Of a stretch of 64,000 bases of DNA, positions 1 through 64,000 are shown in pieces. Position 1 is the first letter of the stretch; each line of letters begins with the position of its first letter. The position numbers and the translations under genes are program-made. Source of the DNA: an uncultured Bacteroidales bacterium (GTDB lineage Bacteria; Bacteroidota; Bacteroidia; Bacteroidales; UBA932); NCBI GenBank assembly GCA_900316045.1, contig ONBM01000039.1:1-64000 (forward strand). Reading direction: 5' to 3'. The notes below the pieces were generated by a model that was not told where the DNA came from, did no database searches, and was given only the letters and a program-made list of their open reading frames with translations.

Positions 1-1479
1 GAAGGAATTGGAATATGTGAAAATATTGTCATATACCATTCTCCTGTCATCGCTCCTGCTGTCAGAAGCTTCTCCATGCTGGGTCCTCCCGTAGGAAGTG
101 TGGATAGGATCCAGGAAATAATACGAGTGAATCCATCTCCGGTCCATGCTGACCGTGGATTTAAAATTCAGATGGTCCGAGAAATTGATCTGCGCATAGC
201 CAGACATGATGGCTCTGTCCGTCGCAGAGTAATTGTTCTCCGTTCTTGCTATATTCTCGGAAGGGGTGGTCAGGTTCGCACCGTAGAACTCTGTCCAGTA
301 CCAGTCTGGGTTGGTCTCACTCCAAGGCTTTGCGTAAGTAGGAGTGTTGATGACACTCAGCACGACTCCGGCACGGTTGGAACCTGTGCCGGAAATAATC
401 CCGTTGTTCTTGTAATGCGAATATGCCACGTTCGCGCCAACCGTGAGCCACTTATACAAATCAGAGTCAACGTTCAGTTTCACGTTGTATCTCTTATTGT
501 AAGCGACTCTGAATATTCCTTCTTCATCTGTGTAGCCACCGCTAAGATAGAACCTCGTTTTGTCGCCGGAATTTGACACCGAAAGCTGATAATTCTGCGT
601 CACGCCGGTACGGTAGGCTTCGTCGAACCAGTCCGTTTCATCTTTAAGCCCGTCCGGCAGAGTGGCTGCCCCTATCTCTCCCATAAGGTCCTTATACTGA
701 GCCACATTCAGAACATCATAGGTTTTCGTGACCTTGTTCAGGGCTACGTAGGAATTAAATTTCACGATAGGGCCTTTGCCTTTAGCCCCATGTTTAGTCG
801 TGATGAGAATCACGCCGTTGGCCGCTCGGGAACCGTAAATGGCAGCCGATGAGGCGTCCTTAAGAATCTGCATGGATTCGATGTCGCCTGGGGACAGGTA
901 TGCTATGGCATAATTGCCGGTTCCCACAGGTACGCCATCCACGACGTAAAGAGGATCGTTGCTAGAGGCGATTGAACTCGCGCCTCGGACTCTCACTGTC
1001 ATCCCGCTTCCCGGCAGGCCGCTGGTCTGGGTCACTTGCACCCCTGCCACCTTACCCTGAATGAATCCGGACGTTTCAGTGACCGGCCTGAGTTCAAGGT
1101 CCTCCGTGGACACGGTCGACACAGCCGTCGTCAGGTCTCTCTTCTTGACGGAACCGTAACCTATCGCGACGACGGCATCAAGAGCCAGAGCCTCTTCTTC
1201 GACTGTGACATCGATGACGGAGCGTCCATTGACGCTGACCGTCACGGTCTTATATCCCAATGAAGAATATTCAAGCACGGCATCCGGACCGCTGACATTG
1301 ATTTGGTACATTCCATTTGCATCTGTGGCGACTCCATTGCGAGTGTTCTTCTCGACCACGGTCAGCCCAACCAGAGGCTGTCCGCCCGAATCCGTCACCG
1401 TACCTTTTACCGACTGCCTCTGAGCGTGCATGGTCGTAACGCCCAGAAACATCATGAAAACAAAGAGATATTTACGCAT
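1..1479 (-). CDS. SusC/RagA family TonB-linked outer membrane protein (5' part only)
   Basis: The gene starts at 1479 and runs off the left edge, so 493 N-terminal residues are visible. It has a signal peptide of about 19 residues ending in MHA, a carboxypeptidase-regulatory-like beta domain (about residues 20-100), a GYGSVKKRDLT segment typical of SusC before the plug, and a TonB plug with RVRGASSI and DPLYVVDGVP (about 145-170) and SRAANGVILITTK. The rest is the start of the barrel. SusC proteins import glycans or peptides through the outer membrane with TonB energy and a SusD lipoprotein; any susD would lie beyond the left edge. The substrate cannot be inferred. A TATATTTG promoter element lies about 47 bases upstream. 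Confidence 0.96.
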   Translation of the reverse strand, partial: MRKYLFVFMMFLGVTTMHAQRQSVKGTVTDSGGQPLVGLTVVEKNTRNGVATDANGMYQINVSGPDAVLEYSSLGYKTVTVSVNGRSVIDVTVEEEALALDAVVAIGYGSVKKRDLTTAVSTVSTEDLELRPVTETSGFIQGKVAGVQVTQTSGLPGSGMTVRVRGASSIASSNDPLYVVDGVPVGTGNYAIAYLSPGDIESMQILKDASSAAIYGSRAANGVILITTKHGAKGKGPIVKFNSYVALNKVTKTYDVLNVAQYKDLMGEIGAATLPDGLKDETDWFDEAYRTGVTQNYQLSVSNSGDKTRFYLSGGYTDEEGIFRVAYNKRYNVKLNVDSDLYKWLTVGANVAYSHYKNNGIISGTGSNRAGVVLSVINTPTYAKPWSETNPDWYWTEFYGANLTTPSENIARTENNYSATDRAIMSGYAQINFSDHLNFKSTVSMDRRWIHSYYFLDPIHTSYGRTQHGEASDSRSDDRRMVYDNIFTYSNSF

Positions 1480-1525
1480 AATGTTTATTGATTTTTGTGG
1501 CTGATGCTAGCCTAATAGTCGTTGT

Positions 1526-1533
1526 CAAATATA
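1526..1533 (-). promoter_or_regulatory. Bacteroidota -7 promoter element of the susC gene
   Basis: On the minus strand this reads TATATTTG, a match to TAnnTTTG. No TTG sits at the preferred 19-21 base spacing; the nearest (1557-1559) gives 23. The predicted leader would be about 40 bases. Confidence 0.45.
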
Positions 1534-1766
1534 GCAATCAAAAAGTTTTATCAGACCAAGCAGAAAGGTTGAAGTGGATGAAATGGAGAACGCATTTAGG
1601 GGCGCCGTGTTAATTATCAATGTCTTACATCATAAGCCAGAATAAACAAAATGTAGATTTACGGAGGCCGGAATATATATATCATGGATGATTTCTCTGT
1701 TACAATTAACAAGAAAATCCGTTAATCTTTGAAAGACATGCAAAAAATCAAATAGAATTAATATAT

Positions 1767-1964
1767 TTGTTTAACTCAAGTTTCGCTAATGCGAAACACC
1801 TCTTAAGGAGGGCCTTCGACCCGACAAAGTCCCTCCCCCGAGGGGAGGGATTTAGGGAGGGGGTAACGTAGATATAAAAAGAAAGTGCGTTGGCAAAGGT
1901 TTGCAAATCTTTTCAATGAACTTTAAACCAGATATTTAAGACTTGCGAAACTTGAGTTGTTTAA
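1767..1964. mobile_element. MITE-like element with 12-bp inverted ends and 8-bp target duplication
   Basis: The element spans 1775-1956 (182 bp). Its ends are perfect 12-bp inverted repeats, CTCAAGTTTCGC (1775-1786) and GCGAAACTTGAG (1945-1956), flanked by the 8-bp direct repeat TTGTTTAA (1767-1774 and 1957-1964). It has no coding capacity. Inside are a hairpin made from the left end (GTTTCGC 1780-1786, loop TAAT, GCGAAAC 1791-1797) and a GC-rich hairpin, CCCTCCCC (1831-1838) with GGGGAGGG (1842-1849). It ends 21 bases before the tricorn start codon and so forms part of that gene's upstream region. The matching transposase is not identifiable in the window. Confidence 0.8.
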
Positions 1965-1977
1965 CTAAATAACTATT

Positions 1978-4900
1978 ATGACCAGAATCAATCTTTTATC
2001 TGCCAAGGCATTCCGCATGTGCGCAATCGCCACGGCAATCTCGATTTCATTCGCGACATTTGCCCAGGAAACGCCTAAATGGCTGAGGAAAAATGCAATA
2101 TCGCCGGACGGGAATGTAGTGGCATTCTGCTATAAAGGCGATATATACACTGTCGGGATTGCTGGAGGACAGGCAATCCAGATAACAAGCAACGAAGCCT
2201 ATGATTCGGACCCGATTTGGATGCCGGACGGGAAGAACATCATTTTCTCATCCACCAGGGAAGGATCCAAAGACATATTCATGACATCTGCCAAAGGCGG
2301 GAAACCGAAGAGGCTCACAGACTATCCTGGCAGCGAGACGCCTTTGTGCGTGCTTCCTGACGGGAGGATAATTTTCCAGGCAAACATCGGCCAAGACGTA
2401 AAGTACGGCGGATTTCCTGGCTCGGCGCAGCTCTGGCAGGTGGACACCAATGCGAAAAGGCCATTGCTGGTCACTTCGCTCCCAATCATGAACATGAGCG
2501 TTAATGCGTCGGGAACAGTCATTTACGAAGATTACAAGGGGTATGAGGACGACCTAAGGAAGCACCATGCTTCTTCAGTGACCCGCGATATATGGATGTA
2601 CTCAGGCACGCAGAAGAACCCTGGCAGGTTCAGCATCAACGGGGACGGAGACTCGAAATTCACCAAGCTCAGCTCTTTCAAGGGCGAGGACCGCAACCCT
2701 GTGTTCGCCGCCGATGAAAAGACCTATTACTTCCTCAGCGAAGCCGATGGCACTCTGAACATCTACAAGGCCTCCATAGATGCCCCGGGCAGGCAGACTC
2801 AGCTTACGAAATTCACGAAGAACCCTGTCAGGTATCTCTCGGCTGCGAAGAATGGGACGCTCTGCTTCTCTTGGAACGGAGACCTCTATTCCTTGAAGGA
2901 AGGCGGCTCGCCTGAGAAGATTTCAATCAGCGTGTCTAGGGACCAGACTGAAAGCGATTTGAGATACATTACTTTCACCAGCGGAGGCAGCAGCGTGGCC
3001 ATTTCTCCCAACGAGAAGGAAATCGCAGTCGTGGCACATGGGGAGGTTTTCGTGACTTCCATCGATTACAAGACTACCAGAAGGATCACGAACACTCCAC
3101 AGCAGGAAAGAAACGTAAGCTTCTCCAAGGACGGACGCACTCTCTATTATTCCTCCGAAAGGGACGGATGCTGGGCGATATACAAGACTACCCTGGACGA
3201 CAAGGACGAAAAATATTTCACGTATGCCACCAAGCTGAAAGAAGAGAGATTCACCGATGCCGGGCAGACATGCTTCCAGCCGGATGTGTCTCCTGACGGG
3301 AAATGGGTGGCATTCTTGCGCGACAGGACCGAGCTGGTGATCAAGGCTACGGAAGGCGGCAAGGAGAAATCGCTAATGAAAGATGCGACATATTCCTACA
3401 CTGACGGAGATCTCGGGTTCGAATGGAGCCCGGACAGCCACTACTTGCTGACCACATACCAAGCGAACGGCGGATGGAACAATACTGACGTCGCTTTGAT
3501 AGACATTGATAACGGCCAGATAACAGACCTCACTAGGAGCGGCTACACCGACGGGAATTTCAAATGGGTTCTGGGAGGCAAGGCGATGGCTTGGCAGTCA
3601 GACAAGTACGGATTCAGGAGCCATGGCAGCTGGGGTTCTGAGGACGACATTTACCTGATGTTCTTCGATGCCAAGGAAATGAGCAAATTCCTCCAGGATG
3701 AGGAAAGCGAGGCGATAGCCAAGGCAATAGAGGAAGGTGGCAAAGAGAAGACAGAGAAGCAGGTGAAGAAAGAAGAGGAGAAGGAAAAGAAAGATTCCGT
3801 GAAACAGGCCGAAAAGCCTAAAAAGCTTGAACTCGACCTCGAACACAGGGATTACAGGATAAAGAAACTCACCCGCTTCGCCGGCAGGCTCGGAGACTAT
3901 TTCCTGACCAATGATGGGAAGAAACTCTACTATATCTCGCGCCTGGAAAAGAGCTATGACCTCTGCCTCCTGGATGTGAAGAAAGGGGACATCAGCGTTC
4001 TGAGAAAGGGCGTGAGCGGAATACTGGTTCCGTCAAGGGACGGCAAATACATTTACATCTGCGACGGAGCCACCATCACTCGGATGAGCACTGACAACAA
4101 TTCCACCAAGAGCATTTCTTTCTCCGGAGACTTTGAATATAAGCCGGTCCAGGAACGTGAATATCTCTTCAGCCATGTATGGAAGCAGGTGAAGGAAAAA
4201 TTCTACGATCCTGCTCTGCATGGAATAGACTGGGACGGCTACAAGGCCAATTACGAGCAGTTCCTGCCATACATCAATAATGATTTGGATTTCGCAGACC
4301 TGCTGTCAGAAATGCTAGGCGAGCTGAATGCGTCACACACGGGAGCAAGATATTATTCATCATCAAGGCTCAACATCGGCAGGCTGGGCGTCATCTACGA
4401 CTACGATTACGATGGTGACGGGCTGAAGATAGCCGAAGTGCTTCTTAACGGGGTCATAAACCTGGCCGACCCTGAAATCAAGGCTGGAGACATCATCCTT
4501 GCAATCAACGGCCAGCCAATCAAGGCAGGCGAAAGCTGGTTCAAGCTGCTGCAGAACACTGTGGGCAAAAAGACTGCGCTGAAAATCAAGAAAGGCAAAA
4601 AAGAAGTCGAGTTGTTCGTAACGCCTAGCTCATACGAATCAAATCTCTTGTACGACAGGTGGGTGCAGCAAAGAGAAGACGAGGTGGACAAGCTCTCCGG
4701 AGGAAAGGTGGGATATTCTCATGTTTCCGGAATGGACTCTCCTAGCTTCAGGCAGGTATATTCCAAGATTCTCGGGAAATACCGCACAGCTGACGCTGCC
4801 ATCATCGACACTCGCCACAATGGTGGCGGATGGCTGCACGATGACTTGGCATCGTTCTTAAGCGGCAAGGAATATCTTAAATTCCAGCCGCGCGGGAAAT

Positions 4901-5247
4901 ACATCGGAAGCGAGCCTTTCAGCAGGTGGACGAAACCGTCCTGCGTCCTCATGTGCGAGGACGATTACTCTGACGCCTCGATGTTCCCATACACCTACAA
5001 GACGCTCGGACTCGGCAAGCTTATTGGTCAGCCTGTGCCAGGCACCGGAACCGCCGTGTGGTGGGAATACATGATGAACGGAGTGGTGTTCGGCATCCCT
5101 GAGGTCGGCTCGTGGGCAATCAAAGAGGGAAGATACCTTGAGAATATGCAGATAGAGCCTGACATCTACGTGGACAACGACCCAGCTTCAATCCTTCGTG
5201 GCGAAGACAAGCAGCTTGAAGCCGCAGTGAAAGAAATGATGAAATAA
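1978..5247 (+). CDS. tricorn-type S41 protease with WD40-like propeller
   Basis: This 1089-residue secreted protease resembles archaeal tricorn and probably trims peptides in the periplasm. A signal peptide ends near residue 30 (ATFAQ). Repeated PD40/TolB-like blades follow (SPDGNVVAF, MPDGKNIIFSS and similar, to about residue 560). A Lys/Glu-rich linker lies at about 583-625. Then come a second propeller-like region, a C1 domain with ASHTG (about 785, the Ser-His of tricorn), a PDZ domain (about 800-880) and a C2 domain with SDASMFP (nucleophile Ser near 998) and LENMQIEPD (Glu near 1055). All expected catalytic residues are present. It starts a plus-strand run with the next two genes, 10 bases apart. 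Its upstream region is occupied by the 182-bp mobile element, so its expression may depend on it. Confidence 0.93.
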   Translation: MTRINLLSAKAFRMCAIATAISISFATFAQETPKWLRKNAISPDGNVVAFCYKGDIYTVGIAGGQAIQITSNEAYDSDPIWMPDGKNIIFSSTREGSKDIFMTSAKGGKPKRLTDYPGSETPLCVLPDGRIIFQANIGQDVKYGGFPGSAQLWQVDTNAKRPLLVTSLPIMNMSVNASGTVIYEDYKGYEDDLRKHHASSVTRDIWMYSGTQKNPGRFSINGDGDSKFTKLSSFKGEDRNPVFAADEKTYYFLSEADGTLNIYKASIDAPGRQTQLTKFTKNPVRYLSAAKNGTLCFSWNGDLYSLKEGGSPEKISISVSRDQTESDLRYITFTSGGSSVAISPNEKEIAVVAHGEVFVTSIDYKTTRRITNTPQQERNVSFSKDGRTLYYSSERDGCWAIYKTTLDDKDEKYFTYATKLKEERFTDAGQTCFQPDVSPDGKWVAFLRDRTELVIKATEGGKEKSLMKDATYSYTDGDLGFEWSPDSHYLLTTYQANGGWNNTDVALIDIDNGQITDLTRSGYTDGNFKWVLGGKAMAWQSDKYGFRSHGSWGSEDDIYLMFFDAKEMSKFLQDEESEAIAKAIEEGGKEKTEKQVKKEEEKEKKDSVKQAEKPKKLELDLEHRDYRIKKLTRFAGRLGDYFLTNDGKKLYYISRLEKSYDLCLLDVKKGDISVLRKGVSGILVPSRDGKYIYICDGATITRMSTDNNSTKSISFSGDFEYKPVQEREYLFSHVWKQVKEKFYDPALHGIDWDGYKANYEQFLPYINNDLDFADLLSEMLGELNASHTGARYYSSSRLNIGRLGVIYDYDYDGDGLKIAEVLLNGVINLADPEIKAGDIILAINGQPIKAGESWFKLLQNTVGKKTALKIKKGKKEVELFVTPSSYESNLLYDRWVQQREDEVDKLSGGKVGYSHVSGMDSPSFRQVYSKILGKYRTADAAIIDTRHNGGGWLHDDLASFLSGKEYLKFQPRGKYIGSEPFSRWTKPSCVLMCEDDYSDASMFPYTYKTLGLGKLIGQPVPGTGTAVWWEYMMNGVVFGIPEVGSWAIKEGRYLENMQIEPDIYVDNDPASILRGEDKQLEAAVKEMMK

Positions 5248-5257
5248 CATAAGAGAA

Positions 5258-5980
5258 ATGGACAAGAAACTGGTCATAATACCTACCTACAACGAAAAGG
5301 AAAACATCGAAGCCATCGTCAGGAAGGTGTTTTCCCTTGAAGGAGGCTTTCACATCCTGGTGATAGACGATGGCTCCCCCGACGGAACAGCAACAATCGT
5401 GAAAAGGCTGCAAGCCGAGTTCACAGACAGGCTTTTTTTAATCGAAAGGCCTGGCAAGCAAGGACTAGGAACAGCCTATCTGACCGGTTTCCGCTGGTCC
5501 ATGGAGAATGGTTACGACTACACTACCGAAATGGATGCCGATTTCTCGCACAATCCGGAAGACCTGCCAAAGCTCTACGAAGCAGCCAAGGAATGCGGAG
5601 GAATCGCTATCGGGTCACGTTACTGCAACGGGATAAGCGTCGTGAACTGGCCTCTGGGAAGGATACTGATGTCCTATTGCGCATCGATATACGTGAAGAC
5701 AGTTCTGGGGATGAAGGTCCAAGACTGCACCGCCGGCTTCGTATGCTACTCTCGCGATGTGCTTGAAGCAATGGACTTAGACGATGTGAGGATGAAAGGG
5801 TACGGCTTTCAGATCGAGATGAAGTACACCACTTACAAACTCGGATTCAACATAAAAGAAGTACCTATCATATTCGTTAATCGCAAGCTCGGCACGTCAA
5901 AGATGAGCGGAGGCATTTTCGGAGAGGCATTCTGGGGCGTCATAAAGCTTCGGTTCAGAAAGATTCATAGACGCAGTTAG
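5258..5980 (+). CDS. polyprenol monophosphomannose synthase-like GT2 glycosyltransferase
   Basis: This 240-residue soluble GT-A enzyme has the DPM1 pattern: IIPTYNEKENI at the N-terminus, VIDDGSPDGT (about 31-40), the DxD-like MDADFSHNP near residue 92, and GSRYCNG. It would transfer a sugar, probably mannose, from a nucleotide donor to undecaprenyl or another polyprenyl phosphate at the inner membrane. There is no C-terminal transmembrane domain, as in short bacterial DPM1 proteins. It follows the tricorn gene by 10 bases. The dihydroorotase start codon follows its stop codon directly, so co-transcription and translational coupling are likely. The exact sugar is an inference from family. Confidence 0.88.
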   Translation: MDKKLVIIPTYNEKENIEAIVRKVFSLEGGFHILVIDDGSPDGTATIVKRLQAEFTDRLFLIERPGKQGLGTAYLTGFRWSMENGYDYTTEMDADFSHNPEDLPKLYEAAKECGGIAIGSRYCNGISVVNWPLGRILMSYCASIYVKTVLGMKVQDCTAGFVCYSRDVLEAMDLDDVRMKGYGFQIEMKYTTYKLGFNIKEVPIIFVNRKLGTSKMSGGIFGEAFWGVIKLRFRKIHRRS

Positions 5981-7372
5981 ATGGCTCGTACTCTGCTTGC
6001 CAACGCTCGGATACTGACCGGGGAATGTTTAAGGGTCGGGGCTCTCGGCATCGAGGGCCCTGATATCGTTGGAATATGGGTCCGAGGAGAGGGCGTTAGC
6101 GATGACGAAAAAGCTATCGAAGCTTTCCCTGGGGCGGAAATCATAGACCTTGGCGGAAGACTGCTGATGGCTGGCGGAATAGATGCCCATGTGCATTTCA
6201 GGGAACCTGGCATGACGCAAAAAGCCGACATGGAAAGCGAATCCAAGGCTGCTTTGCTCGGAGGAATCACTTCTTTCATAGACATGCCAAACACCTCCCC
6301 GCCATGCACTACAATTGAAGCCTTGCAAGATAAGCTGACAAGAGCCGAGGGGAGAAGTTGGTGCAACTATGGCTTCCATTTAGGAGCGACAAATGCGAAT
6401 GTTGGGATAATAAATGAATATATCGCCGATGGCCTTGGAAAATATTTCTTTGGAATCAAGGTCTTCATGGGCTCGTCTACGGGGAATATGCTGGTCGACA
6501 GGGAAGATTCCTTGCAGAATATATTCAAGTTAAAAGGGAAGCCAATCCTGATACACAGCGAGGACGAAGGCATCATTAAAGCAAATCTTGAAAAGGCAAA
6601 AGCCAAGTTCTGCGAATATGACAAAGAAGGTCGCCTGGTCAGAGATGGGATTCCGTTCAGCGAGCATTCCCTAATTCGCAGCCGCGAGGCCTGCGTCAAA
6701 TCCACTCATAAGGCCCTGAAATTAGCTGAAGAATTTGGCACGAGGCTGCATATCCTTCACGTAAGCACCTCCGACGAAGTTGATATGATTCGCGAAGCCA
6801 AGTCCCGCGGGGTTCATGTCACTGCTGAAACATCGGCGAATTATCTATGGTTCGACGACTCAGCTTACGACTCCATGAAAGGGCTGGTCAAATGCAATCC
6901 TGCCATCAAGACTGCCCAAGACAGGGTGGCGCTCCGCAAAGCGTTGGCAGACGGCACGATTGACGTCATCGGTTCAGACCATGCCCCTCACCTGCTTTCG
7001 GAGAAGCAGAGGGATTACCTCAATTGCCCTTCCGGAGTGCCTTCCGTGCAGCAATCGCTCTCAGTCGCTTTCACCGTAGCGCATCAGTGCGGGATTCCGC
7101 TCACGAGAATCGCTTCCGCATATTCAGAAAACATAGCGTATATTCTCGGAATAGAGAAGAGAGGTTTCCTGAAGACGGGCAGCCGCGCCGACCTCACCGT
7201 GATAGACCCTGACGAAGAATTCACGGTGGGAATACCTGCTTATAAATGCGGCTGGACTCCTTACGAGGGGCTACGCCTCTGCGGGGCAGTAAAGATGGTC
7301 TTCCTGAATGGAGAGCTTGCCGTGAGAGATGGAATAGTCGTTTCCAGCAAGCCGTCAGGGCAGGCGATATGA
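5981..7372 (+). CDS. pyrC: dihydroorotase
   Basis: This 463-residue amidohydrolase makes dihydroorotate from carbamoyl-aspartate in pyrimidine synthesis. It has the metal-binding HxH in DAHVHFREPG (about residues 66-75), the region of the carbamylated lysine in FFGIKVFMGSSTGN (about 155), later metal histidines in LIHSEDE and LHILHVST, and the catalytic Asp in GSDHAPHL (about 331). Length and motifs fit the class I (long, AllB/PyrC-like) dihydroorotases used by Bacteroidota. Its ATG abuts the stop of the glycosyltransferase. It converges on tex with only four bases between stop codons and no terminator hairpin between them. Confidence 0.93.
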   Translation: MARTLLANARILTGECLRVGALGIEGPDIVGIWVRGEGVSDDEKAIEAFPGAEIIDLGGRLLMAGGIDAHVHFREPGMTQKADMESESKAALLGGITSFIDMPNTSPPCTTIEALQDKLTRAEGRSWCNYGFHLGATNANVGIINEYIADGLGKYFFGIKVFMGSSTGNMLVDREDSLQNIFKLKGKPILIHSEDEGIIKANLEKAKAKFCEYDKEGRLVRDGIPFSEHSLIRSREACVKSTHKALKLAEEFGTRLHILHVSTSDEVDMIREAKSRGVHVTAETSANYLWFDDSAYDSMKGLVKCNPAIKTAQDRVALRKALADGTIDVIGSDHAPHLLSEKQRDYLNCPSGVPSVQQSLSVAFTVAHQCGIPLTRIASAYSENIAYILGIEKRGFLKTGSRADLTVIDPDEEFTVGIPAYKCGWTPYEGLRLCGAVKMVFLNGELAVRDGIVVSSKPSGQAI

Positions 7373-7376
7373 GAAA

Positions 7377-9506
7377 TCAGACAGTCTTCAGCAAACGTAA
7401 TGAGATACGCTTACGGTCCAAATCTACGGCAAGGACGCTCACCATCACATGCTGATGAAGTTTCACCTTCTGATGGTTCATCTGCGAGACGTGAATAAGG
7501 CCGTTCTCGTGTATCCCGATGTCGACGAAAGCTCCGAAATTCGTAATATTCGTAATGATTCCAGGCAATTCCATGCCCACTTTCAAGTCATCTATTTCGT
7601 GAATGTCTTCGGAGAAATTGAACTCCTGAGCAGATTCGCGAGGATCAAGGCCGGGCTTCGCCAGCTCTTTGAGAATATCATTAATGGTAGGCAGGCCGAA
7701 CTCCCCTTCCACATACTTCTGAGGGTCAATCTTTGAGATAAGCTCCTTGTTGCCGACAAGTTCTTTTGTAGATATGCCTAAGCCGGCAGCCATCTTATCC
7801 ACTATGTGGTAACACTCCGGATGAACGGCAGAGTTGTCCAGAGGATTCCGAGCCCCGTGAATCCGCAAGAAGCCTGCGCACTGCTCGAAAGCCTTAGGTC
7901 CCAGCTTCGGCACTTCCTTCAGCTGTTCCCGAGAAGAAAAGCCACCTATCTTGGTTCTGTAATCCATAATATTCTGAGCCAGCGCCGGTCCTATCCCTGA
8001 AACATAGCTGAGCAAGTATGGGCTGGCGGTGTTCAGGTTCACGCCAACGCTGTTGACGCATATCACCACGACATTATCCAGTTTTTCGCGGAGCAAGTTC
8101 TGGTCCACGTCGTGCTGGTACTGCCCCACCCCAAGAGACTTGGGGTCAATCTTCACGAGCTCCGCCAGAGGATCCATGAGGCGGCGGCCGATGGAAACAG
8201 CCCCACGCACGGTCACGTCTTCGTCAGGGAACTCTTTCCTGGCAACCTCCGATGCCGAATAAATGGAAGCTCCATCCTCGCTGACGGTATATACCTTCAC
8301 ATTGTCCGGGATGCCAACCCTCTTTATGAAATCTTCTGTCTCCCTGGACGCAGTCCCATTTCCTATCGCGATGGCCTCTATGCCATATTCCTCTATCATG
8401 GAGGAAACTGCCATGATAGATTTAACCTTCTCGTTCTGTGGAGGATGAGGGAATATGATTTCGTGGTGCAGCAGGTTCCCCTGTTCGTCAAGGCAGGCAA
8501 TCTTGCAGCCGTTCCTGAAGCCAGGATCAATCGCCATAGTGCGCTTCTGACCCACTGGAGGAGACAGCAGAAGCTGCGTAAGGTTCTCTCCGAAAACGTT
8601 GATGGACTCAATGTCCGCCTTTTCCTTGGCCTCTTTCAGGATTTCGTTGCTAATCGAAGGCTCCAGGAGACGCTTGTACGCATCGTCAACAGCCTCCCTT
8701 ATCTGCTCGCCTAGCCTCTGGCTCGGGTACCGATGCTCCTGGCAGAAATCATAATAAATCTTGTTCCCGCATTTCTCCGGATCCGCATCGATGCTGACGC
8801 TAAGGAAACCCTCGTTCTGAGCTCTTAGGATAGCTAGGAGATTGTGAGACGGAATTCTTTGGAGAGGCATGGAAAAATTGAAGTATGTCCTGTATTTCTG
8901 CGCCTCTAGGGATTCCGATGCTGACTTGGTAGCTTTAGACTCTATCCTTCTGGTTCTGAATATGCTCCTGAGGTCATCGCGGATAGCCGCAGTCTCGGAT
9001 ATTCTTTCAGCGACGATGTCCCTTGCCCCCGCCAAAGCATCTTCTACAGTGGACACCTTGTCATTGAGGAACTTGCGGGCTTCCGCCAAAGGATCTGCGA
9101 TGCTTACCTCCCACATCCGGTCCGCCAAAGGCTCCAGCCCCTTTTCTTTGGCAACAGTGGCTCGGGTGCGCCTCTTCGGCCTGTACGGCAGATACAAGTC
9201 CTCCAGCTCGCTAGAGACGACGCAATTCTCGATCTTCGAACGCAATTCATCGGTCAGCTTTCCTTGCTCCCGGATAGTTGCCAGAATGCCAGCCTTGCGT
9301 TTCTCCATTTCTGCGAATATCTCATTCCAATGCTGGATCTCAGACACTTGCATGTCATCTAATCCACCGGTCTTTTCTTTCCTGTAGCGGCTTATGAACG
9401 GAATTGTATTTCCTTCCTCGAAGAGCTGCACGCAGTTCTCCACCTGCCACTCTTTGATGCCCACCTTCGAGGCTATTGTCTTTATATATATATCTTTCAT
9501 ATTCAA
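7377..9506 (-). CDS. tex: Tex family RNA-binding transcription accessory protein
   Basis: This 709-residue cytoplasmic protein matches Tex along its length: an N-terminal helical domain (WQVENCVQLFEEGNTIPFISRYRKE is the family signature, quoted here as two parts WQVENCVQLF and GNTIPFISRYRKE), a YqgF-like RNase H fold (AIDPGFRNGCKIACLDEQG, about 345-365), helix-hairpin-helix motifs (VSGIGPALAQNI, about 510) and a C-terminal S1 domain (about 640-706, GIITNITNFGAFVDIG). Tex binds nucleic acid and influences transcription and translation. Start 9506 is preceded by GAAT (GAATATG), a context shared by many starts here. The gene stands alone, downstream of clc by 44 bases and on the same strand, so read-through is possible. 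Confidence 0.95.
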   Translation of the reverse strand: MNMKDIYIKTIASKVGIKEWQVENCVQLFEEGNTIPFISRYRKEKTGGLDDMQVSEIQHWNEIFAEMEKRKAGILATIREQGKLTDELRSKIENCVVSSELEDLYLPYRPKRRTRATVAKEKGLEPLADRMWEVSIADPLAEARKFLNDKVSTVEDALAGARDIVAERISETAAIRDDLRSIFRTRRIESKATKSASESLEAQKYRTYFNFSMPLQRIPSHNLLAILRAQNEGFLSVSIDADPEKCGNKIYYDFCQEHRYPSQRLGEQIREAVDDAYKRLLEPSISNEILKEAKEKADIESINVFGENLTQLLLSPPVGQKRTMAIDPGFRNGCKIACLDEQGNLLHHEIIFPHPPQNEKVKSIMAVSSMIEEYGIEAIAIGNGTASRETEDFIKRVGIPDNVKVYTVSEDGASIYSASEVARKEFPDEDVTVRGAVSIGRRLMDPLAELVKIDPKSLGVGQYQHDVDQNLLREKLDNVVVICVNSVGVNLNTASPYLLSYVSGIGPALAQNIMDYRTKIGGFSSREQLKEVPKLGPKAFEQCAGFLRIHGARNPLDNSAVHPECYHIVDKMAAGLGISTKELVGNKELISKIDPQKYVEGEFGLPTINDILKELAKPGLDPRESAQEFNFSEDIHEIDDLKVGMELPGIITNITNFGAFVDIGIHENGLIHVSQMNHQKVKLHQHVMVSVLAVDLDRKRISLRLLKTV

Positions 9507-9550
9507 TGTATCATAAATTGCGAAGCAAGTTCAGCATGGTCTCTTGCATG

Positions 9551-11347
9551 TCAGTCCTGCGACACTACTTTCAATTCGTTGCGGTAAGCCGAAAAAATGT
9601 TCGACTTGGAGACGAAACCTAGATATGTCCTGTCATGCTTAACGACAGGCAGGTTCCACGCATCGGACACCTCGAATTTCTTCATGACGGCATCCATCTT
9701 GTCATCCTCATAGACATATTCAGGAGCTGTTCTCATGTAATTGTAAACGTGGTAATCGTTGTAATGCTCATACCTGAACATATCTTTCCTTATATCAGAC
9801 AATGAAACATAGCCCTGAAACCGCTTCTTCGAGTCCAGCACCGGGAATATATTCCTCTTGGATTCAGAGACTACGTTCACAAGCTGCCCAAGGGTATCAT
9901 CTATCTCCACGGGTGAGAAATCGGTTTCTATCACGTCCTGAACCTTCATGAGCGTCAGCACTGCCTGATCGCTGTCATGCGTCAGCAGAGCACCATCGTG
10001 CGCGATACGCTTCGTATAGATTGAATATGTCTCGCCGAGCCTGGTGGTGCCGAATGCAATCGTGGCCGTAATGATTAGCGGGAGAAACAGTTCATAGCCA
10101 CCTGATATTTCAGCAATCAAGAATATCGCCGTCATAGGCGCCTGCATCACCCCAGCCATAAGGCCAGCCATGCCTACCAGCACGAAATTCTGTTCAGGGA
10201 CAGTCATAGAAGTGCCCGCCAGCAGAAGATTGATTACCCTGGCAACGAAGAAACCCGCTATTGCTCCTACGAAAAGAGTAGGGCCGAATGTGCCTCCGAC
10301 TCCTCCGCCTGCATTCGTAAAAGTCATGGAGAACACCTTAAGGATGAGAATAAGCAAGAAGAATATCGGCACCGACCACTGATTATTCGTCATGAATGCT
10401 AGAGGAGTCTGTCCCTCGATAGATATTTCTTTCCCATTCAGCAATGCACCCAGGGAACCATATCCCTCACCATAGAGCGGAGGGAAAAGGAATATTAATA
10501 TTCCCAGGCATACGGCGCAGATAGCCCATTTCCTGTACGGGTTCCTATCCTTCCCAATCTTATCCTCCATGAACAAAGTCATCCTGATGAAATAGATGGA
10601 GCAAGCGCCGCAGAAGAGTCCCAAGATGATGTAAAAAGGAATATTCTTAAGCGCAAATGGGGTCAGGGTGCATTCGAATGGGGTTGAATCTCCTAGGAAT
10701 ATGTAAGATATGACGGTCGCAGAAACTGTCGCTATCAGCAGCGGCATCATGCTGGTCATCGAAATATTGAACAGGAGTATCTCCAACACGAAAAGAACGC
10801 CGGCAAGAGGGGCTTTGAATATGCCAGCGACGGCAGCCGCAGCCCCACAGCCCAAGAGAATGGTCATGCTCCTGTAAGAAAGCCCCATGTACCTGGCGAA
10901 ATTCGAGCCTATGGCTGCCCCAGTGTAAACAATGGGCGCCTCGGCTCCGACAGATCCGCCAAAGCCGATGGTAATTGAGCTAGCCACGATTGAAGACCAC
11001 ATATTATGCGGCTTTATCCTGGATTCATTTTTCGAGACGGCGACCAGAGCCTTAGTGACCCCGTGACCGATATTATCTTTGATTATGTATTTGCAGAAGA
11101 GCATGGCCAGGAACATGCCTACGCCTGGCATCACTAAGTAAAGAATCCAATTCTGCCAGCCCCCAAGCACACTATTCAGCCCTCTCTGAATGATGCCGAT
11201 CATCGTTTTAAGGAACACTGCGGCCAAGCCAGACAAAATGCCGACCACCAGACTCAGTAGAAGCAGCTTGTGTGGTTCCGAGAATTTCATCAAGCTTTGC
11301 CTGAGCGGAGACCACACGTGCCTGGATATTGGATTCGATTTCGACAT
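9551..11347 (-). CDS. ClC family chloride channel/antiporter with CBS pair
   Basis: This 598-residue membrane protein has about ten hydrophobic segments. It contains the ClC signature GSVGAEAPIVYTGAAIGS (about 130-148) with the gating glutamate, AGIFKAPLAGVLFVLE, and GGGVGGTFGPTLFVGA. Two cytosolic CBS domains follow (about 460-590; PVLDSKKRFQGYVSL and LPVVKHDRTYLGFV), which in homologues bind nucleotides and gate the channel. It moves chloride or other anions across the inner membrane; whether it is a channel or an H+ antiporter cannot be settled. A TAAATTTG promoter element ends only seven bases before the ATG, implying a very short or absent leader. Confidence 0.93.
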   Translation of the reverse strand: MSKSNPISRHVWSPLRQSLMKFSEPHKLLLLSLVVGILSGLAAVFLKTMIGIIQRGLNSVLGGWQNWILYLVMPGVGMFLAMLFCKYIIKDNIGHGVTKALVAVSKNESRIKPHNMWSSIVASSITIGFGGSVGAEAPIVYTGAAIGSNFARYMGLSYRSMTILLGCGAAAAVAGIFKAPLAGVLFVLEILLFNISMTSMMPLLIATVSATVISYIFLGDSTPFECTLTPFALKNIPFYIILGLFCGACSIYFIRMTLFMEDKIGKDRNPYRKWAICAVCLGILIFLFPPLYGEGYGSLGALLNGKEISIEGQTPLAFMTNNQWSVPIFFLLILILKVFSMTFTNAGGGVGGTFGPTLFVGAIAGFFVARVINLLLAGTSMTVPEQNFVLVGMAGLMAGVMQAPMTAIFLIAEISGGYELFLPLIITATIAFGTTRLGETYSIYTKRIAHDGALLTHDSDQAVLTLMKVQDVIETDFSPVEIDDTLGQLVNVVSESKRNIFPVLDSKKRFQGYVSLSDIRKDMFRYEHYNDYHVYNYMRTAPEYVYEDDKMDAVMKKFEVSDAWNLPVVKHDRTYLGFVSKSNIFSAYRNELKVVSQD

Positions 11348-11354
11348 AGTTAAG

Positions 11355-11362
11355 CAAATTTA
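11355..11362 (-). promoter_or_regulatory. -7 promoter element upstream of clc
   Basis: On the minus strand it reads TAAATTTG, ending seven bases before the ATG (11345-11347). If used, transcription would start at or next to the start codon. No good -33 TTG is visible. Confidence 0.4.
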
Positions 11363-11385
11363 AGAAAATATGCTGAAAAAATAAT

Positions 11386-11416
11386 GATGGGGAGTGCCAT
11401 CACGGCTCTCCCCATC
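11386..11416 (-). terminator. terminator-like hairpin upstream of clc
   Basis: Arms GATGGGGAG (11386-11394) and CTCCCCATC (11408-11416) pair perfectly and extend inward by GCC/GGC across a T-T mismatch around an ATCAC loop. On the minus strand the stem is followed by a T-rich run. No gene ends just upstream on that strand, so it may be a leader attenuator of clc or the end of a short RNA. Confidence 0.5.
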
Positions 11417-11543
11417 AGATAGCGCAAAGTTCTAACTTATGAGTGATTGACTTTAATGTATTCTCTGAACATTACATCCGCCATTCCTGGCGTCCCTGGC
11501 CACGCCGCATCCAAGAAAAAATAATTAACTTAGCGCAGTTAAA

Positions 11544-12644
11544 ATGTTCATCAATATGGGAAAGGTAAGATTCGGGCTGGTCGGAACAGGGAGGATCACC
11601 GACTGGGTGTTGAAAGGAGCCGTTCTGGAGCCTCGTTTCGAGGCAGCTGCGATATGCTCCAGGAGCGAAGACAGGGCCGCAGACTTTGCAGCAAGGCATA
11701 ATATTCCAAGGACGTTCACAGACGTGGACGCAATGGCATCGGACCCTGACATCGATGCCATATACATCGGGACTCCGAATGAAACTCATAGAGACTTGGC
11801 GGTTAGATGCATGGAGCACGGCAAACACGTCATGTGCGAGAAGCCGCTGGCTTCTAATGCTGCTGAAGTGGAGGAAATGATTGACGCGGCTCGAAGGAAC
11901 GGGGTAATGCTGATGGAGGCGATGATCTCGACGCTGAGCCCTAATTTCCTCAATGTTCAGAAAGAGGTCAGGCGGATTGGCGGAGTGAGGCACTATTCGG
12001 CGACATATTGCCAATATTCCTCAAAATATGACCTTCTGAAGCAGATTCTTGCAAGCCACAGCTCAAAAAGCCAGGCTCTGGAAGCAAATTCTCAGAACGT
12101 ACCTAGTTCTTTCAATCCGGACTGCTCCGGAGGGGCCTTGATGGATGTAGGAATATATACTATTTACCCAATGGTCGTGCTTTTCGGAGAGCCTAAAGGG
12201 CTGACTGCGAAGGCAACGACTTGCGAGGTGCCAACGACAAACGGGCCTAAGCCTATCGACCTGCAGGGAAATGTGATTTTTGAATATGAGGGCATGAGTG
12301 CTGAGGTCATGTACTCCAAGATTGCCGACTCGCTGCTGCGCACGGAGATTTCCTGCGATGCGGGGATTATCTCCCTGGATCAGATTCATATCACTCGGGA
12401 CGTTACGTTTACGAAAAGAGGGGCGCCCACTTCCGGGCGGTCTGGAATGCCGGAGGCCGTGGACATAACAGTGCCACGCGATGCTGACGAGTACCAGTGT
12501 GAGTTCAGAGAATTCATTAACGTGCTTCAGTCCGGCAAGTTGGAGTCGGAGAATAATTCTCTGGAGAATTCCCTTGCCACAGCCCGCATAATGGAAGAAA
12601 TCCGCCACCAGACCGGCATTGCCTTTCCAGCAGATAAGTTTTGA
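11544..12644 (+). CDS. Gfo/Idh/MocA family NAD(P)-dependent oxidoreductase
   Basis: The 366-residue protein starts with a Rossmann dinucleotide site (FGLVGTGRITDW) and carries the family EKP motif (MCEKPLASNA, about residue 97), followed by the alpha/beta C-terminal substrate domain. Members oxidise or reduce sugars, inositols or trans-dihydrodiols; the substrate here is unknown. Two in-frame ATGs compete: 11544 and 11556. The second starts directly at the conserved MGKVRFG and has the frequent AATATG context, so 11556 may be the true start. The lipoprotein gene follows by 12 bases, so the two are likely co-transcribed. Confidence 0.9.
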   Translation: MFINMGKVRFGLVGTGRITDWVLKGAVLEPRFEAAAICSRSEDRAADFAARHNIPRTFTDVDAMASDPDIDAIYIGTPNETHRDLAVRCMEHGKHVMCEKPLASNAAEVEEMIDAARRNGVMLMEAMISTLSPNFLNVQKEVRRIGGVRHYSATYCQYSSKYDLLKQILASHSSKSQALEANSQNVPSSFNPDCSGGALMDVGIYTIYPMVVLFGEPKGLTAKATTCEVPTTNGPKPIDLQGNVIFEYEGMSAEVMYSKIADSLLRTEISCDAGIISLDQIHITRDVTFTKRGAPTSGRSGMPEAVDITVPRDADEYQCEFREFINVLQSGKLESENNSLENSLATARIMEEIRHQTGIAFPADKF

Positions 12645-12656
12645 ATTACGATACGG

Positions 12657-13298
12657 ATGACGATCAAAAGAACAACGCTCCTTTTAGCATTGGCTCTGCT
12701 GTGCGCGTGCTCTCAGGCGCCGAAGACTCTCCTCCAGACTGGAGACCTCGTATTCGTAGGGCTGCATAAGGACATGCCAGACTCTTCTATGTCTAGCGCA
12801 ATTGCTGCCGCTACAGGCCCGGAGGACACCTTGGAGATAATCCATGTCGGAATCATAGATGTTTCCGGCGACTCAGTTTACGTGCTCGATGCGACAATCA
12901 AGCACGGCGTGGACAGGCATCCCCTGGACACGCTGGTTCAGGATTTCACTCGTCACGACGGCACGAAGCCAGTACTGATTTTCAAGCGATTGAAGGACAA
13001 CAAACCTGCCCGGGAGTATGTCCGGAATGCGAGGCAGCGCCTCGGCCAGCCTTACGATTTCAACTTTCTGCCTGACAATGGCGCCTGCTACTGCTCCGAG
13101 CTGGTACGAGACAGCTACTTCGCAGGAAATGAATATGTCTTCGAGAATAAGCCCATGAACTTCAAAGGGCCAGATGGCGAATATCCTGCCTACTGGGTCA
13201 AGCTATTCGCCAAGATGGGAGTACCTATTCCACAAGATGTCCCTGGCACCAATCCACGCGACATGATGCTCTCCCCTGCGCTGCAAGATATTCAATGA
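12657..13298 (+). CDS. YiiX/YebB-like (permuted NlpC/P60) cysteine hydrolase lipoprotein
   Basis: This 213-residue protein has a lipoprotein signal (LLALALLCACS, lipid Cys near residue 19) followed by a DUF830/YiiX-type permuted papain fold. It shows LLQTGDLVFV near the N-terminus, a conserved His in IIHVGI (about residue 63), and the catalytic Cys in GACYCSELV (about 143-145). The order His then Cys is the permuted arrangement. Family members are thought to cleave amide or lipid bonds in the cell envelope; no substrate is established for this branch. It sits 12 bases after the oxidoreductase gene and converges on the FAD/Fe-S gene at 13354. Confidence 0.85.
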   Translation: MTIKRTTLLLALALLCACSQAPKTLLQTGDLVFVGLHKDMPDSSMSSAIAAATGPEDTLEIIHVGIIDVSGDSVYVLDATIKHGVDRHPLDTLVQDFTRHDGTKPVLIFKRLKDNKPAREYVRNARQRLGQPYDFNFLPDNGACYCSELVRDSYFAGNEYVFENKPMNFKGPDGEYPAYWVKLFAKMGVPIPQDVPGTNPRDMMLSPALQDIQ

Positions 13299-13353
13299 TT
13301 TCTACATCGCAACTACCAATCATCCTCTGTGGCCGCTTTTCCCGCAAGGTGAT

Positions 13354-16209
13354 TTATCTAGCGGTTGTGCAAGAGTTCACGAGATAGACGATCGAGACAT
13401 ACGGGATGCCGGAATTGGTGGCGAGACCAATCTCGCAGGTACGGCTGTTCGAATATCCCACCTTGCAGTCTTTCACCTGCTCGCGAAGCTTCCTAAGCGC
13501 ATAAGCATTCAGTTCCGGATAGGACATGCCCTTGTCGCCGGCAAAGGCGCAGCAGCCAACACCATCCGGAACAATGACTTTGCTGGAACAGAGCGATGCC
13601 AGCCTGACGAAAGTTTCATCGACCTTCATCAGCCTCGTGGAGCAGGTAAGATGCACAGGCACCGGTTCGTCAGTCTTATGGAATTCGAGCCTGTCTTTCA
13701 AGAATTTATAAATGAATTCAGCCGGCTCGTACAAATCCATGTCATTAATATGCTGCCTAAGATGATGCAGGCATGGGCTCTGATCGCAGAGAACCGGCAG
13801 TCTCCCCTCCTGGGATGCCTTCCAGATTGCATCCTTCATCTCCTTGAGCTTCATCGAAGCCACATCCGGCATTCCTTTGCTCTCCCAGATGGTCCCGCAA
13901 CAAAGCTTCGACATATTCTCCGGGAATATGACCTCGCAGTGAGCTTTCCGCAACAATTCGCAAGTTTCCTCCACCAGAGGCCTCTTGAATGAGCTGTGCA
14001 GCGGCATTCCCATCATCTGATTCATGCAGCTAGGAATATACACGACCTTTAAGGTTTCGAGCTTCGTCACCGGATTGGGCTCGGCGGATGAATTAGCGGA
14101 GATGATTCCTTTCGGAATCTTATATGGTCCGGGAGTGGACGGAGTCCAGAGCATGATGCCGAACGAATCGTGAAGCCAGCGGCAAAGACCCTTCATGGCA
14201 CGCATTCCCAAAACTTTTTCGCCCAGTCTTGCCGAGCCCAACAGGAAACGAATCAAGGACTTGACTCCGGCGAAATGCTTCGCGGCGAACACGCCCAGGG
14301 AGCGACCGCCCGGATGGGACGGAAGGACCTCCCTGCGAATCTCGTGCGTGAGGTCTGCCACATTTATGCCCATAGGGCAGGACATAGAACACAATCCGTC
14401 TCCGGCGCACGTCCTGTCTCCATCGTAGGCATATTCCTTTTCCAATATCCTCAGCCTCCCAGCCGCATCAGCATCGCCTTTCTCAGAAAGCAGCCTCAGC
14501 CTCTCCATCTCACGCCTCGCCACTATCCTGGTCCGCGCCGACATGGAGAATCCGCAGGACACGCAATTCACCTCGCAGAAACCGCACTCTATGCACTTGT
14601 TGATCTTCTCCAGCTTTTCGTCCCCATGCCCGTTCAGCACTGGAAGAGCCTTGAAATCACGCAAATAACACTCTGGATCATCATTAAATATGACGCCTGG
14701 ATTCAATATTCCCAATGGATCGAATAAAGCCTTCACTCGTTTCATCAACGAATATGCCTTCTCGCCCCACTCGTATTTCACGAATGGAGCCATGTTCCGC
14801 CCTGTCCCATGCTCAGCCTTCAGCGATCCATCGTATTTATCCACAACCAGATGCACGAGATCCTGAATCATAGCCTTGTAGCGTTCGACTTCTTTCCGTG
14901 AATCAAATGCCTGATTGATAATGAAATGGAAATTCCCTTCCAGAGCATGGCCGTAGATGCAGGAATCGTCGTAGCCATGCCTGTCCAGCAAATCGGAAAG
15001 ATCGGCAGTGGCATTCGGCAAATCTTGAATATGGAAAGCTACGTCCTCGATGAGACAGGTGGTGCCAATGCGCCTCATGCCTCCGACGGAAGGAAATATT
15101 CCGGAGCGGATGGCCCAGTATCTTGAATATACCGCCGGATCCTCCGTGAACTTGAACGGGACATAAGTTTTGAAGCCATCGACGATGGACGTTATTTCCT
15201 GAATATGCTGACGAAGTTCTTCTTCAGAGTCTGCCCTGGTCTCAATCAGCAGAGCGGTTAAATTCGAGCCTGTCGAATCGTTCATCGATGCCAGCGAACG
15301 CTTATCCAAGAGTTCCACTGCGCTGACGCTCACCTCTTTAAGGGCCACGACCGCCCTTGCCGCCTCCCGAATGTCAGAGAAATATATCATGGCGCTGGCC
15401 CTGAGACTGGACAACGGAAGCGTCCTCATCGTGACTTGGCTAAGGAAGGCCAGAGTGCCTTCGGAGCCGACCAGCAGGTGAGTGATGATGTCGAACGAAT
15501 CGTCGAACCGCACGAAAGGCAGAATGTTGAGACCGGTGACGTTCTTGATTGAATATTTATAATTTATTCGGTCCGTGAGTTCCTTGTCTGCACGAATCTC
15601 GTCTCTTAAAGCCTCTATCGCACGCAAGAAGTCCCCATGCTCGTCGTAGAAAGCCTTGCGGCTGTCTCTCGACGAAGTGTCCAGCACAGTTCCATCGGCA
15701 AACACAATCCTCGCCGAGAGCAGTTCCTTATCGCTGTTCGCATGCGTGCCGCAGCTCATGCCGGACGCATTGTTCATCACTATTCCGCCCACCATGCAAC
15801 TGTTCACCGATGCCGGATCCGGCCCGAAATATCGGCCGTACTGCGCAAGAATCTTGTTGACGTGGCCGCCCACGAGTCCAGGCTGCATCGTGATAGTCTT
15901 TTTGTCAGGAGACAGTGAATACTTCTCCCAGTGTTTTCCTGCGACTATGAGAACCGAATCAGTGATCGCCTGCCCCGAAAGGCTTGTACCAGCCGCTCTG
16001 AAAGTCACGGGAACTTTCATTCCGTAAGCCTCTTTCAGCAATCGGGACACTTCCTCCTCGTTGTCCGACCGCACGACAATTTGCGGTGTCAGACGATAAA
16101 ACCCCGCATCAGTTCCCCATGCAAGGCATTTCAAGGCATCGGCATAAATCCTTTCTTTTGGAATGAAAGTGCTTATTTTCTTAAGAAATTCAGTCTGCCG
16201 CTGGTCCAT
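13354..16209 (-). CDS. FAD-linked oxidase fused to Fe-S/CCG protein (D-lactate or glycolate dehydrogenase type)
   Basis: This 951-residue flavoprotein joins GlcD- and GlpC/GlcF-like halves. The first half has a PCMH-type FAD domain (VTFRAAGTSLSGQAITDS; VGGIVMNNASGMSCGTHANS) and the FAD-oxidase C-terminal domain (AEHGTGRNMAPFVK, near residue 465). The second half has two cysteine clusters for Fe-S centres (CIECGFCEVNC near 537; CAGDGLCSMSCPMG near 601) and a CCG-type domain (CCGTIWESKG near 769; GVGCCAFAGDKGM). The architecture is that of Dld2-type D-lactate dehydrogenases passing electrons to quinones or other carriers. The exact 2-hydroxyacid cannot be fixed from sequence. It is transcribed alone. 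Confidence 0.9.
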   Translation of the reverse strand: MDQRQTEFLKKISTFIPKERIYADALKCLAWGTDAGFYRLTPQIVVRSDNEEEVSRLLKEAYGMKVPVTFRAAGTSLSGQAITDSVLIVAGKHWEKYSLSPDKKTITMQPGLVGGHVNKILAQYGRYFGPDPASVNSCMVGGIVMNNASGMSCGTHANSDKELLSARIVFADGTVLDTSSRDSRKAFYDEHGDFLRAIEALRDEIRADKELTDRINYKYSIKNVTGLNILPFVRFDDSFDIITHLLVGSEGTLAFLSQVTMRTLPLSSLRASAMIYFSDIREAARAVVALKEVSVSAVELLDKRSLASMNDSTGSNLTALLIETRADSEEELRQHIQEITSIVDGFKTYVPFKFTEDPAVYSRYWAIRSGIFPSVGGMRRIGTTCLIEDVAFHIQDLPNATADLSDLLDRHGYDDSCIYGHALEGNFHFIINQAFDSRKEVERYKAMIQDLVHLVVDKYDGSLKAEHGTGRNMAPFVKYEWGEKAYSLMKRVKALFDPLGILNPGVIFNDDPECYLRDFKALPVLNGHGDEKLEKINKCIECGFCEVNCVSCGFSMSARTRIVARREMERLRLLSEKGDADAAGRLRILEKEYAYDGDRTCAGDGLCSMSCPMGINVADLTHEIRREVLPSHPGGRSLGVFAAKHFAGVKSLIRFLLGSARLGEKVLGMRAMKGLCRWLHDSFGIMLWTPSTPGPYKIPKGIISANSSAEPNPVTKLETLKVVYIPSCMNQMMGMPLHSSFKRPLVEETCELLRKAHCEVIFPENMSKLCCGTIWESKGMPDVASMKLKEMKDAIWKASQEGRLPVLCDQSPCLHHLRQHINDMDLYEPAEFIYKFLKDRLEFHKTDEPVPVHLTCSTRLMKVDETFVRLASLCSSKVIVPDGVGCCAFAGDKGMSYPELNAYALRKLREQVKDCKVGYSNSRTCEIGLATNSGIPYVSIVYLVNSCTTAR

Positions 16210-16315
16210 ATCGTTTAACGTTACTGTTCGTTCAGAATTGGTTTAAAGTTAATAATTTTTCAAGAAAGATTGGCATTTGGGGGAAACCCGCTACGGCATA
16301 TTCATAGAAAAATCC

Positions 16316-16323
16316 TAACTTTG
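16316..16323 (+). promoter_or_regulatory. -7 promoter element that decides the start of the next gene
   Basis: TAACTTTG matches TAnnTTTG and lies 21 bases before the ATG at 16345. The longer reading frame that begins at 16270 would start upstream of this promoter, which argues for 16345. Confidence 0.5.
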
Positions 16324-16344
16324 CGTAGGTTAGCATTTCTGAAT

Positions 16345-16962
16345 ATGAGAAAACTTATAGGATCGCTGGTCATCGCCATCATTGCTGGCGCATTAGGAAT
16401 AGGTGCATGGATATTTTTTAAGGATAAAGGTCCTCGGGAGAGAATAGATGCCGAAAACGGCAGCAAAGTCATCGTCGAGGAATTAAGTTATTACAGCCAC
16501 GGTAAAAAAATGTTCGGCAAGGTCTTCAAGCCAACGGACGAGAATGGGAATTTCCCAGACTCTCTCGGCAAACGGCCTGCCATAATATTCTTTCACGAAC
16601 CCTTATGCACTTCCCTGCCCCAAAGCGTGCTAACCAGTCTGGCGTCACACGGGATAGCCGGGTATATGGCCGCCCTGCACGATGACAAAGATGCCCAGAC
16701 CCTGCTCGATAAAATAAGGAATGAGAAGTTCGTGGAAAAAGACCTGGTCTTTTTCGTTGCTGACAGTGCTTCAGCGAAAGCCGCCATTGGCGCAGCCGCA
16801 AAAAATAAAAAGAAGGTTGCGGGATTAGTCCTGATCAGGCCATCGGAGGAATTGACGAGTTCTAAGAATATGCATAAGTATGGCAAAGAAGCCTGCATCG
16901 TCAAGGGCAACGAAAATGCCCGGATTCTTGAATATCTCGAATCCCTAGGCGCTCTCAAATAA
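16345..16962 (+). CDS. small alpha/beta-hydrolase-like exported or membrane-anchored protein
   Basis: Starting at 16345 (context GAATATG, just after a TAACTTTG promoter) gives 205 residues. It begins with an uncleaved anchor or signal segment (LIGSLVIAIIAGALGIGAWIF). The remainder recalls a reduced dienelactone-hydrolase-like fold: RPAIIFFHEP near residue 75, a segment VFFVADSASAKAAIGAA in the position of the nucleophile elbow, and VAGLVLIRPSEE. A canonical GxSxG elbow is not present (the Ser is in ADSASA), so it may be inactive. The longer frame from 16270 lacks a promoter and is not favoured. It converges on xerD, with 11 bases between stops. Confidence 0.65.
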   Translation: MRKLIGSLVIAIIAGALGIGAWIFFKDKGPRERIDAENGSKVIVEELSYYSHGKKMFGKVFKPTDENGNFPDSLGKRPAIIFFHEPLCTSLPQSVLTSLASHGIAGYMAALHDDKDAQTLLDKIRNEKFVEKDLVFFVADSASAKAAIGAAAKNKKKVAGLVLIRPSEELTSSKNMHKYGKEACIVKGNENARILEYLESLGALK

Positions 16963-16973
16963 TCTTGTTGCGT

Positions 16974-17849
16974 TCAGCCGCGCGGATGATGGCTGAGGAT
17001 ATTTCTCTGCCATGTTGAGGAGTCGATGTGGGTGTAGATTTCGGTCGTTAGTATGGATTCGTGGCCGAGCATCTCCTGAACGACTCGTAGGTCTGCCCCG
17101 TGCTCGATGAGGTGGGTTGCGAATGAGTGCCGGAACGTGTGCGGAGATATTTCCTTGTGAATGCCTGCCAGCATTGCCTGCTTCTTCACCATGTTGAACA
17201 TGGAAATGCGGCTGAGGGATTTGCCGGACTTATTCAGGAACAGGATGTCATCATATTCAGAAGAATAAGGCTCCGGCCTCAGCGCAAGGTAGTTTTTTAT
17301 GGCATCAGCCGCCATGTTCCCTAGCGGCACGACCCTTTCTTTGTTACCCTTTCCTACTACTCGCACGAAATGCTCGTCCAGATAGACGAAAGAAATTTTT
17401 AATCCGACTGCCTCGGAAACCCTTAACCCACAACCGTAAAGCACCTCCAAGATTGCCCTGTCACGTTTCCCTGTCCAAGTGCTCAGGTCAACGGAATCCA
17501 TGATTGCCGACACCTCGTCTTCCGAAAGAACCTCCGGCAGATACCGGCCCAGCTTAGGGGAATCTACTGCATCCACGGGATTATCCTTCCGCTCGCCCTC
17601 GACTATCAGCCATCTGAAGAAAGAATTCATTGCGCTCAAGAGCCTGGCCTGAGAGCGCTTCGAGATGTCCTTGCGCTTTGCTAAGTAGGCCACTATGTCA
17701 TCTGAAGCGACTTCAGCAGGAGGCAAAGGCACAATGTCGAAAAACTCCCGCAAGTCAGAGACATATGATGCCACCGTATTCGGCGACATCGCCCTCTCTA
17801 TTCTCAGATAGTCCGAGTAATCCGATATTATCTTCCCCGTCAGGTCCAT
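16974..17849 (-). CDS. xerD: tyrosine recombinase, XerD/XerC-like
   Basis: This 291-residue integrase-fold protein has an N-terminal SAM-like core-binding domain (about 1-90) and a catalytic domain with the complete set: Arg in GLRVSE, Lys in VGKGNKERVVPLG, HTFRHSFATHL (His, Arg), LGHES (His) and the nucleophile Tyr in TEIYTH. Length and motifs fit the housekeeping chromosome dimer recombinase rather than a phage integrase; no phage or att sites surround it. Bacteroidota often carry several such paralogues, so the XerD label is likely but not certain. Its ATG is directly adjacent to the stop codon of the dipeptidyl peptidase gene, so the two form one transcript. Confidence 0.88.
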   Translation of the reverse strand: MDLTGKIISDYSDYLRIERAMSPNTVASYVSDLREFFDIVPLPPAEVASDDIVAYLAKRKDISKRSQARLLSAMNSFFRWLIVEGERKDNPVDAVDSPKLGRYLPEVLSEDEVSAIMDSVDLSTWTGKRDRAILEVLYGCGLRVSEAVGLKISFVYLDEHFVRVVGKGNKERVVPLGNMAADAIKNYLALRPEPYSSEYDDILFLNKSGKSLSRISMFNMVKKQAMLAGIHKEISPHTFRHSFATHLIEHGADLRVVQEMLGHESILTTEIYTHIDSSTWQRNILSHHPRG

Positions 17850-19865
17850 CTACAGCGTACTGTACTTCTTGCCGTAATCGAGCTGCTGCCGGAGATAGTC
17901 GTCAGCGTAGACTATCTTGTAATCGACAACCTTGCCATCTTTCTCTACCGGCACGATGTCCGGATTCACGAAACCACCGTAAGGCTTCAGGCCCAGCGCA
18001 TCATAACGAGCCTTCACTTCCTCGTGCAGCTGCCTGTCGACATTCACGGCATAAACATCAATCAGGTTCTTTCCTGCCTTGTAATCCCCTTCCGACTTTA
18101 TCCTTTGGATTTCAGCGAGCAGCTGGGCGAAAAGCCCGCGAAGCGCCTCGTAGTCATGGATCACGAAATAAGTCTTTCCTTCTTTCTTAACCTTCTGGAT
18201 GACATTGTTCTGCGCCCCCTTCTCGTAGCACCATTCGGCGATGAGCTTGCGATTCTGCATGTGAGCCTCCGTGACCGTGCGCCCTAGCTCGATCCTGTTC
18301 AGCTGAACCATCAGTCCGTTACGGATATAGCTGTCATATTCAGCCTTGTAAGCCTCCCCGTCCGGCATTATGCCCAGCTCGACCAACTTGGGATCCGCAG
18401 CATAGTACAGGCCGAAAAGGTCTGCCCTTGCCTCTTCCAGGGCAGACTGATACTCTCCCAGAGCCGTGGAAGACACGCCCGGCAAAAGCTGTCCCGATCC
18501 ATGCCCCAGGCATTCATGCAGGTCGGTATGGATTTCATCGGCGTAGGAGCCATATTTTTTGTACCTGTCTATCTCTTCCTGCGAGTACGCAAACTCGTTC
18601 AGCGCACTCGCAGGTGATTCCTGCGCCGCCATGTCGTAAGCATGGGTGATGTTGGCGATGGTCACCGACTTCGAGCCGTAATCCCTGCGGATCCAGTCCG
18701 AGTTCGGCAGATTTATCCCGATAGGGGTAGACGGATAAGTAGCACCGGCCAGAGCCACGGCGTTTACCACCTTTGCTGACACGCCTTTCACCAGAGGCTT
18801 CTTGAAGCGCTGGTCAATCGGAGAATTGTCTTCGAACCATTGAGCATTGGCGCTCAGCACCTCGGTGCGAGCCGACGCAGCCGAATCCTTGATGTTCACA
18901 TATCCCTCCCAAGTGGCTTTCCTGCCGAGCGGGTCGTCATAGTCTTCGATGAAGCCGTTTATGAAATCTACGTGCCCGATGGTGTCCTGAACCCACTCTA
19001 CGTTGAAGTCGTCCCAGAGCTTCAAATCTCCCGTTTCGTAATATTCAATTAATAGGTTCAACGCCTTCTTCTGAATCTCATTCTCAGCCACTTCGGCTGC
19101 CTTTCCTAATTCAGCGACTATCTTCTCCAAGGCATTTGAATATATTCCTCCAACCTTCCAAGGCTCTTCCACGACTTTGCCGCCCACCTTCACGACCTTG
19201 GTATTAAGGCCGTAGGCGACTGGGGTAGTATCATTCGGATCCATTATGGAATTGTAATAGTCCTCTACCTCCTTGCGAGTTACGCCGTCATAAAAATTCA
19301 CGGCAGAGAGAGCTACGATGTCGCCACTGGAAGAGGTTGAGCGCCGTTGCGGATAAATGTCCTTTGAATATATCACATTAAGCAGCGTGTCGGCTTTCCC
19401 GCCTTCGCCGATTGCCTCCATCAGACTCTTGAAATATTCCTTCGAGCATTCCGGAAAGAACTTGTCCTCGGCATAGTGATGATGCATGCCATTAGAGAAA
19501 AAGAGTCTCTTCGCATACACAGTGAATTTCTGGAAATCCTCGCTGTCCCGATCGCCTTTATATTCATTTAATATATCCTCAACCGCATGCCTTACTGGCA
19601 GGTTCCATTTGCAATATTGGTCCCAAGTAATATCCCTGCCGTACTTTGCAGCCTCTGAGAGATGGTAAGCATATTCTTTCTGCCTCAGCGTCAAGTCTTC
19701 CCAGCCAGGCACCTGATAGCGCATTACCTTCAAATCCGCAAATTCGTCCAGCAAATAATGAAAATCCTCATTCTGAGCCGTCCGCTCATCTTTCTGTCCC
19801 CCTTGACCACATGCGCTCAGCAATGCAGCCACACCGAAAATTGTCAGCATATTCTTTAAATTCAT
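17850..19865 (-). CDS. dipeptidyl peptidase III (M49 family) lipoprotein
   Basis: This 671-residue zinc exopeptidase removes dipeptides from peptide N-termini. The M49 hallmark HECLGH (an HExxxGH type site; about residues 447-452) and the second zinc ligand Glu in EEARAD (about 478) are both present. A lipoprotein signal (LLSACGQGGQ, Cys near 19) puts it in the periplasm or on a membrane surface, as is common in Bacteroidota M49 proteins. It is the first gene of a pair with xerD. The 5' neighbour is tRNA-Leu, on the same strand about 108 bases upstream. Confidence 0.94.
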   Translation of the reverse strand: MNLKNMLTIFGVAALLSACGQGGQKDERTAQNEDFHYLLDEFADLKVMRYQVPGWEDLTLRQKEYAYHLSEAAKYGRDITWDQYCKWNLPVRHAVEDILNEYKGDRDSEDFQKFTVYAKRLFFSNGMHHHYAEDKFFPECSKEYFKSLMEAIGEGGKADTLLNVIYSKDIYPQRRSTSSSGDIVALSAVNFYDGVTRKEVEDYYNSIMDPNDTTPVAYGLNTKVVKVGGKVVEEPWKVGGIYSNALEKIVAELGKAAEVAENEIQKKALNLLIEYYETGDLKLWDDFNVEWVQDTIGHVDFINGFIEDYDDPLGRKATWEGYVNIKDSAASARTEVLSANAQWFEDNSPIDQRFKKPLVKGVSAKVVNAVALAGATYPSTPIGINLPNSDWIRRDYGSKSVTIANITHAYDMAAQESPASALNEFAYSQEEIDRYKKYGSYADEIHTDLHECLGHGSGQLLPGVSSTALGEYQSALEEARADLFGLYYAADPKLVELGIMPDGEAYKAEYDSYIRNGLMVQLNRIELGRTVTEAHMQNRKLIAEWCYEKGAQNNVIQKVKKEGKTYFVIHDYEALRGLFAQLLAEIQRIKSEGDYKAGKNLIDVYAVNVDRQLHEEVKARYDALGLKPYGGFVNPDIVPVEKDGKVVDYKIVYADDYLRQQLDYGKKYSTL

Positions 19866-19973
19866 AAGTCAAGATTTTTCTTGAGCATTAAATATACGAA
19901 AATATTTGCGACAAATGGATGACAGATAAAAGATAAACCCATCAAAATCGAATGATTAAGGGATGATTCAATG

Positions 19974-20054
19974 TGCGGGTGAAGGGACTCGAACCCATAT
20001 GCACTAGGCACCAGATCCTAAGTCTGGCTTGTCTACCAATTTCAACACACCCGC
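19974..20054 (-). tRNA. tRNA-Leu (anticodon UAG)
   Basis: On the minus strand, acceptor arms GCGGGTG and CACCCGC pair. The anticodon arm CCAGA/TCTGG holds the loop CTTAGGA, giving anticodon TAG. The variable arm is of class II length and the T loop is TTCGAGT. The discriminator is A; CCA is not encoded. The T stem contains one T-T mismatch. Confidence 0.93.
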
Positions 20055-20094
20055 AAAACCTTTCGAGAAGCCGATTCCGAGCCCGAAAGGATTG

Positions 20095-20102
20095 CAAATT
20101 TA
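20095..20102 (-). promoter_or_regulatory. -7 promoter element of tRNA-Leu
   Basis: Minus strand TAAATTTG, 40 bases upstream of the tRNA 5' end. No clear TTG at the expected spacing. Confidence 0.4.
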
Positions 20103-20163
20103 AATATATTTTCTGAAAAACCCGAATTTTTCGCAGGCTAATTGTAGACTATTTACCATAATG

Positions 20164-23100
20164 CTATTTACTTTCCGTTTCCGGAGCTGGGACAACTGCG
20201 CTGCTGATAATCTTTTCAAACGCTTTCATGATGCCTTTCTCGGACGTACTGAGCGAATCGGTCTGAGCCTCAGAAGAATAGTCAAGCTGAGATTTTTTCT
20301 TCTCTATCGCCTCTTGAGACTGCTCAGTCCGCAGCAATGCCTGGTCGACCCCGCTTTGATAAATATTGTGAATTGAATTCACGAGATTGAGCCTCAAGGC
20401 ATCAACCTGATCTTCAAACGATGGCAGTCTGACGCTCTTGTACTTAGCTCTTCCGAGCCTCCAGCCCCAGTCGGAGAACGAGCCTTTCAAATTCACCCCG
20501 AAACGGAACGGGATCGGAGAGCGTAAAGCAGAGAAGTGGTACTTAAAATTCTGGTCGAACTTCTGCATGCCGCTGAGAGCCAAAGTATATCGGTCCACCT
20601 TCAGAAGGAATGGGAAAATTTCCAGCTTATTATCCTTCAATATGCCTCTTATGGACATGTCTGCAATAACGCTCGAATCCCTGTTCTTGAACATCAGCGT
20701 CTTGCGAAGCTTGTCCACTTCCTCGCCACCCTCCAGCAGCAGGTTCTTGCCATCGATCTTTACGATGCCATTCAGGGTAGGAAGCAGGATATTCATTTTC
20801 TCATCTATCGTGGCAGTAGCAGCCATCTCGCAATCCAGCAAGCCGTTGAAAGCCTTTAACATTGGCACGATGCTGTCCACTGCCGGAAACAGATGAATGA
20901 CTTTCTCGGCAGTGATGTTGGAAAGCGTGAGATCGAAGCCGGCTTTCAAGTCTTTCTTCGTCTTCGTGGAATAGAAGCCTTCCAGATATGCCTCGCCCAT
21001 ATTCGTCATCATCAAGGTGTTCGTCAACTGAAGGCAACGTTGCTTCATCTCTATGTCGGAAGAGAGATATGAAGTTTCCAGATCCGAATATACGACCTTG
21101 TCGGCCTGAATATTCACTTTAGCATTAAGGTTGGAAGGCAAAATCACTGTTGAGCGCTCTATGACGCTGTCCAGAACAGCTTTCTCTATCACCTTTTTCA
21201 TATATTCATTGTCTGCGACGGACTCGTCAAGGCTCTCCGGCTTTACGAACTTGCTACCGGCGTTCAAGGCTTGCAATATCTCATCCACGTCTATCAGTCC
21301 CGCATTCACGTTCAAATCCAAGTTCAGAAGCGACCTGCCTCGCCCAGATAGAGCGCGCCTAAGTCCGGTCAGCGAACCTCTGACAGAAAGCTCCGAATTT
21401 CCAGAATGAGCAGAAACGTTGGCCAGCTCCAGCTTGTCATTGCTGAGCCTGCCTTCGAAATCTGAAATCTTGTTTTCCAACGGGAAGTATGGGGTGATCA
21501 CGGTTCCTTCATCTATCTTGAACTCTGCCAGGAAGTCCCAGTTGCGAACGTATTGCGCCATCGCTTCGCTCAAATGGATGTCTATGTCCTTCTTTTTGAA
21601 ATCTTCCTCGGAAAGGTAATCCGGAACGGACCGGCCAGCGCTCAGCAATCTGAAGGCATATCTGAAAAGCGAATCTCTAGGAACCAAAGGATAAAGCTTG
21701 TGGAGAGAATCCAGTTTCTGCCTCCTGCTAAGCTCTGCGCTGTCATCAGGATGCGCAGACGCAGTCAGTTTGATACCGGAAACAGAATACCTGTCCACGC
21801 CCGAGCGCAAGACCGCCCCATCATAATTGCAATTCAGGTTCAGATAAGGAATAGTCTTGCAGCCAGAGACTTCCGGCCTGTAAATGAATATGTTGCTGGC
21901 ATCTTTGACCCCGACGAACACGGAATCTGCTCCTCTGAGACCGATTGCAGCCACTTCCAAATGGCCGTGGAGAGGGTGCTTCCCGGGATTCGACTTGATC
22001 TCGTTTTTGGAATTGTGGGCAAGAAGTTTCACGCCACTCCCCCGTATGAACATTGACGAGCCGTATGTGGCGAAAAGGCTGTCGGTCTCGGCTCTCAGGC
22101 AGGTGACATTCTCTGCTCCATTCTCATGGTCTCCATCCTCTTCTCGCCCAAGATTGACAGAAGTCGATCCGAGATACGCCAACAGGGTGTCGCGCGGGAT
22201 GCTGATCTGGATGCCGCTGCTCTCCATGGTGCCAGACAACCCACAACCAGAGAAGTTGTATGCATCTAGCTGAGACAGGCGGGTGGTTCCCGAAACATTG
22301 CCAGCTAAATTCCCAGAAATGGAAATTCCCAGGCTGTCAGGGAAAAGATAAGACAGAGAGTCAAGATCCACTTTGATGTCGCTGTCCAGCGTAATTGACG
22401 GATCGCTGTCCAGAAGGTTTTCACACGACCCGGAAAGACTCAGATCAATGCCCCTGAGCGAAAAACAGAAATCGGGAATATTGGCACGTAGTTTCTCGTT
22501 CTCCGTCTTCAAAGTCAAATCCAGATCCAAGACTCCCGTCTCGCCCATGCCTTCGTAAGTAATCTCGGAGCGAGGAATCTGTAGGCGCACGGACATATCC
22601 GGGAAAACGCCTTCGGAATATTCACCGTCGCAATGAGCATCGAGGGTGATGGTGGCATCGGTGTCGAATTTCCCAAGAATCGGGAAGTTGTCCTTGAAAG
22701 CCGATGCTATCTCGCTCACTCTCTGCTTGTCGATAGAGAGATCAGCCTTGATGCAAGGCTTCTTCCCGCTCAACCTGAGATAGGCATCTCCCTTAACGAG
22801 AACGTTTGCCACAGAGACGGACAATTCCGGCACGTCCAGGATTTTTTCTGCAAGATCCGGCTTGATGAGGCCGCCAATGTTAATCGGAATCACCATCCTC
22901 CCATTGGATCTGAGGGCAAGGAAGGCCTTGGAATTCATACCTACATCGAAATATTCGCCATGATTCTTGATCCTCATCTGATCCATTGCGAAAGCCACCG
23001 TATCAGCGGGCAGCCTTCCGGCAAAGAATAGAGAATCGAGAGACAGCGATATGTCGGTCTTCCTGCCTTTCTCGGTCGTAAGGCGGCCATTGAAAAACAG

Positions 23101-23736
23101 TTCCTTCAGGGACACGGTGCCGAATATTGTGTCGGCAGGATTCGTGTACACGACGAAAGGCCTCTCCGACAGGCGCACCCTGGACACGGAAATCGGTGGC
23201 AGCGGATGCGAAGAAGTATCTGAACCGTCTCCCAATGGGAATTTGAACACATTCCAGTTAGCGTTCAGAGAATCATATTGATGGGCGAAGACCCTGGGGC
23301 TCGAAAGCTCTGCCAGCCTGATACGATATTTCCCGAATATCAGCGAGACATAATCGATCGCCGCCGAAAATCTGTCGAAGTGGGCCAGGGTGTCGGTCTC
23401 GGTGCCCCTTCCCTGCCTCATCAGAAAATCGTTAACGCTCAGAGAATCATCGAAAGACGAAAATCTATCATGAGGATAAGTTATAGAGAAGTCGTCGATC
23501 GTGACGTTGAAATAAGGAAAGCTGCGGAACATAGATGCGGTGACCTTGTCGAACACTATGGAGCCATCGATATATTCAGAAGCAACTGCGTTCACGACTC
23601 TGGTCATGACCTTTGAGTTCAGCAGCACCTGGAGGGCTATGATGACAAAAGCCCAGATGCCAAGGATGCTGAACAGGACAGCCCTTAGCGCAGCATATTT
23701 TCTTTTTGGCCTCATTTCCCTTACCATTTTCCACAA
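20164..23736 (-). CDS. AsmA-like inner-membrane protein, very large
   Basis: This 1190-residue protein has one N-terminal transmembrane segment (VLFSILGIWAFVIIALQVLL, about 19-38) followed by a long, beta-rich periplasmic part. Family features are the N-terminal VASEYIDGSIVFDKVTASMF region and the C-terminal repeat region ending in FGVNLKGSFSDWGWRLG. AsmA/TamB-like proteins form grooves that bridge the periplasm and are linked to lipid transport to the outer membrane; the substrate here is inferred, not shown. The C-terminus ends in a Glu/Ser/Lys-rich tail after a helical stretch (about 1125-1190). The gene stands alone and is divergent from the beta-helix gene. Confidence 0.85.
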   Translation of the reverse strand: MWKMVREMRPKRKYAALRAVLFSILGIWAFVIIALQVLLNSKVMTRVVNAVASEYIDGSIVFDKVTASMFRSFPYFNVTIDDFSITYPHDRFSSFDDSLSVNDFLMRQGRGTETDTLAHFDRFSAAIDYVSLIFGKYRIRLAELSSPRVFAHQYDSLNANWNVFKFPLGDGSDTSSHPLPPISVSRVRLSERPFVVYTNPADTIFGTVSLKELFFNGRLTTEKGRKTDISLSLDSLFFAGRLPADTVAFAMDQMRIKNHGEYFDVGMNSKAFLALRSNGRMVIPINIGGLIKPDLAEKILDVPELSVSVANVLVKGDAYLRLSGKKPCIKADLSIDKQRVSEIASAFKDNFPILGKFDTDATITLDAHCDGEYSEGVFPDMSVRLQIPRSEITYEGMGETGVLDLDLTLKTENEKLRANIPDFCFSLRGIDLSLSGSCENLLDSDPSITLDSDIKVDLDSLSYLFPDSLGISISGNLAGNVSGTTRLSQLDAYNFSGCGLSGTMESSGIQISIPRDTLLAYLGSTSVNLGREEDGDHENGAENVTCLRAETDSLFATYGSSMFIRGSGVKLLAHNSKNEIKSNPGKHPLHGHLEVAAIGLRGADSVFVGVKDASNIFIYRPEVSGCKTIPYLNLNCNYDGAVLRSGVDRYSVSGIKLTASAHPDDSAELSRRQKLDSLHKLYPLVPRDSLFRYAFRLLSAGRSVPDYLSEEDFKKKDIDIHLSEAMAQYVRNWDFLAEFKIDEGTVITPYFPLENKISDFEGRLSNDKLELANVSAHSGNSELSVRGSLTGLRRALSGRGRSLLNLDLNVNAGLIDVDEILQALNAGSKFVKPESLDESVADNEYMKKVIEKAVLDSVIERSTVILPSNLNAKVNIQADKVVYSDLETSYLSSDIEMKQRCLQLTNTLMMTNMGEAYLEGFYSTKTKKDLKAGFDLTLSNITAEKVIHLFPAVDSIVPMLKAFNGLLDCEMAATATIDEKMNILLPTLNGIVKIDGKNLLLEGGEEVDKLRKTLMFKNRDSSVIADMSIRGILKDNKLEIFPFLLKVDRYTLALSGMQKFDQNFKYHFSALRSPIPFRFGVNLKGSFSDWGWRLGRAKYKSVRLPSFEDQVDALRLNLVNSIHNIYQSGVDQALLRTEQSQEAIEKKKSQLDYSSEAQTDSLSTSEKGIMKAFEKIISSAVVPAPETESK

Positions 23737-23797
23737 ATCAGTGTTTTAAGCAAAAATACTAAATATTATTTGTTAAATTAGCGCCAAACTAACAGCA

Positions 23798-25843
23798 ATG
23801 AAGCTAATATATTCAATATTAATCTCGGCATTTTTCTTTTGTCTTCCAAATGCCGCCGTCGCATCAGATGATATATTCGTAAGCCCGAGTGGCAATGACT
23901 CTGCCTCTGGCAATGCCTCCAATCCTCTGGCGACCGTGGAGGCCGCTCTAAAGAAGGCTGCCGAAGGCACTACCATCCATCTGGGCGAAGGAATATTTAG
24001 GATCACCCAACCAATTGAAATCTCAGCCACCGACATCAGCATCATAGGCGCCGGAATGGGCAAGACATCTATTTCAGGAGCCGTAGAGCTGCCTCATTTC
24101 AAGGAATATGCTAAAGGGATATGGTATATTGACTTATCTGGCTCTCTGCCATGCACTGGCCCTATCAGGCAGCTTTTCGTGAACGGGCGAAGAGCTGTGC
24201 TGGCCAGAACTCCCAATGGAATAGAGTGCTTCAAGACAGTAGGTGGCTCAGAGGTGCTAATCGACACTACCTCAGATAGAGGTGCGAGACAAGGATTGTC
24301 CGCCGGCTTAATCACGCTAAGCCCAGAGCAGCTAAAAGCTTTGGACGGCATAGACAAATCGAATCCTCAGGATGTCATCATAACCCTACTCCATAAATGG
24401 GACGTGACGAAACGAGCCCTCTGGTCCGTGGACGACAAGAAATCAATCATGTACTTCGCCCAGAACAGTCAGAAGCCGTGGAACCACGTATGGGAAGTAT
24501 CGCAATTCTATTTCGAAGGCGATAAATCCTTCATGGACGATGCCGGGGAATATTTTTATGACGAAGGAGAGATGAGGCTCTACTACATGCCTCGCGAAGG
24601 TGAGACCTTGGAAACCAGCACGGCTGAAATTCCTGTCGTCAGGCAATTCATGAATATAAAGGATTCCAAGAATATAATTTTCAAGGACTTGACTTTTGAA
24701 TATTCCAGATTGCCACTTTCATGGAAAGGGTTAGATCCAAGTCAAGGAGCTGCCGCTTCGGATGCATCCGTAATGATTTCCGGCTCGCAAGGAATATCAT
24801 TTACAGATTGCGAGGTCGCCCACACAGGGAATTACGGAATATGGTTCAAGGAAGGATGCGAGGAATGTTCCGTAAGCCGCTGCTACATACACGATTTAGG
24901 CATCGGAGGAGTGAAGATCGGCTCTATGTCGCTTTCAGACCCAGTGACGAAGAACGTCACCGTAGACAACTGCATCATTAAGGATGGCTGCCACGACGTG
25001 GAGTGCGGCGAGGGGGTGATAATATTTCATTCATCCGACAACGCCGTAACTCACAATGAGATTTGCGACTTCTACTACACCGGAGTCTCGGTTGGCTGGG
25101 TGTGGGGATATACCCCTAGCCCTGCGAAGAGGAACAGGGTCGAATATAATCACATCCATCACATCGGCTGGGGACTGCTGAGCGACATGGCTGCAGTCTA
25201 CACGCTTGGACTTTCAGAAGGCACTGTGGTAAGCAATAACGTGGTTCATGACATCCTCTCTTACGGTTATGGAGGATGGGGGCTCTATACAGACGAGGGT
25301 TCTACTGGAATATTGATGGAAAACAATCTGGTCTTTGGCTGCAAGAGTGGCGGCTTCCATCAGCATTACGGCGAGAACAACGTAATCCGAAACAACATAT
25401 TCCTAAACCAAAGCATCGCGCAACTTGAGGCGACGCGGGTGGAAGATCACAATTCGTTCACTTTCACTTCAAATATCGTCTGCTACACTGATGGGAATAT
25501 GTGGGGGAAGAATTGGGACAAGGTGCATTTTGTCGCTGACAAGAATCTCTATTGGCATTTCGGCGGCGAAGCGAGCTTCAACGGACAGAGCATTGGAGAA
25601 TGGAGGAAGGCCACGGGGAAAGACCTGCATTCAATAATTGCAGACCCTGTATTCGTGAATATATCGTCCGGCGATTTCCGCATGCAGAACAAGAAGGCAC
25701 TCAAGCGCATCGGCTTCAAGCAGTTCGACTGGACGCAGGCTGGAGTTAGTGGCAGTGACGAATGGGAAAACCTAGCAAAATACAATCCGGACAAAGCTCT
25801 GAGCTTCGACCGGATAAAATCTAATGTGCTGACGGGAGATTGA
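23798..25843 (+). CDS. secreted right-handed beta-helix carbohydrate enzyme, GH141-like
   Basis: This 681-residue protein has a signal peptide (ILISAFFFCLPNAAVA) and an N-terminal DUF1565-like start (DDIFVSPSGNDSASGN). A long parallel beta-helix follows (about 270-600), with turns such as NHIHHIGWGLLSDMAAVYT, GGWGLYTDEGSTGI and GGFHQHYGENNVIRNNI. These signatures are those I associate with GH141-type proteins (fucosidase/xylanase family), but the activity is inferred from resemblance only. It is followed convergently by malQ, the two stop codons abutting in one TGATCA palindrome, and lies near a GH35-like gene, which suggests glycan use. Confidence 0.78.
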   Translation: MKLIYSILISAFFFCLPNAAVASDDIFVSPSGNDSASGNASNPLATVEAALKKAAEGTTIHLGEGIFRITQPIEISATDISIIGAGMGKTSISGAVELPHFKEYAKGIWYIDLSGSLPCTGPIRQLFVNGRRAVLARTPNGIECFKTVGGSEVLIDTTSDRGARQGLSAGLITLSPEQLKALDGIDKSNPQDVIITLLHKWDVTKRALWSVDDKKSIMYFAQNSQKPWNHVWEVSQFYFEGDKSFMDDAGEYFYDEGEMRLYYMPREGETLETSTAEIPVVRQFMNIKDSKNIIFKDLTFEYSRLPLSWKGLDPSQGAAASDASVMISGSQGISFTDCEVAHTGNYGIWFKEGCEECSVSRCYIHDLGIGGVKIGSMSLSDPVTKNVTVDNCIIKDGCHDVECGEGVIIFHSSDNAVTHNEICDFYYTGVSVGWVWGYTPSPAKRNRVEYNHIHHIGWGLLSDMAAVYTLGLSEGTVVSNNVVHDILSYGYGGWGLYTDEGSTGILMENNLVFGCKSGGFHQHYGENNVIRNNIFLNQSIAQLEATRVEDHNSFTFTSNIVCYTDGNMWGKNWDKVHFVADKNLYWHFGGEASFNGQSIGEWRKATGKDLHSIIADPVFVNISSGDFRMQNKKALKRIGFKQFDWTQAGVSGSDEWENLAKYNPDKALSFDRIKSNVLTGD

Positions 25844-28243
25844 TCAGCCTCTTCCCGAATTCTTTATCATCCTGCATAACCTGCTTCCGAATTCTGTCCT
25901 CGAAAGCAGGTTTTCTAGCGTAATGGGCATTCTCCAGCGCCAATAATGAGGCACCTCAGCAGGAACGTTTATACGCTCGTCCTTCGGGTCGCCTTGGTAA
26001 CGAACTGCGGCATCCATCGAAGCCCAATCCTGCAATGGCAGGATGCAAAGCATTGATGGCGACAGCAGGTGCTGCTCTATGATTCTCTCGCAAACCCATG
26101 GCTCGCAGAAATACGGAGTGGCGCCATTGCAGCGCAGGACCTCGTGATAATACCGGTCAGTGAGCGTTCTATCTTCTTCCCACCAAGCTCTGAGAGTGGA
26201 TGTGTCGTGAGAACTCGTCGTGCAGACTGACATGTAGGGATATTCTGCAGGGTCACCGAAAACTTCGCCTAACTTTTTAGGCATTCTCTGAACCTCGAGA
26301 GAAAGTATCTTGAACTCTTTCATGGTTTGGGGAACGCAGTCCGGAATCATTCCCAGGTCTTCTCCGCAGGCCATCATCGAAGTGGCTCCGAGTAAGGCGG
26401 AAAGCCTCTTCGTCGCAGTTTCTTTCCATAGCGAATCATTTCTGTGATAGAAGAAATCATCGTAGAGGGAGTTGAACCTTTCTTTGAAAGCATCGTTCAA
26501 TGACCTGTAATCCTCTGCGCTCTTAGCCGAAATCCGCGGATGATACCAGCCATCGTGATGAGGATCAGGGACGAACAGCGATGAGTTCGGGTCAAAGCCC
26601 ATGTTGCGTAATTCGCTGCCAGAATATGGCAGGGCTGGATTGAAGTGCCCATCAAGCCCGGATTTCTTATCAGCGGGGATTTCCCAGATTCGGAAGAATC
26701 CAAGAATATGATCGATTCTGAAGGCATCGAAATATTCGCTCATTTTCCTCAGGCGCTCTTTCCACCACCCATAACCATCCTTGGCCATCTCATCCCAATT
26801 ATATGTAGGGAACCCCCAATTCTGGCCATCAGCGGCGAAAGCATCTGGCGGCGCTCCTGCCTGGGAATCGAGATTGAATAGCTTTGGGAAACGCCAAGTC
26901 TCGACGCTTGTCCTTGAGACCCCGATCGGAATATCTCCTTTGATCGCTATGCCTTTAGAATGAGCATATTCGATGGCCCCTTTCAATTGCCTGTCCAGAT
27001 GATACTGCATCCAGCAATAGAATCCTTCATCGTCGGCATGCTCATGGCAATATTCATTCACCCTAGCCTCGTCATATTCGGAATATTCCTTCCATTTGCC
27101 GAAATCCGCAGTTTTAAAATGATCTCTTAAAATGCAGAATGCCGAATATGGCCTCAGCCAGTGGTCATTTTCCTCGCTGAATTTCTTATACTCTTCGCTC
27201 GAAAGCGTTTTCTTATCCTCTCGGAACAGTTTCCTAGCCAGCCTCTCTTTTTCCATCAGGACTTTCTCGTAGTCGAGATATTGCAAGGAATTAAGTTCCT
27301 TCTGTAATTTTTCATATTCCTTGTCAGGCTTCAGCCCTGCCGCTGTCAAAGAGAGATATAGAGGGTGAAGCGCAAAACTTGATATGGCGCTGTAAGGATA
27401 GGAGTCTGTCCAAGTCCTGGTCGTCGTAGTGTCATTTATTGGCAGCACTTGGATTATATTCTGGCCGGAATCAGCCGCCCAATCGGCGAGCTTTTTCAGA
27501 TCCTCGAACTCTCCCACGCCGAAGCTCCCTTCGGACCGTAGCGAGAAAATAGGGATAACAGTGCCAGCCCCTCTCCATGGCTTCCTATCGAAATCAGGCA
27601 ATAAGTTAAGGATAGCGAGGAAGCTGTCTTTTGCCGGCACTTCCGCAAGAAAATGGTTCGGCCCCGATTCCCACAGCTTTGGTTCCTCCGTCTTTGCATC
27701 CAAGATCACGAACTTGAATTCGAAAGGCTCGGCTACGTTCAAGAATATGGTTCTGTACGGTGGGTTCTCGTAACCAAGGGGAATGAATTTCTTCCAATCA
27801 TCAAAGAGAGGGCCGCTCCCTGTCATAGCAAGCACCTCACCTGAACGTACGTCAGGATAGGAAAGCGTAAAAGAGACATTGCCGGTCACATTTGTTTCAA
27901 CCGGCTTATTCTGGAATATGACATTCGTGAATGCCTTAGACCACAGCGGCAGATCATCAGGGGCATCCACCCAGCGGTCGCGAATCTGAAGGTTGAAATC
28001 GTCTTGATTCTTTATTTCATCAAAAGGGATGCGTATATCATGCGATCTCCACTCTTTTCTGATGACATTTCCATCTTTGAAGACAGAGAATGAATATGAG
28101 ATCATTTGGGCGACATCTATGTCTTTGACAGATGCCCAGACTCCGTTTATGACCTTAATCATATTCTCGGGACCATTCCCGAAATCGATGGCGACGGTTT
28201 CCCCGTCATTAGTGAAATATTCAAGGCTTATGTCGACGTGCAT
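25844..28243 (-). CDS. malQ: 4-alpha-glucanotransferase (GH77) with N-terminal CBM20-like domains
   Basis: This 799-residue amylomaltase/DPE2-type enzyme transfers alpha-1,4-glucan segments. Two CBM20-like beta domains occupy about residues 1-105 and 115-225 (second: MTGSGPLFDDWKKFIPLGY). The GH77 barrel follows with its catalytic signatures: Asp in FDAFRIDHILGFFRIWE, Glu in GEDLGMIPDCVP and Asp in SSHDTSTLRAWW. There is no signal peptide, so it acts in the cytoplasm on maltodextrins or glycogen. Bacteroidota homologues I know of are somewhat longer, but no key element appears missing. The start at 28243 has the GAATATG context. Confidence 0.93.
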   Translation of the reverse strand: MHVDISLEYFTNDGETVAIDFGNGPENMIKVINGVWASVKDIDVAQMISYSFSVFKDGNVIRKEWRSHDIRIPFDEIKNQDDFNLQIRDRWVDAPDDLPLWSKAFTNVIFQNKPVETNVTGNVSFTLSYPDVRSGEVLAMTGSGPLFDDWKKFIPLGYENPPYRTIFLNVAEPFEFKFVILDAKTEEPKLWESGPNHFLAEVPAKDSFLAILNLLPDFDRKPWRGAGTVIPIFSLRSEGSFGVGEFEDLKKLADWAADSGQNIIQVLPINDTTTTRTWTDSYPYSAISSFALHPLYLSLTAAGLKPDKEYEKLQKELNSLQYLDYEKVLMEKERLARKLFREDKKTLSSEEYKKFSEENDHWLRPYSAFCILRDHFKTADFGKWKEYSEYDEARVNEYCHEHADDEGFYCWMQYHLDRQLKGAIEYAHSKGIAIKGDIPIGVSRTSVETWRFPKLFNLDSQAGAPPDAFAADGQNWGFPTYNWDEMAKDGYGWWKERLRKMSEYFDAFRIDHILGFFRIWEIPADKKSGLDGHFNPALPYSGSELRNMGFDPNSSLFVPDPHHDGWYHPRISAKSAEDYRSLNDAFKERFNSLYDDFFYHRNDSLWKETATKRLSALLGATSMMACGEDLGMIPDCVPQTMKEFKILSLEVQRMPKKLGEVFGDPAEYPYMSVCTTSSHDTSTLRAWWEEDRTLTDRYYHEVLRCNGATPYFCEPWVCERIIEQHLLSPSMLCILPLQDWASMDAAVRYQGDPKDERINVPAEVPHYWRWRMPITLENLLSRTEFGSRLCRMIKNSGRG

Positions 28244-28346
28244 ATTCAGAAATTATTGGTGCTCTTCCCCTTACTGAAAATATTATACCCGAGCATCACG
28301 TTTTCGAAGAAAATTATATATTTTAAGTTTTTCGAGTATCAAATGC

Positions 28347-30041
28347 TCATTTCTCGAACGTGTACATGTTTACCTTATATATGCCGGAATATTTGAAACG
28401 CTTCTGCCATTCCGGCCAGAATCTGCGCTGGTGAGAGACGTCTGTCCAAGGGGCTGGGATTTCGAAGCCATATTCATGATATTCCTCATTTGGCATCCTG
28501 CCCCTTAGATAAAGCTGCTGGCCATTGTTCGTCTGGTCCCCGTTCATGTATACCTTTGTCTTCCAGCCATCTCCGTCTTTCTCTAGTTCCTCTGTCTTCC
28601 ACATATATGCTTTCTTCTGCGCATCGGATGATGAAAAAGTGACGTACGCCCCTACTCCGGCGAACAGGAACTCATCATCACCGGTCTGAATAGCCAAGCC
28701 GTGGCTAAACCGTTCCCCCTTAATGTACCATACCTTGAATTCATAGCCGCCAAGCTCGAATGTCTCCACAGAATCTTTCTCGCTCTGGCGAAGGAACCCA
28801 TGCATTCTGCCCGTCCCCTGATATTCAGCGACTAACGGCAATATCTCGCCCAAAACCTTATATTCCCCTAAGAAATAAGGATCATCATACACATCTTCTA
28901 TTGCGAAAGGGGAATAGCACATTGCATCCCTCTCGCCGAAAGCATAGTAAGCAGGCCCGGCAATCCTCTGCGTCTCAGGTATGAAAAGTGGGTTGTCCTG
29001 GCGACTATAGATTCCGCAGATGCCCTTGAAATCAGGATCATAAAGATCTGGAGAGATCCAGTCAAGATGCTTCGCCATGGCTTTATAGATGTCCAGCACT
29101 TTGGGCACAGGCCCTCCGGCAGGCCAGTTCCCCGGTTTCTGGTCATCATTCACCAGCCAGGCATTCGCATACATTGGCAGGTCGTAACTCTTCTTCCCAG
29201 CAGCCGTAACATTGTCAAGATATTCAGAGAAAGCCACAGCCAGGCAAAACTGCCTGGCGTCATCATTGTCTCCGAACACCTGGATCCACGTTCCTCCCAT
29301 CTTGCACCCATTCTCAGTCCATCTCTGCTTGAGCCTTGGCAGCAAAGAGTCATAGTTGGCCTTGAGGTATTCAGTAAGGTCATTTGGCACTTCAGCCTTA
29401 AAAGCAGCGATTCCTGCCTTGCTATGGTCCATCTCACTCATCACCCCACATTCGTTCTCAACTTGGATCACGGAAATCCACCTGTTGGCATCATGATCAC
29501 GGATATATTCCATCATCTTAGAGAAAGCCCTGGAATCGGCTTCCATCGCCGCCTTGCAATAAGGGCTGATTACATTCATGTTTTCTCCCTTAGAATCCCT
29601 GCAACGGAAATACTTCTTTGTGTCTGACTTCACCCACAGTGGGGCATAGCCCGATTCCCCGTTCTTCCAAGTCGCAAACCATGCCAGGACGACATGGATG
29701 CCATGCTTGTCTGCAGTTCGGATTATATTATCGATGGAAGAAAAGTCGAATTTCCCTTCTTCCGGCTCTATCAGGTCCCACTCGGCGGTAGCCACGACGG
29801 AGTTCAATCCCATGGCTTTCACGGTCGTCACCGCCTTGTCAAGCGACTCATATGTAGAGGATGTGGAATTGTGAAGCTCACCGGCAAGCATAAGGATTTT
29901 CTCGCCATCCTGTTCAAGATGATATCCCTTCCCATCGTGAATCAGCTTCATTGGCTCAGTCGCAAACGCCAAGGATGATGGGAATAACAAGAATACACAA
30001 AAGATGATAAAAGTTCTGATTGCATTCATGGAATTGATCAT
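28347..30041 (-). CDS. GH35-like beta-galactosidase family protein with DUF5597
   Basis: This 564-residue secreted enzyme has a signal peptide (FIIFCVFLLFPSSLAFATE) and a TIM barrel of the GH35/GH42 type: LAGELHNSTSST, the LNSVVATAEWDLIEPEEG segment and the acid/base Glu in SVIQVENECG (about residue 195). A later Glu in PLFIPETQR (about 350) is the candidate nucleophile. The C-terminal beta domain resembles DUF5597. Substrate is unknown; homologues act on beta-galactosides or related plant glycans. Two ATGs compete, 30041 and 30029; the second starts directly at the signal peptide. It is transcribed away from the U32 gene. Confidence 0.85.
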   Translation of the reverse strand: MINSMNAIRTFIIFCVFLLFPSSLAFATEPMKLIHDGKGYHLEQDGEKILMLAGELHNSTSSTYESLDKAVTTVKAMGLNSVVATAEWDLIEPEEGKFDFSSIDNIIRTADKHGIHVVLAWFATWKNGESGYAPLWVKSDTKKYFRCRDSKGENMNVISPYCKAAMEADSRAFSKMMEYIRDHDANRWISVIQVENECGVMSEMDHSKAGIAAFKAEVPNDLTEYLKANYDSLLPRLKQRWTENGCKMGGTWIQVFGDNDDARQFCLAVAFSEYLDNVTAAGKKSYDLPMYANAWLVNDDQKPGNWPAGGPVPKVLDIYKAMAKHLDWISPDLYDPDFKGICGIYSRQDNPLFIPETQRIAGPAYYAFGERDAMCYSPFAIEDVYDDPYFLGEYKVLGEILPLVAEYQGTGRMHGFLRQSEKDSVETFELGGYEFKVWYIKGERFSHGLAIQTGDDEFLFAGVGAYVTFSSSDAQKKAYMWKTEELEKDGDGWKTKVYMNGDQTNNGQQLYLRGRMPNEEYHEYGFEIPAPWTDVSHQRRFWPEWQKRFKYSGIYKVNMYTFEK

Positions 30042-30174
30042 TAATTTCTCGTCATACGAAGATATGCATTATTTGCCTATAATGTGCGTAAGAAATGATT
30101 ATTCATGCCGAGGAAATTTCGAATCCAAAGAGAAAACAGGAGATATCTGACATGAAACAATCCTGAAGATTGCG

Positions 30175-30182
30175 TAAATTTG
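30175..30182 (+). promoter_or_regulatory. -7 promoter element immediately before the U32 gene
   Basis: TAAATTTG ends four bases before the ATG at 30187. If used, the message would be leaderless or nearly so. No TTG is at the preferred spacing. Confidence 0.4.
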
Positions 30183-30186
30183 CGTC

Positions 30187-31452
30187 ATGCAAAAGAAAGA
30201 TTTGGAGATAATGGCCCCAGCGGGCAACTTCGAGTGCCTTCGCGCTGCGATTCAGGGCGGAGCGAATTCGATATATTTCGGAATAGGAAACCTGAATATG
30301 CGCTCGCATTCGGCGAATAATTTCCAACCGTCTGATCTACAGGAAATCGTCCGCCTGTGCAGGGAAGCAGGCGTAAAGGCCTATATGACTTTGAATATCG
30401 TGCTTTACGAAGAAGACTTGGAGCCGATGCGAAGGGTTTTGGATGCTGCGAAGGCGGCTTGCGTTGATGCAATCATAGCTTCTGACATGGCGTGCATCTC
30501 ATATTGCAGGCAGATCGGTCTGGAGGTGCACATCAGCACTCAACTGAATGTCTCCAACGTCGAGGCGCTTAGGTTTTATTCCCAGTTCGCAGACGTGGTG
30601 GTACTGGCCAGGGAACTAAACCTGCATCAGGTGAAACATATTCATGAAGCCATAGAAAGGAAGCATATCACCGGGCCTTCCGGGGAGCTTGTGCGTATTG
30701 AAATGTTTGCTCACGGGGCGCTATGCATGGCCGTTTCCGGGAAATGCTACCTGAGCCTGCAAACTTACGGAGCTTCTGCCAACCGAGGGGCATGCTATCA
30801 GCTGTGCCGCCGCGGCTACGAGGTGACCGACCTGGAGACAGGGACGAAACTGAATATCGACAATAAATATATCATGTCGCCTAAAGACCTCTGCACCATT
30901 GAATTCATGGACAAGATCATTGATGCCGGGGTTCGCGTTTTCAAGATAGAGGGGAGGGCTAGGAGCGCTGAATATGTGAAACGCACGGCAGAGTGCTACA
31001 GAAAGGCAGCGGATGCCGTGTGCGATGGAACATACACTCCTGAATATGCGGCATCGTTGAAGTCCAGGCTTGCCGAGGTGTTCAACAGGGGTTTCTGGGA
31101 TGGCTATTATCAGGGTGCCAGGCTGGGTGAATGGAGCAAGGTTTATGGAAGCCAGTCTACCCGCACGAAGATTTACTGCGGTAAAATCACGAATTGGTTC
31201 GATAAAATCGGCGTCGCTGAAATATTGATTGAGTCTTCCCCGCTGCACGTAGATGATGACATTCTCGTGACAGGCTCTACCACTGGCTTATTCGAAGGCA
31301 CGGTTTCAGAAATCAGAGTCGACCTGAAACCTGTTCCGGAAGCCACTAAAGGCAGTTTCTGCTCCATCCCGATCATTTTTCCTGATGACTGGAAAGGCGA
31401 GCGCAAGCTTCGCCGCGGTGACAAAGTCTATCTTTGGCAGAAAGCCAAATAG
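30187..31452 (+). CDS. U32 family protein, TrhP-like (tRNA U34 hydroxylation)
   Basis: The 421-residue protein carries the U32 landmarks: LEIMAPAGNFECLRAAIQGG at the N-terminus, VVLARELNLHQV (about 142), and the cysteine-rich signature EMFAHGALCMAVSGKCYLSL followed by SANRGACYQLCRR (about 195-220), where conserved Cys residues are located. Members of this branch (YegQ/TrhP) support 5-hydroxyuridine formation in tRNA; others were described as collagenases. The short C-terminal domain (about 330-420) is also typical. The start follows a promoter element by four bases. The last four codons are the start of a tandem repeat that continues past the stop codon. Confidence 0.88.
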   Translation: MQKKDLEIMAPAGNFECLRAAIQGGANSIYFGIGNLNMRSHSANNFQPSDLQEIVRLCREAGVKAYMTLNIVLYEEDLEPMRRVLDAAKAACVDAIIASDMACISYCRQIGLEVHISTQLNVSNVEALRFYSQFADVVVLARELNLHQVKHIHEAIERKHITGPSGELVRIEMFAHGALCMAVSGKCYLSLQTYGASANRGACYQLCRRGYEVTDLETGTKLNIDNKYIMSPKDLCTIEFMDKIIDAGVRVFKIEGRARSAEYVKRTAECYRKAADAVCDGTYTPEYAASLKSRLAEVFNRGFWDGYYQGARLGEWSKVYGSQSTRTKIYCGKITNWFDKIGVAEILIESSPLHVDDDILVTGSTTGLFEGTVSEIRVDLKPVPEATKGSFCSIPIIFPDDWKGERKLRRGDKVYLWQKAK

Positions 31453-31595
31453 AACGGCCAACAACCTTCATCGCCTGCACTGTCGTAAAAAGGAAAGCCA
31501 AATAGAACGGCCAGCAACCTTCATCGCTTGCACAGCCGTAAAGGAAAGCCAAATAGAACGGCCAGCAACCTTCATCGCCTGCACTGCCGTAAACG
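31441..31595. repeat. three tandem copies of a 51-53 bp unit at the 3' end of the U32 gene
   Basis: Units start at 31441, 31494 and 31545, each with AAAGCCAAATAGAACGGCC. Unit 1 is 53 bp because of two additional As; units 2 and 3 are 51 bp. Only a few positions differ between copies. The first 12 bases of unit 1 are the last codons and stop of the U32 gene, so the array seems to have grown by duplication from the gene end without changing the protein. Confidence 0.88.
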
Positions 31596-31605
31596 GACCA
31601 ATTCA

Positions 31606-31631
31606 ACAGCCTGCACTTTCGACTAGGCTGT
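31606..31631 (+). terminator. possible terminator downstream of the U32 gene
   Basis: ACAGCCT (31606-31612) pairs with AGGCTGT (31625-31631) around a 12-base loop. The T-tract is weak, so this is tentative. Confidence 0.3.
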
Positions 31632-31640
31632 CCTTGATAT

Positions 31641-31789
31641 ATTTCGCAGATGACTGTCGAGGGGCAGGCCGCCGAAGTGATTCCTTGGCAGGGTGTCTCG
31701 ACATCGGCCACATTTTTACCCTACGATGTCGCGTGGTACCCTTCTACAGCACGCTACAGGCCATATTCAGCGACAGGCCTTTGCGAAAT
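31641..31789. repeat. 149-bp structured repeat, copy A (upstream of transposase 3' end)
   Basis: It begins ATTTCGC and ends GCGAAAT, a 7-bp inverted terminal pair. Inside, TGTCGAG (31655-31661) can pair with CTCGACA (31697-31703), and CGACATCG (31699-31706) can pair with CGATGTCG (31724-31731). These two stems share bases, so only one can form at a time. Copy B at 32914-33062 is in the same orientation and has the same length, with six differences by my alignment. The 96 bases from here to the transposase stop show nothing else I recognise. Confidence 0.85.
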
Positions 31790-31885
31790 GGATATGTGAC
31801 CGAATCATAAAAAATGACTTTACATATAACATTGCGTAATCATAATTCAGACACACAAGATGGAACACTACATAAAATTATTTAT

Positions 31886-32815
31886 TTAACACGTTATCCA
31901 ATATTTCTTGCGACAAAAGAACACCAATATTTCTTGCGACAAAAGAACAACACGGCTTAACATTGAGACGGAATAGATGCGGTGATCCTGGCACAATTTT
32001 CGGGCAACCGCTATTTTCTCCGGAACGGTCGCTACGGAAATACGATTACGGCCAAACATATCCCTGAACAGTTTTTTTGCGTATTCACGAAGTTCCGTCT
32101 CAGTTACCTGCTGAACAAGTTTGTGCTTAAAGCAGGCTTCAAGTTCAAGTTTCTGATTCTTCTTCTGATGGATAAAAGATATGAATACGTATGAAGAGCC
32201 AAAGATATCCTCCACCCTCTTCCAATCGAAATAGCAGTGTGGCAAAATCATGCCTTCATCATTCATTCTCCACCATTGAGGCAAATTCACATGGGTATGG
32301 AACGTCAATCTTTGCCTATACAAAGACAACTCACTCAGAGGCCTGCCTATGTTCTCCAGCTCTGAGTGATCTACAAAATATATGTCTCCCGGCCCCCACT
32401 CATATTTCCAAGGCATCAAAGGGAATCTTGCAGAGAGGGCATTCCTATACACATATATTATTTTATTCTTCAATTCATCCGAATCATAGATTGGATCCAA
32501 ACTGACTTCCAGGTCCCCATTAATGTGAGATGACCTACCTTTATCACTGATGAACCTGTTCAGTATTGCAGTTATCCTTCTTGCGAATATGTCGCAGTTT
32601 CTTTCGGTGCCAGAAATAATCGCATGGAAATGCGTTGCCATTATCTGGTCTGTTAGAATTTTGACATCGCAAGCAAAGGAAGAAGCCGCTATCATATTCA
32701 TTATGAATATATAGTCTTTTCTTGTCTCACAGAGGAGATTTACATTGGTGCCGTTTGAGTAAATGTGGAAGCAATCATTAACAGAATCTGGTACGTATAA
32801 ATTATCCATGTTCAA
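31886..32815 (-). CDS. REP-associated / IS200-like Y1 transposase (RAYT-type), C-terminus altered
   Basis: This 309-residue protein has the HUH motif in MATHFHAIISG (about residues 58-68) and, downstream, IIYVYRNALSARFPLMPWKYEWGP, a counterpart (two parts: YVYRNALSAR and MPWKYEWGP) of the RAYT segment that normally supplies the catalytic Tyr and the PWSS region. Such single-strand transposases recognise REP-type hairpins. It is bracketed by two 149-bp direct repeats, consistent with a REPtron-like unit. The final 12 residues come from a frameshift caused by a 26-bp tandem duplication (31898-31949); without it the protein would end in DNVLNK. Activity is therefore uncertain. ATG 32809 is an alternative start. 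Confidence 0.78.
   Translation of the reverse strand: MNMDNLYVPDSVNDCFHIYSNGTNVNLLCETRKDYIFIMNMIAASSFACDVKILTDQIMATHFHAIISGTERNCDIFARRITAILNRFISDKGRSSHINGDLEVSLDPIYDSDELKNKIIYVYRNALSARFPLMPWKYEWGPGDIYFVDHSELENIGRPLSELSLYRQRLTFHTHVNLPQWWRMNDEGMILPHCYFDWKRVEDIFGSSYVFISFIHQKKNQKLELEACFKHKLVQQVTETELREYAKKLFRDMFGRNRISVATVPEKIAVARKLCQDHRIYSVSMLSRVVLLSQEILVFFCRKKYWITC
31898..31949. repeat. 26-bp tandem duplication inside the transposase 3' end
   Basis: Two identical adjacent 26-bp units, 31898-31923 and 31924-31949, each beginning CCAATATTTCTTGCG. As 26 is not a multiple of three, the second unit is read in another frame and changes the transposase C-terminus. Confidence 0.95.
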
Positions 32816-32913
32816 GCTAGATTAATTTGTTCCGAATCTACTCACATTTTCAGTTTTATGCAAGACCTCTATGAATATTATTCTCCCTTAATGCCAGCAA
32901 GAATCAAAGGCTG

Positions 32914-33062
32914 ATTTCGCAGATGGCTGTCGAGGGGCAGGCCGCCGAAGTGATTCCTTGGCAGGGTGTCTCGACATCGGCCACATTTTTACCCTACGAT
33001 GTCGCGTGGCACCCTTCTACAGCACGCTACAGGCCACATTCTGCGACAGGCATTCGCGAAAT
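32914..33062. repeat. 149-bp structured repeat, copy B (upstream of transposase start)
   Basis: Same orientation as copy A and about 96% identical. Ends ATTTCGC and GCGAAAT are kept, and both internal stems are unchanged. One difference (GTGGC here, GTGGT in copy A) keeps pairing with GCCAC through a G-T wobble. The surrounding gap, 32816-33216, has no other gene. From 33063 to 33216 I see only AT-rich then G-rich sequence without a clear feature. Confidence 0.85.
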
Positions 33063-33216
33063 AGATTGGTTCCGGAAAAAAAGTATCGGACTGATTCTTT
33101 TCACTTTTCTGTGGGTTGATAAGATTAATGTCTATCAGGTTCGGTAAAGGGGCGAGGCGGTGCAAGCGGTTTGGTTTGGGCTGAGTGGTTGTGCGGGGCG
33201 AAAGGGAAAGGCTGTC

Positions 33217-34248
33217 CTAGACGTTCTGGATGAATTTACGGGGGCCTTCGATGGAGCGCCAGTAATCGGAATCGAAGTCTGATGGGGCGACGAATGGGCC
33301 TTCATGATTTATCGTAAAGCAGAGGTAGTTGATTTTGTAGCCTTGCTTCATGAACATCCGCTCGTAGAATGTCTGGACGTCGGTCAGGGCTGCCATGGTC
33401 TCTTTGTCTAGCCCTGGAGCTGCATTGGTGCGATTAGATTCTGAATCAAGTTCAGGACGACGGGGGGTGTTAGGTTCTGAATCAAGTTCAGGATGACGGG
33501 GGGTGTTAGGTTCTGAATCAAGTTCAGGACGACGGGGGGCGTCAGATCCTGAATCAAGTTCAGGACGACGGGGGGCGTCAGATCCTGAATCAAGTTCAGG
33601 ATTACGGAAGGCATCAGGTTCTAGATTAAGTTCAGGATTACGGGGGGCGTTTGGCACATTCGGGTTGTAAAGGTCCGTGGTAGCGGCGAGGATATTCAGG
33701 CCATTCGCATTGGCGACTGCTTTGGTATATTCATAAAGAAAGCGACTGTCCGTCTTAAGATGGATACGCCCGCCCGGGGCAAGGAATTTCCTGTATTTTT
33801 CCAAGAAAACAGGACTGGACAGGCGCTTGTTCGCACTGCCAAGCTGGGGATCGGAAAAAGTAAGCCAAATTTCAGAAACCTCCCTCGGCGCAAAGAACGC
33901 CTCGATCAATTCTATCCTGGTTCGCAAAAAAGCAACATTGGGCAGATCATGTTCAACGGCATATTTCGCTCCCTGCCATAGCCTCGCCCCCTTGATGTCA
34001 ACCCCGATATAATTTCTGGACGGGACTCTCCGTGAAAGGTCAATAGTGTACTCACCACGTCCGCAGCCAAGCTCCAGCACGATAGGCTGAGCCTTCGCGA
34101 ACATATTCGAATTCCAATTGCCTTTAATCGGATGATCCAGCACGCAGAAACCGCCATCGGACTTGTCCATGACTTCCGAGGCAGAAGGCTGCAAGAGACA
34201 CTTGAAAGTCTCATTCTCTGCAAATTTCCGGAGTTTCCCGTGACCCAT
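33217..34248 (-). CDS. trmB: tRNA (guanine-N7-)-methyltransferase with in-frame repeat expansion
   Basis: TrmB methylates G46 of tRNA with S-adenosylmethionine. The Rossmann signature VLELGCGRGEYTIDLS (about 60-76), EIWLTFSDPQLGSANKRL (about 130-148; usual consensus is FPDPWPK-H) and the C-terminal TFYERMFMKQGYKINYL are present. The protein has 343 residues, about 70 more than expected. The excess is residues 199-270, six copies of a 12-residue unit (core PELDS-SDAPRR) encoded by 36-bp DNA repeats. They lie after TTDLYNP, in a loop before the conserved C-terminal segment, so the enzyme may still fold. It is the last gene of the run starting at trxA. Confidence 0.9.
   Translation of the reverse strand: MGHGKLRKFAENETFKCLLQPSASEVMDKSDGGFCVLDHPIKGNWNSNMFAKAQPIVLELGCGRGEYTIDLSRRVPSRNYIGVDIKGARLWQGAKYAVEHDLPNVAFLRTRIELIEAFFAPREVSEIWLTFSDPQLGSANKRLSSPVFLEKYRKFLAPGGRIHLKTDSRFLYEYTKAVANANGLNILAATTDLYNPNVPNAPRNPELNLEPDAFRNPELDSGSDAPRRPELDSGSDAPRRPELDSEPNTPRHPELDSEPNTPRRPELDSESNRTNAAPGLDKETMAALTDVQTFYERMFMKQGYKINYLCFTINHEGPFVAPSDFDSDYWRSIEGPRKFIQNV
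33439..33654. repeat. six tandem 36-bp palindromic repeats inside trmB
   Basis: Units start at 33439, 33475, 33511, 33547, 33583 and 33619, each 36 bp without spacers. The core CCTGAATCAAGTTCAGG (or TTCTGAATC at the left) is an inverted repeat of CCTGAA and TTCAGG with a five-base loop, followed by a G-rich stretch. The unit nearest the trmB 5' side (33619-33654) is the most diverged. The core belongs to a palindromic repeat type found dispersed in several bacterial phyla. The length keeps the trmB frame open. Confidence 0.95.
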
Positions 34249-34271
34249 GCCAAAGACTTCGCGACAGATGA

Positions 34272-35570
34272 CTAATTGCCGTTATTGTTCACGGAAGGGC
34301 CGTTCGATGGCGCACGCTTGTCAGCTGGCGCCGGTCTTTTGCCGGCGGGCACCGCGCGCCTAGCCATCGGAGCGCCTTGCATTTCCGCAGCCTGGCCATT
34401 TACCGAATCGGCCTTGACATCCCCAGGCGTGCGTCTAGGCTTCCCGCGCCTCTTCTTCTTCCTTGGCTGCTTGTCGAACCTGGTTATGGCATCGTCCCCG
34501 ACAGCGGATACGAATTCCGGCGCAGCTGAAGGCTCGGCATCCGGCTTCAAAGACTCAGGCTTCTTTCCGCCCTTATTCATTTCAATGATTTCCTTCACCT
34601 TGCAAGCAGGAAGAGGATACATTTCAGACAAAGAATTTTTATCGTAAGAGAAATACATTGTCTCACGAAGTATGTCTGTCTTAACCAGAAAAGCTTGGCC
34701 ATCCTGGAACTCAAGAGGCTCATTAACTTTTGGCAGGCGGGACTGAGCATCCATATAGGCTGCCACCTCGTAATTCAGGCAGCATTTCAGTTTTCCGCAC
34801 TGACCGGCAAGCTTCTGCGGGTTCATTGACAAATCCTGCATGCGAGCCGCCGATGTTGATATAGACTGGAAATTCGTAAAGTAGTTTGCACAGCAAAGCT
34901 CACGGCCACACACCCCAAGGCCACCAATCAGTCCAGCCTCCTGACGTGCCCCGATTTGCTTCATCTCTATCCTTATGCGGAACTCCTCGGCGAAAACCTT
35001 GATCAGCTGGCGAAAATCCACGCGTCCATCAGCAATGTAATAGAAAATTGCCTTAGTGCCGTCGCCCTGATATTCCACGTCACCTATTTTCATATCAAGG
35101 CCTAGCTCGGCGGCAATTCTGCGAGCCTGAATCATCGTATTCTGTTCCTTTGCAATCGATTCTTGCCATTTGGCAATATCGAAAGGCTTTGCCTTGCGAT
35201 AAATTTTTTTCAGCGGATTCGTAGTAGGATCGATGCCCTTGCATTTCATCTGACGACCGACCACTGGTCCCTCCAGCGTCACAATCCCAAGGTCATGGCC
35301 ATTAGCAGCCTCGACGATGACCAGATCACCCATTTTGATGCTCTGCCCAGAGTCGTTGATGTAAATTCCTTTGCGAGTATCCTTGAAACGGACCTCGAAC
35401 AAATCCTCGAATTGCTCCTGGCGAACGCCAAGTAGCCAATTATAATCCTCCAGCTTGCAGCATCCGCGCCTGTATGTGCATGAATACTCCCCCGTCTCCG
35501 GATCGCTGGAGACCATGCAGCCACGGTTGCAGTCAAATTTTATATTTTCTTTCGATGCGTTGTCCATCAT
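34272..35570 (-). CDS. ricT: PSP1/RicT (YaaT) family protein
   Basis: The 432-residue protein has the PSP1 C-terminal domain (about 60-270). Conserved cysteine groups characteristic of the family are present: CTYRRGCCKLEDYNWL near the N-terminus, GVCGRELCCANYF (about 222) and CGKLKCCLNYEVAAY (about 258). In Bacillus, RicT with RicA and RicF forms an Fe-S-containing complex that alters RNase Y processing; no RicA or RicF is next to it here. The C-terminal 110 residues are Pro/Lys/Arg/Ala-rich and probably disordered (PRKKKRRGKPRRTPG), as in other Bacteroidota versions. It directly follows holB, an adjacency also known from Bacillus (holB-yaaT). Confidence 0.92.
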   Translation of the reverse strand: MMDNASKENIKFDCNRGCMVSSDPETGEYSCTYRRGCCKLEDYNWLLGVRQEQFEDLFEVRFKDTRKGIYINDSGQSIKMGDLVIVEAANGHDLGIVTLEGPVVGRQMKCKGIDPTTNPLKKIYRKAKPFDIAKWQESIAKEQNTMIQARRIAAELGLDMKIGDVEYQGDGTKAIFYYIADGRVDFRQLIKVFAEEFRIRIEMKQIGARQEAGLIGGLGVCGRELCCANYFTNFQSISTSAARMQDLSMNPQKLAGQCGKLKCCLNYEVAAYMDAQSRLPKVNEPLEFQDGQAFLVKTDILRETMYFSYDKNSLSEMYPLPACKVKEIIEMNKGGKKPESLKPDAEPSAAPEFVSAVGDDAITRFDKQPRKKKRRGKPRRTPGDVKADSVNGQAAEMQGAPMARRAVPAGKRPAPADKRAPSNGPSVNNNGN

Positions 35571-35576
35571 GCGTAT

Positions 35577-36671
35577 TTAAAAAATTCCGTAAAGCCTGTC
35601 CACGACATCACAGAATATGATTTTCTGATTCACGTTACGATCCAGCAGCATCTGAGCCCTGTCAAAGCAAGCCAAAGCCTGCCTAGGAAAAGTTTTCTTG
35701 CTCCGTTCTGCCAAAGCCGAAAAAAACAGCCTCTCATCTTCGGAATATGCCGAAAGCCCGGGAAGTCTCTGCTGGAACAGGAATATCTTTCTCAGACATT
35801 CTCCTGCAAATTTACAAAAAGCTTTCTGTTTTTCACGCGAAGCCATCGCCGCAACCCTGTCACCACAAGCCAAAGCACTTAAAAGGTCTCTGGCGGCGAG
35901 GGCCGTCATGAGTTCCTTGAATATTCCCAGCTGCTCCTGATAATCTTCCCTGTCCGAGAGGAAGTGCAAAGCCTCTCCTACGCTGCCACCAGCGACATCT
36001 GCAGCCTGAACGGCCTCAGCCTGCCCTTTACCAAATTCAGAAGTCAGGATATTCACGATCTCATCCTTTGAATATGGCAATATCCTCATCGCCTGGCACC
36101 GTGAAGAAATGGTTTGAATCACCTTCTCCGGCGCATGAGTGATCATTATGAATATGGTCTTCTCCGGTGGTTCCTCAACCACTTTGAGAAGGGCATTGGC
36201 AGAGGACGGGTTCATTTTCTCCGGAAGATAAACGACTATAGCCTTCCATCCGCCTTCGAGAGATGACAGGAATATTTTGTCCAGGATTTCCCTAGCCTCT
36301 GCGACATTAATTACCGACTGCTTTCCTTCAATGCCGAATGCTGAGCTGACTTCATTCTCCAGTGAATATGGATTTTTCACCATCAGTTCTCTCCAATATG
36401 GGAGGAAAAGTCCTGCCAGCAAGTTTTCTTGCTTCTCGTTCACCTTAGAGCCAATAGCCACCGGATAAACATAGTGGACATCCGGATGAATCATGGCCGA
36501 AACTTTATGGTCATGATTGAATATGGAGTCGAGAAAAGCCATGGCGATTTTCAAAGCCCCGCAGCCGTCATTCTCATACAGCATCATAGCATGCGGAATG
36601 CGCCCGCTGGAAACCATGGATTCCAGTGACTTCACCGCATCAGCGTTGCCAATTATTTCTTCAAGCCTCAT
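35577..36671 (-). CDS. holB: DNA polymerase III delta-prime subunit, lacking zinc cysteines
   Basis: This 364-residue clamp-loader subunit starts with LEEIIGNADAVKSLESMV and SGRIPHAMMLYE, and carries HPDVHYVYPV (about 61-70), AREILDKIFLSS, MNPSSANALLKVVEEPPE (sensor region) and ISSRCQAMRI. Delta-prime usually has a degenerate P-loop, here ENDGCGALKIA. The zinc-binding Cys cluster normally located just before the HPD segment is absent: the stretch FLDSIFNHDHKVSAMI contains no Cys and is shortened. Function as delta-prime is still the best reading, because all other conserved parts are present. It overlaps the prenyl synthase gene by four bases (ATGA type coupling). Confidence 0.9.
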   Translation of the reverse strand: MRLEEIIGNADAVKSLESMVSSGRIPHAMMLYENDGCGALKIAMAFLDSIFNHDHKVSAMIHPDVHYVYPVAIGSKVNEKQENLLAGLFLPYWRELMVKNPYSLENEVSSAFGIEGKQSVINVAEAREILDKIFLSSLEGGWKAIVVYLPEKMNPSSANALLKVVEEPPEKTIFIMITHAPEKVIQTISSRCQAMRILPYSKDEIVNILTSEFGKGQAEAVQAADVAGGSVGEALHFLSDREDYQEQLGIFKELMTALAARDLLSALACGDRVAAMASREKQKAFCKFAGECLRKIFLFQQRLPGLSAYSEDERLFFSALAERSKKTFPRQALACFDRAQMLLDRNVNQKIIFCDVVDRLYGIF

Positions 36672-37651
36672 TTGTTCCTGTCTGCCGTGAATTCGGCGAT
36701 TTGCGCAAGATAGCTTTTTTCTTGCGAATCAGGAAGCACAGACAGAGAATTTATTGCCTTGTCAACATATTCATGAAGTTTCTCGCAGGCTCCTTCCATG
36801 CCGTCATGCTGGAAAACGAAATCTCTTATCTCCGCCTTATACGAAGGATTCTCATGAATGTCATTAACTTTCTGCCTCACGTATGCTGCCTCTTCATTGC
36901 TCACGGACTCTAAAGCACAGAGCAACGGCAGGGTAATCTTCTGCTCGTCTAAGTCTATTCCCACAGGCTTTCCGATTGCGCCCTCGTCGTAATAGTCGAA
37001 CATGTCGTCACGGATCTGGAAAGCCAGGCCGAGGTTGACAGAATATTCACGGATGGCGGAGACTACGTCGGCGGCGGCATCAACCGAGATAGCCGCAGAA
37101 TAGGCGGCAGCCTCAAACAATGATGCCGTCTTATTGAATATGATCCTCAGGTAGTCCTCCTCGGTGGTGTCCCCAGCCTGAGCCTTCTGCAATTGAAGCA
37201 TTTCCCCTTCCGCCAGATCGCTGAGCGTCTTGGAGAATATTCTTATCACCTTGTCGGCATTCTTAGCTGCATCAAGAATATTCTTCATCGCCTTCACGAG
37301 CCAGAAATCCCCTATCAGGACCGACGCATTACTGCCCAGGACCGACATTACGGTCGGCTTGCCACGCCTTTTGGCGCTGCAATCTGCCACATCGTCGTGC
37401 AACAGAGTAGCGTTGTGCAGCAGCTCCGCGGCAGCGGCATAGCGAATGCTGTCCTGCGTGATGTTCCCTTTAGAGCAAGCCCTTGCCACAAGCAGGGATA
37501 TCATCGGGCGGAGCTGCTTGCCGGAATTCTTGAGTATCGAGTCGTTAGTAAGATTCAGGAGCGTTATGTCGCTACGCAAAGACTCGGAAATCAGCCTTGT
37601 GACTGAATTCCAGTCTTCCCCGAGATATGACCTTATTTCATCCAGGATCAT
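36668..37651 (-). CDS. polyprenyl (octaprenyl-type) diphosphate synthase
   Basis: This 327-residue trans-prenyltransferase elongates farnesyl or geranyl diphosphate with isopentenyl diphosphate to make the menaquinone side chain or a related polyprenyl. The first Asp-rich motif is LLHDDVADCSAKRRGKPT (about 89-106) and the second is FQIRDDMFDYYD (about 213-224); the substrate-binding Lys/Arg residues (GKQLRPMISLLVARA, about 44) are present. Chain length cannot be read reliably. The start overlaps the stop of the LOG gene and its own stop overlaps the holB start, both by four bases, indicating translational coupling. Confidence 0.93.
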   Translation of the reverse strand: MILDEIRSYLGEDWNSVTRLISESLRSDITLLNLTNDSILKNSGKQLRPMISLLVARACSKGNITQDSIRYAAAAELLHNATLLHDDVADCSAKRRGKPTVMSVLGSNASVLIGDFWLVKAMKNILDAAKNADKVIRIFSKTLSDLAEGEMLQLQKAQAGDTTEEDYLRIIFNKTASLFEAAAYSAAISVDAAADVVSAIREYSVNLGLAFQIRDDMFDYYDEGAIGKPVGIDLDEQKITLPLLCALESVSNEEAAYVRQKVNDIHENPSYKAEIRDFVFQHDGMEGACEKLHEYVDKAINSLSVLPDSQEKSYLAQIAEFTADRNK

Positions 37652-38193
37652 ATCTTCGAAAGGCTTTCGGTAAGTTCCGTGACAGTGCTTGGAAATTCAA
37701 TCAGGCTTCTGGAATGCTCGTCAAGCATTCCAGTGGACACGAAATAGTCCAGAAGCCCGGCTAGAGGATCGTAGAAACCATCCACATTCAGGGCGAAGAC
37801 TTTGCCAGAGTACCGTTTGAGCTTCGCAAGGGTCAGGGTCTCTATCAATTCGTCAAGCGTCCCTATGCCTCCTGGAAGAGCCACGGCAGCGCATGTGCCT
37901 CTGCGCATCTCTTCTTTGCGTTCAGACATGGTGTCCGTCCAGACGACTTCGGACAGCTTTGGGTAAGCCACTTCCGTCATGAACCTAGGAATCACTCCGA
38001 CATGCTTTCCGCCGCACTCGACGACCTCGTCTGCGACGACCCCCATGGTTCCTTTGACCGTACCTCCAGACACGATTACGTAGCCTAATGAACAGGCCGC
38101 GCGAGTGAGTTCTCGCGCAGCCTGATTGTAATTTGGATTTATCTCACTGCTCGATGAGCAGAAAATCGCAAGTCTCTTTTCTCCTGACATCAA
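37648..38193 (-). CDS. LOG family (TIGR00730) Rossmann protein, nucleoside 5'-monophosphate phosphoribohydrolase type
   Basis: The 181-residue protein has SGGTVKGTMGVVADEV (about 42-57), MRRGTCAAVALPGGIGTLDE (catalytic-region signature PGGxGTxxE, about 102-117) and an N-terminal FCSSSSEIN. Members hydrolyse nucleoside monophosphates to a base and ribose 5-phosphate; plant LOG activates cytokinins. The bacterial role is usually nucleotide housekeeping. It lies between an outer membrane protein gene and the prenyl synthase gene in one run. Confidence 0.92.
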   Translation of the reverse strand: MMSGEKRLAIFCSSSSEINPNYNQAARELTRAACSLGYVIVSGGTVKGTMGVVADEVVECGGKHVGVIPRFMTEVAYPKLSEVVWTDTMSERKEEMRRGTCAAVALPGGIGTLDELIETLTLAKLKRYSGKVFALNVDGFYDPLAGLLDYFVSTGMLDEHSRSLIEFPSTVTELTESLSKI

Positions 38194-38201
38194 TTTTTGG
38201 T

Positions 38202-38831
38202 TTAGAAGAATAACGCCAGCGAAAACGCCACGCCGTTGAAGTTGTTCCCGTTATTGACGGCATCGCGAACCTTGTCGCCCACCGTGTCTGAGATGTTGCC
38301 TGAGCCATAGATATTCCCGAAATTCCAGAAATACTTGACTGAGAATTGCAATTTCCAGAAATCCAATCCGGCTCCCACTCCAAGGCCATATTCGGCTTTC
38401 TTTAGCTCACTCTTGATGGTCTTGGCCTGGCCATCATTGCTGGAGCCAAGGCGATAGCCTACGAAAGGCTCTGCGAAGGCATAGGGGCGTAAGAACCCGA
38501 GATCCGGCCCCCATTGAATCTGGACAGGAAGCTCCAGATACCCGACTTTGGTTTGGAAATCATTCCATTGCGCGTCATCGATGTTATCGACTGACGTTCC
38601 TTTAACCTGATAAAGAAGGCTAGGCTGAATCGCTAATCCGGAGAAAAGCGGCAGCTGCGCGGTGATGCCGACATGATAGAGAGAAAGGGAGCTGGCGTCC
38701 ACATCCTTCACGTGTGACTTTGAGGAAGTGAGACCTCCGATTATTCCGAATGATGCCCTGTTGTAACGCTGGGCATTCATTCCTATCGTTGCCATGCAAG
38801 CGATGGCGAAAATAAAGAATAGCCTTTTCAT
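38202..38831 (-). CDS. PorT-like outer membrane beta-barrel protein
   Basis: This 209-residue protein has a signal peptide (LFFIFAIACMATIGMNAQ, cleaved near residue 20) and a succession of amphipathic strands. The segments FGIIGGLTSS, VGITAQLPLFSGLAIQPSLLYQ and YLELPVQIQWGPD fit the outer-membrane beta-barrel families common in Bacteroidota. It ends in an aromatic residue pair (LALFF), typical of barrel proteins inserted by the Bam machinery. Function is unknown. The gene lies 9 bases after trxA and 8 before the LOG gene. Confidence 0.85.
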   Translation of the reverse strand: MKRLFFIFAIACMATIGMNAQRYNRASFGIIGGLTSSKSHVKDVDASSLSLYHVGITAQLPLFSGLAIQPSLLYQVKGTSVDNIDDAQWNDFQTKVGYLELPVQIQWGPDLGFLRPYAFAEPFVGYRLGSSNDGQAKTIKSELKKAEYGLGVGAGLDFWKLQFSVKYFWNFGNIYGSGNISDTVGDKVRDAVNNGNNFNGVAFSLALFF

Positions 38832-38840
38832 AATAAGAAT

Positions 38841-39152
38841 TTATAAAAGCGTATTAAGTTTGGTAGTGATTTCGTTTTTCGGAACGTTGCCGACCAGCTT
38901 ATCGACGACTTTCCCGTCTTTGAAGAAAAGCAGCGTCGGGATATTCCGTATTCCATGTTCTCCGGCAGGTGCGTCGCACTCGTCCACGTTGCATTTGACG
39001 ACTTTCACCTTACCGTCATATTCGTTTGCGATAGCCTCGACCGTCGGGGCTAGAGCGCGGCAAGGGCCGCACCAAGTAGCCCAGAAGTCTACCAGAACCA
39101 CACCTGAAGAAACCAAATCATTAAAGTTTTCGTTTGTTGCAATTATTTCCAT
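38841..39152 (-). CDS. trxA: thioredoxin
   Basis: This 103-residue protein has the active site [14 protein letters not shown] (Cys about residues 30 and 33), the cis-Pro region [10 protein letters not shown] and no signal peptide, so it is the cytoplasmic dithiol reductant. It is the first gene of a seven-gene run reaching trmB. The region before it contains the terminator of the efflux operon, and a near-match to the -7 element (AACTTTTG) lies 4-11 bases before the start codon. Confidence 0.96.
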
Positions 39153-39162
39153 GATACAAAAG

Positions 39163-39208
39163 TTTAAAAAAGTTCCGGAACGGAAACTCGCAATTTCCGT
39201 TCCGAAAC
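39163..39208 (-). terminator. rho-independent terminator of the RND efflux operon
   Basis: On the minus strand a 15-bp stem (39194-39208 with 39172-39186, one mismatch) and a seven-base loop are followed by six Ts. It lies directly after the PG0541 gene and just before trxA. Confidence 0.8.
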
Positions 39209-39229
39209 AAATATAGGGAAAAAAGATTA

Positions 39230-39544
39230 CTATTCCTTCGGAAGAGTCGACTCCTCAACATTCCAAAGGAAGGCCCTCAGACCGAGATCCGGCGATGCCT
39301 TGTCCATTTTGTCGAGTTCAGCGAGCAGATGCCTGGCTTTCTGGTCATCTTTCACGACAGTCAGAATGGCATTGTTCTGAACCGGCCACGCATGGTCGCC
39401 GTAATGCGGCTCGCCATTCATCTCCCCGCGACCTTGAATATCCAGCCACTGGGTGAACCCTCTCTGGCGTTCCCGATCCAGAAGACGCAGGACATCATGG
39501 CCGAATCCTTGATTGTACGATATAAATAATGCTTTCATATTCAA
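39230..39544 (-). CDS. PG0541-like, PII-type transporter-associated protein
   Basis: This 104-residue soluble protein begins [22 protein letters not shown] (start at 39544 or 39538; both have the AATATG context) and contains [17 protein letters not shown] and [18 protein letters not shown]. The pattern, a betaalphabeta unit with a regulatory loop, resembles PII-like proteins and the PG0541 family annotated next to RND pumps in Bacteroidota. It is the last gene of the efflux operon, 19 bases after the pump. Its role is presumably regulatory; no ligand is known to me. Confidence 0.75.
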
Positions 39545-39563
39545 TGCAATATATTAATATTTC

Positions 39564-42500
39564 CTATGCTTCCGCAATTTCCGCCCCGGCTTCTTTCTGC
39601 TCCTTGCGCTGCCTGCGCTTCTCCTGGAGGGTGCTGACTGCGCAGTAGATCACAGGTATCAGGATCAGGGTTACGACGGTCGAGACCGTAAGACCCCACG
39701 CCACAGTAAGACCAAGAGGCCTCCACATCTCTGCTCCTTCCCCTTGGCCGACAGCCATAGGGATCATTCCCAGGACGGTGGTAAGAGTAGTCATGAGTAT
39801 AGGTCGCAGACGGCTCCTTGCAGCCGTTACGGACGCTTCCACGATGCTCATTCCTCTCTCCCTCATAAGATTGGTGTAATCGATGAGCACGATACCGTTC
39901 TTAACCACGATTCCGATCAGAATCAGCAAGCCAATCATGGCCATTACGCTCAATGGCGTGTTGCCGATGCGAAGGCCTAGGATTACGCCCGTGATGGCGA
40001 ACGGCACGGAGAACATGATTACCAGCGGACTGATGAAGGACTCGAACTGAGAAGCCATCACCATGTACACAAGGATGACTATCAGCACCATAAGGATTAG
40101 CAAATCTCCGAACATGTCCTGCTGATCCTCGTAACTTCCTCCGATGTCGGTAGAGATGTTGCTCGGCATGTTGGTTCCTTTGACGATCTGCTCCGTGGCA
40201 ATCACGGCATCGCTAAGCGCATGTCCCCTCGCCACGACTCCGGTGACGTCGATATAACGTTCACGATTCTTCCTCTCGATGGTAGGAGGAACGAAGCCCT
40301 CTTGGATAGTTCCCAGATCTTTGATTCTCACGGCGCCTCCCATAGGAGTATAGACTATGGTGTTGGCTATGTCCTCCACGCTAGACCTGTAGTTCTTAGG
40401 GTAACGGACCCGAATGTCATACTCTTCGCCTTCCTCCCTGTAAACAGAGGTCACGGAACCACTCATGGCAGCGCTGAAGGCAGCTGCGGCGGTAGTGGAG
40501 TTCAGCCCGTTGAGAGCAAGCTTGGTCCTGTCGAAATCAATGAGATATTCAGGAGTATATTCATCACGGCTAAGAGTAACCTGTGAGAAGGCCTCGTTCT
40601 CAAGCATCTTTGACTGTATTTCTCTCGCGATGGACTCAGTTTCTTCGAAATCATATCCATAGATTTCTAGCTCCACAGAAGAAGCTCCGCCGACGCCGCC
40701 CATTCCTTCCGTGACAGTGGCTTTCCTCACCTCAGGATAATCCCTCAGGTCTTTTCTGATGATGTCGGCTATCTCGGTGGAAGACCTCTTGCGCTGCTCC
40801 ATAGATCCCAGGTTGATGTTCATGGAGACTACGTTCGAGCCATTGTTCTGTATTGATGCAAAGGTGTTGTCCGAGCTAGCCTGCCCGAACCTATAGAGCA
40901 GCACCTTGATCTCAGGAATCTCTTCGCGCAGCCTGTCAGCGAATTTCTTGGCGAAATCGCCAGTGACGGTCTGCTCGGTTCCGACAGGCAGCTGAATCTC
41001 GACTGTCAGACGGCCCTGATCCTGGTTAGGGAAGAACTCGGTCTTTATGCCAGGCCCGAGGAAAGCCATCACGGCCACGAATATGGCGGCGCAGACCGTG
41101 ACCACGAGAGCCTTGTGGTTTACGGACCAATTGATTATCCTTGAATAACCATTTGATATATTCCCCAGGAATTTTTCGACAGGGTCGAAGATAATCCTGT
41201 GGAGCTTGCCATTTTTCTTCTTGTTTGTGAGCATCTTGGAGCAGAGCATCGGGACAAGGGACAGCGAAGCGGCCAGCGAAATTGCCATGATTATGCTGAC
41301 GATCCAGCCCAGCTGCTTGAACAGAATTCCGGCCATTCCTGACACCATGGTCAGAGGCAGAAACACGCAGAACATCGTGAGAGTGGATGCCATGACGGAA
41401 ATGCCGACCTCTTCCGTACCGTGAATGGCGGCCTCCTTTGGTTTTTCTCCCCTCTCCAAGTGGGTTGAGATATTCTCCAGCACGACTATGGAGTCATCCA
41501 CGACCATGCCTATCGCAATTGACAAGGCAGACATTGAAATGATGTTCAAAGTGTTGCCTGTCGCAAAAAGGTAAACCAACGAACCGAGCAAGGCTATCGG
41601 GATGGAGAGGATGACGATGAACGTCGCCCTCCATCTGCCAAGGAATATGAAGACGACTAGCATCACCACCAGCAGGGTGATAAGGATGGTCTCCCTCAAT
41701 GAGCCAATGGTGTTGACGATGTTGTCGGAAGAGTCGATGACGGTAGATATCTTGATGTCGGAAGGCAGCGAAGGGGCAACCTCGGCAAGTTTTTCGTTCA
41801 CCCCCCTGATCACATTCACTGTATTCGAGCCGGTCTGCTTGGTTATGGCAATCATGGCAGACTTCATGCCGTTGGTGAAGGATTCCTGGGATTTCTCTTG
41901 CGGACCATCAAAAATTGTGGCGACGTCTCTCAAATACACAAGATGCCCGTTCGACTGCCCCACGACTACGTCGAGCATCTCCCTGGGATCCTTGAATTCC
42001 TTCTCGACCCTCAAAGTGTAAGTCTCTGAACCGATGTCGATGTTTCCTGACGGGATGTTCCTGTTTTCAGCTCCGAGAATCTGTGAAATCGTGCTTACCG
42101 AAAGCCCATAGGCCTGAAGCTTGTCCGGATCGCAATAAACCTGAATCTCTCGCTCCGAAGCTCCGATTACCATCACGCTTCCGACCCCGTCAACGCGTCC
42201 GAGAGGCGTCGTGATCTTGTCGTCCAGTATCTTCGCCAGTCCCGGAATGCTTTCGTCCGCCTGAGCGGACAAAATCAGCACAGGCATGTCATCCATTCCG
42301 AACTTGAACAATACCGGAGTCGAGGCTCCGTCCGGAAGGGACTGGCTTACCATGTCCAGTTTATCCCGGACATTATTGCAAGCCTCATCTATGTCGGTTC
42401 CGTATTTGAACTCCAGCGTGACGATTGAGATATTCTCCTTAGAGTTTGAAGTCATGTCCTTGAGATTCTCAACGCTGTTCAGTGAGTTCTCAAGCACCTT

Positions 42501-42692
42501 GGTCACATTCGACTCGACGTCCGAAGCGCTAGCGCCAGGATACGAGGACATCACCATCACGATGTTGGCATCGAAATCCGGGAACAATGCCAATGGAGTC
42601 CTCATGAGGGAGAACACGCCGAATATGGCAAAGGCCAGGAATACCAAGGCCGTCGTGACAGGACGATTTACTGATGATTTATATATGCTCAT
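39564..42692 (-). CDS. RND efflux transporter permease (AcrB/HAE1 family)
   Basis: This 1042-residue inner-membrane pump begins SIYKSSVNRPVTTALVFLAF, has twelve expected transmembrane segments, two large periplasmic loops, and the TM4 proton-relay region SIAIGMVVDDSIVVLENI (Asp pair near residues 395-396). It would export drugs, bile salts or lipids through the adaptor and TolC-like partners encoded just upstream. The C-terminal tail is charged (QEKRRQRKEQKEAGAEIAEA). The gene order tetR-tolC-adaptor-pump-PG0541 is an intact efflux operon. Substrate is unknown. Confidence 0.95.
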   Translation of the reverse strand: MSIYKSSVNRPVTTALVFLAFAIFGVFSLMRTPLALFPDFDANIVMVMSSYPGASASDVESNVTKVLENSLNSVENLKDMTSNSKENISIVTLEFKYGTDIDEACNNVRDKLDMVSQSLPDGASTPVLFKFGMDDMPVLILSAQADESIPGLAKILDDKITTPLGRVDGVGSVMVIGASEREIQVYCDPDKLQAYGLSVSTISQILGAENRNIPSGNIDIGSETYTLRVEKEFKDPREMLDVVVGQSNGHLVYLRDVATIFDGPQEKSQESFTNGMKSAMIAITKQTGSNTVNVIRGVNEKLAEVAPSLPSDIKISTVIDSSDNIVNTIGSLRETILITLLVVMLVVFIFLGRWRATFIVILSIPIALLGSLVYLFATGNTLNIISMSALSIAIGMVVDDSIVVLENISTHLERGEKPKEAAIHGTEEVGISVMASTLTMFCVFLPLTMVSGMAGILFKQLGWIVSIIMAISLAASLSLVPMLCSKMLTNKKKNGKLHRIIFDPVEKFLGNISNGYSRIINWSVNHKALVVTVCAAIFVAVMAFLGPGIKTEFFPNQDQGRLTVEIQLPVGTEQTVTGDFAKKFADRLREEIPEIKVLLYRFGQASSDNTFASIQNNGSNVVSMNINLGSMEQRKRSSTEIADIIRKDLRDYPEVRKATVTEGMGGVGGASSVELEIYGYDFEETESIAREIQSKMLENEAFSQVTLSRDEYTPEYLIDFDRTKLALNGLNSTTAAAAFSAAMSGSVTSVYREEGEEYDIRVRYPKNYRSSVEDIANTIVYTPMGGAVRIKDLGTIQEGFVPPTIERKNRERYIDVTGVVARGHALSDAVIATEQIVKGTNMPSNISTDIGGSYEDQQDMFGDLLILMVLIVILVYMVMASQFESFISPLVIMFSVPFAITGVILGLRIGNTPLSVMAMIGLLILIGIVVKNGIVLIDYTNLMRERGMSIVEASVTAARSRLRPILMTTLTTVLGMIPMAVGQGEGAEMWRPLGLTVAWGLTVSTVVTLILIPVIYCAVSTLQEKRRQRKEQKEAGAEIAEA

Positions 42693-42705
42693 CTTGAATA
42701 TTCAA

Positions 42706-43737
42706 TTAATCGTTAGATGAAACAACCTTTACCTTATCTCCATCCCTCAGGCTTGTGCTGCCTTTGGCAGCAACCTGGTCGCCCTCGTTCAATCCGTTCA
42801 GTATCTCGTAGCTAGAACCGAAATGCCTTCCGAGCGTGACCACGGTGCTTTTGACGGTGCTGTCAGGCTGTACGACATAAACTATCCTGACTGAAGAGCC
42901 CTGCTGCTTCACCACAGCCACGTCCGGAATCACCACGCTGTGGTTCACTCCGAATTCCACGCTCACTCTGGCGAACATTCCAGGACGGAGTGCTTTATCG
43001 CCATTCGGGACTATTATCTCTGTCGTGAAGGTGTGAGTGCCAGGGTCGATCGTAGGGTAGATTTTGTTGACGGTTCCGGTGAACTCCTGGTTCGGCAAGG
43101 CATCGGCGGTTATCTTTACCTTATCGCCTTTCTTCACCTTGGTGTAGTCGGTCTCGGAAATGCCTACGAGCAGCTTCACAGGAGTAATCTGTTCAACCAC
43201 AAAAATAGGCTTGCCGGAATACATGTCCCCTTTATCGTAATTCCTTGCAGACACCACGCCGTTAAGAGGAGAGCGTAGCAAAGTGTTCTCGAGCAGATTG
43301 TCGTATGCTCTCTTGCTAACGTTGTAAGCCATTTCTGCCGCATCGTAGTCAGACTTGGAAACACCGCCCTGACGGTAAAGGCTATTAAGACGGCCAAGCT
43401 CCGTCGAATCGTTCTGAAGTTTCATCCGGGTCTGGTCTAGCTGAGCTGCATCCATGATTGCCAATATTTGACCTTTGGACACGAAATCCCCAACATCAAC
43501 CTTTATATTGTCGATTCTCCCGCCGGTCTGCGGAGCGATATTGTTGACTGCAAATGCTTCGACAGTCGAAGAATACACTTCCGACTGCGGCACGTCCTGC
43601 ATCACGGCCTCGGCGACAGAGATCCTGTTAACTTCATCTACTGTTTCTGTCTCGGCGGTCTTCGTCTTGTTGCCGCCGCAGCTCACCAAGGCAGCCGTTG
43701 CTCCAATGATGGCTAATGTTTTGTAAATCCTCTTCAT
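42706..43737 (-). CDS. RND periplasmic adaptor (membrane fusion) lipoprotein
   Basis: This 343-residue adaptor has a lipoprotein signal (ATAALVSCGGN, Cys near residue 20). The lipoyl halves (APQTGGRIDNIKVDVGDFVSKGQILAIMD, here split by name: APQTGGRIDNI and VGDFVSKGQIL; and SPLNGVVSARNYDKGDMYSG) flank a short helical hairpin. Beta-barrel and membrane-proximal domains follow (GMFARVSVEFG; VVKQQGSSVRIVYVV). It bridges the inner-membrane pump and the TolC-like channel. It starts 23 bases after the stop of the tolC gene and ends 13 bases before the pump. Confidence 0.94.
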   Translation of the reverse strand: MKRIYKTLAIIGATAALVSCGGNKTKTAETETVDEVNRISVAEAVMQDVPQSEVYSSTVEAFAVNNIAPQTGGRIDNIKVDVGDFVSKGQILAIMDAAQLDQTRMKLQNDSTELGRLNSLYRQGGVSKSDYDAAEMAYNVSKRAYDNLLENTLLRSPLNGVVSARNYDKGDMYSGKPIFVVEQITPVKLLVGISETDYTKVKKGDKVKITADALPNQEFTGTVNKIYPTIDPGTHTFTTEIIVPNGDKALRPGMFARVSVEFGVNHSVVIPDVAVVKQQGSSVRIVYVVQPDSTVKSTVVTLGRHFGSSYEILNGLNEGDQVAAKGSTSLRDGDKVKVVSSND

Positions 43738-43760
43738 ATTTCATTAATATATTATATTCA

Positions 43761-45221
43761 TTACCTGTTTTCCAAATCTACGTTCCCTTCCTCGTCGATG
43801 AAATCGCACCCGATGACTTGCTCAAGCTGCGCCTTTGCAACCTCGAAGTTGTAAACCGCCTGTGAAACAGCCAGCCTGGACTGAGTTAGGGCAAGCTGTG
43901 CATCATTCAGATCCGTTATGGTGCTCCTCCCGACTTTATAAGATTCAGCGCTGATGTCGTAGGCTTTCTGAGCAGTCTGGACGGCATCCTGAGCGGCGAC
44001 GTAGCTCTTAAGGTTCGTCTGCATCGTAGTCAGGTACTGCCGGATGCCGATTTTGAGCTTGCGCTCCGTGTCGCGCATCTGAAGGTCGAGCTGGGCTGCC
44101 TGCACCTTAGCTTGCCGAACCTGGTTCAGCCTCTTTCCCCCTGAGAAGATTGGAATATTCAGGCTGACTCCTACATATGAATATGGAGTCCAATGGTACT
44201 GGCTGAACTTGAAGCTGTTTTCCATTGCGTAGTACTGGTAGGAATATGCCACCGAAAGAGTTGGCAGGTAGGCGGCCTTCTGAATCCTGATGTTCGTCGC
44301 TAGTTCCTCAGCCTGGATGGCAAGCTGACGCATGGTGGTGTTGTAGTCCAGGGACAAGGAATCAGAGAGCGACATGTCGTAAGTCATGTTGTCCGAATAA
44401 TCCTCCAGCGAGCCCGCAACGTCTACAGCCTCGTCCAAATCCACTCCCATGACCGCCTTCAGCTGCCAGAGAGCCAAGATTATCGAGCTTTCCGCATTGT
44501 AGACATTCGGTATTGCGTTCGCAACCGTTGCCTTCGCCCTTGTATATTCAAGCTCGGAAGCCTTCTGGGCGTTGTATCTCATCTCGGTCTGCTTGAAATT
44601 GTCGACGGCGTTCTCATACACGCTTTTGTAGACATTGAAAGCCTCTTTGGCGAGCAGCACCGAATAGAATGCCTGTTTCACCTGCGTGACCATGTCCAGT
44701 CTGGACGATCTGGCTTTCTCCACTGCAAGTTCGACATCCTTACCTGAAAGTTTGAGACTTTCCCAGAGCTGGACGTTGACCACCGGCATCGCCGCATTGA
44801 TGCCGACGCTCCATGTGTTCCATCGGCCTACCTCGATTCCGCCGCCGGATGACTTGCCGGAGTCGCCTCCGCCCGGAAGGGACGTGCCGGTGCTGTCGCC
44901 CGGAAACATGGAACTCATGTCAAAGTCCATGTACATAACCTGTTTCTTGATGGTCCTCTGGAAGTTTCCCGAAGCATCCACCTGAGGGAAAAGAGAAGCA
45001 TAAGTTCCTTTCTTCGCATAACCTGCCTTCTCTATGTCCTTATCAGCCACTTTGACAGATACGTTCTCACTCAATGCAATTTCCAGAGCCTGATCCAGCG
45101 TGAGGAAAGTAGTGTCCGATGACGCATGCGCAGGCTCTGCGGCGTCTTTGTACTGCGCAGAGGCAATGACCGAAGCCATCGCCATGCCAGCTACAACCAA
45201 AATTATTCTTTTTGTTGTCAT
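43761..45221 (-). CDS. TolC family outer membrane efflux protein
   Basis: The 486-residue protein has a signal peptide (IILVVAGMAMASVIASAQ), the LTLDQALEIALSENVSV start typical of OEP proteins, two long helical repeats and strand segments such as YSYVGVSLNIPIFSGGKRLNQV. A Gly/Ser-rich insertion (PGGGDSGKSSGGG, about 112-128) lies in an exposed loop. It forms the trimeric channel in the outer membrane for the pump. The start lies eight bases after the end of the frameshifted tetR gene. Confidence 0.94.
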   Translation of the reverse strand: MTTKRIILVVAGMAMASVIASAQYKDAAEPAHASSDTTFLTLDQALEIALSENVSVKVADKDIEKAGYAKKGTYASLFPQVDASGNFQRTIKKQVMYMDFDMSSMFPGDSTGTSLPGGGDSGKSSGGGIEVGRWNTWSVGINAAMPVVNVQLWESLKLSGKDVELAVEKARSSRLDMVTQVKQAFYSVLLAKEAFNVYKSVYENAVDNFKQTEMRYNAQKASELEYTRAKATVANAIPNVYNAESSIILALWQLKAVMGVDLDEAVDVAGSLEDYSDNMTYDMSLSDSLSLDYNTTMRQLAIQAEELATNIRIQKAAYLPTLSVAYSYQYYAMENSFKFSQYHWTPYSYVGVSLNIPIFSGGKRLNQVRQAKVQAAQLDLQMRDTERKLKIGIRQYLTTMQTNLKSYVAAQDAVQTAQKAYDISAESYKVGRSTITDLNDAQLALTQSRLAVSQAVYNFEVAKAQLEQVIGCDFIDEEGNVDLENR

Positions 45222-45229
45222 ATTGTTAA

Positions 45230-45815
45230 TTATTCTGATATTCTGTTTTCGTGCGAACTGCGCCTTGACTGCCTGAACGCCTTGGTATTCTTTGTCACGC
45301 TTGGACCTTCCGTCTTATTGTATTCTTCCCAGCCTTTCTGAGACAGCAGGGTGTGGGTTATTATGTCAACGATGGTTTTCACGAGAGCCGTAGTTGACGG
45401 CCTCTTCCTCTTCGAGGAATTCAAATCGTAGGCGAATGAGTTGAATCCATTCTTTGAGGTTATCCGACATGACGGTCTCAAATGTCTTCGGATAGTATTT
45501 CCTAAGATCATAGGCAGCCCTTAAATAATTCGACTCTAACATGCTGTATTCGTCGATCATGCATGGAAGCATTTTCAGCACCTGCACAGGATTCCGGGCT
45601 CCCATGTAAGCCACCATCATATCATGCCTCTTCCCCATCTGGAAGGAGACAGTGTCTCTCACCAAGTCTTCCTTCTTAGCATAGAACACATAGAAGGTCT
45701 TCTTGGATATTCCCAGCTCATGGCAGACCTCGTCTATCGACACGTCTCTTATGCCGCGCGCCACGAAAAGCTCCAGCGCGACATCCATTATTTTTTCTTT
45801 TGTAAGTCCTGTCAT
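45230..45815 (-). pseudogene. TetR/AcrR family regulator of the efflux operon, frameshifted
   Basis: The N-terminal frame starts at 45815 (MTGLTKEKIMDVALELFVARG) and has a clear TetR helix-turn-helix (SIDEVCHELGISKKTFYVFY, about 26-45). It stops at 45366 after 149 residues, short for the family. A second minus-strand frame continues with ALVKTIVDIITHTLLSQKGWEEYNK, a plausible TetR C-terminus, to 45230. Joining the frames around 45385-45420 (GAAGAGGAAGAGG tract and following bases) gives about 195 residues, normal for TetR. It is either a real mutation or a sequencing error. If real, the pump operon may have lost its repressor. Confidence 0.75.
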
Positions 45816-45860
45816 TTCATGAATATTTTTATTTCATGCCTAAATAAAGACACGAAACTT

Positions 45861-45874
45861 AATGCAAAAGCATT
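45861..45874. promoter_or_regulatory. small palindrome upstream of tetR, possible operator
   Basis: AATGC-AAAA-GCATT, with CGAAACT on the same strand on either side (near 45853 and 45878). It lies 46 bases upstream of the tetR start. The assignment as operator is speculative. Confidence 0.2.
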
Positions 45875-45964
45875 GCCGAAACTGCGATTTTCCGAAGAAC
45901 ATTTCAACCACAAATCCTTAGTCTTTCCTGCTAATATATTAATGCACAGAATATTAAAACGATG

Positions 45965-46001
45965 CACTCGGAAACTATGAAATTTTCAAAGTTTCCGAGT
46001 G
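45965..46001 (-). terminator. terminator of the lgt-HAD operon
   Basis: A perfect 12-bp stem, CACTCGGAAACT (45965-45976) with AGTTTCCGAGTG (45990-46001), around a 13-base loop. On the minus strand it is followed after four bases by TTTT. It lies 18 bases past the HAD gene. Confidence 0.6.
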
Positions 46002-46019
46002 GAAATTTTCGCTTTGCTT

Positions 46020-46796
46020 CTAAACGAGTCCGAAATGGCAAAGAGCGGCAGGAATTCCGTCTTCGTCAACGGACAAAGTGACATAGTCTGCGGCAGCCTT
46101 GACATTGTCAGTGGCATTGCCCATCGCCACCCCTATGCCGGCATATTCAATTATAGGAATATCATTGCCGCCGTCTCCGAAAGCCATGCATTCTTCTCTT
46201 TTGATTCCAAGGCTTTCCAGAATCTTGGCAGCGCCCAGGGACTTCGACAGTCCCTCATTGACTATGTCGCAGAAATACGGATGCCAGCGAGGGTAGGTCA
46301 GTCCGCGGAAAACTGGCACGAAGCGAGAATTTATCTCTTCCTCGGTCATGAATATGGAATATTCATATATGTCATTATTTTCCGCCACCTCCCTGAGATC
46401 ATAGAATCTGTCAGGCTTGATCAAAGTTTGATTTGCCAGCTCGGCAGAAACTTCGTTCATGCAGTTGATCGCTGACACATCCTTGCCAAAAGTCCAGCAA
46501 GGGACATTCTCCCGCATGGCGAAATCGGCTATTCGCATCGATGTTTCCTTCTCTAATGGGCTATGGTCTACTATCTTGCCGTCCACGACATTGAGAGCCC
46601 CGTTCATGGCAATATATCCATCGAAGGGGAATCCTTCGAGCTGCCCGAAGAAGTGCGGGCTTCTACCCGTAGAAATGAAAAGCTTCAAGCCCTTGTCCCG
46701 GGCTTTCCATAAGGCAGCCTTCAAGCCTTCTGACATCCTGTGAGTGTTGAAACTCAGAAGAGTGCCATCTATGTCGAAAAAAATCGCTTTTATCAC
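46020..46796 (-). CDS. Cof-type HAD-IIB phosphatase
   Basis: This 258-residue cytoplasmic hydrolase has motif I IFFDIDGTLLSF (nucleophile Asp), motif II LFISTGRSPHF, the Lys of motif III in LSKSLGAAKILE, and motif IV AFGDGGNDIPIIEYAG. The C2B cap lies between (about 90-190). It would dephosphorylate sugar phosphates or pyridoxal phosphate; the substrate is unknown. Its start codon overlaps the lgt stop by four bases. Confidence 0.93.
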   Translation of the reverse strand: MIKAIFFDIDGTLLSFNTHRMSEGLKAALWKARDKGLKLFISTGRSPHFFGQLEGFPFDGYIAMNGALNVVDGKIVDHSPLEKETSMRIADFAMRENVPCWTFGKDVSAINCMNEVSAELANQTLIKPDRFYDLREVAENNDIYEYSIFMTEEEINSRFVPVFRGLTYPRWHPYFCDIVNEGLSKSLGAAKILESLGIKREECMAFGDGGNDIPIIEYAGIGVAMGNATDNVKAAADYVTLSVDEDGIPAALCHFGLV

Positions 46797-47680
46797 TTTT
46801 TTATGCTTTTGGCGTAATGAGTCGGTTCGTGTTTCCTCGGATTCTCATCCGGGATGATTGCCGCAGCGGGAATCTTCTTCTTGTAAGCCCAGACCAAGGA
46901 TGCTATGCCAAGGATTACAAATGGCATGCTTAGCCACTGACCCATGTCTAATGTCATGCTCTCCTCGAACTCGACCTGCGGCTCTTTGATGAACTCAATG
47001 AGGAAGCGCATTCCGAAGCAGACTATGAAAAATATCCCGATGAACGTGCCTCTGTAGGTCTTGTTGAGCCTCTTGACATAAATCCATACCAGGATCAGGC
47101 CAAGGATGAAGTAACTGAGCGACTCGTAAATCTGAGTAGGGTGTTTCGGTTCTGTCTCTCCCCTGCGCTCGAAAATGAATCCCCACGGCAGGCTGGTCAC
47201 GTCGCCATAGATCTCTGAGTTGCACAGATTTCCAAGCCTGATGAATGCGCCTGCGAATGCGACGGCTATTGCCAAGTGATCAACGAGCCACATGAAGTCA
47301 ATATGATATTTCGGGCCGTATTTATGGGCGAACCAGATCATGCAGAGGACAAGCATCATAGCACCGCCATGGCTTGCCAAGCCGCCTTTCCAGATCTGGA
47401 ATATTTCGAGGAAGCCCTTCCAAGAGCCAAAATAATATTCTGGCTGATAGAAAATGCAGTGGCCGAGCCTGGAGCCTACCAAAGTACCAATAAGAAGGGT
47501 GAAAAGCAATGGATCCAGCATCTTCGTGTCTACGCGCTCCTTCTGGCAGAACTTGGTGAACATCCAGTAGCCAAGGATGAAACCAGAGACGAATAGCACG
47601 CCGTACCATCTTACAGCGAACCCTCCTATCCTGAATATCTCAGGATTCATATTCCAGTGCACGAATAGCAAGCCAAGCAT
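46793..47680 (-). CDS. lgt: prolipoprotein diacylglyceryl transferase
   Basis: This 295-residue, seven-helix inner-membrane enzyme transfers diacylglycerol to the lipobox Cys of prelipoproteins. It carries RWYGVLFVSGFILGYWMF near the N-terminus, the signature region GSRLGHCIFYQPEYY, the catalytic His/Gly loop WKGGLASHGGAMM (about 113-125), RLGNLCNSEIYGD and ERRGETEPKHPTQIYE. The start 47680 is preferred to 47650 because the first ten residues (LLFVHWNMNPEIFRIG) align with known N-termini. Several lipoproteins in this window are its likely substrates. The C-terminus is positively charged. Confidence 0.95.
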   Translation of the reverse strand: MLGLLFVHWNMNPEIFRIGGFAVRWYGVLFVSGFILGYWMFTKFCQKERVDTKMLDPLLFTLLIGTLVGSRLGHCIFYQPEYYFGSWKGFLEIFQIWKGGLASHGGAMMLVLCMIWFAHKYGPKYHIDFMWLVDHLAIAVAFAGAFIRLGNLCNSEIYGDVTSLPWGFIFERRGETEPKHPTQIYESLSYFILGLILVWIYVKRLNKTYRGTFIGIFFIVCFGMRFLIEFIKEPQVEFEESMTLDMGQWLSMPFVILGIASLVWAYKKKIPAAAIIPDENPRKHEPTHYAKSIKK

Positions 47681-47697
47681 TTCAAATCATATTTTCA

Positions 47698-47705
47698 CAA
47701 AAGTA
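47698..47705 (-). promoter_or_regulatory. -7 promoter element of lgt
   Basis: Minus strand TACTTTTG, 17 bases upstream of the lgt start. The nearest TTG upstream is 25 bases away, which is long. Confidence 0.4.
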
Positions 47706-47773
47706 GTAAAATATTCTGAGAAACATGTTTCAAGAACACCATATTCAAGTGCAGTCATCAGGTGGGGACATGC

Positions 47774-47806
47774 AAAAAAAAGTCCAGCATGTTACTGCTG
47801 AACTTT
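47774..47806 (-). terminator. terminator of tRNA-Val
   Basis: An 11-bp stem (47796-47806 with 47779-47789, one G-T pair), a six-base loop and a T-run of seven or more on the minus strand, starting directly after the encoded CCA end of tRNA-Val. Confidence 0.85.
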
Positions 47807-47884
47807 TGGTGGGAGCTGAGGGAGTCGAACCCCCGACCCTCTGCTTGTAAGGCAGACGCTCTGAACCAACTGAGCTAAGCTCCC
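47807..47884 (-). tRNA. tRNA-Val (anticodon UAC)
   Basis: On the minus strand GGGAGCT pairs with AGCTCCC in the acceptor arm. The anticodon arm is CTGCC-TTACAAG with anticodon TAC, and the T arm holds GTTCGACTC. CCA is encoded (47807-47809), unlike in tRNA-Leu at 19974. Mature length without CCA is 75 bases. Confidence 0.96.
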
Positions 47885-47920
47885 GAACTTCTCCGAAGCT
47901 GTTTTCGTGTTTCGGGATTG

Positions 47921-47950
47921 CAAAGATACGACAGATTTTTAATTCTGCAA
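47921..47950 (-). promoter_or_regulatory. promoter of tRNA-Val
   Basis: Minus strand TTG (47948-47950), 19-base spacer, TATCTTTG (47921-47928). It is a full match to the Bacteroidota consensus and lies 36 bases before the tRNA. Confidence 0.75.
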
Positions 47951-48026
47951 ACTTTTTGGGAACATTTTACAGGATTTTCTTGAATTATGATTCATTGCGT
48001 TCATCGCCAGCAACCAAGCCTTAGCC

Positions 48027-51000
48027 TTACTGGGCAGACTTGACCGTGCCACGGTACTTGTCGTTGGCGCGATAATGATTCGAATAGAGAGACTCAATGG
48101 TCACGACCGGCGCAATGAATTCGCCCTCGCGTGTTACGTAGAGGTCTTCGCTGACCACAGTGTCTTCCTCCGGATAAACATCATAGAAGAACTCCGTGCG
48201 GTCGAACTTGACATCCCTGTAACCAGACGGCGTGAAGCTCCATGCATTGTAGGCAATCGGGCGGCCCCACCAGCCATACCAGCCAGAAATCTGCTCCACC
48301 GGAATGAAGGCAGCCTCGCGCGGAGCGGTGAGTTTCACGAAACTACGGTTCTCATCGCTATGTATCTTATACTCGGCAGTAACCTTGTCGCCGACGTGCA
48401 GCAAAGTGCCCGGATAAATTTCAAGCCGGGTAGACTTTCCCTCTGCCCCACGGACTTCTTTGTAAAAATGCCTTTCGATGGTAAATCCGTTGCCTGCGGC
48501 CTTGATGTCCCTGATCGGCTTGCGGTATGTCTTCACGAGGCGGATTACTTTAGTGGCAAGTACCTCGGAGGAGGCGCTAAGAACTGAGTTGATTCCGTCC
48601 ACGTAGCCAGGATCGGCCTCCCAATGCTGAGTTTCCTTCTGGAGCATTATCCAGATACGGATTCCGTCAGCGATTTCCTTCGCTCTGGCAGAAGCAGAAG
48701 TCGCAGAGGAGCCGGCGAATGAAACAGCGCCAGACGGCAGCGCCGCCACGATATATTCATTTGAAAACAGGTCGCAGAGCATCGAGTGAGCATATAATTC
48801 GCTCTCGAGCAAGCTGCGCCATGGCATTACTGCGTTAGGATAGTACCAGCCTCCATTCTCATGCTCTACGGCATATTCAAATAACGATTGCATGTCGGCT
48901 GCCATAGACGCATTCATCCGAGATGCTGCCGAGAGTTTGATTCCCCAAGCTTTGGCAAGGCCGATGCCACCGGAACGATTCACGAGGTTACTCAGAGTGC
49001 TGATCCTGCGAGCCTTGGAGAGAATCTGTCCTTTCAGTCCCCTTCCATCTTTAGCCGAAGGCACCAGGTAGCCGGCGATATATTCCTTGAAATCTTTGAG
49101 GTTTTCGACGAATTCTTTCTCGCCGCTCTTGGTTGCAGGATCTACCTCGAATGAGAATTCCGAATATAGCGACCTGACGAATGCATACTGTTCATTCGAG
49201 AGCCAGCCGCACCAATATGGGAATGCGTCGCCATGGATGAACTGCCTGGCATCAAGGAATTTAACTGCGGATTCGGCATTGAAGCCGGAAACCGCAAGCC
49301 CCCGGTCGCGGAGCTTGGCGAACCTTTCCAAAAGAACCGCCGTTATAGAGGCATTGGATTTCATTCCTTGGAACCAGCCGAATCCACCGTCGGCGTTCTG
49401 GCAAGCGAATATCCTGGAGATTAGCTCGGAATCAGGCATCTCTACCGTCAGAGAATCGTCAAGCTTGCGAGCGACGAGGCGCACATACAATGCCTCGGAG
49501 AGCGACAGCACATCTTTCCCGGCAGGCTCGGCCTTGTCAGGAATGGCATCCATGAGCATCTGGCGGATGTCAATTTCACTATATTCCGCACCCTTCGATG
49601 TAGTGCCGGTAAACTGTCCTTGGAGCATCTTCAATACGGCTTTCTCGTCCGCTCCAGGGAGAACCACTGCTGAATGCGCCTCGGTGATGGTCTGGGCAGC
49701 ATCGTAAATCTGGACGCTGACGAGAACTGCATCGGAGAAGGTCTTGGCGTCATCCTCGAACACCACCTTCAGGGCAATGTTGTCGAAATCTTTTGGGTCA
49801 ACGTCGAACTCCGCTTGGATCGACTTTCCGGCAGGAACTTTGACTTTCTTTGCGAATGATGAATATGGTTTCGCACCGGCAATGGCAGAGCCAGTGCCAG
49901 AGTCGGCAGAGACAGAGCCGGAGCCGGCAGGGATTGCGAACTGCTGCAGGACTACCCTGCCGTCCACATCCTTGTCGGAAGAGTTAGACACTGAGGCAGA
50001 CAACACATATCTATCGCCTTTGAATAAATATTTTGGCTCCGCCACAGAAACTTTCACGGGGATGGTGACCACCATCTCCCGGCGAGCCACGGCGTTATGC
50101 ATCTGCTTATCGTGGGCGAACACCTGCACGACGAAAGTAGACAGCTTGTCCGACGTAGTGAAATTCATTGAAACATCCCCTGAGGCATCTGAGCGCAGGA
50201 ACGGCTCGAAAGCAATCGAAGTCGAGAAATCGGAGCGAACCGAAACATCCTCGGAAACCTCAGCCGAAACCACTTCTGCCTCAGAAAGGCCACGCACATG
50301 AACTTCCTTCGACTCTGCGCTGGCATCGTAGACAGGTTCCTCAGCGGCGATTGCATTGTCCATTGTTGCCATAGCAACCGCCGGAGCTGAAGACCGGCTG
50401 AAAAGCTTGGAACGACGCGGCTTTCCATAGCCCACGACTACTCCCTCTAGAGCGAGGCCAGCGTCGTCGGCGATTCCTCCGTCCGAAACATAGGTGTTAG
50501 GATATGCAGCATGCCAGCCCGAAAGGTTTACCGGGCGCCAGCCATTCGAAGCAATCCTTTCGGAACTCTTATCGAAAATGGCAGCGACCGCCTCTGCGGA
50601 AGCGCCTGTCTTGAACGTCAATGAATATTTAGTTCCAGGCAATGCCTTGTCGGTGAAAGACTTGAACTCGAGTGGCATTTGCAGGTCATTCCTCTCGCGA
50701 GACACTTCACGGCTGAACTCGTAATGAGTGCCATTTCGGAAATAGAACACCAGCAGGCGCACTGCGTCAGGATATTCATTCTTATATTCAAACGAAACAG
50801 TCTCAAGCGAGCCTGACTCCCCTACCTTGCCAGTCAAGTGCACCATCCTTTTTTCCAGCACATTAGACCTGTCGTCGAAAAGTTCGACGACAGCCCATAC
50901 CGGGCCACAGGAAGCGCCGATCTGCAGGTCTATGTTCTCGCCGCTCTGCACTTTCCCGTCGGAAGCAGAGCCAGACAGCCTGAATATGTTCTCTACCTCA

Positions 51001-53525
51001 GCTGAAAGCACCTTGTCAGAATCAGCGACTTTCAAGAGCCTCATGGTAGCTTCAGACCTTAGAGGCTTGCCTGCGGATGTTAGCTGCTCGACGCTAGCCT
51101 CAACTGAATATGCGCCAGAAGCCTTGAGCGAGAATTCTTTAGCCTCACCAGACGTGGTAGTTCCGCTTTCAAGCACCTTTCCGGAAGCGTCTTTCAATGA
51201 ATATTTCACCGGCACCCTTACGTTGACGCCCGAAGAGTTGCGTACCGAGAACACCACTTTGGCGACGTCATCGGAAATCAAAACCGACTGGCTGTACCTA
51301 GCCATGCCAGACAAAAAATATGGAGCCTGATCATCAGAGTCAAACTGCACAGACGCGTTGGCAGAGTTACGCAGCGACATGCCAAGGTTCAGCGAATTGA
51401 CTACATAGACAACCTTGCTGAACTCCTGTGTCTCGCCAGTCTGATCGACGACTTTGACCGTGAATCTGTAGAGATAGTTATCCTTGGCAGGAGGGCAGGA
51501 AATCTCGAACGAACCATCAGAAGCAACGTCAACTTTGCCACCAGACAGTTTCTGGCTGAAATTGCCGACCTCATAGGTAGCGCGGGCAGAAGACAGAGAA
51601 TGCCCGGAATAACTCTCCAGATGGCCACGGACCGTGACAGTGTCGCCCTCGAAATAGAGGGTGTCGATGTCGTCGAAGGTCACGTCGAACGTAGGCAGGA
51701 CGTATTCACCTACCGTGAGGTAGCAGTCGCTGGAGAATTTGCCGTCGGTAATGACCAGGCGGAAGCCACCGTTCCTGCGGTCTTTAGGAATCTCCAGCTC
51801 GCCTGCCACGGAACCATATTCATTGGTCGTAAGTTCCAGCGAGCCAGCCGCCTTGCCTTCGGAATCGATGAGTTCGGCCTTGACTGAACGTCCGGCTGGC
51901 ATCACCGAAAGTCTCTTGCGCAAATCACCTTGATAAAGCACGGCTTTGAATTTCACGCTTTCGCCAGGATTGAAAGCCTTCTTGTCAGTCAGGATGTTGC
52001 AATATTCTGACTCGGAGCCATCGGAACGTAAAGATTCCAAACGAGGGTATATATCCTGCCGCGCAGAATTCTTGACGTACCCATCCGCATCTTTGCAAGA
52101 AGCCTCAACGAAGGCAGTCACGTTTTCAGCCAGCTTGGAAGAAATAGCATCAGGGAGCGGGGTGAAGCCGTCCACGGCAACATCCTTGGCACTTGCAACC
52201 AGGTTGCCACTGACGTACAGATTCAGGTCGACGACTTTTTCAGGCTCTCCGCTCTTCCAGTCTGCCACATAAAAACGGAAATCCTTTCCTTTTCCTCGAA
52301 CGGCTATCGAGAGCCGGTGGCGGGAAAACGCTGCATCGCTGGAAATCTTGCCATTCTTGACTCTGACAATGTAATCCCCATCATCCTTGCAATTGAGTTT
52401 CACCTTCACTGTGTCCTGCACATAAAAACTCTTCACTGGATTGACTACAGTCTTGGTCAGGAGCGGCTTTGCATTCTTTTCATTTCTGGAGAAAGAGAGA
52501 ACCGCATTCTCCATGTTCCGGAATATTACTAAAGCCGTGTCTTCCTTTACCTCAACGCTGAGGTTTTTCGATGTGAGATCTTGCCTGAAATAGATAAAAT
52601 CGGTTCTGGACGCCCAAGCAATCATGGACTCGATGCCACCTTTGCTTACATAAGATCCGGACTCATCGTAATATTTCGAAGCTTCGTCGTACAGCCTGCG
52701 GTACTGCGCAGAAGCGGCATTCACCGCATCAAGGCTGTCTTTCTCAACGCCCAGAAGCATGGACTTCGCTAACAGAGAAACCGCCTTCCCGGAATATTCA
52801 TCAATATATTCATTGCAAAGCGAAATGCACTTCGCGTAGTCACAATCCAGCAAAGCTATCTGATCGGACTTCGACAGGAACTTCAGAAAAGCCCCTGCAG
52901 GGTAGGTGCCTTCAACTTCAGACGAAAGTAGCGGATAAGATTCTGACTCTGAATATCTTCCCGAATGCCTTGCCAGTTCATTCCAGAGCACGAACTCATA
53001 GTCGTTGCGAATCGCATCAGGAATGAGCCCTTTCAACAGCCAGGCAACTGATGAATTATTGCAGCGCGTGTAGAAATCATCTCTCCTGAATGCGCTCAGC
53101 TTATTTTTGTAGATCTTCGCAGAATCAGCCCACGAGCCATCAGAGTCATTTCTGACGTTAAGAAGATACGTGAGCAACGGGTCATCGTATTCTCCCACAG
53201 CCTTGGACAACTCGTCTTCAGCCTTCGCCCTATCCTTCCAGTTCCTCTGAGAGATAACATTTGCCTTCCGAGTCACAGCATCGTAGAAATCCCATGCGCA
53301 ACGCTGATTCTTCGCCTCTTCCGCGATTGCGGAAAGCACATCTTCTTCCTGTTGGGGAAGGTCCGCCTTCTCAGCCTTGTAATATTTCGACCAGAGTTCG
53401 GTCAGTACGTGTCCTTGTTTGTCAGCTTTCGATGTTTTTTTCTGATTCATGCCTGAAATTGTCGTCAGTGCTGCGAGCCCAGCGATTAGGATTAGAACTA
53501 GCGCACTCAGTAACTTTCTATTCAT
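48027..53525 (-). CDS. alpha-2-macroglobulin family protein without thioester
   Basis: This 1832-residue exported protein has a signal or anchor segment (LLSALVLILIAGLAALTTIS) with no lipobox Cys. A helical/TPR-like N-terminal region (about 40-330) is followed by MG domains: DKKAFNPGESVKFKAVLY (MG2-like, about 520-540) and VGEYVLPTFDVTFDD. A VVVGYGKPRR motif occurs near 1030. The A2M domain (SDFSTSIAFEPFLRSDASGD, about 1105-1125) precedes a TED-like helical domain (ACQNADGGFGWFQG, about 1370). No CxEQ thioester is visible, so trapping would be non-covalent. Its job may be to guard the periplasm against proteases. It follows folC by ten bases. Confidence 0.9.
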   Translation of the reverse strand: MNRKLLSALVLILIAGLAALTTISGMNQKKTSKADKQGHVLTELWSKYYKAEKADLPQQEEDVLSAIAEEAKNQRCAWDFYDAVTRKANVISQRNWKDRAKAEDELSKAVGEYDDPLLTYLLNVRNDSDGSWADSAKIYKNKLSAFRRDDFYTRCNNSSVAWLLKGLIPDAIRNDYEFVLWNELARHSGRYSESESYPLLSSEVEGTYPAGAFLKFLSKSDQIALLDCDYAKCISLCNEYIDEYSGKAVSLLAKSMLLGVEKDSLDAVNAASAQYRRLYDEASKYYDESGSYVSKGGIESMIAWASRTDFIYFRQDLTSKNLSVEVKEDTALVIFRNMENAVLSFSRNEKNAKPLLTKTVVNPVKSFYVQDTVKVKLNCKDDGDYIVRVKNGKISSDAAFSRHRLSIAVRGKGKDFRFYVADWKSGEPEKVVDLNLYVSGNLVASAKDVAVDGFTPLPDAISSKLAENVTAFVEASCKDADGYVKNSARQDIYPRLESLRSDGSESEYCNILTDKKAFNPGESVKFKAVLYQGDLRKRLSVMPAGRSVKAELIDSEGKAAGSLELTTNEYGSVAGELEIPKDRRNGGFRLVITDGKFSSDCYLTVGEYVLPTFDVTFDDIDTLYFEGDTVTVRGHLESYSGHSLSSARATYEVGNFSQKLSGGKVDVASDGSFEISCPPAKDNYLYRFTVKVVDQTGETQEFSKVVYVVNSLNLGMSLRNSANASVQFDSDDQAPYFLSGMARYSQSVLISDDVAKVVFSVRNSSGVNVRVPVKYSLKDASGKVLESGTTTSGEAKEFSLKASGAYSVEASVEQLTSAGKPLRSEATMRLLKVADSDKVLSAEVENIFRLSGSASDGKVQSGENIDLQIGASCGPVWAVVELFDDRSNVLEKRMVHLTGKVGESGSLETVSFEYKNEYPDAVRLLVFYFRNGTHYEFSREVSRERNDLQMPLEFKSFTDKALPGTKYSLTFKTGASAEAVAAIFDKSSERIASNGWRPVNLSGWHAAYPNTYVSDGGIADDAGLALEGVVVGYGKPRRSKLFSRSSAPAVAMATMDNAIAAEEPVYDASAESKEVHVRGLSEAEVVSAEVSEDVSVRSDFSTSIAFEPFLRSDASGDVSMNFTTSDKLSTFVVQVFAHDKQMHNAVARREMVVTIPVKVSVAEPKYLFKGDRYVLSASVSNSSDKDVDGRVVLQQFAIPAGSGSVSADSGTGSAIAGAKPYSSFAKKVKVPAGKSIQAEFDVDPKDFDNIALKVVFEDDAKTFSDAVLVSVQIYDAAQTITEAHSAVVLPGADEKAVLKMLQGQFTGTTSKGAEYSEIDIRQMLMDAIPDKAEPAGKDVLSLSEALYVRLVARKLDDSLTVEMPDSELISRIFACQNADGGFGWFQGMKSNASITAVLLERFAKLRDRGLAVSGFNAESAVKFLDARQFIHGDAFPYWCGWLSNEQYAFVRSLYSEFSFEVDPATKSGEKEFVENLKDFKEYIAGYLVPSAKDGRGLKGQILSKARRISTLSNLVNRSGGIGLAKAWGIKLSAASRMNASMAADMQSLFEYAVEHENGGWYYPNAVMPWRSLLESELYAHSMLCDLFSNEYIVAALPSGAVSFAGSSATSASARAKEIADGIRIWIMLQKETQHWEADPGYVDGINSVLSASSEVLATKVIRLVKTYRKPIRDIKAAGNGFTIERHFYKEVRGAEGKSTRLEIYPGTLLHVGDKVTAEYKIHSDENRSFVKLTAPREAAFIPVEQISGWYGWWGRPIAYNAWSFTPSGYRDVKFDRTEFFYDVYPEEDTVVSEDLYVTREGEFIAPVVTIESLYSNHYRANDKYRGTVKSAQ

Positions 53526-53535
53526 ATATTCAAAA

Positions 53536-54939
53536 TTATCGCTTAATAAATCCCGAAGCCAAGAAATCTTGCATCAGAGGCTCGGCTTCGCTTACAAGAT
53601 AGGAACTTCCTCCGACATAGACAAGAGGCTTGCCAGCCTCTCGAGAGAGCGAAATTGCCTGCTGGAGGGCACTGGAAACGTCCTTAGCCACATGCAGCCT
53701 TTCAGTGTTTCTGCCCTGCTCTTTCCAATATTCCCTGCACGTTGAATATAGCTCATCCACAGGAAGCGCCCGCTTGATTGCCGGTGCCGTGAAAACATAT
53801 GTGGCATCTTCCGGCATCAGGGGCAATATGTGCGAGAGATCTTTATCGGCCATGACGGCGTAAACTATTATCAGAGAGTCACATTCACCATTATTCGACA
53901 TCGACTTCAGCTGGTCGAAATTCTCTTTGAGCGCTGGGGGATTATGCCCGATGTCCGCAATGACGAGAGGCCGGCTCGACACTCTCTCCCATCTGCCGTG
54001 AAAGTCCATGCGGGAAGCAGTGTGTTCCAAGGCATCCGCCACCATGTTCCCATCTTTCAGCCTTGAATATTCTGCCTGTCCGGCTTGCCTATTCATCAAT
54101 ATGTCCACGGCAGCAAGCACTGTGCGTAGATTTTTCTCTTGATACCAGCCTTGCAAATCCATTTTTGGGAGAATATCCGGATTCCAGAGCGACGGGACGA
54201 CATCCTGAGCGAATGTCAGCGGGCAAAAATCTTTTGCCTTAGCCTCGAACACCGGACGGGTTTCCGGAAGATACTCCCCGACAAGGGCAGGAACGCCTTT
54301 CTTGAATATGCCAGCCTTCTCGCCTGCGATTGCCGCCAGGGTGTGCCCCAGCAGTTCACAATGGTCCATCCCTATGCTTGTAACTATGGACAGGTCCGGG
54401 GTTATGATGTTCGTGCTGTCCAAGCGCCCCCCAAGCCCGACCTCAACCACGGCAACGTCAACGTGGATGTCTGAGAACCATTTGAATGCCATGCCTGTTG
54501 TTATCTCGAAGAAAGAAAGATCCAGACTCTCAAAATCAGCCTTGTATCTCTGGAGAAAATCAAATACATATTCTTTGGGCGCCATCTCCGTGTGGCCTCC
54601 TCCGCTTGCAGCCGGGTCTGGGATCCACACCCTCATCCTCTCCCGGAAATCCACCAGGTGCGGAGAGGTGTACAGGCCAACCTTCAGCCCCGCAGAGCCA
54701 AGCACCGAAGCTAGCATATTCGCCACAGAGCCTTTCCCATTCGTTCCTGCGACATGCATGCTCCTCCAATCTTCGTGAGGATTCCCGAGGATGGACTCGA
54801 ACTTCAGCATGTGCTCCAGCCCGGGCTTGTAGGCTCCTTCCTTCGCACCAAATCCAACGTTCTGAATTGATGGGAAACGAGTGAAGATGGCATTCAGAGC
54901 ATCATTATATTCTTTCTCAGAGTAATTCGACATATTCAT
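53536..54939 (-). CDS. folC: bifunctional dihydrofolate/folylpolyglutamate synthase
   Basis: This 467-residue Mur-ligase-family enzyme adds glutamate to dihydropteroate or folates. Its P-loop AGTNGKGSVANMLASVL (about 66-82), the YTSPHLVDFRERM segment, EVGLGGRLDSTNI (about 167-179), ITSIGMDHCELLGHTL and the Lys-containing AGEKAGIFK loop are present. The C-terminal domain contains VIADIGHNPPALKENFDQL. The start 54939 gives MNMSNYSEKEYN; 54933 is equally possible. It is the first gene of the folC-macroglobulin pair and has a TAAATTTG element about 57 bases upstream. Confidence 0.95.
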   Translation of the reverse strand: MNMSNYSEKEYNDALNAIFTRFPSIQNVGFGAKEGAYKPGLEHMLKFESILGNPHEDWRSMHVAGTNGKGSVANMLASVLGSAGLKVGLYTSPHLVDFRERMRVWIPDPAASGGGHTEMAPKEYVFDFLQRYKADFESLDLSFFEITTGMAFKWFSDIHVDVAVVEVGLGGRLDSTNIITPDLSIVTSIGMDHCELLGHTLAAIAGEKAGIFKKGVPALVGEYLPETRPVFEAKAKDFCPLTFAQDVVPSLWNPDILPKMDLQGWYQEKNLRTVLAAVDILMNRQAGQAEYSRLKDGNMVADALEHTASRMDFHGRWERVSSRPLVIADIGHNPPALKENFDQLKSMSNNGECDSLIIVYAVMADKDLSHILPLMPEDATYVFTAPAIKRALPVDELYSTCREYWKEQGRNTERLHVAKDVSSALQQAISLSREAGKPLVYVGGSSYLVSEAEPLMQDFLASGFIKR

Positions 54940-54995
54940 GAAATTCCACTGCGTCGGCCTCTAGGATTCCTCCATGGCAACCGTTAAATACCAAG

Positions 54996-55003
54996 CAAAT
55001 TTA
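54996..55003 (-). promoter_or_regulatory. -7 promoter element of folC
   Basis: Minus strand TAAATTTG, 56 bases before the start at 54939. No TTG at the preferred spacing. Confidence 0.4.
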
Positions 55004-55197
55004 CTATTTTTATAACATACCTGATTAAGGAGAAAAAACGAAATTAACCATTCGGCAGTCCGGACAGTATCGGAACAACACTGTTGGAATCGTCGGGTGT
55101 GACACATCGTTCATCTGTCCAGTTTTTGCTCCGACGCCCGCAATTGAAAATCGACCTCCATAGCATATATGCGATGGGGCGGTTTCAAGTTTTGTCT

Positions 55198-55227
55198 TTG
55201 AACTGAAAGTAAAAATGCGTACTTTTA
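55198..55227 (+). promoter_or_regulatory. promoter of the PurL-like gene
   Basis: TTG (55198-55200), 19-base spacer, TACTTTTA (55220-55227). The -7 element sits in a TGCGTA/TACGCA hairpin, which could influence the 5' end of the message. Confidence 0.5.
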
Positions 55228-55245
55228 CGCAGTTATTCACGAAGA

Positions 55246-56445
55246 ATGAAAGGAAACACTTCTGCACTCAATTCTACCTATGTCATCGACGGCGTAACGA
55301 TGGATCTTACCCCTGCCGAGATTCTCGACGACTGCCTCCGCATGCCTCAGAGCGAAGCCAATGGCAATCTTGCATTAGAGCAATCCTCAGCGAAAACCGC
55401 CGTCGATCCGATCGTGGACGAGACTACGGATCCGTCCCCTACGCTCAGCCCGATAGACGACATCAGCCCCGAGGAGTGCCTGGAGAAGGTAATGCCCCTG
55501 CTGGGATCCCCAATGGGATGCATGTCGTGCTATTACGGACCTTACACTAAAGGAATAATCGCCAAGACGCTGCTGGACTGCCTCTGGATGCACGGGCATT
55601 TCAGGCTCAGCGACCTTCTGCTGGCCGCCAGATGGAGATGGGTGACAAAGCCTCTGGGCAACATGGCAGGCTTCTACTCTTCAGTCGAGGCTGCCTCGGA
55701 ATACATGCAAGGCTTGGGGATAGGGCTGAAGGAATATTCTTTCAAGGAGAGCGACAAGGCCTGCAGCGTAGACTTCAAGGTCGGCACTATTTCAAGAAAC
55801 GCCAGCGACATGAATGAATATGACGACGAGGAGATTTACGATCTCTCAGGAAACGACCCATTCGGAAGCGACCACCCTTCAATAGGCACGCGCCGTGCGA
55901 TTCCATGCAAGCTTGCGGCAGATCCGGACAGCTGGCTGATCTACGTGCCTTTCGACACCTGCGATTTCAGGCTAGGCAATTCGCTACTGGGCAAGGCGCT
56001 TGGAAAGAACGTCGATATATTCCCGGAACTGGGAGATGCCGACTACTTCATTGACTGCTTTGAAGTCGTGAGAGAGTTCGTGGAAGACAAAATAGCCGTC
56101 TCCGCAATTTCCGTGGCAGGCGGAGGACTGCTCTCGGCATTGAAGCTGATGTGCTCAGATGGCATCGGAGCCACGGTGGACATAAGCGGAATCATGAATT
56201 CCTACGACGAGAAAAACGAGCTCAGGGTACTTTTCTCAGAGATTCCTGGAGTTCTGCTCCAGGTGAAGGATGCCGATTACGACTATATAGATGCCGAATT
56301 CCTGCTCCAGGACGTGGCTTATTATCCCATCGGACACCCGATCCTGAATCAGGACAATATTGCCATCAAGAATGCCAGAAATCCTAAAATATCCGACATC
56401 TTGCTCTCCCTAATGAACAGTCAGGCCTCCGAAGGAGAGGATTGA
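55246..56445 (+). CDS. uncharacterised protein with PurL/AIR-synthase-like C-terminal domain
   Basis: The 399-residue protein ends in a domain closely resembling the AIRS_C half of FGAM synthase: AISVAGGGLLSALKLMCSDG (about 285-304), ATVDISGI, LRVLFSEIPGVLLQVKDADYDY (about 325-346; family core FSE-PGV-QVKD) and YYPIGHP. The first 100 residues, beginning VIDGVTMDLTPAEILDDCL, and the middle part with CMSCYYGPYTKGIIAKTLLDC are not recognised. A full PurL is over three times longer, so this is not a purine enzyme as such. It may be a paralogue that keeps a regulatory or binding role. It precedes phoH by 28 bases. Confidence 0.6.
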   Translation: MKGNTSALNSTYVIDGVTMDLTPAEILDDCLRMPQSEANGNLALEQSSAKTAVDPIVDETTDPSPTLSPIDDISPEECLEKVMPLLGSPMGCMSCYYGPYTKGIIAKTLLDCLWMHGHFRLSDLLLAARWRWVTKPLGNMAGFYSSVEAASEYMQGLGIGLKEYSFKESDKACSVDFKVGTISRNASDMNEYDDEEIYDLSGNDPFGSDHPSIGTRRAIPCKLAADPDSWLIYVPFDTCDFRLGNSLLGKALGKNVDIFPELGDADYFIDCFEVVREFVEDKIAVSAISVAGGGLLSALKLMCSDGIGATVDISGIMNSYDEKNELRVLFSEIPGVLLQVKDADYDYIDAEFLLQDVAYYPIGHPILNQDNIAIKNARNPKISDILLSLMNSQASEGED

Positions 56446-56473
56446 TTAACATGCTGGGAAAATAATATATCAA

Positions 56474-57850
56474 ATGAATATGAAAATTAACGTAAACGCC
56501 ATCCCAAATCACGGAGTGAGGAAACCAAAGATTTTCGTGCTGGACACGAACATCATCCTGCATGACTGCAAGGCCATCAGGAAATTCCAGGACAATGACC
56601 TGGTGATACCTGTCACGGTCATCGAGGAGCTGGACAAATTCAAGAAAGGCAACGACAACCTGGCTTACAACGCCAGAGGATTCATGCGCGACATCGACCG
56701 CATTACTGACGGCCGCACCTTCGGAAAGGACGGGATTCCCATCGGCAAAGGGCTGGGGAATATCAAGATAGAGCCTAATCACCCTTTCCCTGAGAGCATG
56801 AAGGGGATGTTTTACGAGGATATTCCCGACCATAGGATCTTGGCGACCGCAATCTGGGTAAGGGACAATAATCCTGACAGGTTCGTCGCGCTCGTCACGA
56901 AAGACATAAACCTCAGGATGAAGGCGAAAGCCGCCGGCATGGAAGTCCAAGACTATCTCACCGACAGGATTCAGGAGGATAAAGTAGAGAATGCCAACCG
57001 GGAGGTGCAGATTCTCGAGAATATTCCTCAGGAAGTGATCCAGAAGCTCGCATACAGTCCAGAGAACAGCGTGGAATGGAAAAGCATCAGCAAGACCCAG
57101 CCACGGGCCAACCAGCTTTATAAGATAAAGAAAAATGGAGACACGATCTGTGCCAGATACGATGCAGACGTTGATAAGATAGTCTTGGTGAAGGCTCACG
57201 ACGTGTATGGCATAAAGCCTCGCAATCAGGAGCAGAAATTCGCCATCGATGCCTGCCTGAATCCAAATATCCAGCTGGTATCCATGACCGGGGGCGCCGG
57301 GACGGGAAAGACCCTGATCGCATTGGCCTCAGCCCTGGAACAGGCCGACAAGTTCGACCAGATTATCCTGACGCGTCCGACAATCGTGCTAGGCAATCAG
57401 GACATCGGCTTCCTGCCGGGCGACCAGAAGACCAAAATGAGTCCGTTCGTACAGCCTCTGATGGATAATTACAACGTGATCCGCTCACAGTTCCGTCCAG
57501 GGAGCAAAGAGGCTGCCAGGCTGGATGCCCTGATTAACGACGAGAAACTGATCATCTCTCCTCTCGCCTACATCAGGGGACGCAGCCTCGGCAGGGTCTA
57601 CTTTATCTGCGACGAAGCCCAGAACCTCACCCCTAATGAGATAAAGACCATCATTACCAGAGCCGGAGACGGCACCAAAATGGTGTTCACTGGCGACATA
57701 TTCCAGATAGACCAGCCATATCTCGACCAATGGTCCAATGGACTGACGCATCTGAATGAGAAAATGGAAGGGCAGAAACTTTTCGAGCACATCTTCCTTC
57801 GAATCGGGGAAAGGAGCGAGCTCTCCGACATTGCCGCAAAACTTCTGTAA
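56474..57850 (+). CDS. PhoH family protein with N-terminal PIN domain
   Basis: This 458-residue PhoH2-type protein has a PIN nuclease domain (about 14-150: KIFVLDTNIILHDC, IEELDKFK, DHRILATAIW, VALVTKDINLRMKA) with the expected acidic residues. A C-terminal PhoH ATPase follows, with Walker A GGAGTGKTLIALASAL (about 272), Walker B YFICDEAQNLTP (about 375) and KMVFTGDIFQID. PhoH2 proteins are RNA helicases/RNases in other bacteria, often with an antitoxin (PhoAT); no antitoxin is visible here. The start is MNMKINV with 56474 or 56480 as first codon. Confidence 0.93.
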   Translation: MNMKINVNAIPNHGVRKPKIFVLDTNIILHDCKAIRKFQDNDLVIPVTVIEELDKFKKGNDNLAYNARGFMRDIDRITDGRTFGKDGIPIGKGLGNIKIEPNHPFPESMKGMFYEDIPDHRILATAIWVRDNNPDRFVALVTKDINLRMKAKAAGMEVQDYLTDRIQEDKVENANREVQILENIPQEVIQKLAYSPENSVEWKSISKTQPRANQLYKIKKNGDTICARYDADVDKIVLVKAHDVYGIKPRNQEQKFAIDACLNPNIQLVSMTGGAGTGKTLIALASALEQADKFDQIILTRPTIVLGNQDIGFLPGDQKTKMSPFVQPLMDNYNVIRSQFRPGSKEAARLDALINDEKLIISPLAYIRGRSLGRVYFICDEAQNLTPNEIKTIITRAGDGTKMVFTGDIFQIDQPYLDQWSNGLTHLNEKMEGQKLFEHIFLRIGERSELSDIAAKLL

Positions 57851-57867
57851 ATTTGAAATATTCAAAG

Positions 57868-57898
57868 TTGTATAATAGATTCCTTTTTTTTACCTTTG
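57868..57898 (+). promoter_or_regulatory. promoter of pyruvate phosphate dikinase
   Basis: TTG (57868-57870), 20-base spacer, TACCTTTG (57891-57898). Near-perfect Bacteroidota consensus; the start codon is at 57933, 34 bases further on. Confidence 0.75.
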
Positions 57899-57932
57899 CG
57901 CTCGAAATTCTAGACTAAAATAATTTCAGAAT

Positions 57933-60653
57933 ATGTTAGAAAATAAGAAACGCGTTTATCGCTTCGGCGGGAAAACCGCTGAAGGAAACGGCCAGATGAG
58001 AGAACTCCTTGGAGGAAAAGGAGCTAACCTTGCCGAGATGAGCAAGCTTGGAATGCCTGTTCCGGCAGGCTTCACCATCACTACAGAATGCTGCACTGAG
58101 TATTACTCCTTAGGAGGCGGTTACACCGACGAGCTGAAAAGAGACGTCGCCGCTGCCATGAAAGCGACAGAGAAAATCATGGGGCGCAAGTTCGGCGACC
58201 CTTCCGACCCGCTTCTGGTCAGCTGCCGTTCCGGCGCAAGAAGCTCCATGCCTGGAATGATGGACACGATCCTGAACATCGGACTGTGCTCGAAAACGAT
58301 TCCTGGGTTAATTAAGAAAACCGGCAATCCTCGTTTCGTCTATGATGCCTACAGGCGCCTCATCATGATGTATTCAGACGTCGTGATGGAAAAAGCTGAA
58401 GGAATCGAGCCTGCCGACGGCGAAGGAATCCGCCAGCAGCTTGACAAGATGATGGAGGAGCTGAAGAAAAAGAAAGGTTACAAATCCGATACTGAGATAA
58501 CTGCCGACGAGCTGAAAGAACTCTGCGAGAAATTCAAGGCAAAGGTCAAGGAGGTTCTTCACGTCGAGTTTCCTGACGATGCCTCTGCTCAGCTGTGGGG
58601 TTCCATCGGAGGCGTTTTCAAATCATGGAACGGAAAGAGAGCCATCGCTTACCGGAGAATCGAGAAAATTCCTGATGACTGGGGCACAGCAGTGAACGTC
58701 CAGTCGATGGTATTCGGGAACATGGGAGATACTTCAGCCACCGGCGTAGCTTTCTCCCGCAACCCTGCGACAGGCGAGAATAAATTCTACGGAGAATGGC
58801 TGGTCAATGCCCAAGGAGAGGACGTCGTAGCGGGCATCCGCACGCCTAATCCTCTGAACGAGGCAACCAAGAACGAGCACAATAAGGACTTGCCGTCTCT
58901 CGAAAAGGCAATGCCGGAAGTATATAAGGAACTGGACGAGATCCGTCTCCGCCTTGAGAATCACTTCCATGACATGCAGGACATCGAGTTCACGATTCAG
59001 GAAGGCCAGCTCTGGATGCTTCAATGCCGCATAGGCAAACGAACCGGCTTGGCAGCCCTACAGATGGCTCTGGACATGGTGGACGAGAAAATGATTGATG
59101 AAAAAACCGCCGTGATGAGAGTTTCTCCTGCACAGCTGGATGAAATACTCCACCCTATCCTAAACCCAACTTCGGAGAAAAAGGCTACTGTCCTTGCAAT
59201 GGGTCTGCCGGCATCTCCGGGCGGAGCCGTAGGCCAGATCGTGTTCAATTCTGCCGATGCCATGGCCGCAGCCGCAGAGGGCATGAAAGCCATTCTCATT
59301 CGCGAGGAAACATCGCCTGAAGACATCGAGGGCATGCGCGCCGCAGAGGGAATCCTCACCACTCGCGGAGGAATGACTTCGCATGCGGCACTAGTCGCAC
59401 GCGGCTGGGGCAAATGCTGCATCGTAGGGTGCGAGGCCATGCACATAGACCTTGCGAAGAAGACTGTCAAATTCGGCGACAAGGTGCTGAAAGAAGGCGA
59501 CTGGCTCAGCCTGAACGGCTCCAAAGGACTCGTGTATGCCGATAAGCTCGACACGATGGATGCCTCGCAGAATCCTATGTTCATCAAATTCATGAATATA
59601 GTAGATAAATATCGCAGGCTTGGGGTCAGGACCAATGCCGACACTCCGGAAGATGCAGAGAAAGCATTGAAATTCGGAGCCGAGGGCATAGGCTTGTTCC
59701 GCGTCGAGCACATGTTCTATGGAGCGAATTCCGAAATGCCGCTCATGAAACTGCGCAAGATGATACTTTGCGACACAGATGAAGAACGTCGGGCTGCTCT
59801 CGCTGAGTTGGAGCCTTACATCAAGGCCGCCGTGAAGAGCACCATGAAGATAATGGATGGCAAGCCGGTCGTATTCCGCCTGCTGGATCCGCCTCTTCAC
59901 GAGTTCGTTCCTAAGACAGAGGAGAAAAAGAAAGAGCTAGCGAAGGAACTTGGAGTTTCAGTCGCTGAAATCGAAAAACGTGGCGAGGCCCTGCACGAGC
60001 AGAATCCAATGATGGGTCATCGCGGAGTCCGTCTCCACGTGTCATTCCCTCTCATCGCCGAGACACAATACAGAGCGATATTCAACGCCACGGCAGAACT
60101 CCAGGCCGAAGGCTACAATCCTCAGCCGGAGATCATGATTCCTGTCACGATTTCCGCCAGGGAGCTGAGCTTCCAGCGTGCCATCTGCGATAAAGTCAAG
60201 GCAGAGGTTGAGGGCACCACGAGGCAATTCCTGACCTACAAGTTCGGAACCATGATAGAAATCCCTCGCGCAGCTCTGACTGCCGACAGGATGGCCCGAG
60301 CCGCAGAATTCTTCTCATTCGGCACGAATGACCTGACGCAGATGACCCTCGGCTTCTCTCGCGATGACGTTGGCACATTCATGGGTGATTATCTTGGCAA
60401 CAAGATTCTCGATGCCGACCCATTCCAGACAATAGACACGAAGGGCGTAGGAAAGCTGGTGGAATTCGGAGTCCAGAGCGGACGCAAAAAGAGGCCAGAC
60501 CTCAAATGTGGCGTCTGCGGCGAACATGGCGGAGACCCTGATTCCATCAAGTTCTTCAACAAGATAGGAATCGACTACGTTTCTTGCTCTCCTTACAGGG
60601 TGCCTATTGCACGCCTCGCTGCTGCGCAGGCCGAAATCGAGCAGTCAAAATAA
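57933..60653 (+). CDS. ppdK: pyruvate, phosphate dikinase
   Basis: This 906-residue enzyme interconverts pyruvate, ATP and phosphate with PEP, AMP and pyrophosphate, a central anaerobic glycolysis/gluconeogenesis step. It starts KRVYRFGGKTAEGNGQM and GGKGANLAEMSKLGMPVPAGF in the ATP-grasp half. The swivelling phosphohistidine domain has TRGGMTSHAALVARGWGKCC (His near residue 482) with the preceding Thr used for regulatory phosphorylation in homologues. The PEP-binding barrel ends with CGVCGEHGGDP (catalytic Cys near 862). All catalytic residues are present and the length is normal. Its own strong promoter lies just upstream. Confidence 0.97.
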   Translation: MLENKKRVYRFGGKTAEGNGQMRELLGGKGANLAEMSKLGMPVPAGFTITTECCTEYYSLGGGYTDELKRDVAAAMKATEKIMGRKFGDPSDPLLVSCRSGARSSMPGMMDTILNIGLCSKTIPGLIKKTGNPRFVYDAYRRLIMMYSDVVMEKAEGIEPADGEGIRQQLDKMMEELKKKKGYKSDTEITADELKELCEKFKAKVKEVLHVEFPDDASAQLWGSIGGVFKSWNGKRAIAYRRIEKIPDDWGTAVNVQSMVFGNMGDTSATGVAFSRNPATGENKFYGEWLVNAQGEDVVAGIRTPNPLNEATKNEHNKDLPSLEKAMPEVYKELDEIRLRLENHFHDMQDIEFTIQEGQLWMLQCRIGKRTGLAALQMALDMVDEKMIDEKTAVMRVSPAQLDEILHPILNPTSEKKATVLAMGLPASPGGAVGQIVFNSADAMAAAAEGMKAILIREETSPEDIEGMRAAEGILTTRGGMTSHAALVARGWGKCCIVGCEAMHIDLAKKTVKFGDKVLKEGDWLSLNGSKGLVYADKLDTMDASQNPMFIKFMNIVDKYRRLGVRTNADTPEDAEKALKFGAEGIGLFRVEHMFYGANSEMPLMKLRKMILCDTDEERRAALAELEPYIKAAVKSTMKIMDGKPVVFRLLDPPLHEFVPKTEEKKKELAKELGVSVAEIEKRGEALHEQNPMMGHRGVRLHVSFPLIAETQYRAIFNATAELQAEGYNPQPEIMIPVTISARELSFQRAICDKVKAEVEGTTRQFLTYKFGTMIEIPRAALTADRMARAAEFFSFGTNDLTQMTLGFSRDDVGTFMGDYLGNKILDADPFQTIDTKGVGKLVEFGVQSGRKKRPDLKCGVCGEHGGDPDSIKFFNKIGIDYVSCSPYRVPIARLAAAQAEIEQSK

Positions 60654-60673
60654 GGTTGAACATTTTATCCGAG

Positions 60674-61252
60674 ATGAGAAAATTCGCATCAATCCTTCTA
60701 GCGGCTGTCACGGCACTTTCATTGTTGCCGCTAAGCGCCTCTGCTCAGGAGCCAGGACAGAAAAAAGGTTTCTTCCACAGATTCAACGTGGGACTAACTG
60801 CCGTTGATTTCGGGTACTGTCCTTCGACATATGAGGGTTCATCATCCACTAAAGTCAAGGCAGACTTTTACTATGACTTGGGAGTGAGCCTGAAATATGG
60901 GGACTATCTGTCTCCCGTTCAAGTTGAGGCTGGCGTTCTTCCCGGACTGATATTCCGCAAGAAAGATTTGGTTAACGATGATGACTTGAAGAATGATTTC
61001 AGGCTCATATCTTTTGCGAAGGTCAAGGCGAACATCTGCGATGCATTCAACGGATCGAAATTCTATGTTGCCGGAAGCGGATTCTACAACATCATTGACA
61101 AGTACGAATTGAATGTCTCGGGAGCCGTCAGCGCAGGAATAGCTTGGAAAAGCCTGGACTGCTCGCTGTTCTTTAAGATGCCAATTGGCGACACCGAAGG
61201 ATACCCTAAGTGCTACGTCGGCACCACCGTAAGTTTCTATTTCGGACTTTAG
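60674..61252 (+). CDS. small outer-membrane beta-barrel-like protein
   Basis: Start 60674 gives 192 residues with a signal peptide (FASILLAAVTALSLLPLSASAQ). The frame is open from 60584 inside ppdK, but the signal peptide supports 60674, 20 bases after the ppdK stop. The rest is rich in amphipathic strands (FNVGLTAVDFGYCP, ADFYYDLGVSLKYGDY, SLDCSLFFKMPIGD) and ends VSFYFGL with terminal aromatics, as in outer-membrane barrels. I cannot name the family. It probably shares the ppdK transcript and is followed by a terminator-like hairpin at 61275. Confidence 0.75.
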   Translation: MRKFASILLAAVTALSLLPLSASAQEPGQKKGFFHRFNVGLTAVDFGYCPSTYEGSSSTKVKADFYYDLGVSLKYGDYLSPVQVEAGVLPGLIFRKKDLVNDDDLKNDFRLISFAKVKANICDAFNGSKFYVAGSGFYNIIDKYELNVSGAVSAGIAWKSLDCSLFFKMPIGDTEGYPKCYVGTTVSFYFGL

Positions 61253-61274
61253 CGGACTACATACGATATAGAGA

Positions 61275-61325
61275 GGAGATGACTCTTAAGTCTTAGGACA
61301 ATTGAGGTCATCTCCTTTCTGTTTC
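61275..61325 (+). terminator. terminator-like hairpin after the barrel gene
   Basis: GGAGATGAC (61275-61283) pairs with GTCATCTCC (61317-61325) across a 33-base loop, followed by TTTCTG. It lies 22 bases after the stop. Confidence 0.5.
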
Positions 61326-61545
61326 CCGACTTTGGCAGTCTGAAATTGCGAAATTTCCTTATCGCCGAATAATCTGACAGATAGCAAAAAGGATATATGA
61401 CGAGACCGGCTTCAACTCCATTGACGACGACGTGTTGCGTAATCCCGGTTTCTCGAAAGACGGCATCAAACGCCAAACCAAGGCAAGGCACTTCTCGGCT
61501 TGCATGTAATTATCTATAAATTAATGTTATACGAAATACACAATA

Positions 61546-61574
61546 AGTACCCTGCGAAAAAATTGCAGGGTACT
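61546..61574. terminator. perfect 10-bp hairpin, possible bidirectional terminator
   Basis: AGTACCCTGC (61546-61555) and GCAGGGTACT (61565-61574) around a nine-base A-rich loop. T-runs on either side are short. Confidence 0.4.
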
Positions 61575-61766
61575 TTCTGAATATGCCACCGGCACCCATC
61601 AGACCATGCTTTCCAAAGTATCCTGCGAAAGATGCTTGAGTCAAAAGAAGAATTTATATGTTCCGGATGAGGGTGGGGTGGGCGTTTCTACGGCCGAACT
61701 GGGTCGTGAAACACCGGAAATTAGGTGAGAGGGAACAAGCATGATTTCAAGTAGCCGTTTGTCGTG

Positions 61767-62804
61767 TCATAACGTGGATGTGATGTAGATATTCACGTAG
61801 ACGGCCATCGCCGTAAGTGCCGCAAGCCAGAGCAGGAAAAGGATGAGACCAGGTCGCCATTTGGGAGCTTTAAGCCCAAATGCCAGCAATATGCCCCAGT
61901 AGAGCATGAGCACGAAAGGCACTAATATTAAAAATGAAACGCTGGCAAGTCCCCAGGCTGAATTCAACGGCTCAATGAGATGCACATGCAAGTCACTGCC
62001 CAAGCCTACGTGCACGTTCTCCAATGCTTTGTAATATATGTAATCATGATTAAGCAATGCCGTGCCCATAGCAGATATCGCGCAAATGCCTCCGATCATC
62101 AATATTATGCCCACGCATGCCAGCAGAATCCTCTCTACCTTTGGCCAGGTATCGTATTTCTTGATTTTCCCTGGCTTATTACGTTCACGACGCACCCTCT
62201 CGCTGATAGCATCCACAGTTCCTAACTCGCCATGAAGCTCATCTTTCTGGCGAACCGTTTTTGCAGCCGGCATGCAAACCCATAGAATAGCATAGACCGT
62301 CGGAAAGAGAAAATAGCAGAACTCTTCGGAAAGGTAAAAATGACGCCAAAGAATATGATAAAGGAATACCATCATCAATGAGGCTGTCACGAATATGAGC
62401 CTGAATATGGTAGGATCAATGTCGAAATATGTTCCAAGACCTCCGCAAACGCCCCCTATCCTGCGGTCAGCCATGTTCCTGTAAAGACGCTTTCTATTCT
62501 GTGGAGCTACGGTTTTCTTATCCTGAGGGTCGGATTCCGAAGTCTCCTCTTCAATAGCCTCTGGACGGCCAAGTACGGCTATTACCTCAGCGACATTCTG
62601 CTCGTTGACTACGCCATCCTGCCCGCATCTTTCAAGCAAGAGTTCTCCCATGCGATCCTCAATGCCATCCATAATCTCATTGCCGCCCTTCTTGAGAGAA
62701 TAATATTCATTAAGCTCGTGAAGATATTCATTAATTTTGTTGAAGGCATCTGTCTCAAGGGAAAATACGTATCCACCGATGCTCCGCTTCTCAATCATTT
62801 TCAT
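61767..62804 (-). CDS. PspC-domain membrane protein, large
   Basis: This 345-residue protein starts with a soluble N-terminal domain (SIGGYVFSLETDAFNKINEY to VIAVLGRPEAIEEE, about 8-86). A PspC domain follows: KRLYRNMADRRIGGVCGGLG and YFDIDPTIFRLIFV (about 103-140), then several transmembrane segments. The C-terminal half adds more membrane helices (ILLACVGIILMIGGICAIS; FLILVPFVLMLYWGILLAFG). PspC proteins sense membrane stress in other bacteria. Its N-terminal domain is homologous to that of the protein at 63163. Its start overlaps the padR stop, so the three genes are translationally linked. Confidence 0.85.
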   Translation of the reverse strand: MKMIEKRSIGGYVFSLETDAFNKINEYLHELNEYYSLKKGGNEIMDGIEDRMGELLLERCGQDGVVNEQNVAEVIAVLGRPEAIEEETSESDPQDKKTVAPQNRKRLYRNMADRRIGGVCGGLGTYFDIDPTIFRLIFVTASLMMVFLYHILWRHFYLSEEFCYFLFPTVYAILWVCMPAAKTVRQKDELHGELGTVDAISERVRRERNKPGKIKKYDTWPKVERILLACVGIILMIGGICAISAMGTALLNHDYIYYKALENVHVGLGSDLHVHLIEPLNSAWGLASVSFLILVPFVLMLYWGILLAFGLKAPKWRPGLILFLLWLAALTAMAVYVNIYITSTL

Positions 62805-63157
62805 ATTCCAGCATTCTTATTTTTAATAGTCTCGATTGATGACACAAGCTCATTCCATGACGCATCCATTTCCTTCAGCTGCTCCAAGCCCTTGTCCGTT
62901 ATGCAATAATATTTCCTAGGAGGTCCCTGAGGAGACTCCTCCCACCTGTAAGACAGCAGCCCCTGATTCTTCTGACGAATGAGCAGAGGGTAGATGGTGC
63001 CCTCGACCACCAGCATGTTCGCATCCTTCAATTCCTGGAGGATGGTGCTGGCATAAGCCTCCTTGCGACTCAAAATGCTGAGTATGCAATATTCCAGCAC
63101 GCCCTTACGCATCTGTGAACGTATGTTATCCGATATTTTGTCTGCTTTCATGTTCAT
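62801..63157 (-). CDS. PadR family transcriptional regulator
   Basis: This 118-residue regulator has a winged-helix domain (KGVLEYCILSILSRKEAYAS; TILQELKDANMLVVEGTIYP; LLIRQKNQGLLSYRWEESPQ; GPPRKYYCITDKGLEQLKE) and a short C-terminal dimerisation helix, the small PadR-s2 type. It is encoded between two pspC genes and probably represses its own operon, as neighbours of this kind commonly do. The start at 63157 reads MNMKADK; 63151 is possible. Confidence 0.93.
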   Translation of the reverse strand: MNMKADKISDNIRSQMRKGVLEYCILSILSRKEAYASTILQELKDANMLVVEGTIYPLLIRQKNQGLLSYRWEESPQGPPRKYYCITDKGLEQLKEMDASWNELVSSIETIKNKNAGI

Positions 63158-63162
63158 AATGA

Positions 63163-63789
63163 TTATTTATTAGATGAGAACTTTGCCATATTTTCAGCGG
63201 AAGGCTTCAAACCATGCATGAGGCATTTCTCGTAAGGAGTCTTCGCCGCCGGCGTGACTATCATCATGACTAGATAAAATATAAGCCCGGTGCCCCACAA
63301 GAGGCAGACCAGCAGAGTGACTACCCTAATGATTGTGGTATCTATGTCGAAGTACACAGCCAATCCGGCACAGACTCCGGCAATAGCCTTATTGTCCTTA
63401 TCCCTGAACAATTTCCTCTTGCAATTGCCCTGAATCCCGGAATATGAGAAATCCGGCCCACTGCCATATTCTTCTTCTGCATTTCCGTCGGCTCTGCCAG
63501 TCCCGTCGGCAGGCTCCGCTGAGCCGTCGGGCATTCCAAGCTGCTCCACGACCCTCCTGACCATATCGTAATCCACTACCCTGTTAACCTGTCCTCCGGT
63601 CGCCTGAGCGAAAAGCTCGGCGACGCGTCGCTCGATTTCCGACATTACCTCATCGGAAGAAGCCTGAGAATCCATCTTCAGGCGTGACTTGAAGTGCCTG
63701 AAATAATCTGAAAGCCTGTCATAGGCATCTTCATTGAAGGAAAATTCCCTTCCGCCAACGCTTGCGCTAACTACTTTATTCATTTTCAA
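63163..63789 (-). CDS. PspC-domain membrane protein, small
   Basis: The 208-residue protein has the same N-terminal domain as its partner (SVGGREFSFNEDAYDRLSDY to VVEQLGMPDG, about 8-90), a variable Gly/Asp/Glu-rich linker, then PspC (KRKLFRDKDNKAIAGVCAGL and YFDIDTTIIRVVTLLVCLLW, about 128-175), with one or two transmembrane helices and TPAAKTPYEKCLMHG near the end. It is the promoter-proximal gene of the pspC-padR-pspC operon. Confidence 0.87.
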   Translation of the reverse strand: MKMNKVVSASVGGREFSFNEDAYDRLSDYFRHFKSRLKMDSQASSDEVMSEIERRVAELFAQATGGQVNRVVDYDMVRRVVEQLGMPDGSAEPADGTGRADGNAEEEYGSGPDFSYSGIQGNCKRKLFRDKDNKAIAGVCAGLAVYFDIDTTIIRVVTLLVCLLWGTGLIFYLVMMIVTPAAKTPYEKCLMHGLKPSAENMAKFSSNK

Positions 63790-63825
63790 AAAGTATTTAT
63801 TATCGATTCATGGTAGAATCCGATG

Positions 63826-63857
63826 CAAAGATATACAAATTTTTCAATACCTTGCAA
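63826..63857 (-). promoter_or_regulatory. promoter of the pspC-padR-pspC operon
   Basis: Minus strand TTG (63855-63857), 21-base spacer, TATCTTTG (63826-63833). The start codon is 36 bases downstream. It is divergent from the promoter at 63885. Confidence 0.75.
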
Positions 63858-63884
63858 CACAAAGTATCTAAATTTTAAAATATC

Positions 63885-63915
63885 TTGCCGGAACTGAATA
63901 TTTCTGCTAACTTTA
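63885..63915 (+). promoter_or_regulatory. promoter of the gene starting at 63976
   Basis: TTG (63885-63887), 20-base spacer, TAACTTTA (63908-63915), one base off the TAnnTTTG consensus. Confidence 0.55.
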
Positions 63916-63975
63916 CCAAGGTTTGGGCATACGATGCCCGAACGCTCAGGCGCTAAAACGAATCTTTAATTATTT

Positions 63976-64000
63976 ATGAATATGAAGAAGCTTATTTCTT
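63976..64000 (+). CDS. start of an unidentified gene, cut by the window edge
   Basis: Only MNMKKLIS can be read (ATG 63976 or 63982, again in the AATATG context). The Lys-Lys-Leu-Ile start would suit a signal peptide. A promoter-like pair lies 60-90 bases upstream. Nothing more can be said. Confidence 0.5.

Follow-up and report, generated by a model that had tools for sequence, protein, structure and literature searches.

The trmB gene and its repeat array

The window considered here is the whole analysed stretch of 64,000 nucleotides of contig ONBM01000039.1, from the genome of an uncultured Bacteroidales bacterium (G000 below). Its minus strand contains trmB, the gene for tRNA (guanosine(46)-N7)-methyltransferase (33217..34248), and next to it a gene for a RAYT-like transposase (see below). 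The trmB product, 343 aa long with the repeat array counted in, matches NCBIfam model NF001080 (E 4.3e-71; 238.7 bits, passing the cut-off of 132 bits) and Pfam domain Methyltransf_4 (E 5.4e-23). Residues T293, Y295 and E296 are invariant in an alignment of 35 congeners, and both the NF001080 score and the invariant columns of the conserved motifs place the protein among the TrmB enzymes.

After the DLY motif and before the TFYE motif, this protein has a segment of 72 residues composed of (R/N/H)PELDS-type dodecapeptides. The underlying array (33436..33651, minus strand, 216 bp) consists of six imperfect, in-frame copies of a 36-bp unit, found in reading order at 33616-33651, 33580-33615, 33544-33579, 33508-33543, 33472-33507 and 33436-33471. 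Each unit contains CCTGAACTTGATTCAGG or its variant and corresponds to one CGTC-tagged REP-like hairpin with an 8-bp stem and a 5-nt loop. Tandem Repeats Finder reports 33434-33651, with period 36, 6.1 copies, 88% matches and score 289. A preliminary description of this DNA had already counted six in-frame 36-bp units adding 72 residues to the loop between DLY and TFYE, and this is borne out with exact bounds; the interval it gave, 33439-33654, is 3 bp off. On the 3' side of the array, the rest of the gene (33220..33435, minus strand) codes for the conserved remainder of the linker and the C-terminal part with TFYE, and is nearly identical in the sister genome (G101; JALCSU, MAG UW_MP_BACTE5_2; its trmB locus is L111). 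The palindrome core, with up to 2 mismatches allowed, occurs 11 times in the window versus 3.5 times expected, and 0 shuffles reach 11. Two of the array units fold as DNA with z of -5.6.

In an AlphaFold2 model of TrmB, built on 35 congeners, the core is mostly predicted at pLDDT >90, and approximately residues 204-276 are mostly at pLDDT <50, i.e., disordered. The disordered segment is located between the strand 186-190 and the helix 282-290, where the corresponding linker of B. subtilis TrmB (7nyb, 2fca) is short. The array is predicted to be disordered and to lie off the enzyme core.

A CGTC-tagged REP dispersed in two sister genomes

The 28-nt consensus of the repeat, CGTCATCCTGAACTTGATTCAGGATCTA, is predicted (z = -4.6) to fold as ....((((((((.....)))))))), with 8 bp in the stem and 5 nt in the loop. 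When 33 copies from G000 are aligned, the core is preceded by CGTCAT and followed by ATCTA/G; the tag, at positions -6 to -3 before the core, is conserved as C in 23, G in 26, T in 28 and C in 30 of the 33 copies. A terminal unpaired CGTC tag and an AT-initial 8-bp stem with a 5-nt loop are likewise features of family-2 of the CGTC-tagged REPs (Di Nocera et al. 2013, PMC3733652), and the trmB repeat, judged by its sequence, fits this superfamily and the geometry of this family. The same study lists CGTC repeats in Bacteroidetes. As here, the CGTC-tagged REPs it describes are dispersed mostly outside genes, with some in-frame intragenic copies. There are differences: the repeats in G000 have a tail in which CTA or CTG is commoner than CCA, which ends most, though not all, of the repeats in that study; they have RAYT-like genes near some copies, whereas no dedicated transposase was found there; and six of them stand head-to-tail in a single gene. 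Close pairs in this genome (C17, C45, C73 and the trmB array) are direct, whereas head-to-head dimers predominate among CGTC-tagged REPs, a matter of their organisation and not of how their sequence is defined.

The preliminary description had taken the palindrome for a mobile one, of a repeat type dispersed in other bacteria, and dispersed copies exist here too: in the retrieved stretches of these draft MAGs, the exact 17-bp core was found 26 times in G000 and 72 times in the sister genome, and 0 times in 100 further congener genomes. Elsewhere in the order, a longer, 26-bp form turns up sporadically, in 7 genomes and with up to 23 copies. The multicopy element is mostly intergenic; only 6 of the 79 scanned sister copies overlap an ORF of at least 120 aa. 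The distribution of copies supports mobility of the CGTC-tagged REP in this species pair. In front of many copies (L249 and others in G000) stands a 22-bp degenerate unit, GTCATCCTGAACGACCCACC, which suggests that this unit and the REP together make up a composite element.

The survey of copies and their phases that had been suggested for this genome was made by checking every REP copy for ORF overlap, and it gave, beside the 26 exact cores, three ORFs with REPs in frame: trmB, a 637-aa 4Fe-4S/CCG oxidoreductase, and an ORF of 392 aa whose N-terminus is signal-like and which has no Pfam match. In the oxidoreductase, the REP occupies the linker between the Fer4 and CCG domains (L243 2665-4575, C60 of G000). 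All three are read in the HPELDSGS frame, though with so few cases a frame preference is not proven. The alternative frame, expected to read as LNLIQDL repeats, is indeed present as an ORF at 33408-33614; among the REP copies checked for ORF overlap, this hydrophobic frame is used in no convincing gene. A peptide search of the genome for further in-frame copies produced weak matches only. The sister genome has REPs in frame in trmB and in the 4Fe-4S/CCG oxidoreductase, the latter with an extra partial unit sequence. The length of the oxidoreductase linker also varies among the few congeners read, so trmB may not be unique.

Copy number and selection

The sister locus is 96.5% identical to the window over 3.7 kb, and its trmB has 2 units instead of 6. 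The difference is exactly 144 bp, a multiple of 36 bp, so the expectation that copy number varies between strains holds for this pair. Outside the array, the two trmB genes differ with dN of 0.008 and dS of 0.11 (dN/dS about 0.07). Between the units of the array, pN (0.21) exceeds pS (0.076), which argues that the array peptide is not conserved. The flanking parts of TrmB are therefore under strong purifying selection, and the insert peptide is not, as far as substitution rates tell. The loop position given in the preliminary description, and a tolerated insert, agree with this and with the predicted disorder. The epithet "essential-type" for the enzyme was too strong, since laboratory strains of E. 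coli and B. subtilis can do without trmB, even if selection on it is strong here. These data support the notion of TrmB as a living, presumably active enzyme with tolerated and expanded mobile repeats.

The linker as a genus-wide hotspot

Linkers were collected from trmB of about 95 congener genomes and from 80 loci of named assemblies, two overlapping sets. The 122 distinct congener linkers have a median length of 24 aa and a maximum of 139 aa, and 44 of them are at least 30 aa long. Three or more palindromic families, dispersed in the genomes and unrelated to one another, are found in them, an invasion of the same loop that the preliminary description had missed. Element E1, with core CTTACGTGGCCGAGGGTGGC, is present in 18/122 linkers in three reading contexts and both orientations, namely forward in two frames (8 and 6 linkers) and reversed in one (4), giving peptides of PPLTWPRVATV-, PPSYVAEGGHG- and TVATLGHVRGG-type. 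Element E2 (TCATTTCGA...GAGAAATCTC) is found in further linkers (7 under the thresholds of the tree script). Dispersed copies of E1 occur in 61 of 101 congener genomes and are absent from G000; E2 has 5 to 47 copies in all 6 tested genomes with E2-like trmB linkers and none in G000 or the sister genome. From these patterns, the occupant of the linker tends to be a repeat family resident in the same genome. For 19 of the long linkers, no match was found among the repeat families scanned. Among linkers outside these families are those of L061 and L088, which are Gly/Ala/Val-rich and have 139 and 93 aa.

L063/L169 and L165 form a near-identical pair in trmB that differs by 96 bp, in frame. On a quick FastTree gene tree of trmB, where gains are indistinguishable from losses, the long or short state of the linker changes at least 23 times and the presence of E1 changes 12 times. 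In other genera of the order, the 148 TrmB matches listed exceed the query in net length by at most 6 aa, a control in which matches split by a large insert could be hidden among those beyond the ones listed. Inserts of at least 15 aa are seen in ricT, the gene beside trmB, in 1/72 species, and in trmB in 27/76. Apparent 28-aa insertions in holB proved to be two alternative clade alignments of a homologous segment, with no repeats. A search of plasmids for trmB relatives added nothing.

The trmB linker, as read from these sequences, is a genus-wide hotspot for unrelated palindromic repeats, with the rest of the enzyme remaining intact. No description of such a hotspot in trmB was found in the open-licence literature, and recurrent colonisation of one enzyme loop by several families appears to be new. 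A similar case is recB of X. campestris and X. oryzae, where different REPs occupy about one site of a conserved gene (PMC3733652); that case comprises two species, whereas the trmB loop holds no fewer than three families in tens of species, one of these families in three reading contexts. The loop represents a natural experiment, with many replicates, in making new protein segments from mobile non-coding DNA, complete with empty and filled relatives, different frames and both orientations.

A RAYT-like transposase beside trmB

The preliminary description had also overlooked the neighbouring gene at 31886..32815 (minus strand), assigned as a RAYT-like HUH/Y1 transposase from motifs, profile matches of its relatives, and fold. 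It belongs to a 1.27-kb module flanked by direct repeats of 164 bp, of which the trmB-side copy (32914..33077) is 93% identical to the distal one (31641..31804). In the sister, this module is absent at trmB and a single copy of the 164-bp repeat is kept, as either insertion here or loss there would produce.

Alignment of 22 relatives shows H62, H64, Y121 and N125 to be invariant, i.e., an HxH motif and a catalytic Tyr in YxxxN, with Asn at +4. Eleven of the 22 match NF047646, REP_Tyr_transpos (best E 2.3e-9); the window copy itself does not match it, and on its own retrieves nothing useful from Pfam (Y1_Tnp included) or NCBIfam. Its profile search of PDB is led by the ISDra2 transposase, weakly (E 0.09), and a RAYT in complex with a REP hairpin, 4er8, comes first among the fold matches of its predicted model (E 1e-3, prob 1.00). 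The HUH motif, the Tyr with Asn at +4, the fold and the local REPs all recall RAYT (TnpAREP) proteins, from which the clade differs in having YxxRN instead of YIHxNP and repeats nearby that are CGTC-tagged instead of GTAG-tagged. A RAYT-like subclass of Bacteroidetes flanked by atypical secondary structures has been reported (PMC6006769), and may be related to this clade.

In G000, 4 of 6 members of the clade lie within 4.5 kb of a CGTC REP (p 0.0002), and in the sister genome 3 of 5 lie near one (p 0.05), by a simple simulation with cutoffs picked after the data were seen. In particular, the RAYT-like gene of C61 (L244) has a REP on both sides, at 4357 and 5716, in direct orientation and with near-identical 60-bp context. 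On the other hand, three members of the clade, with identities of at least 45%, occur in genome G044, which has no exact core of the CGTC REP. The proximity of a RAYT-like clade to CGTC REPs is a new observation, and that the clade mobilises them is a tentative proposal for which the chances are slightly short of even. CGTC REPs were reported without a transposase, which was stated as an open question, and the clade is a testable candidate for the missing enzyme (PMC3733652). A bolder and rather doubtful extension is that this divergent clade mobilises the CGTC-tagged REPs and that they land preferentially in the trmB loop, a genus-wide safe harbour; if so, a conserved tRNA methyltransferase would harbour successive REP families, with possible effects on tRNA modification. 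As a separate matter, the last codons of the window gene include an exact 26-bp tandem duplication (31898-31949), which alters its C-terminal tail relative to the relatives.

Origin of the array

We consider it very probable that the array arose by in-frame insertion of a REP into the TrmB loop, expansion and tolerance, as part of genus-wide colonisation of this loop, with a RAYT-like protein as the candidate mobiliser. A CGTC-tagged REP would have landed in frame between the core strand 186-190 and the TFYE helix, and the array would then have grown by tandem slippage to the numbers seen in the two sisters. As the loop is predicted to be disordered and off the enzyme core, any open frame would be tolerated there, and purifying selection on TrmB would purge frame-breaking copies. 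The permissive loop would have been colonised independently in many congeners, each time by a palindromic family of the same genome; in the present case, the RAYT-like HUH clade with a member beside trmB would be the agent. The insert is presumably of no benefit to the host.

It is improbable that the array is instead a functional module of variable copy number, a contingency repeat tuning TrmB activity or its binding of tRNA or a partner. The different copy numbers of the sisters and the location just upstream of the conserved TFYE segment would suit such a role, but in congeners the loop holds unrelated peptides, one element read in various frames and in both orientations, or nothing inserted at all; amino-acid changes exceed silent ones between units, and the insert is predicted to be disordered. 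Slimmer still is the chance that the hairpins act in the mRNA, in translation pausing, stability or termination control, with the peptide as a by-product. Compared with shuffles, linkers of at least 30 aa do fold much better (mean z -3.8; -0.45 for linkers of 25-29 aa), as palindromes would, and this is accounted for by the elements being palindromes; moreover, many congeners have no hairpin there, and the z of the sister linker is only -0.9. An assembly artefact or a dead gene, conceivable in view of the draft state of both genomes, is highly improbable and was rejected, because in a separate assembly an array with another, likewise in-frame, number of units stands at this site, the units are distinguishable from one another, and dN/dS is low. 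Pure local tandem duplication within trmB, with no part played by mobile repeats, would explain the regular 36-bp period and was dismissed as practically untenable, given the dispersed copies of an identical 17-bp core, which share the CGTCAT...ATCT context. In-frame insertion of a mobile REP is retained for the array. The colonisation is real and live and of a known kind, and what is unusual is the genus-wide hotspot.

In-frame REPs have precedents in Rickettsia palindromic elements and in the study of Di Nocera et al. (PMC3733652). The likeness to the former, drawn in the preliminary description, is apt: they are palindromes tolerated in frame within genes, and RPE-4 and RPE-6 of R. conorii belong to the CGTC superfamily (PMC3733652). 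They are other families, however, and here one enzyme loop is repeatedly hit by unrelated families across the genus. PARCELs (PMC2996958) are also coding tandem repeats with dyad symmetry in DNA and apparently horizontal spread; they are 25-residue, amphipathic and often membrane-associated, whereas the trmB array has 12-residue units and is predicted to be disordered, in a cytosolic enzyme.

A different tandem array is found elsewhere in the window, where three 51-bp units (31436-31590) form the 3' end of a U32 peptidase gene; it also varies, as the sister locus has a gap of about one unit.
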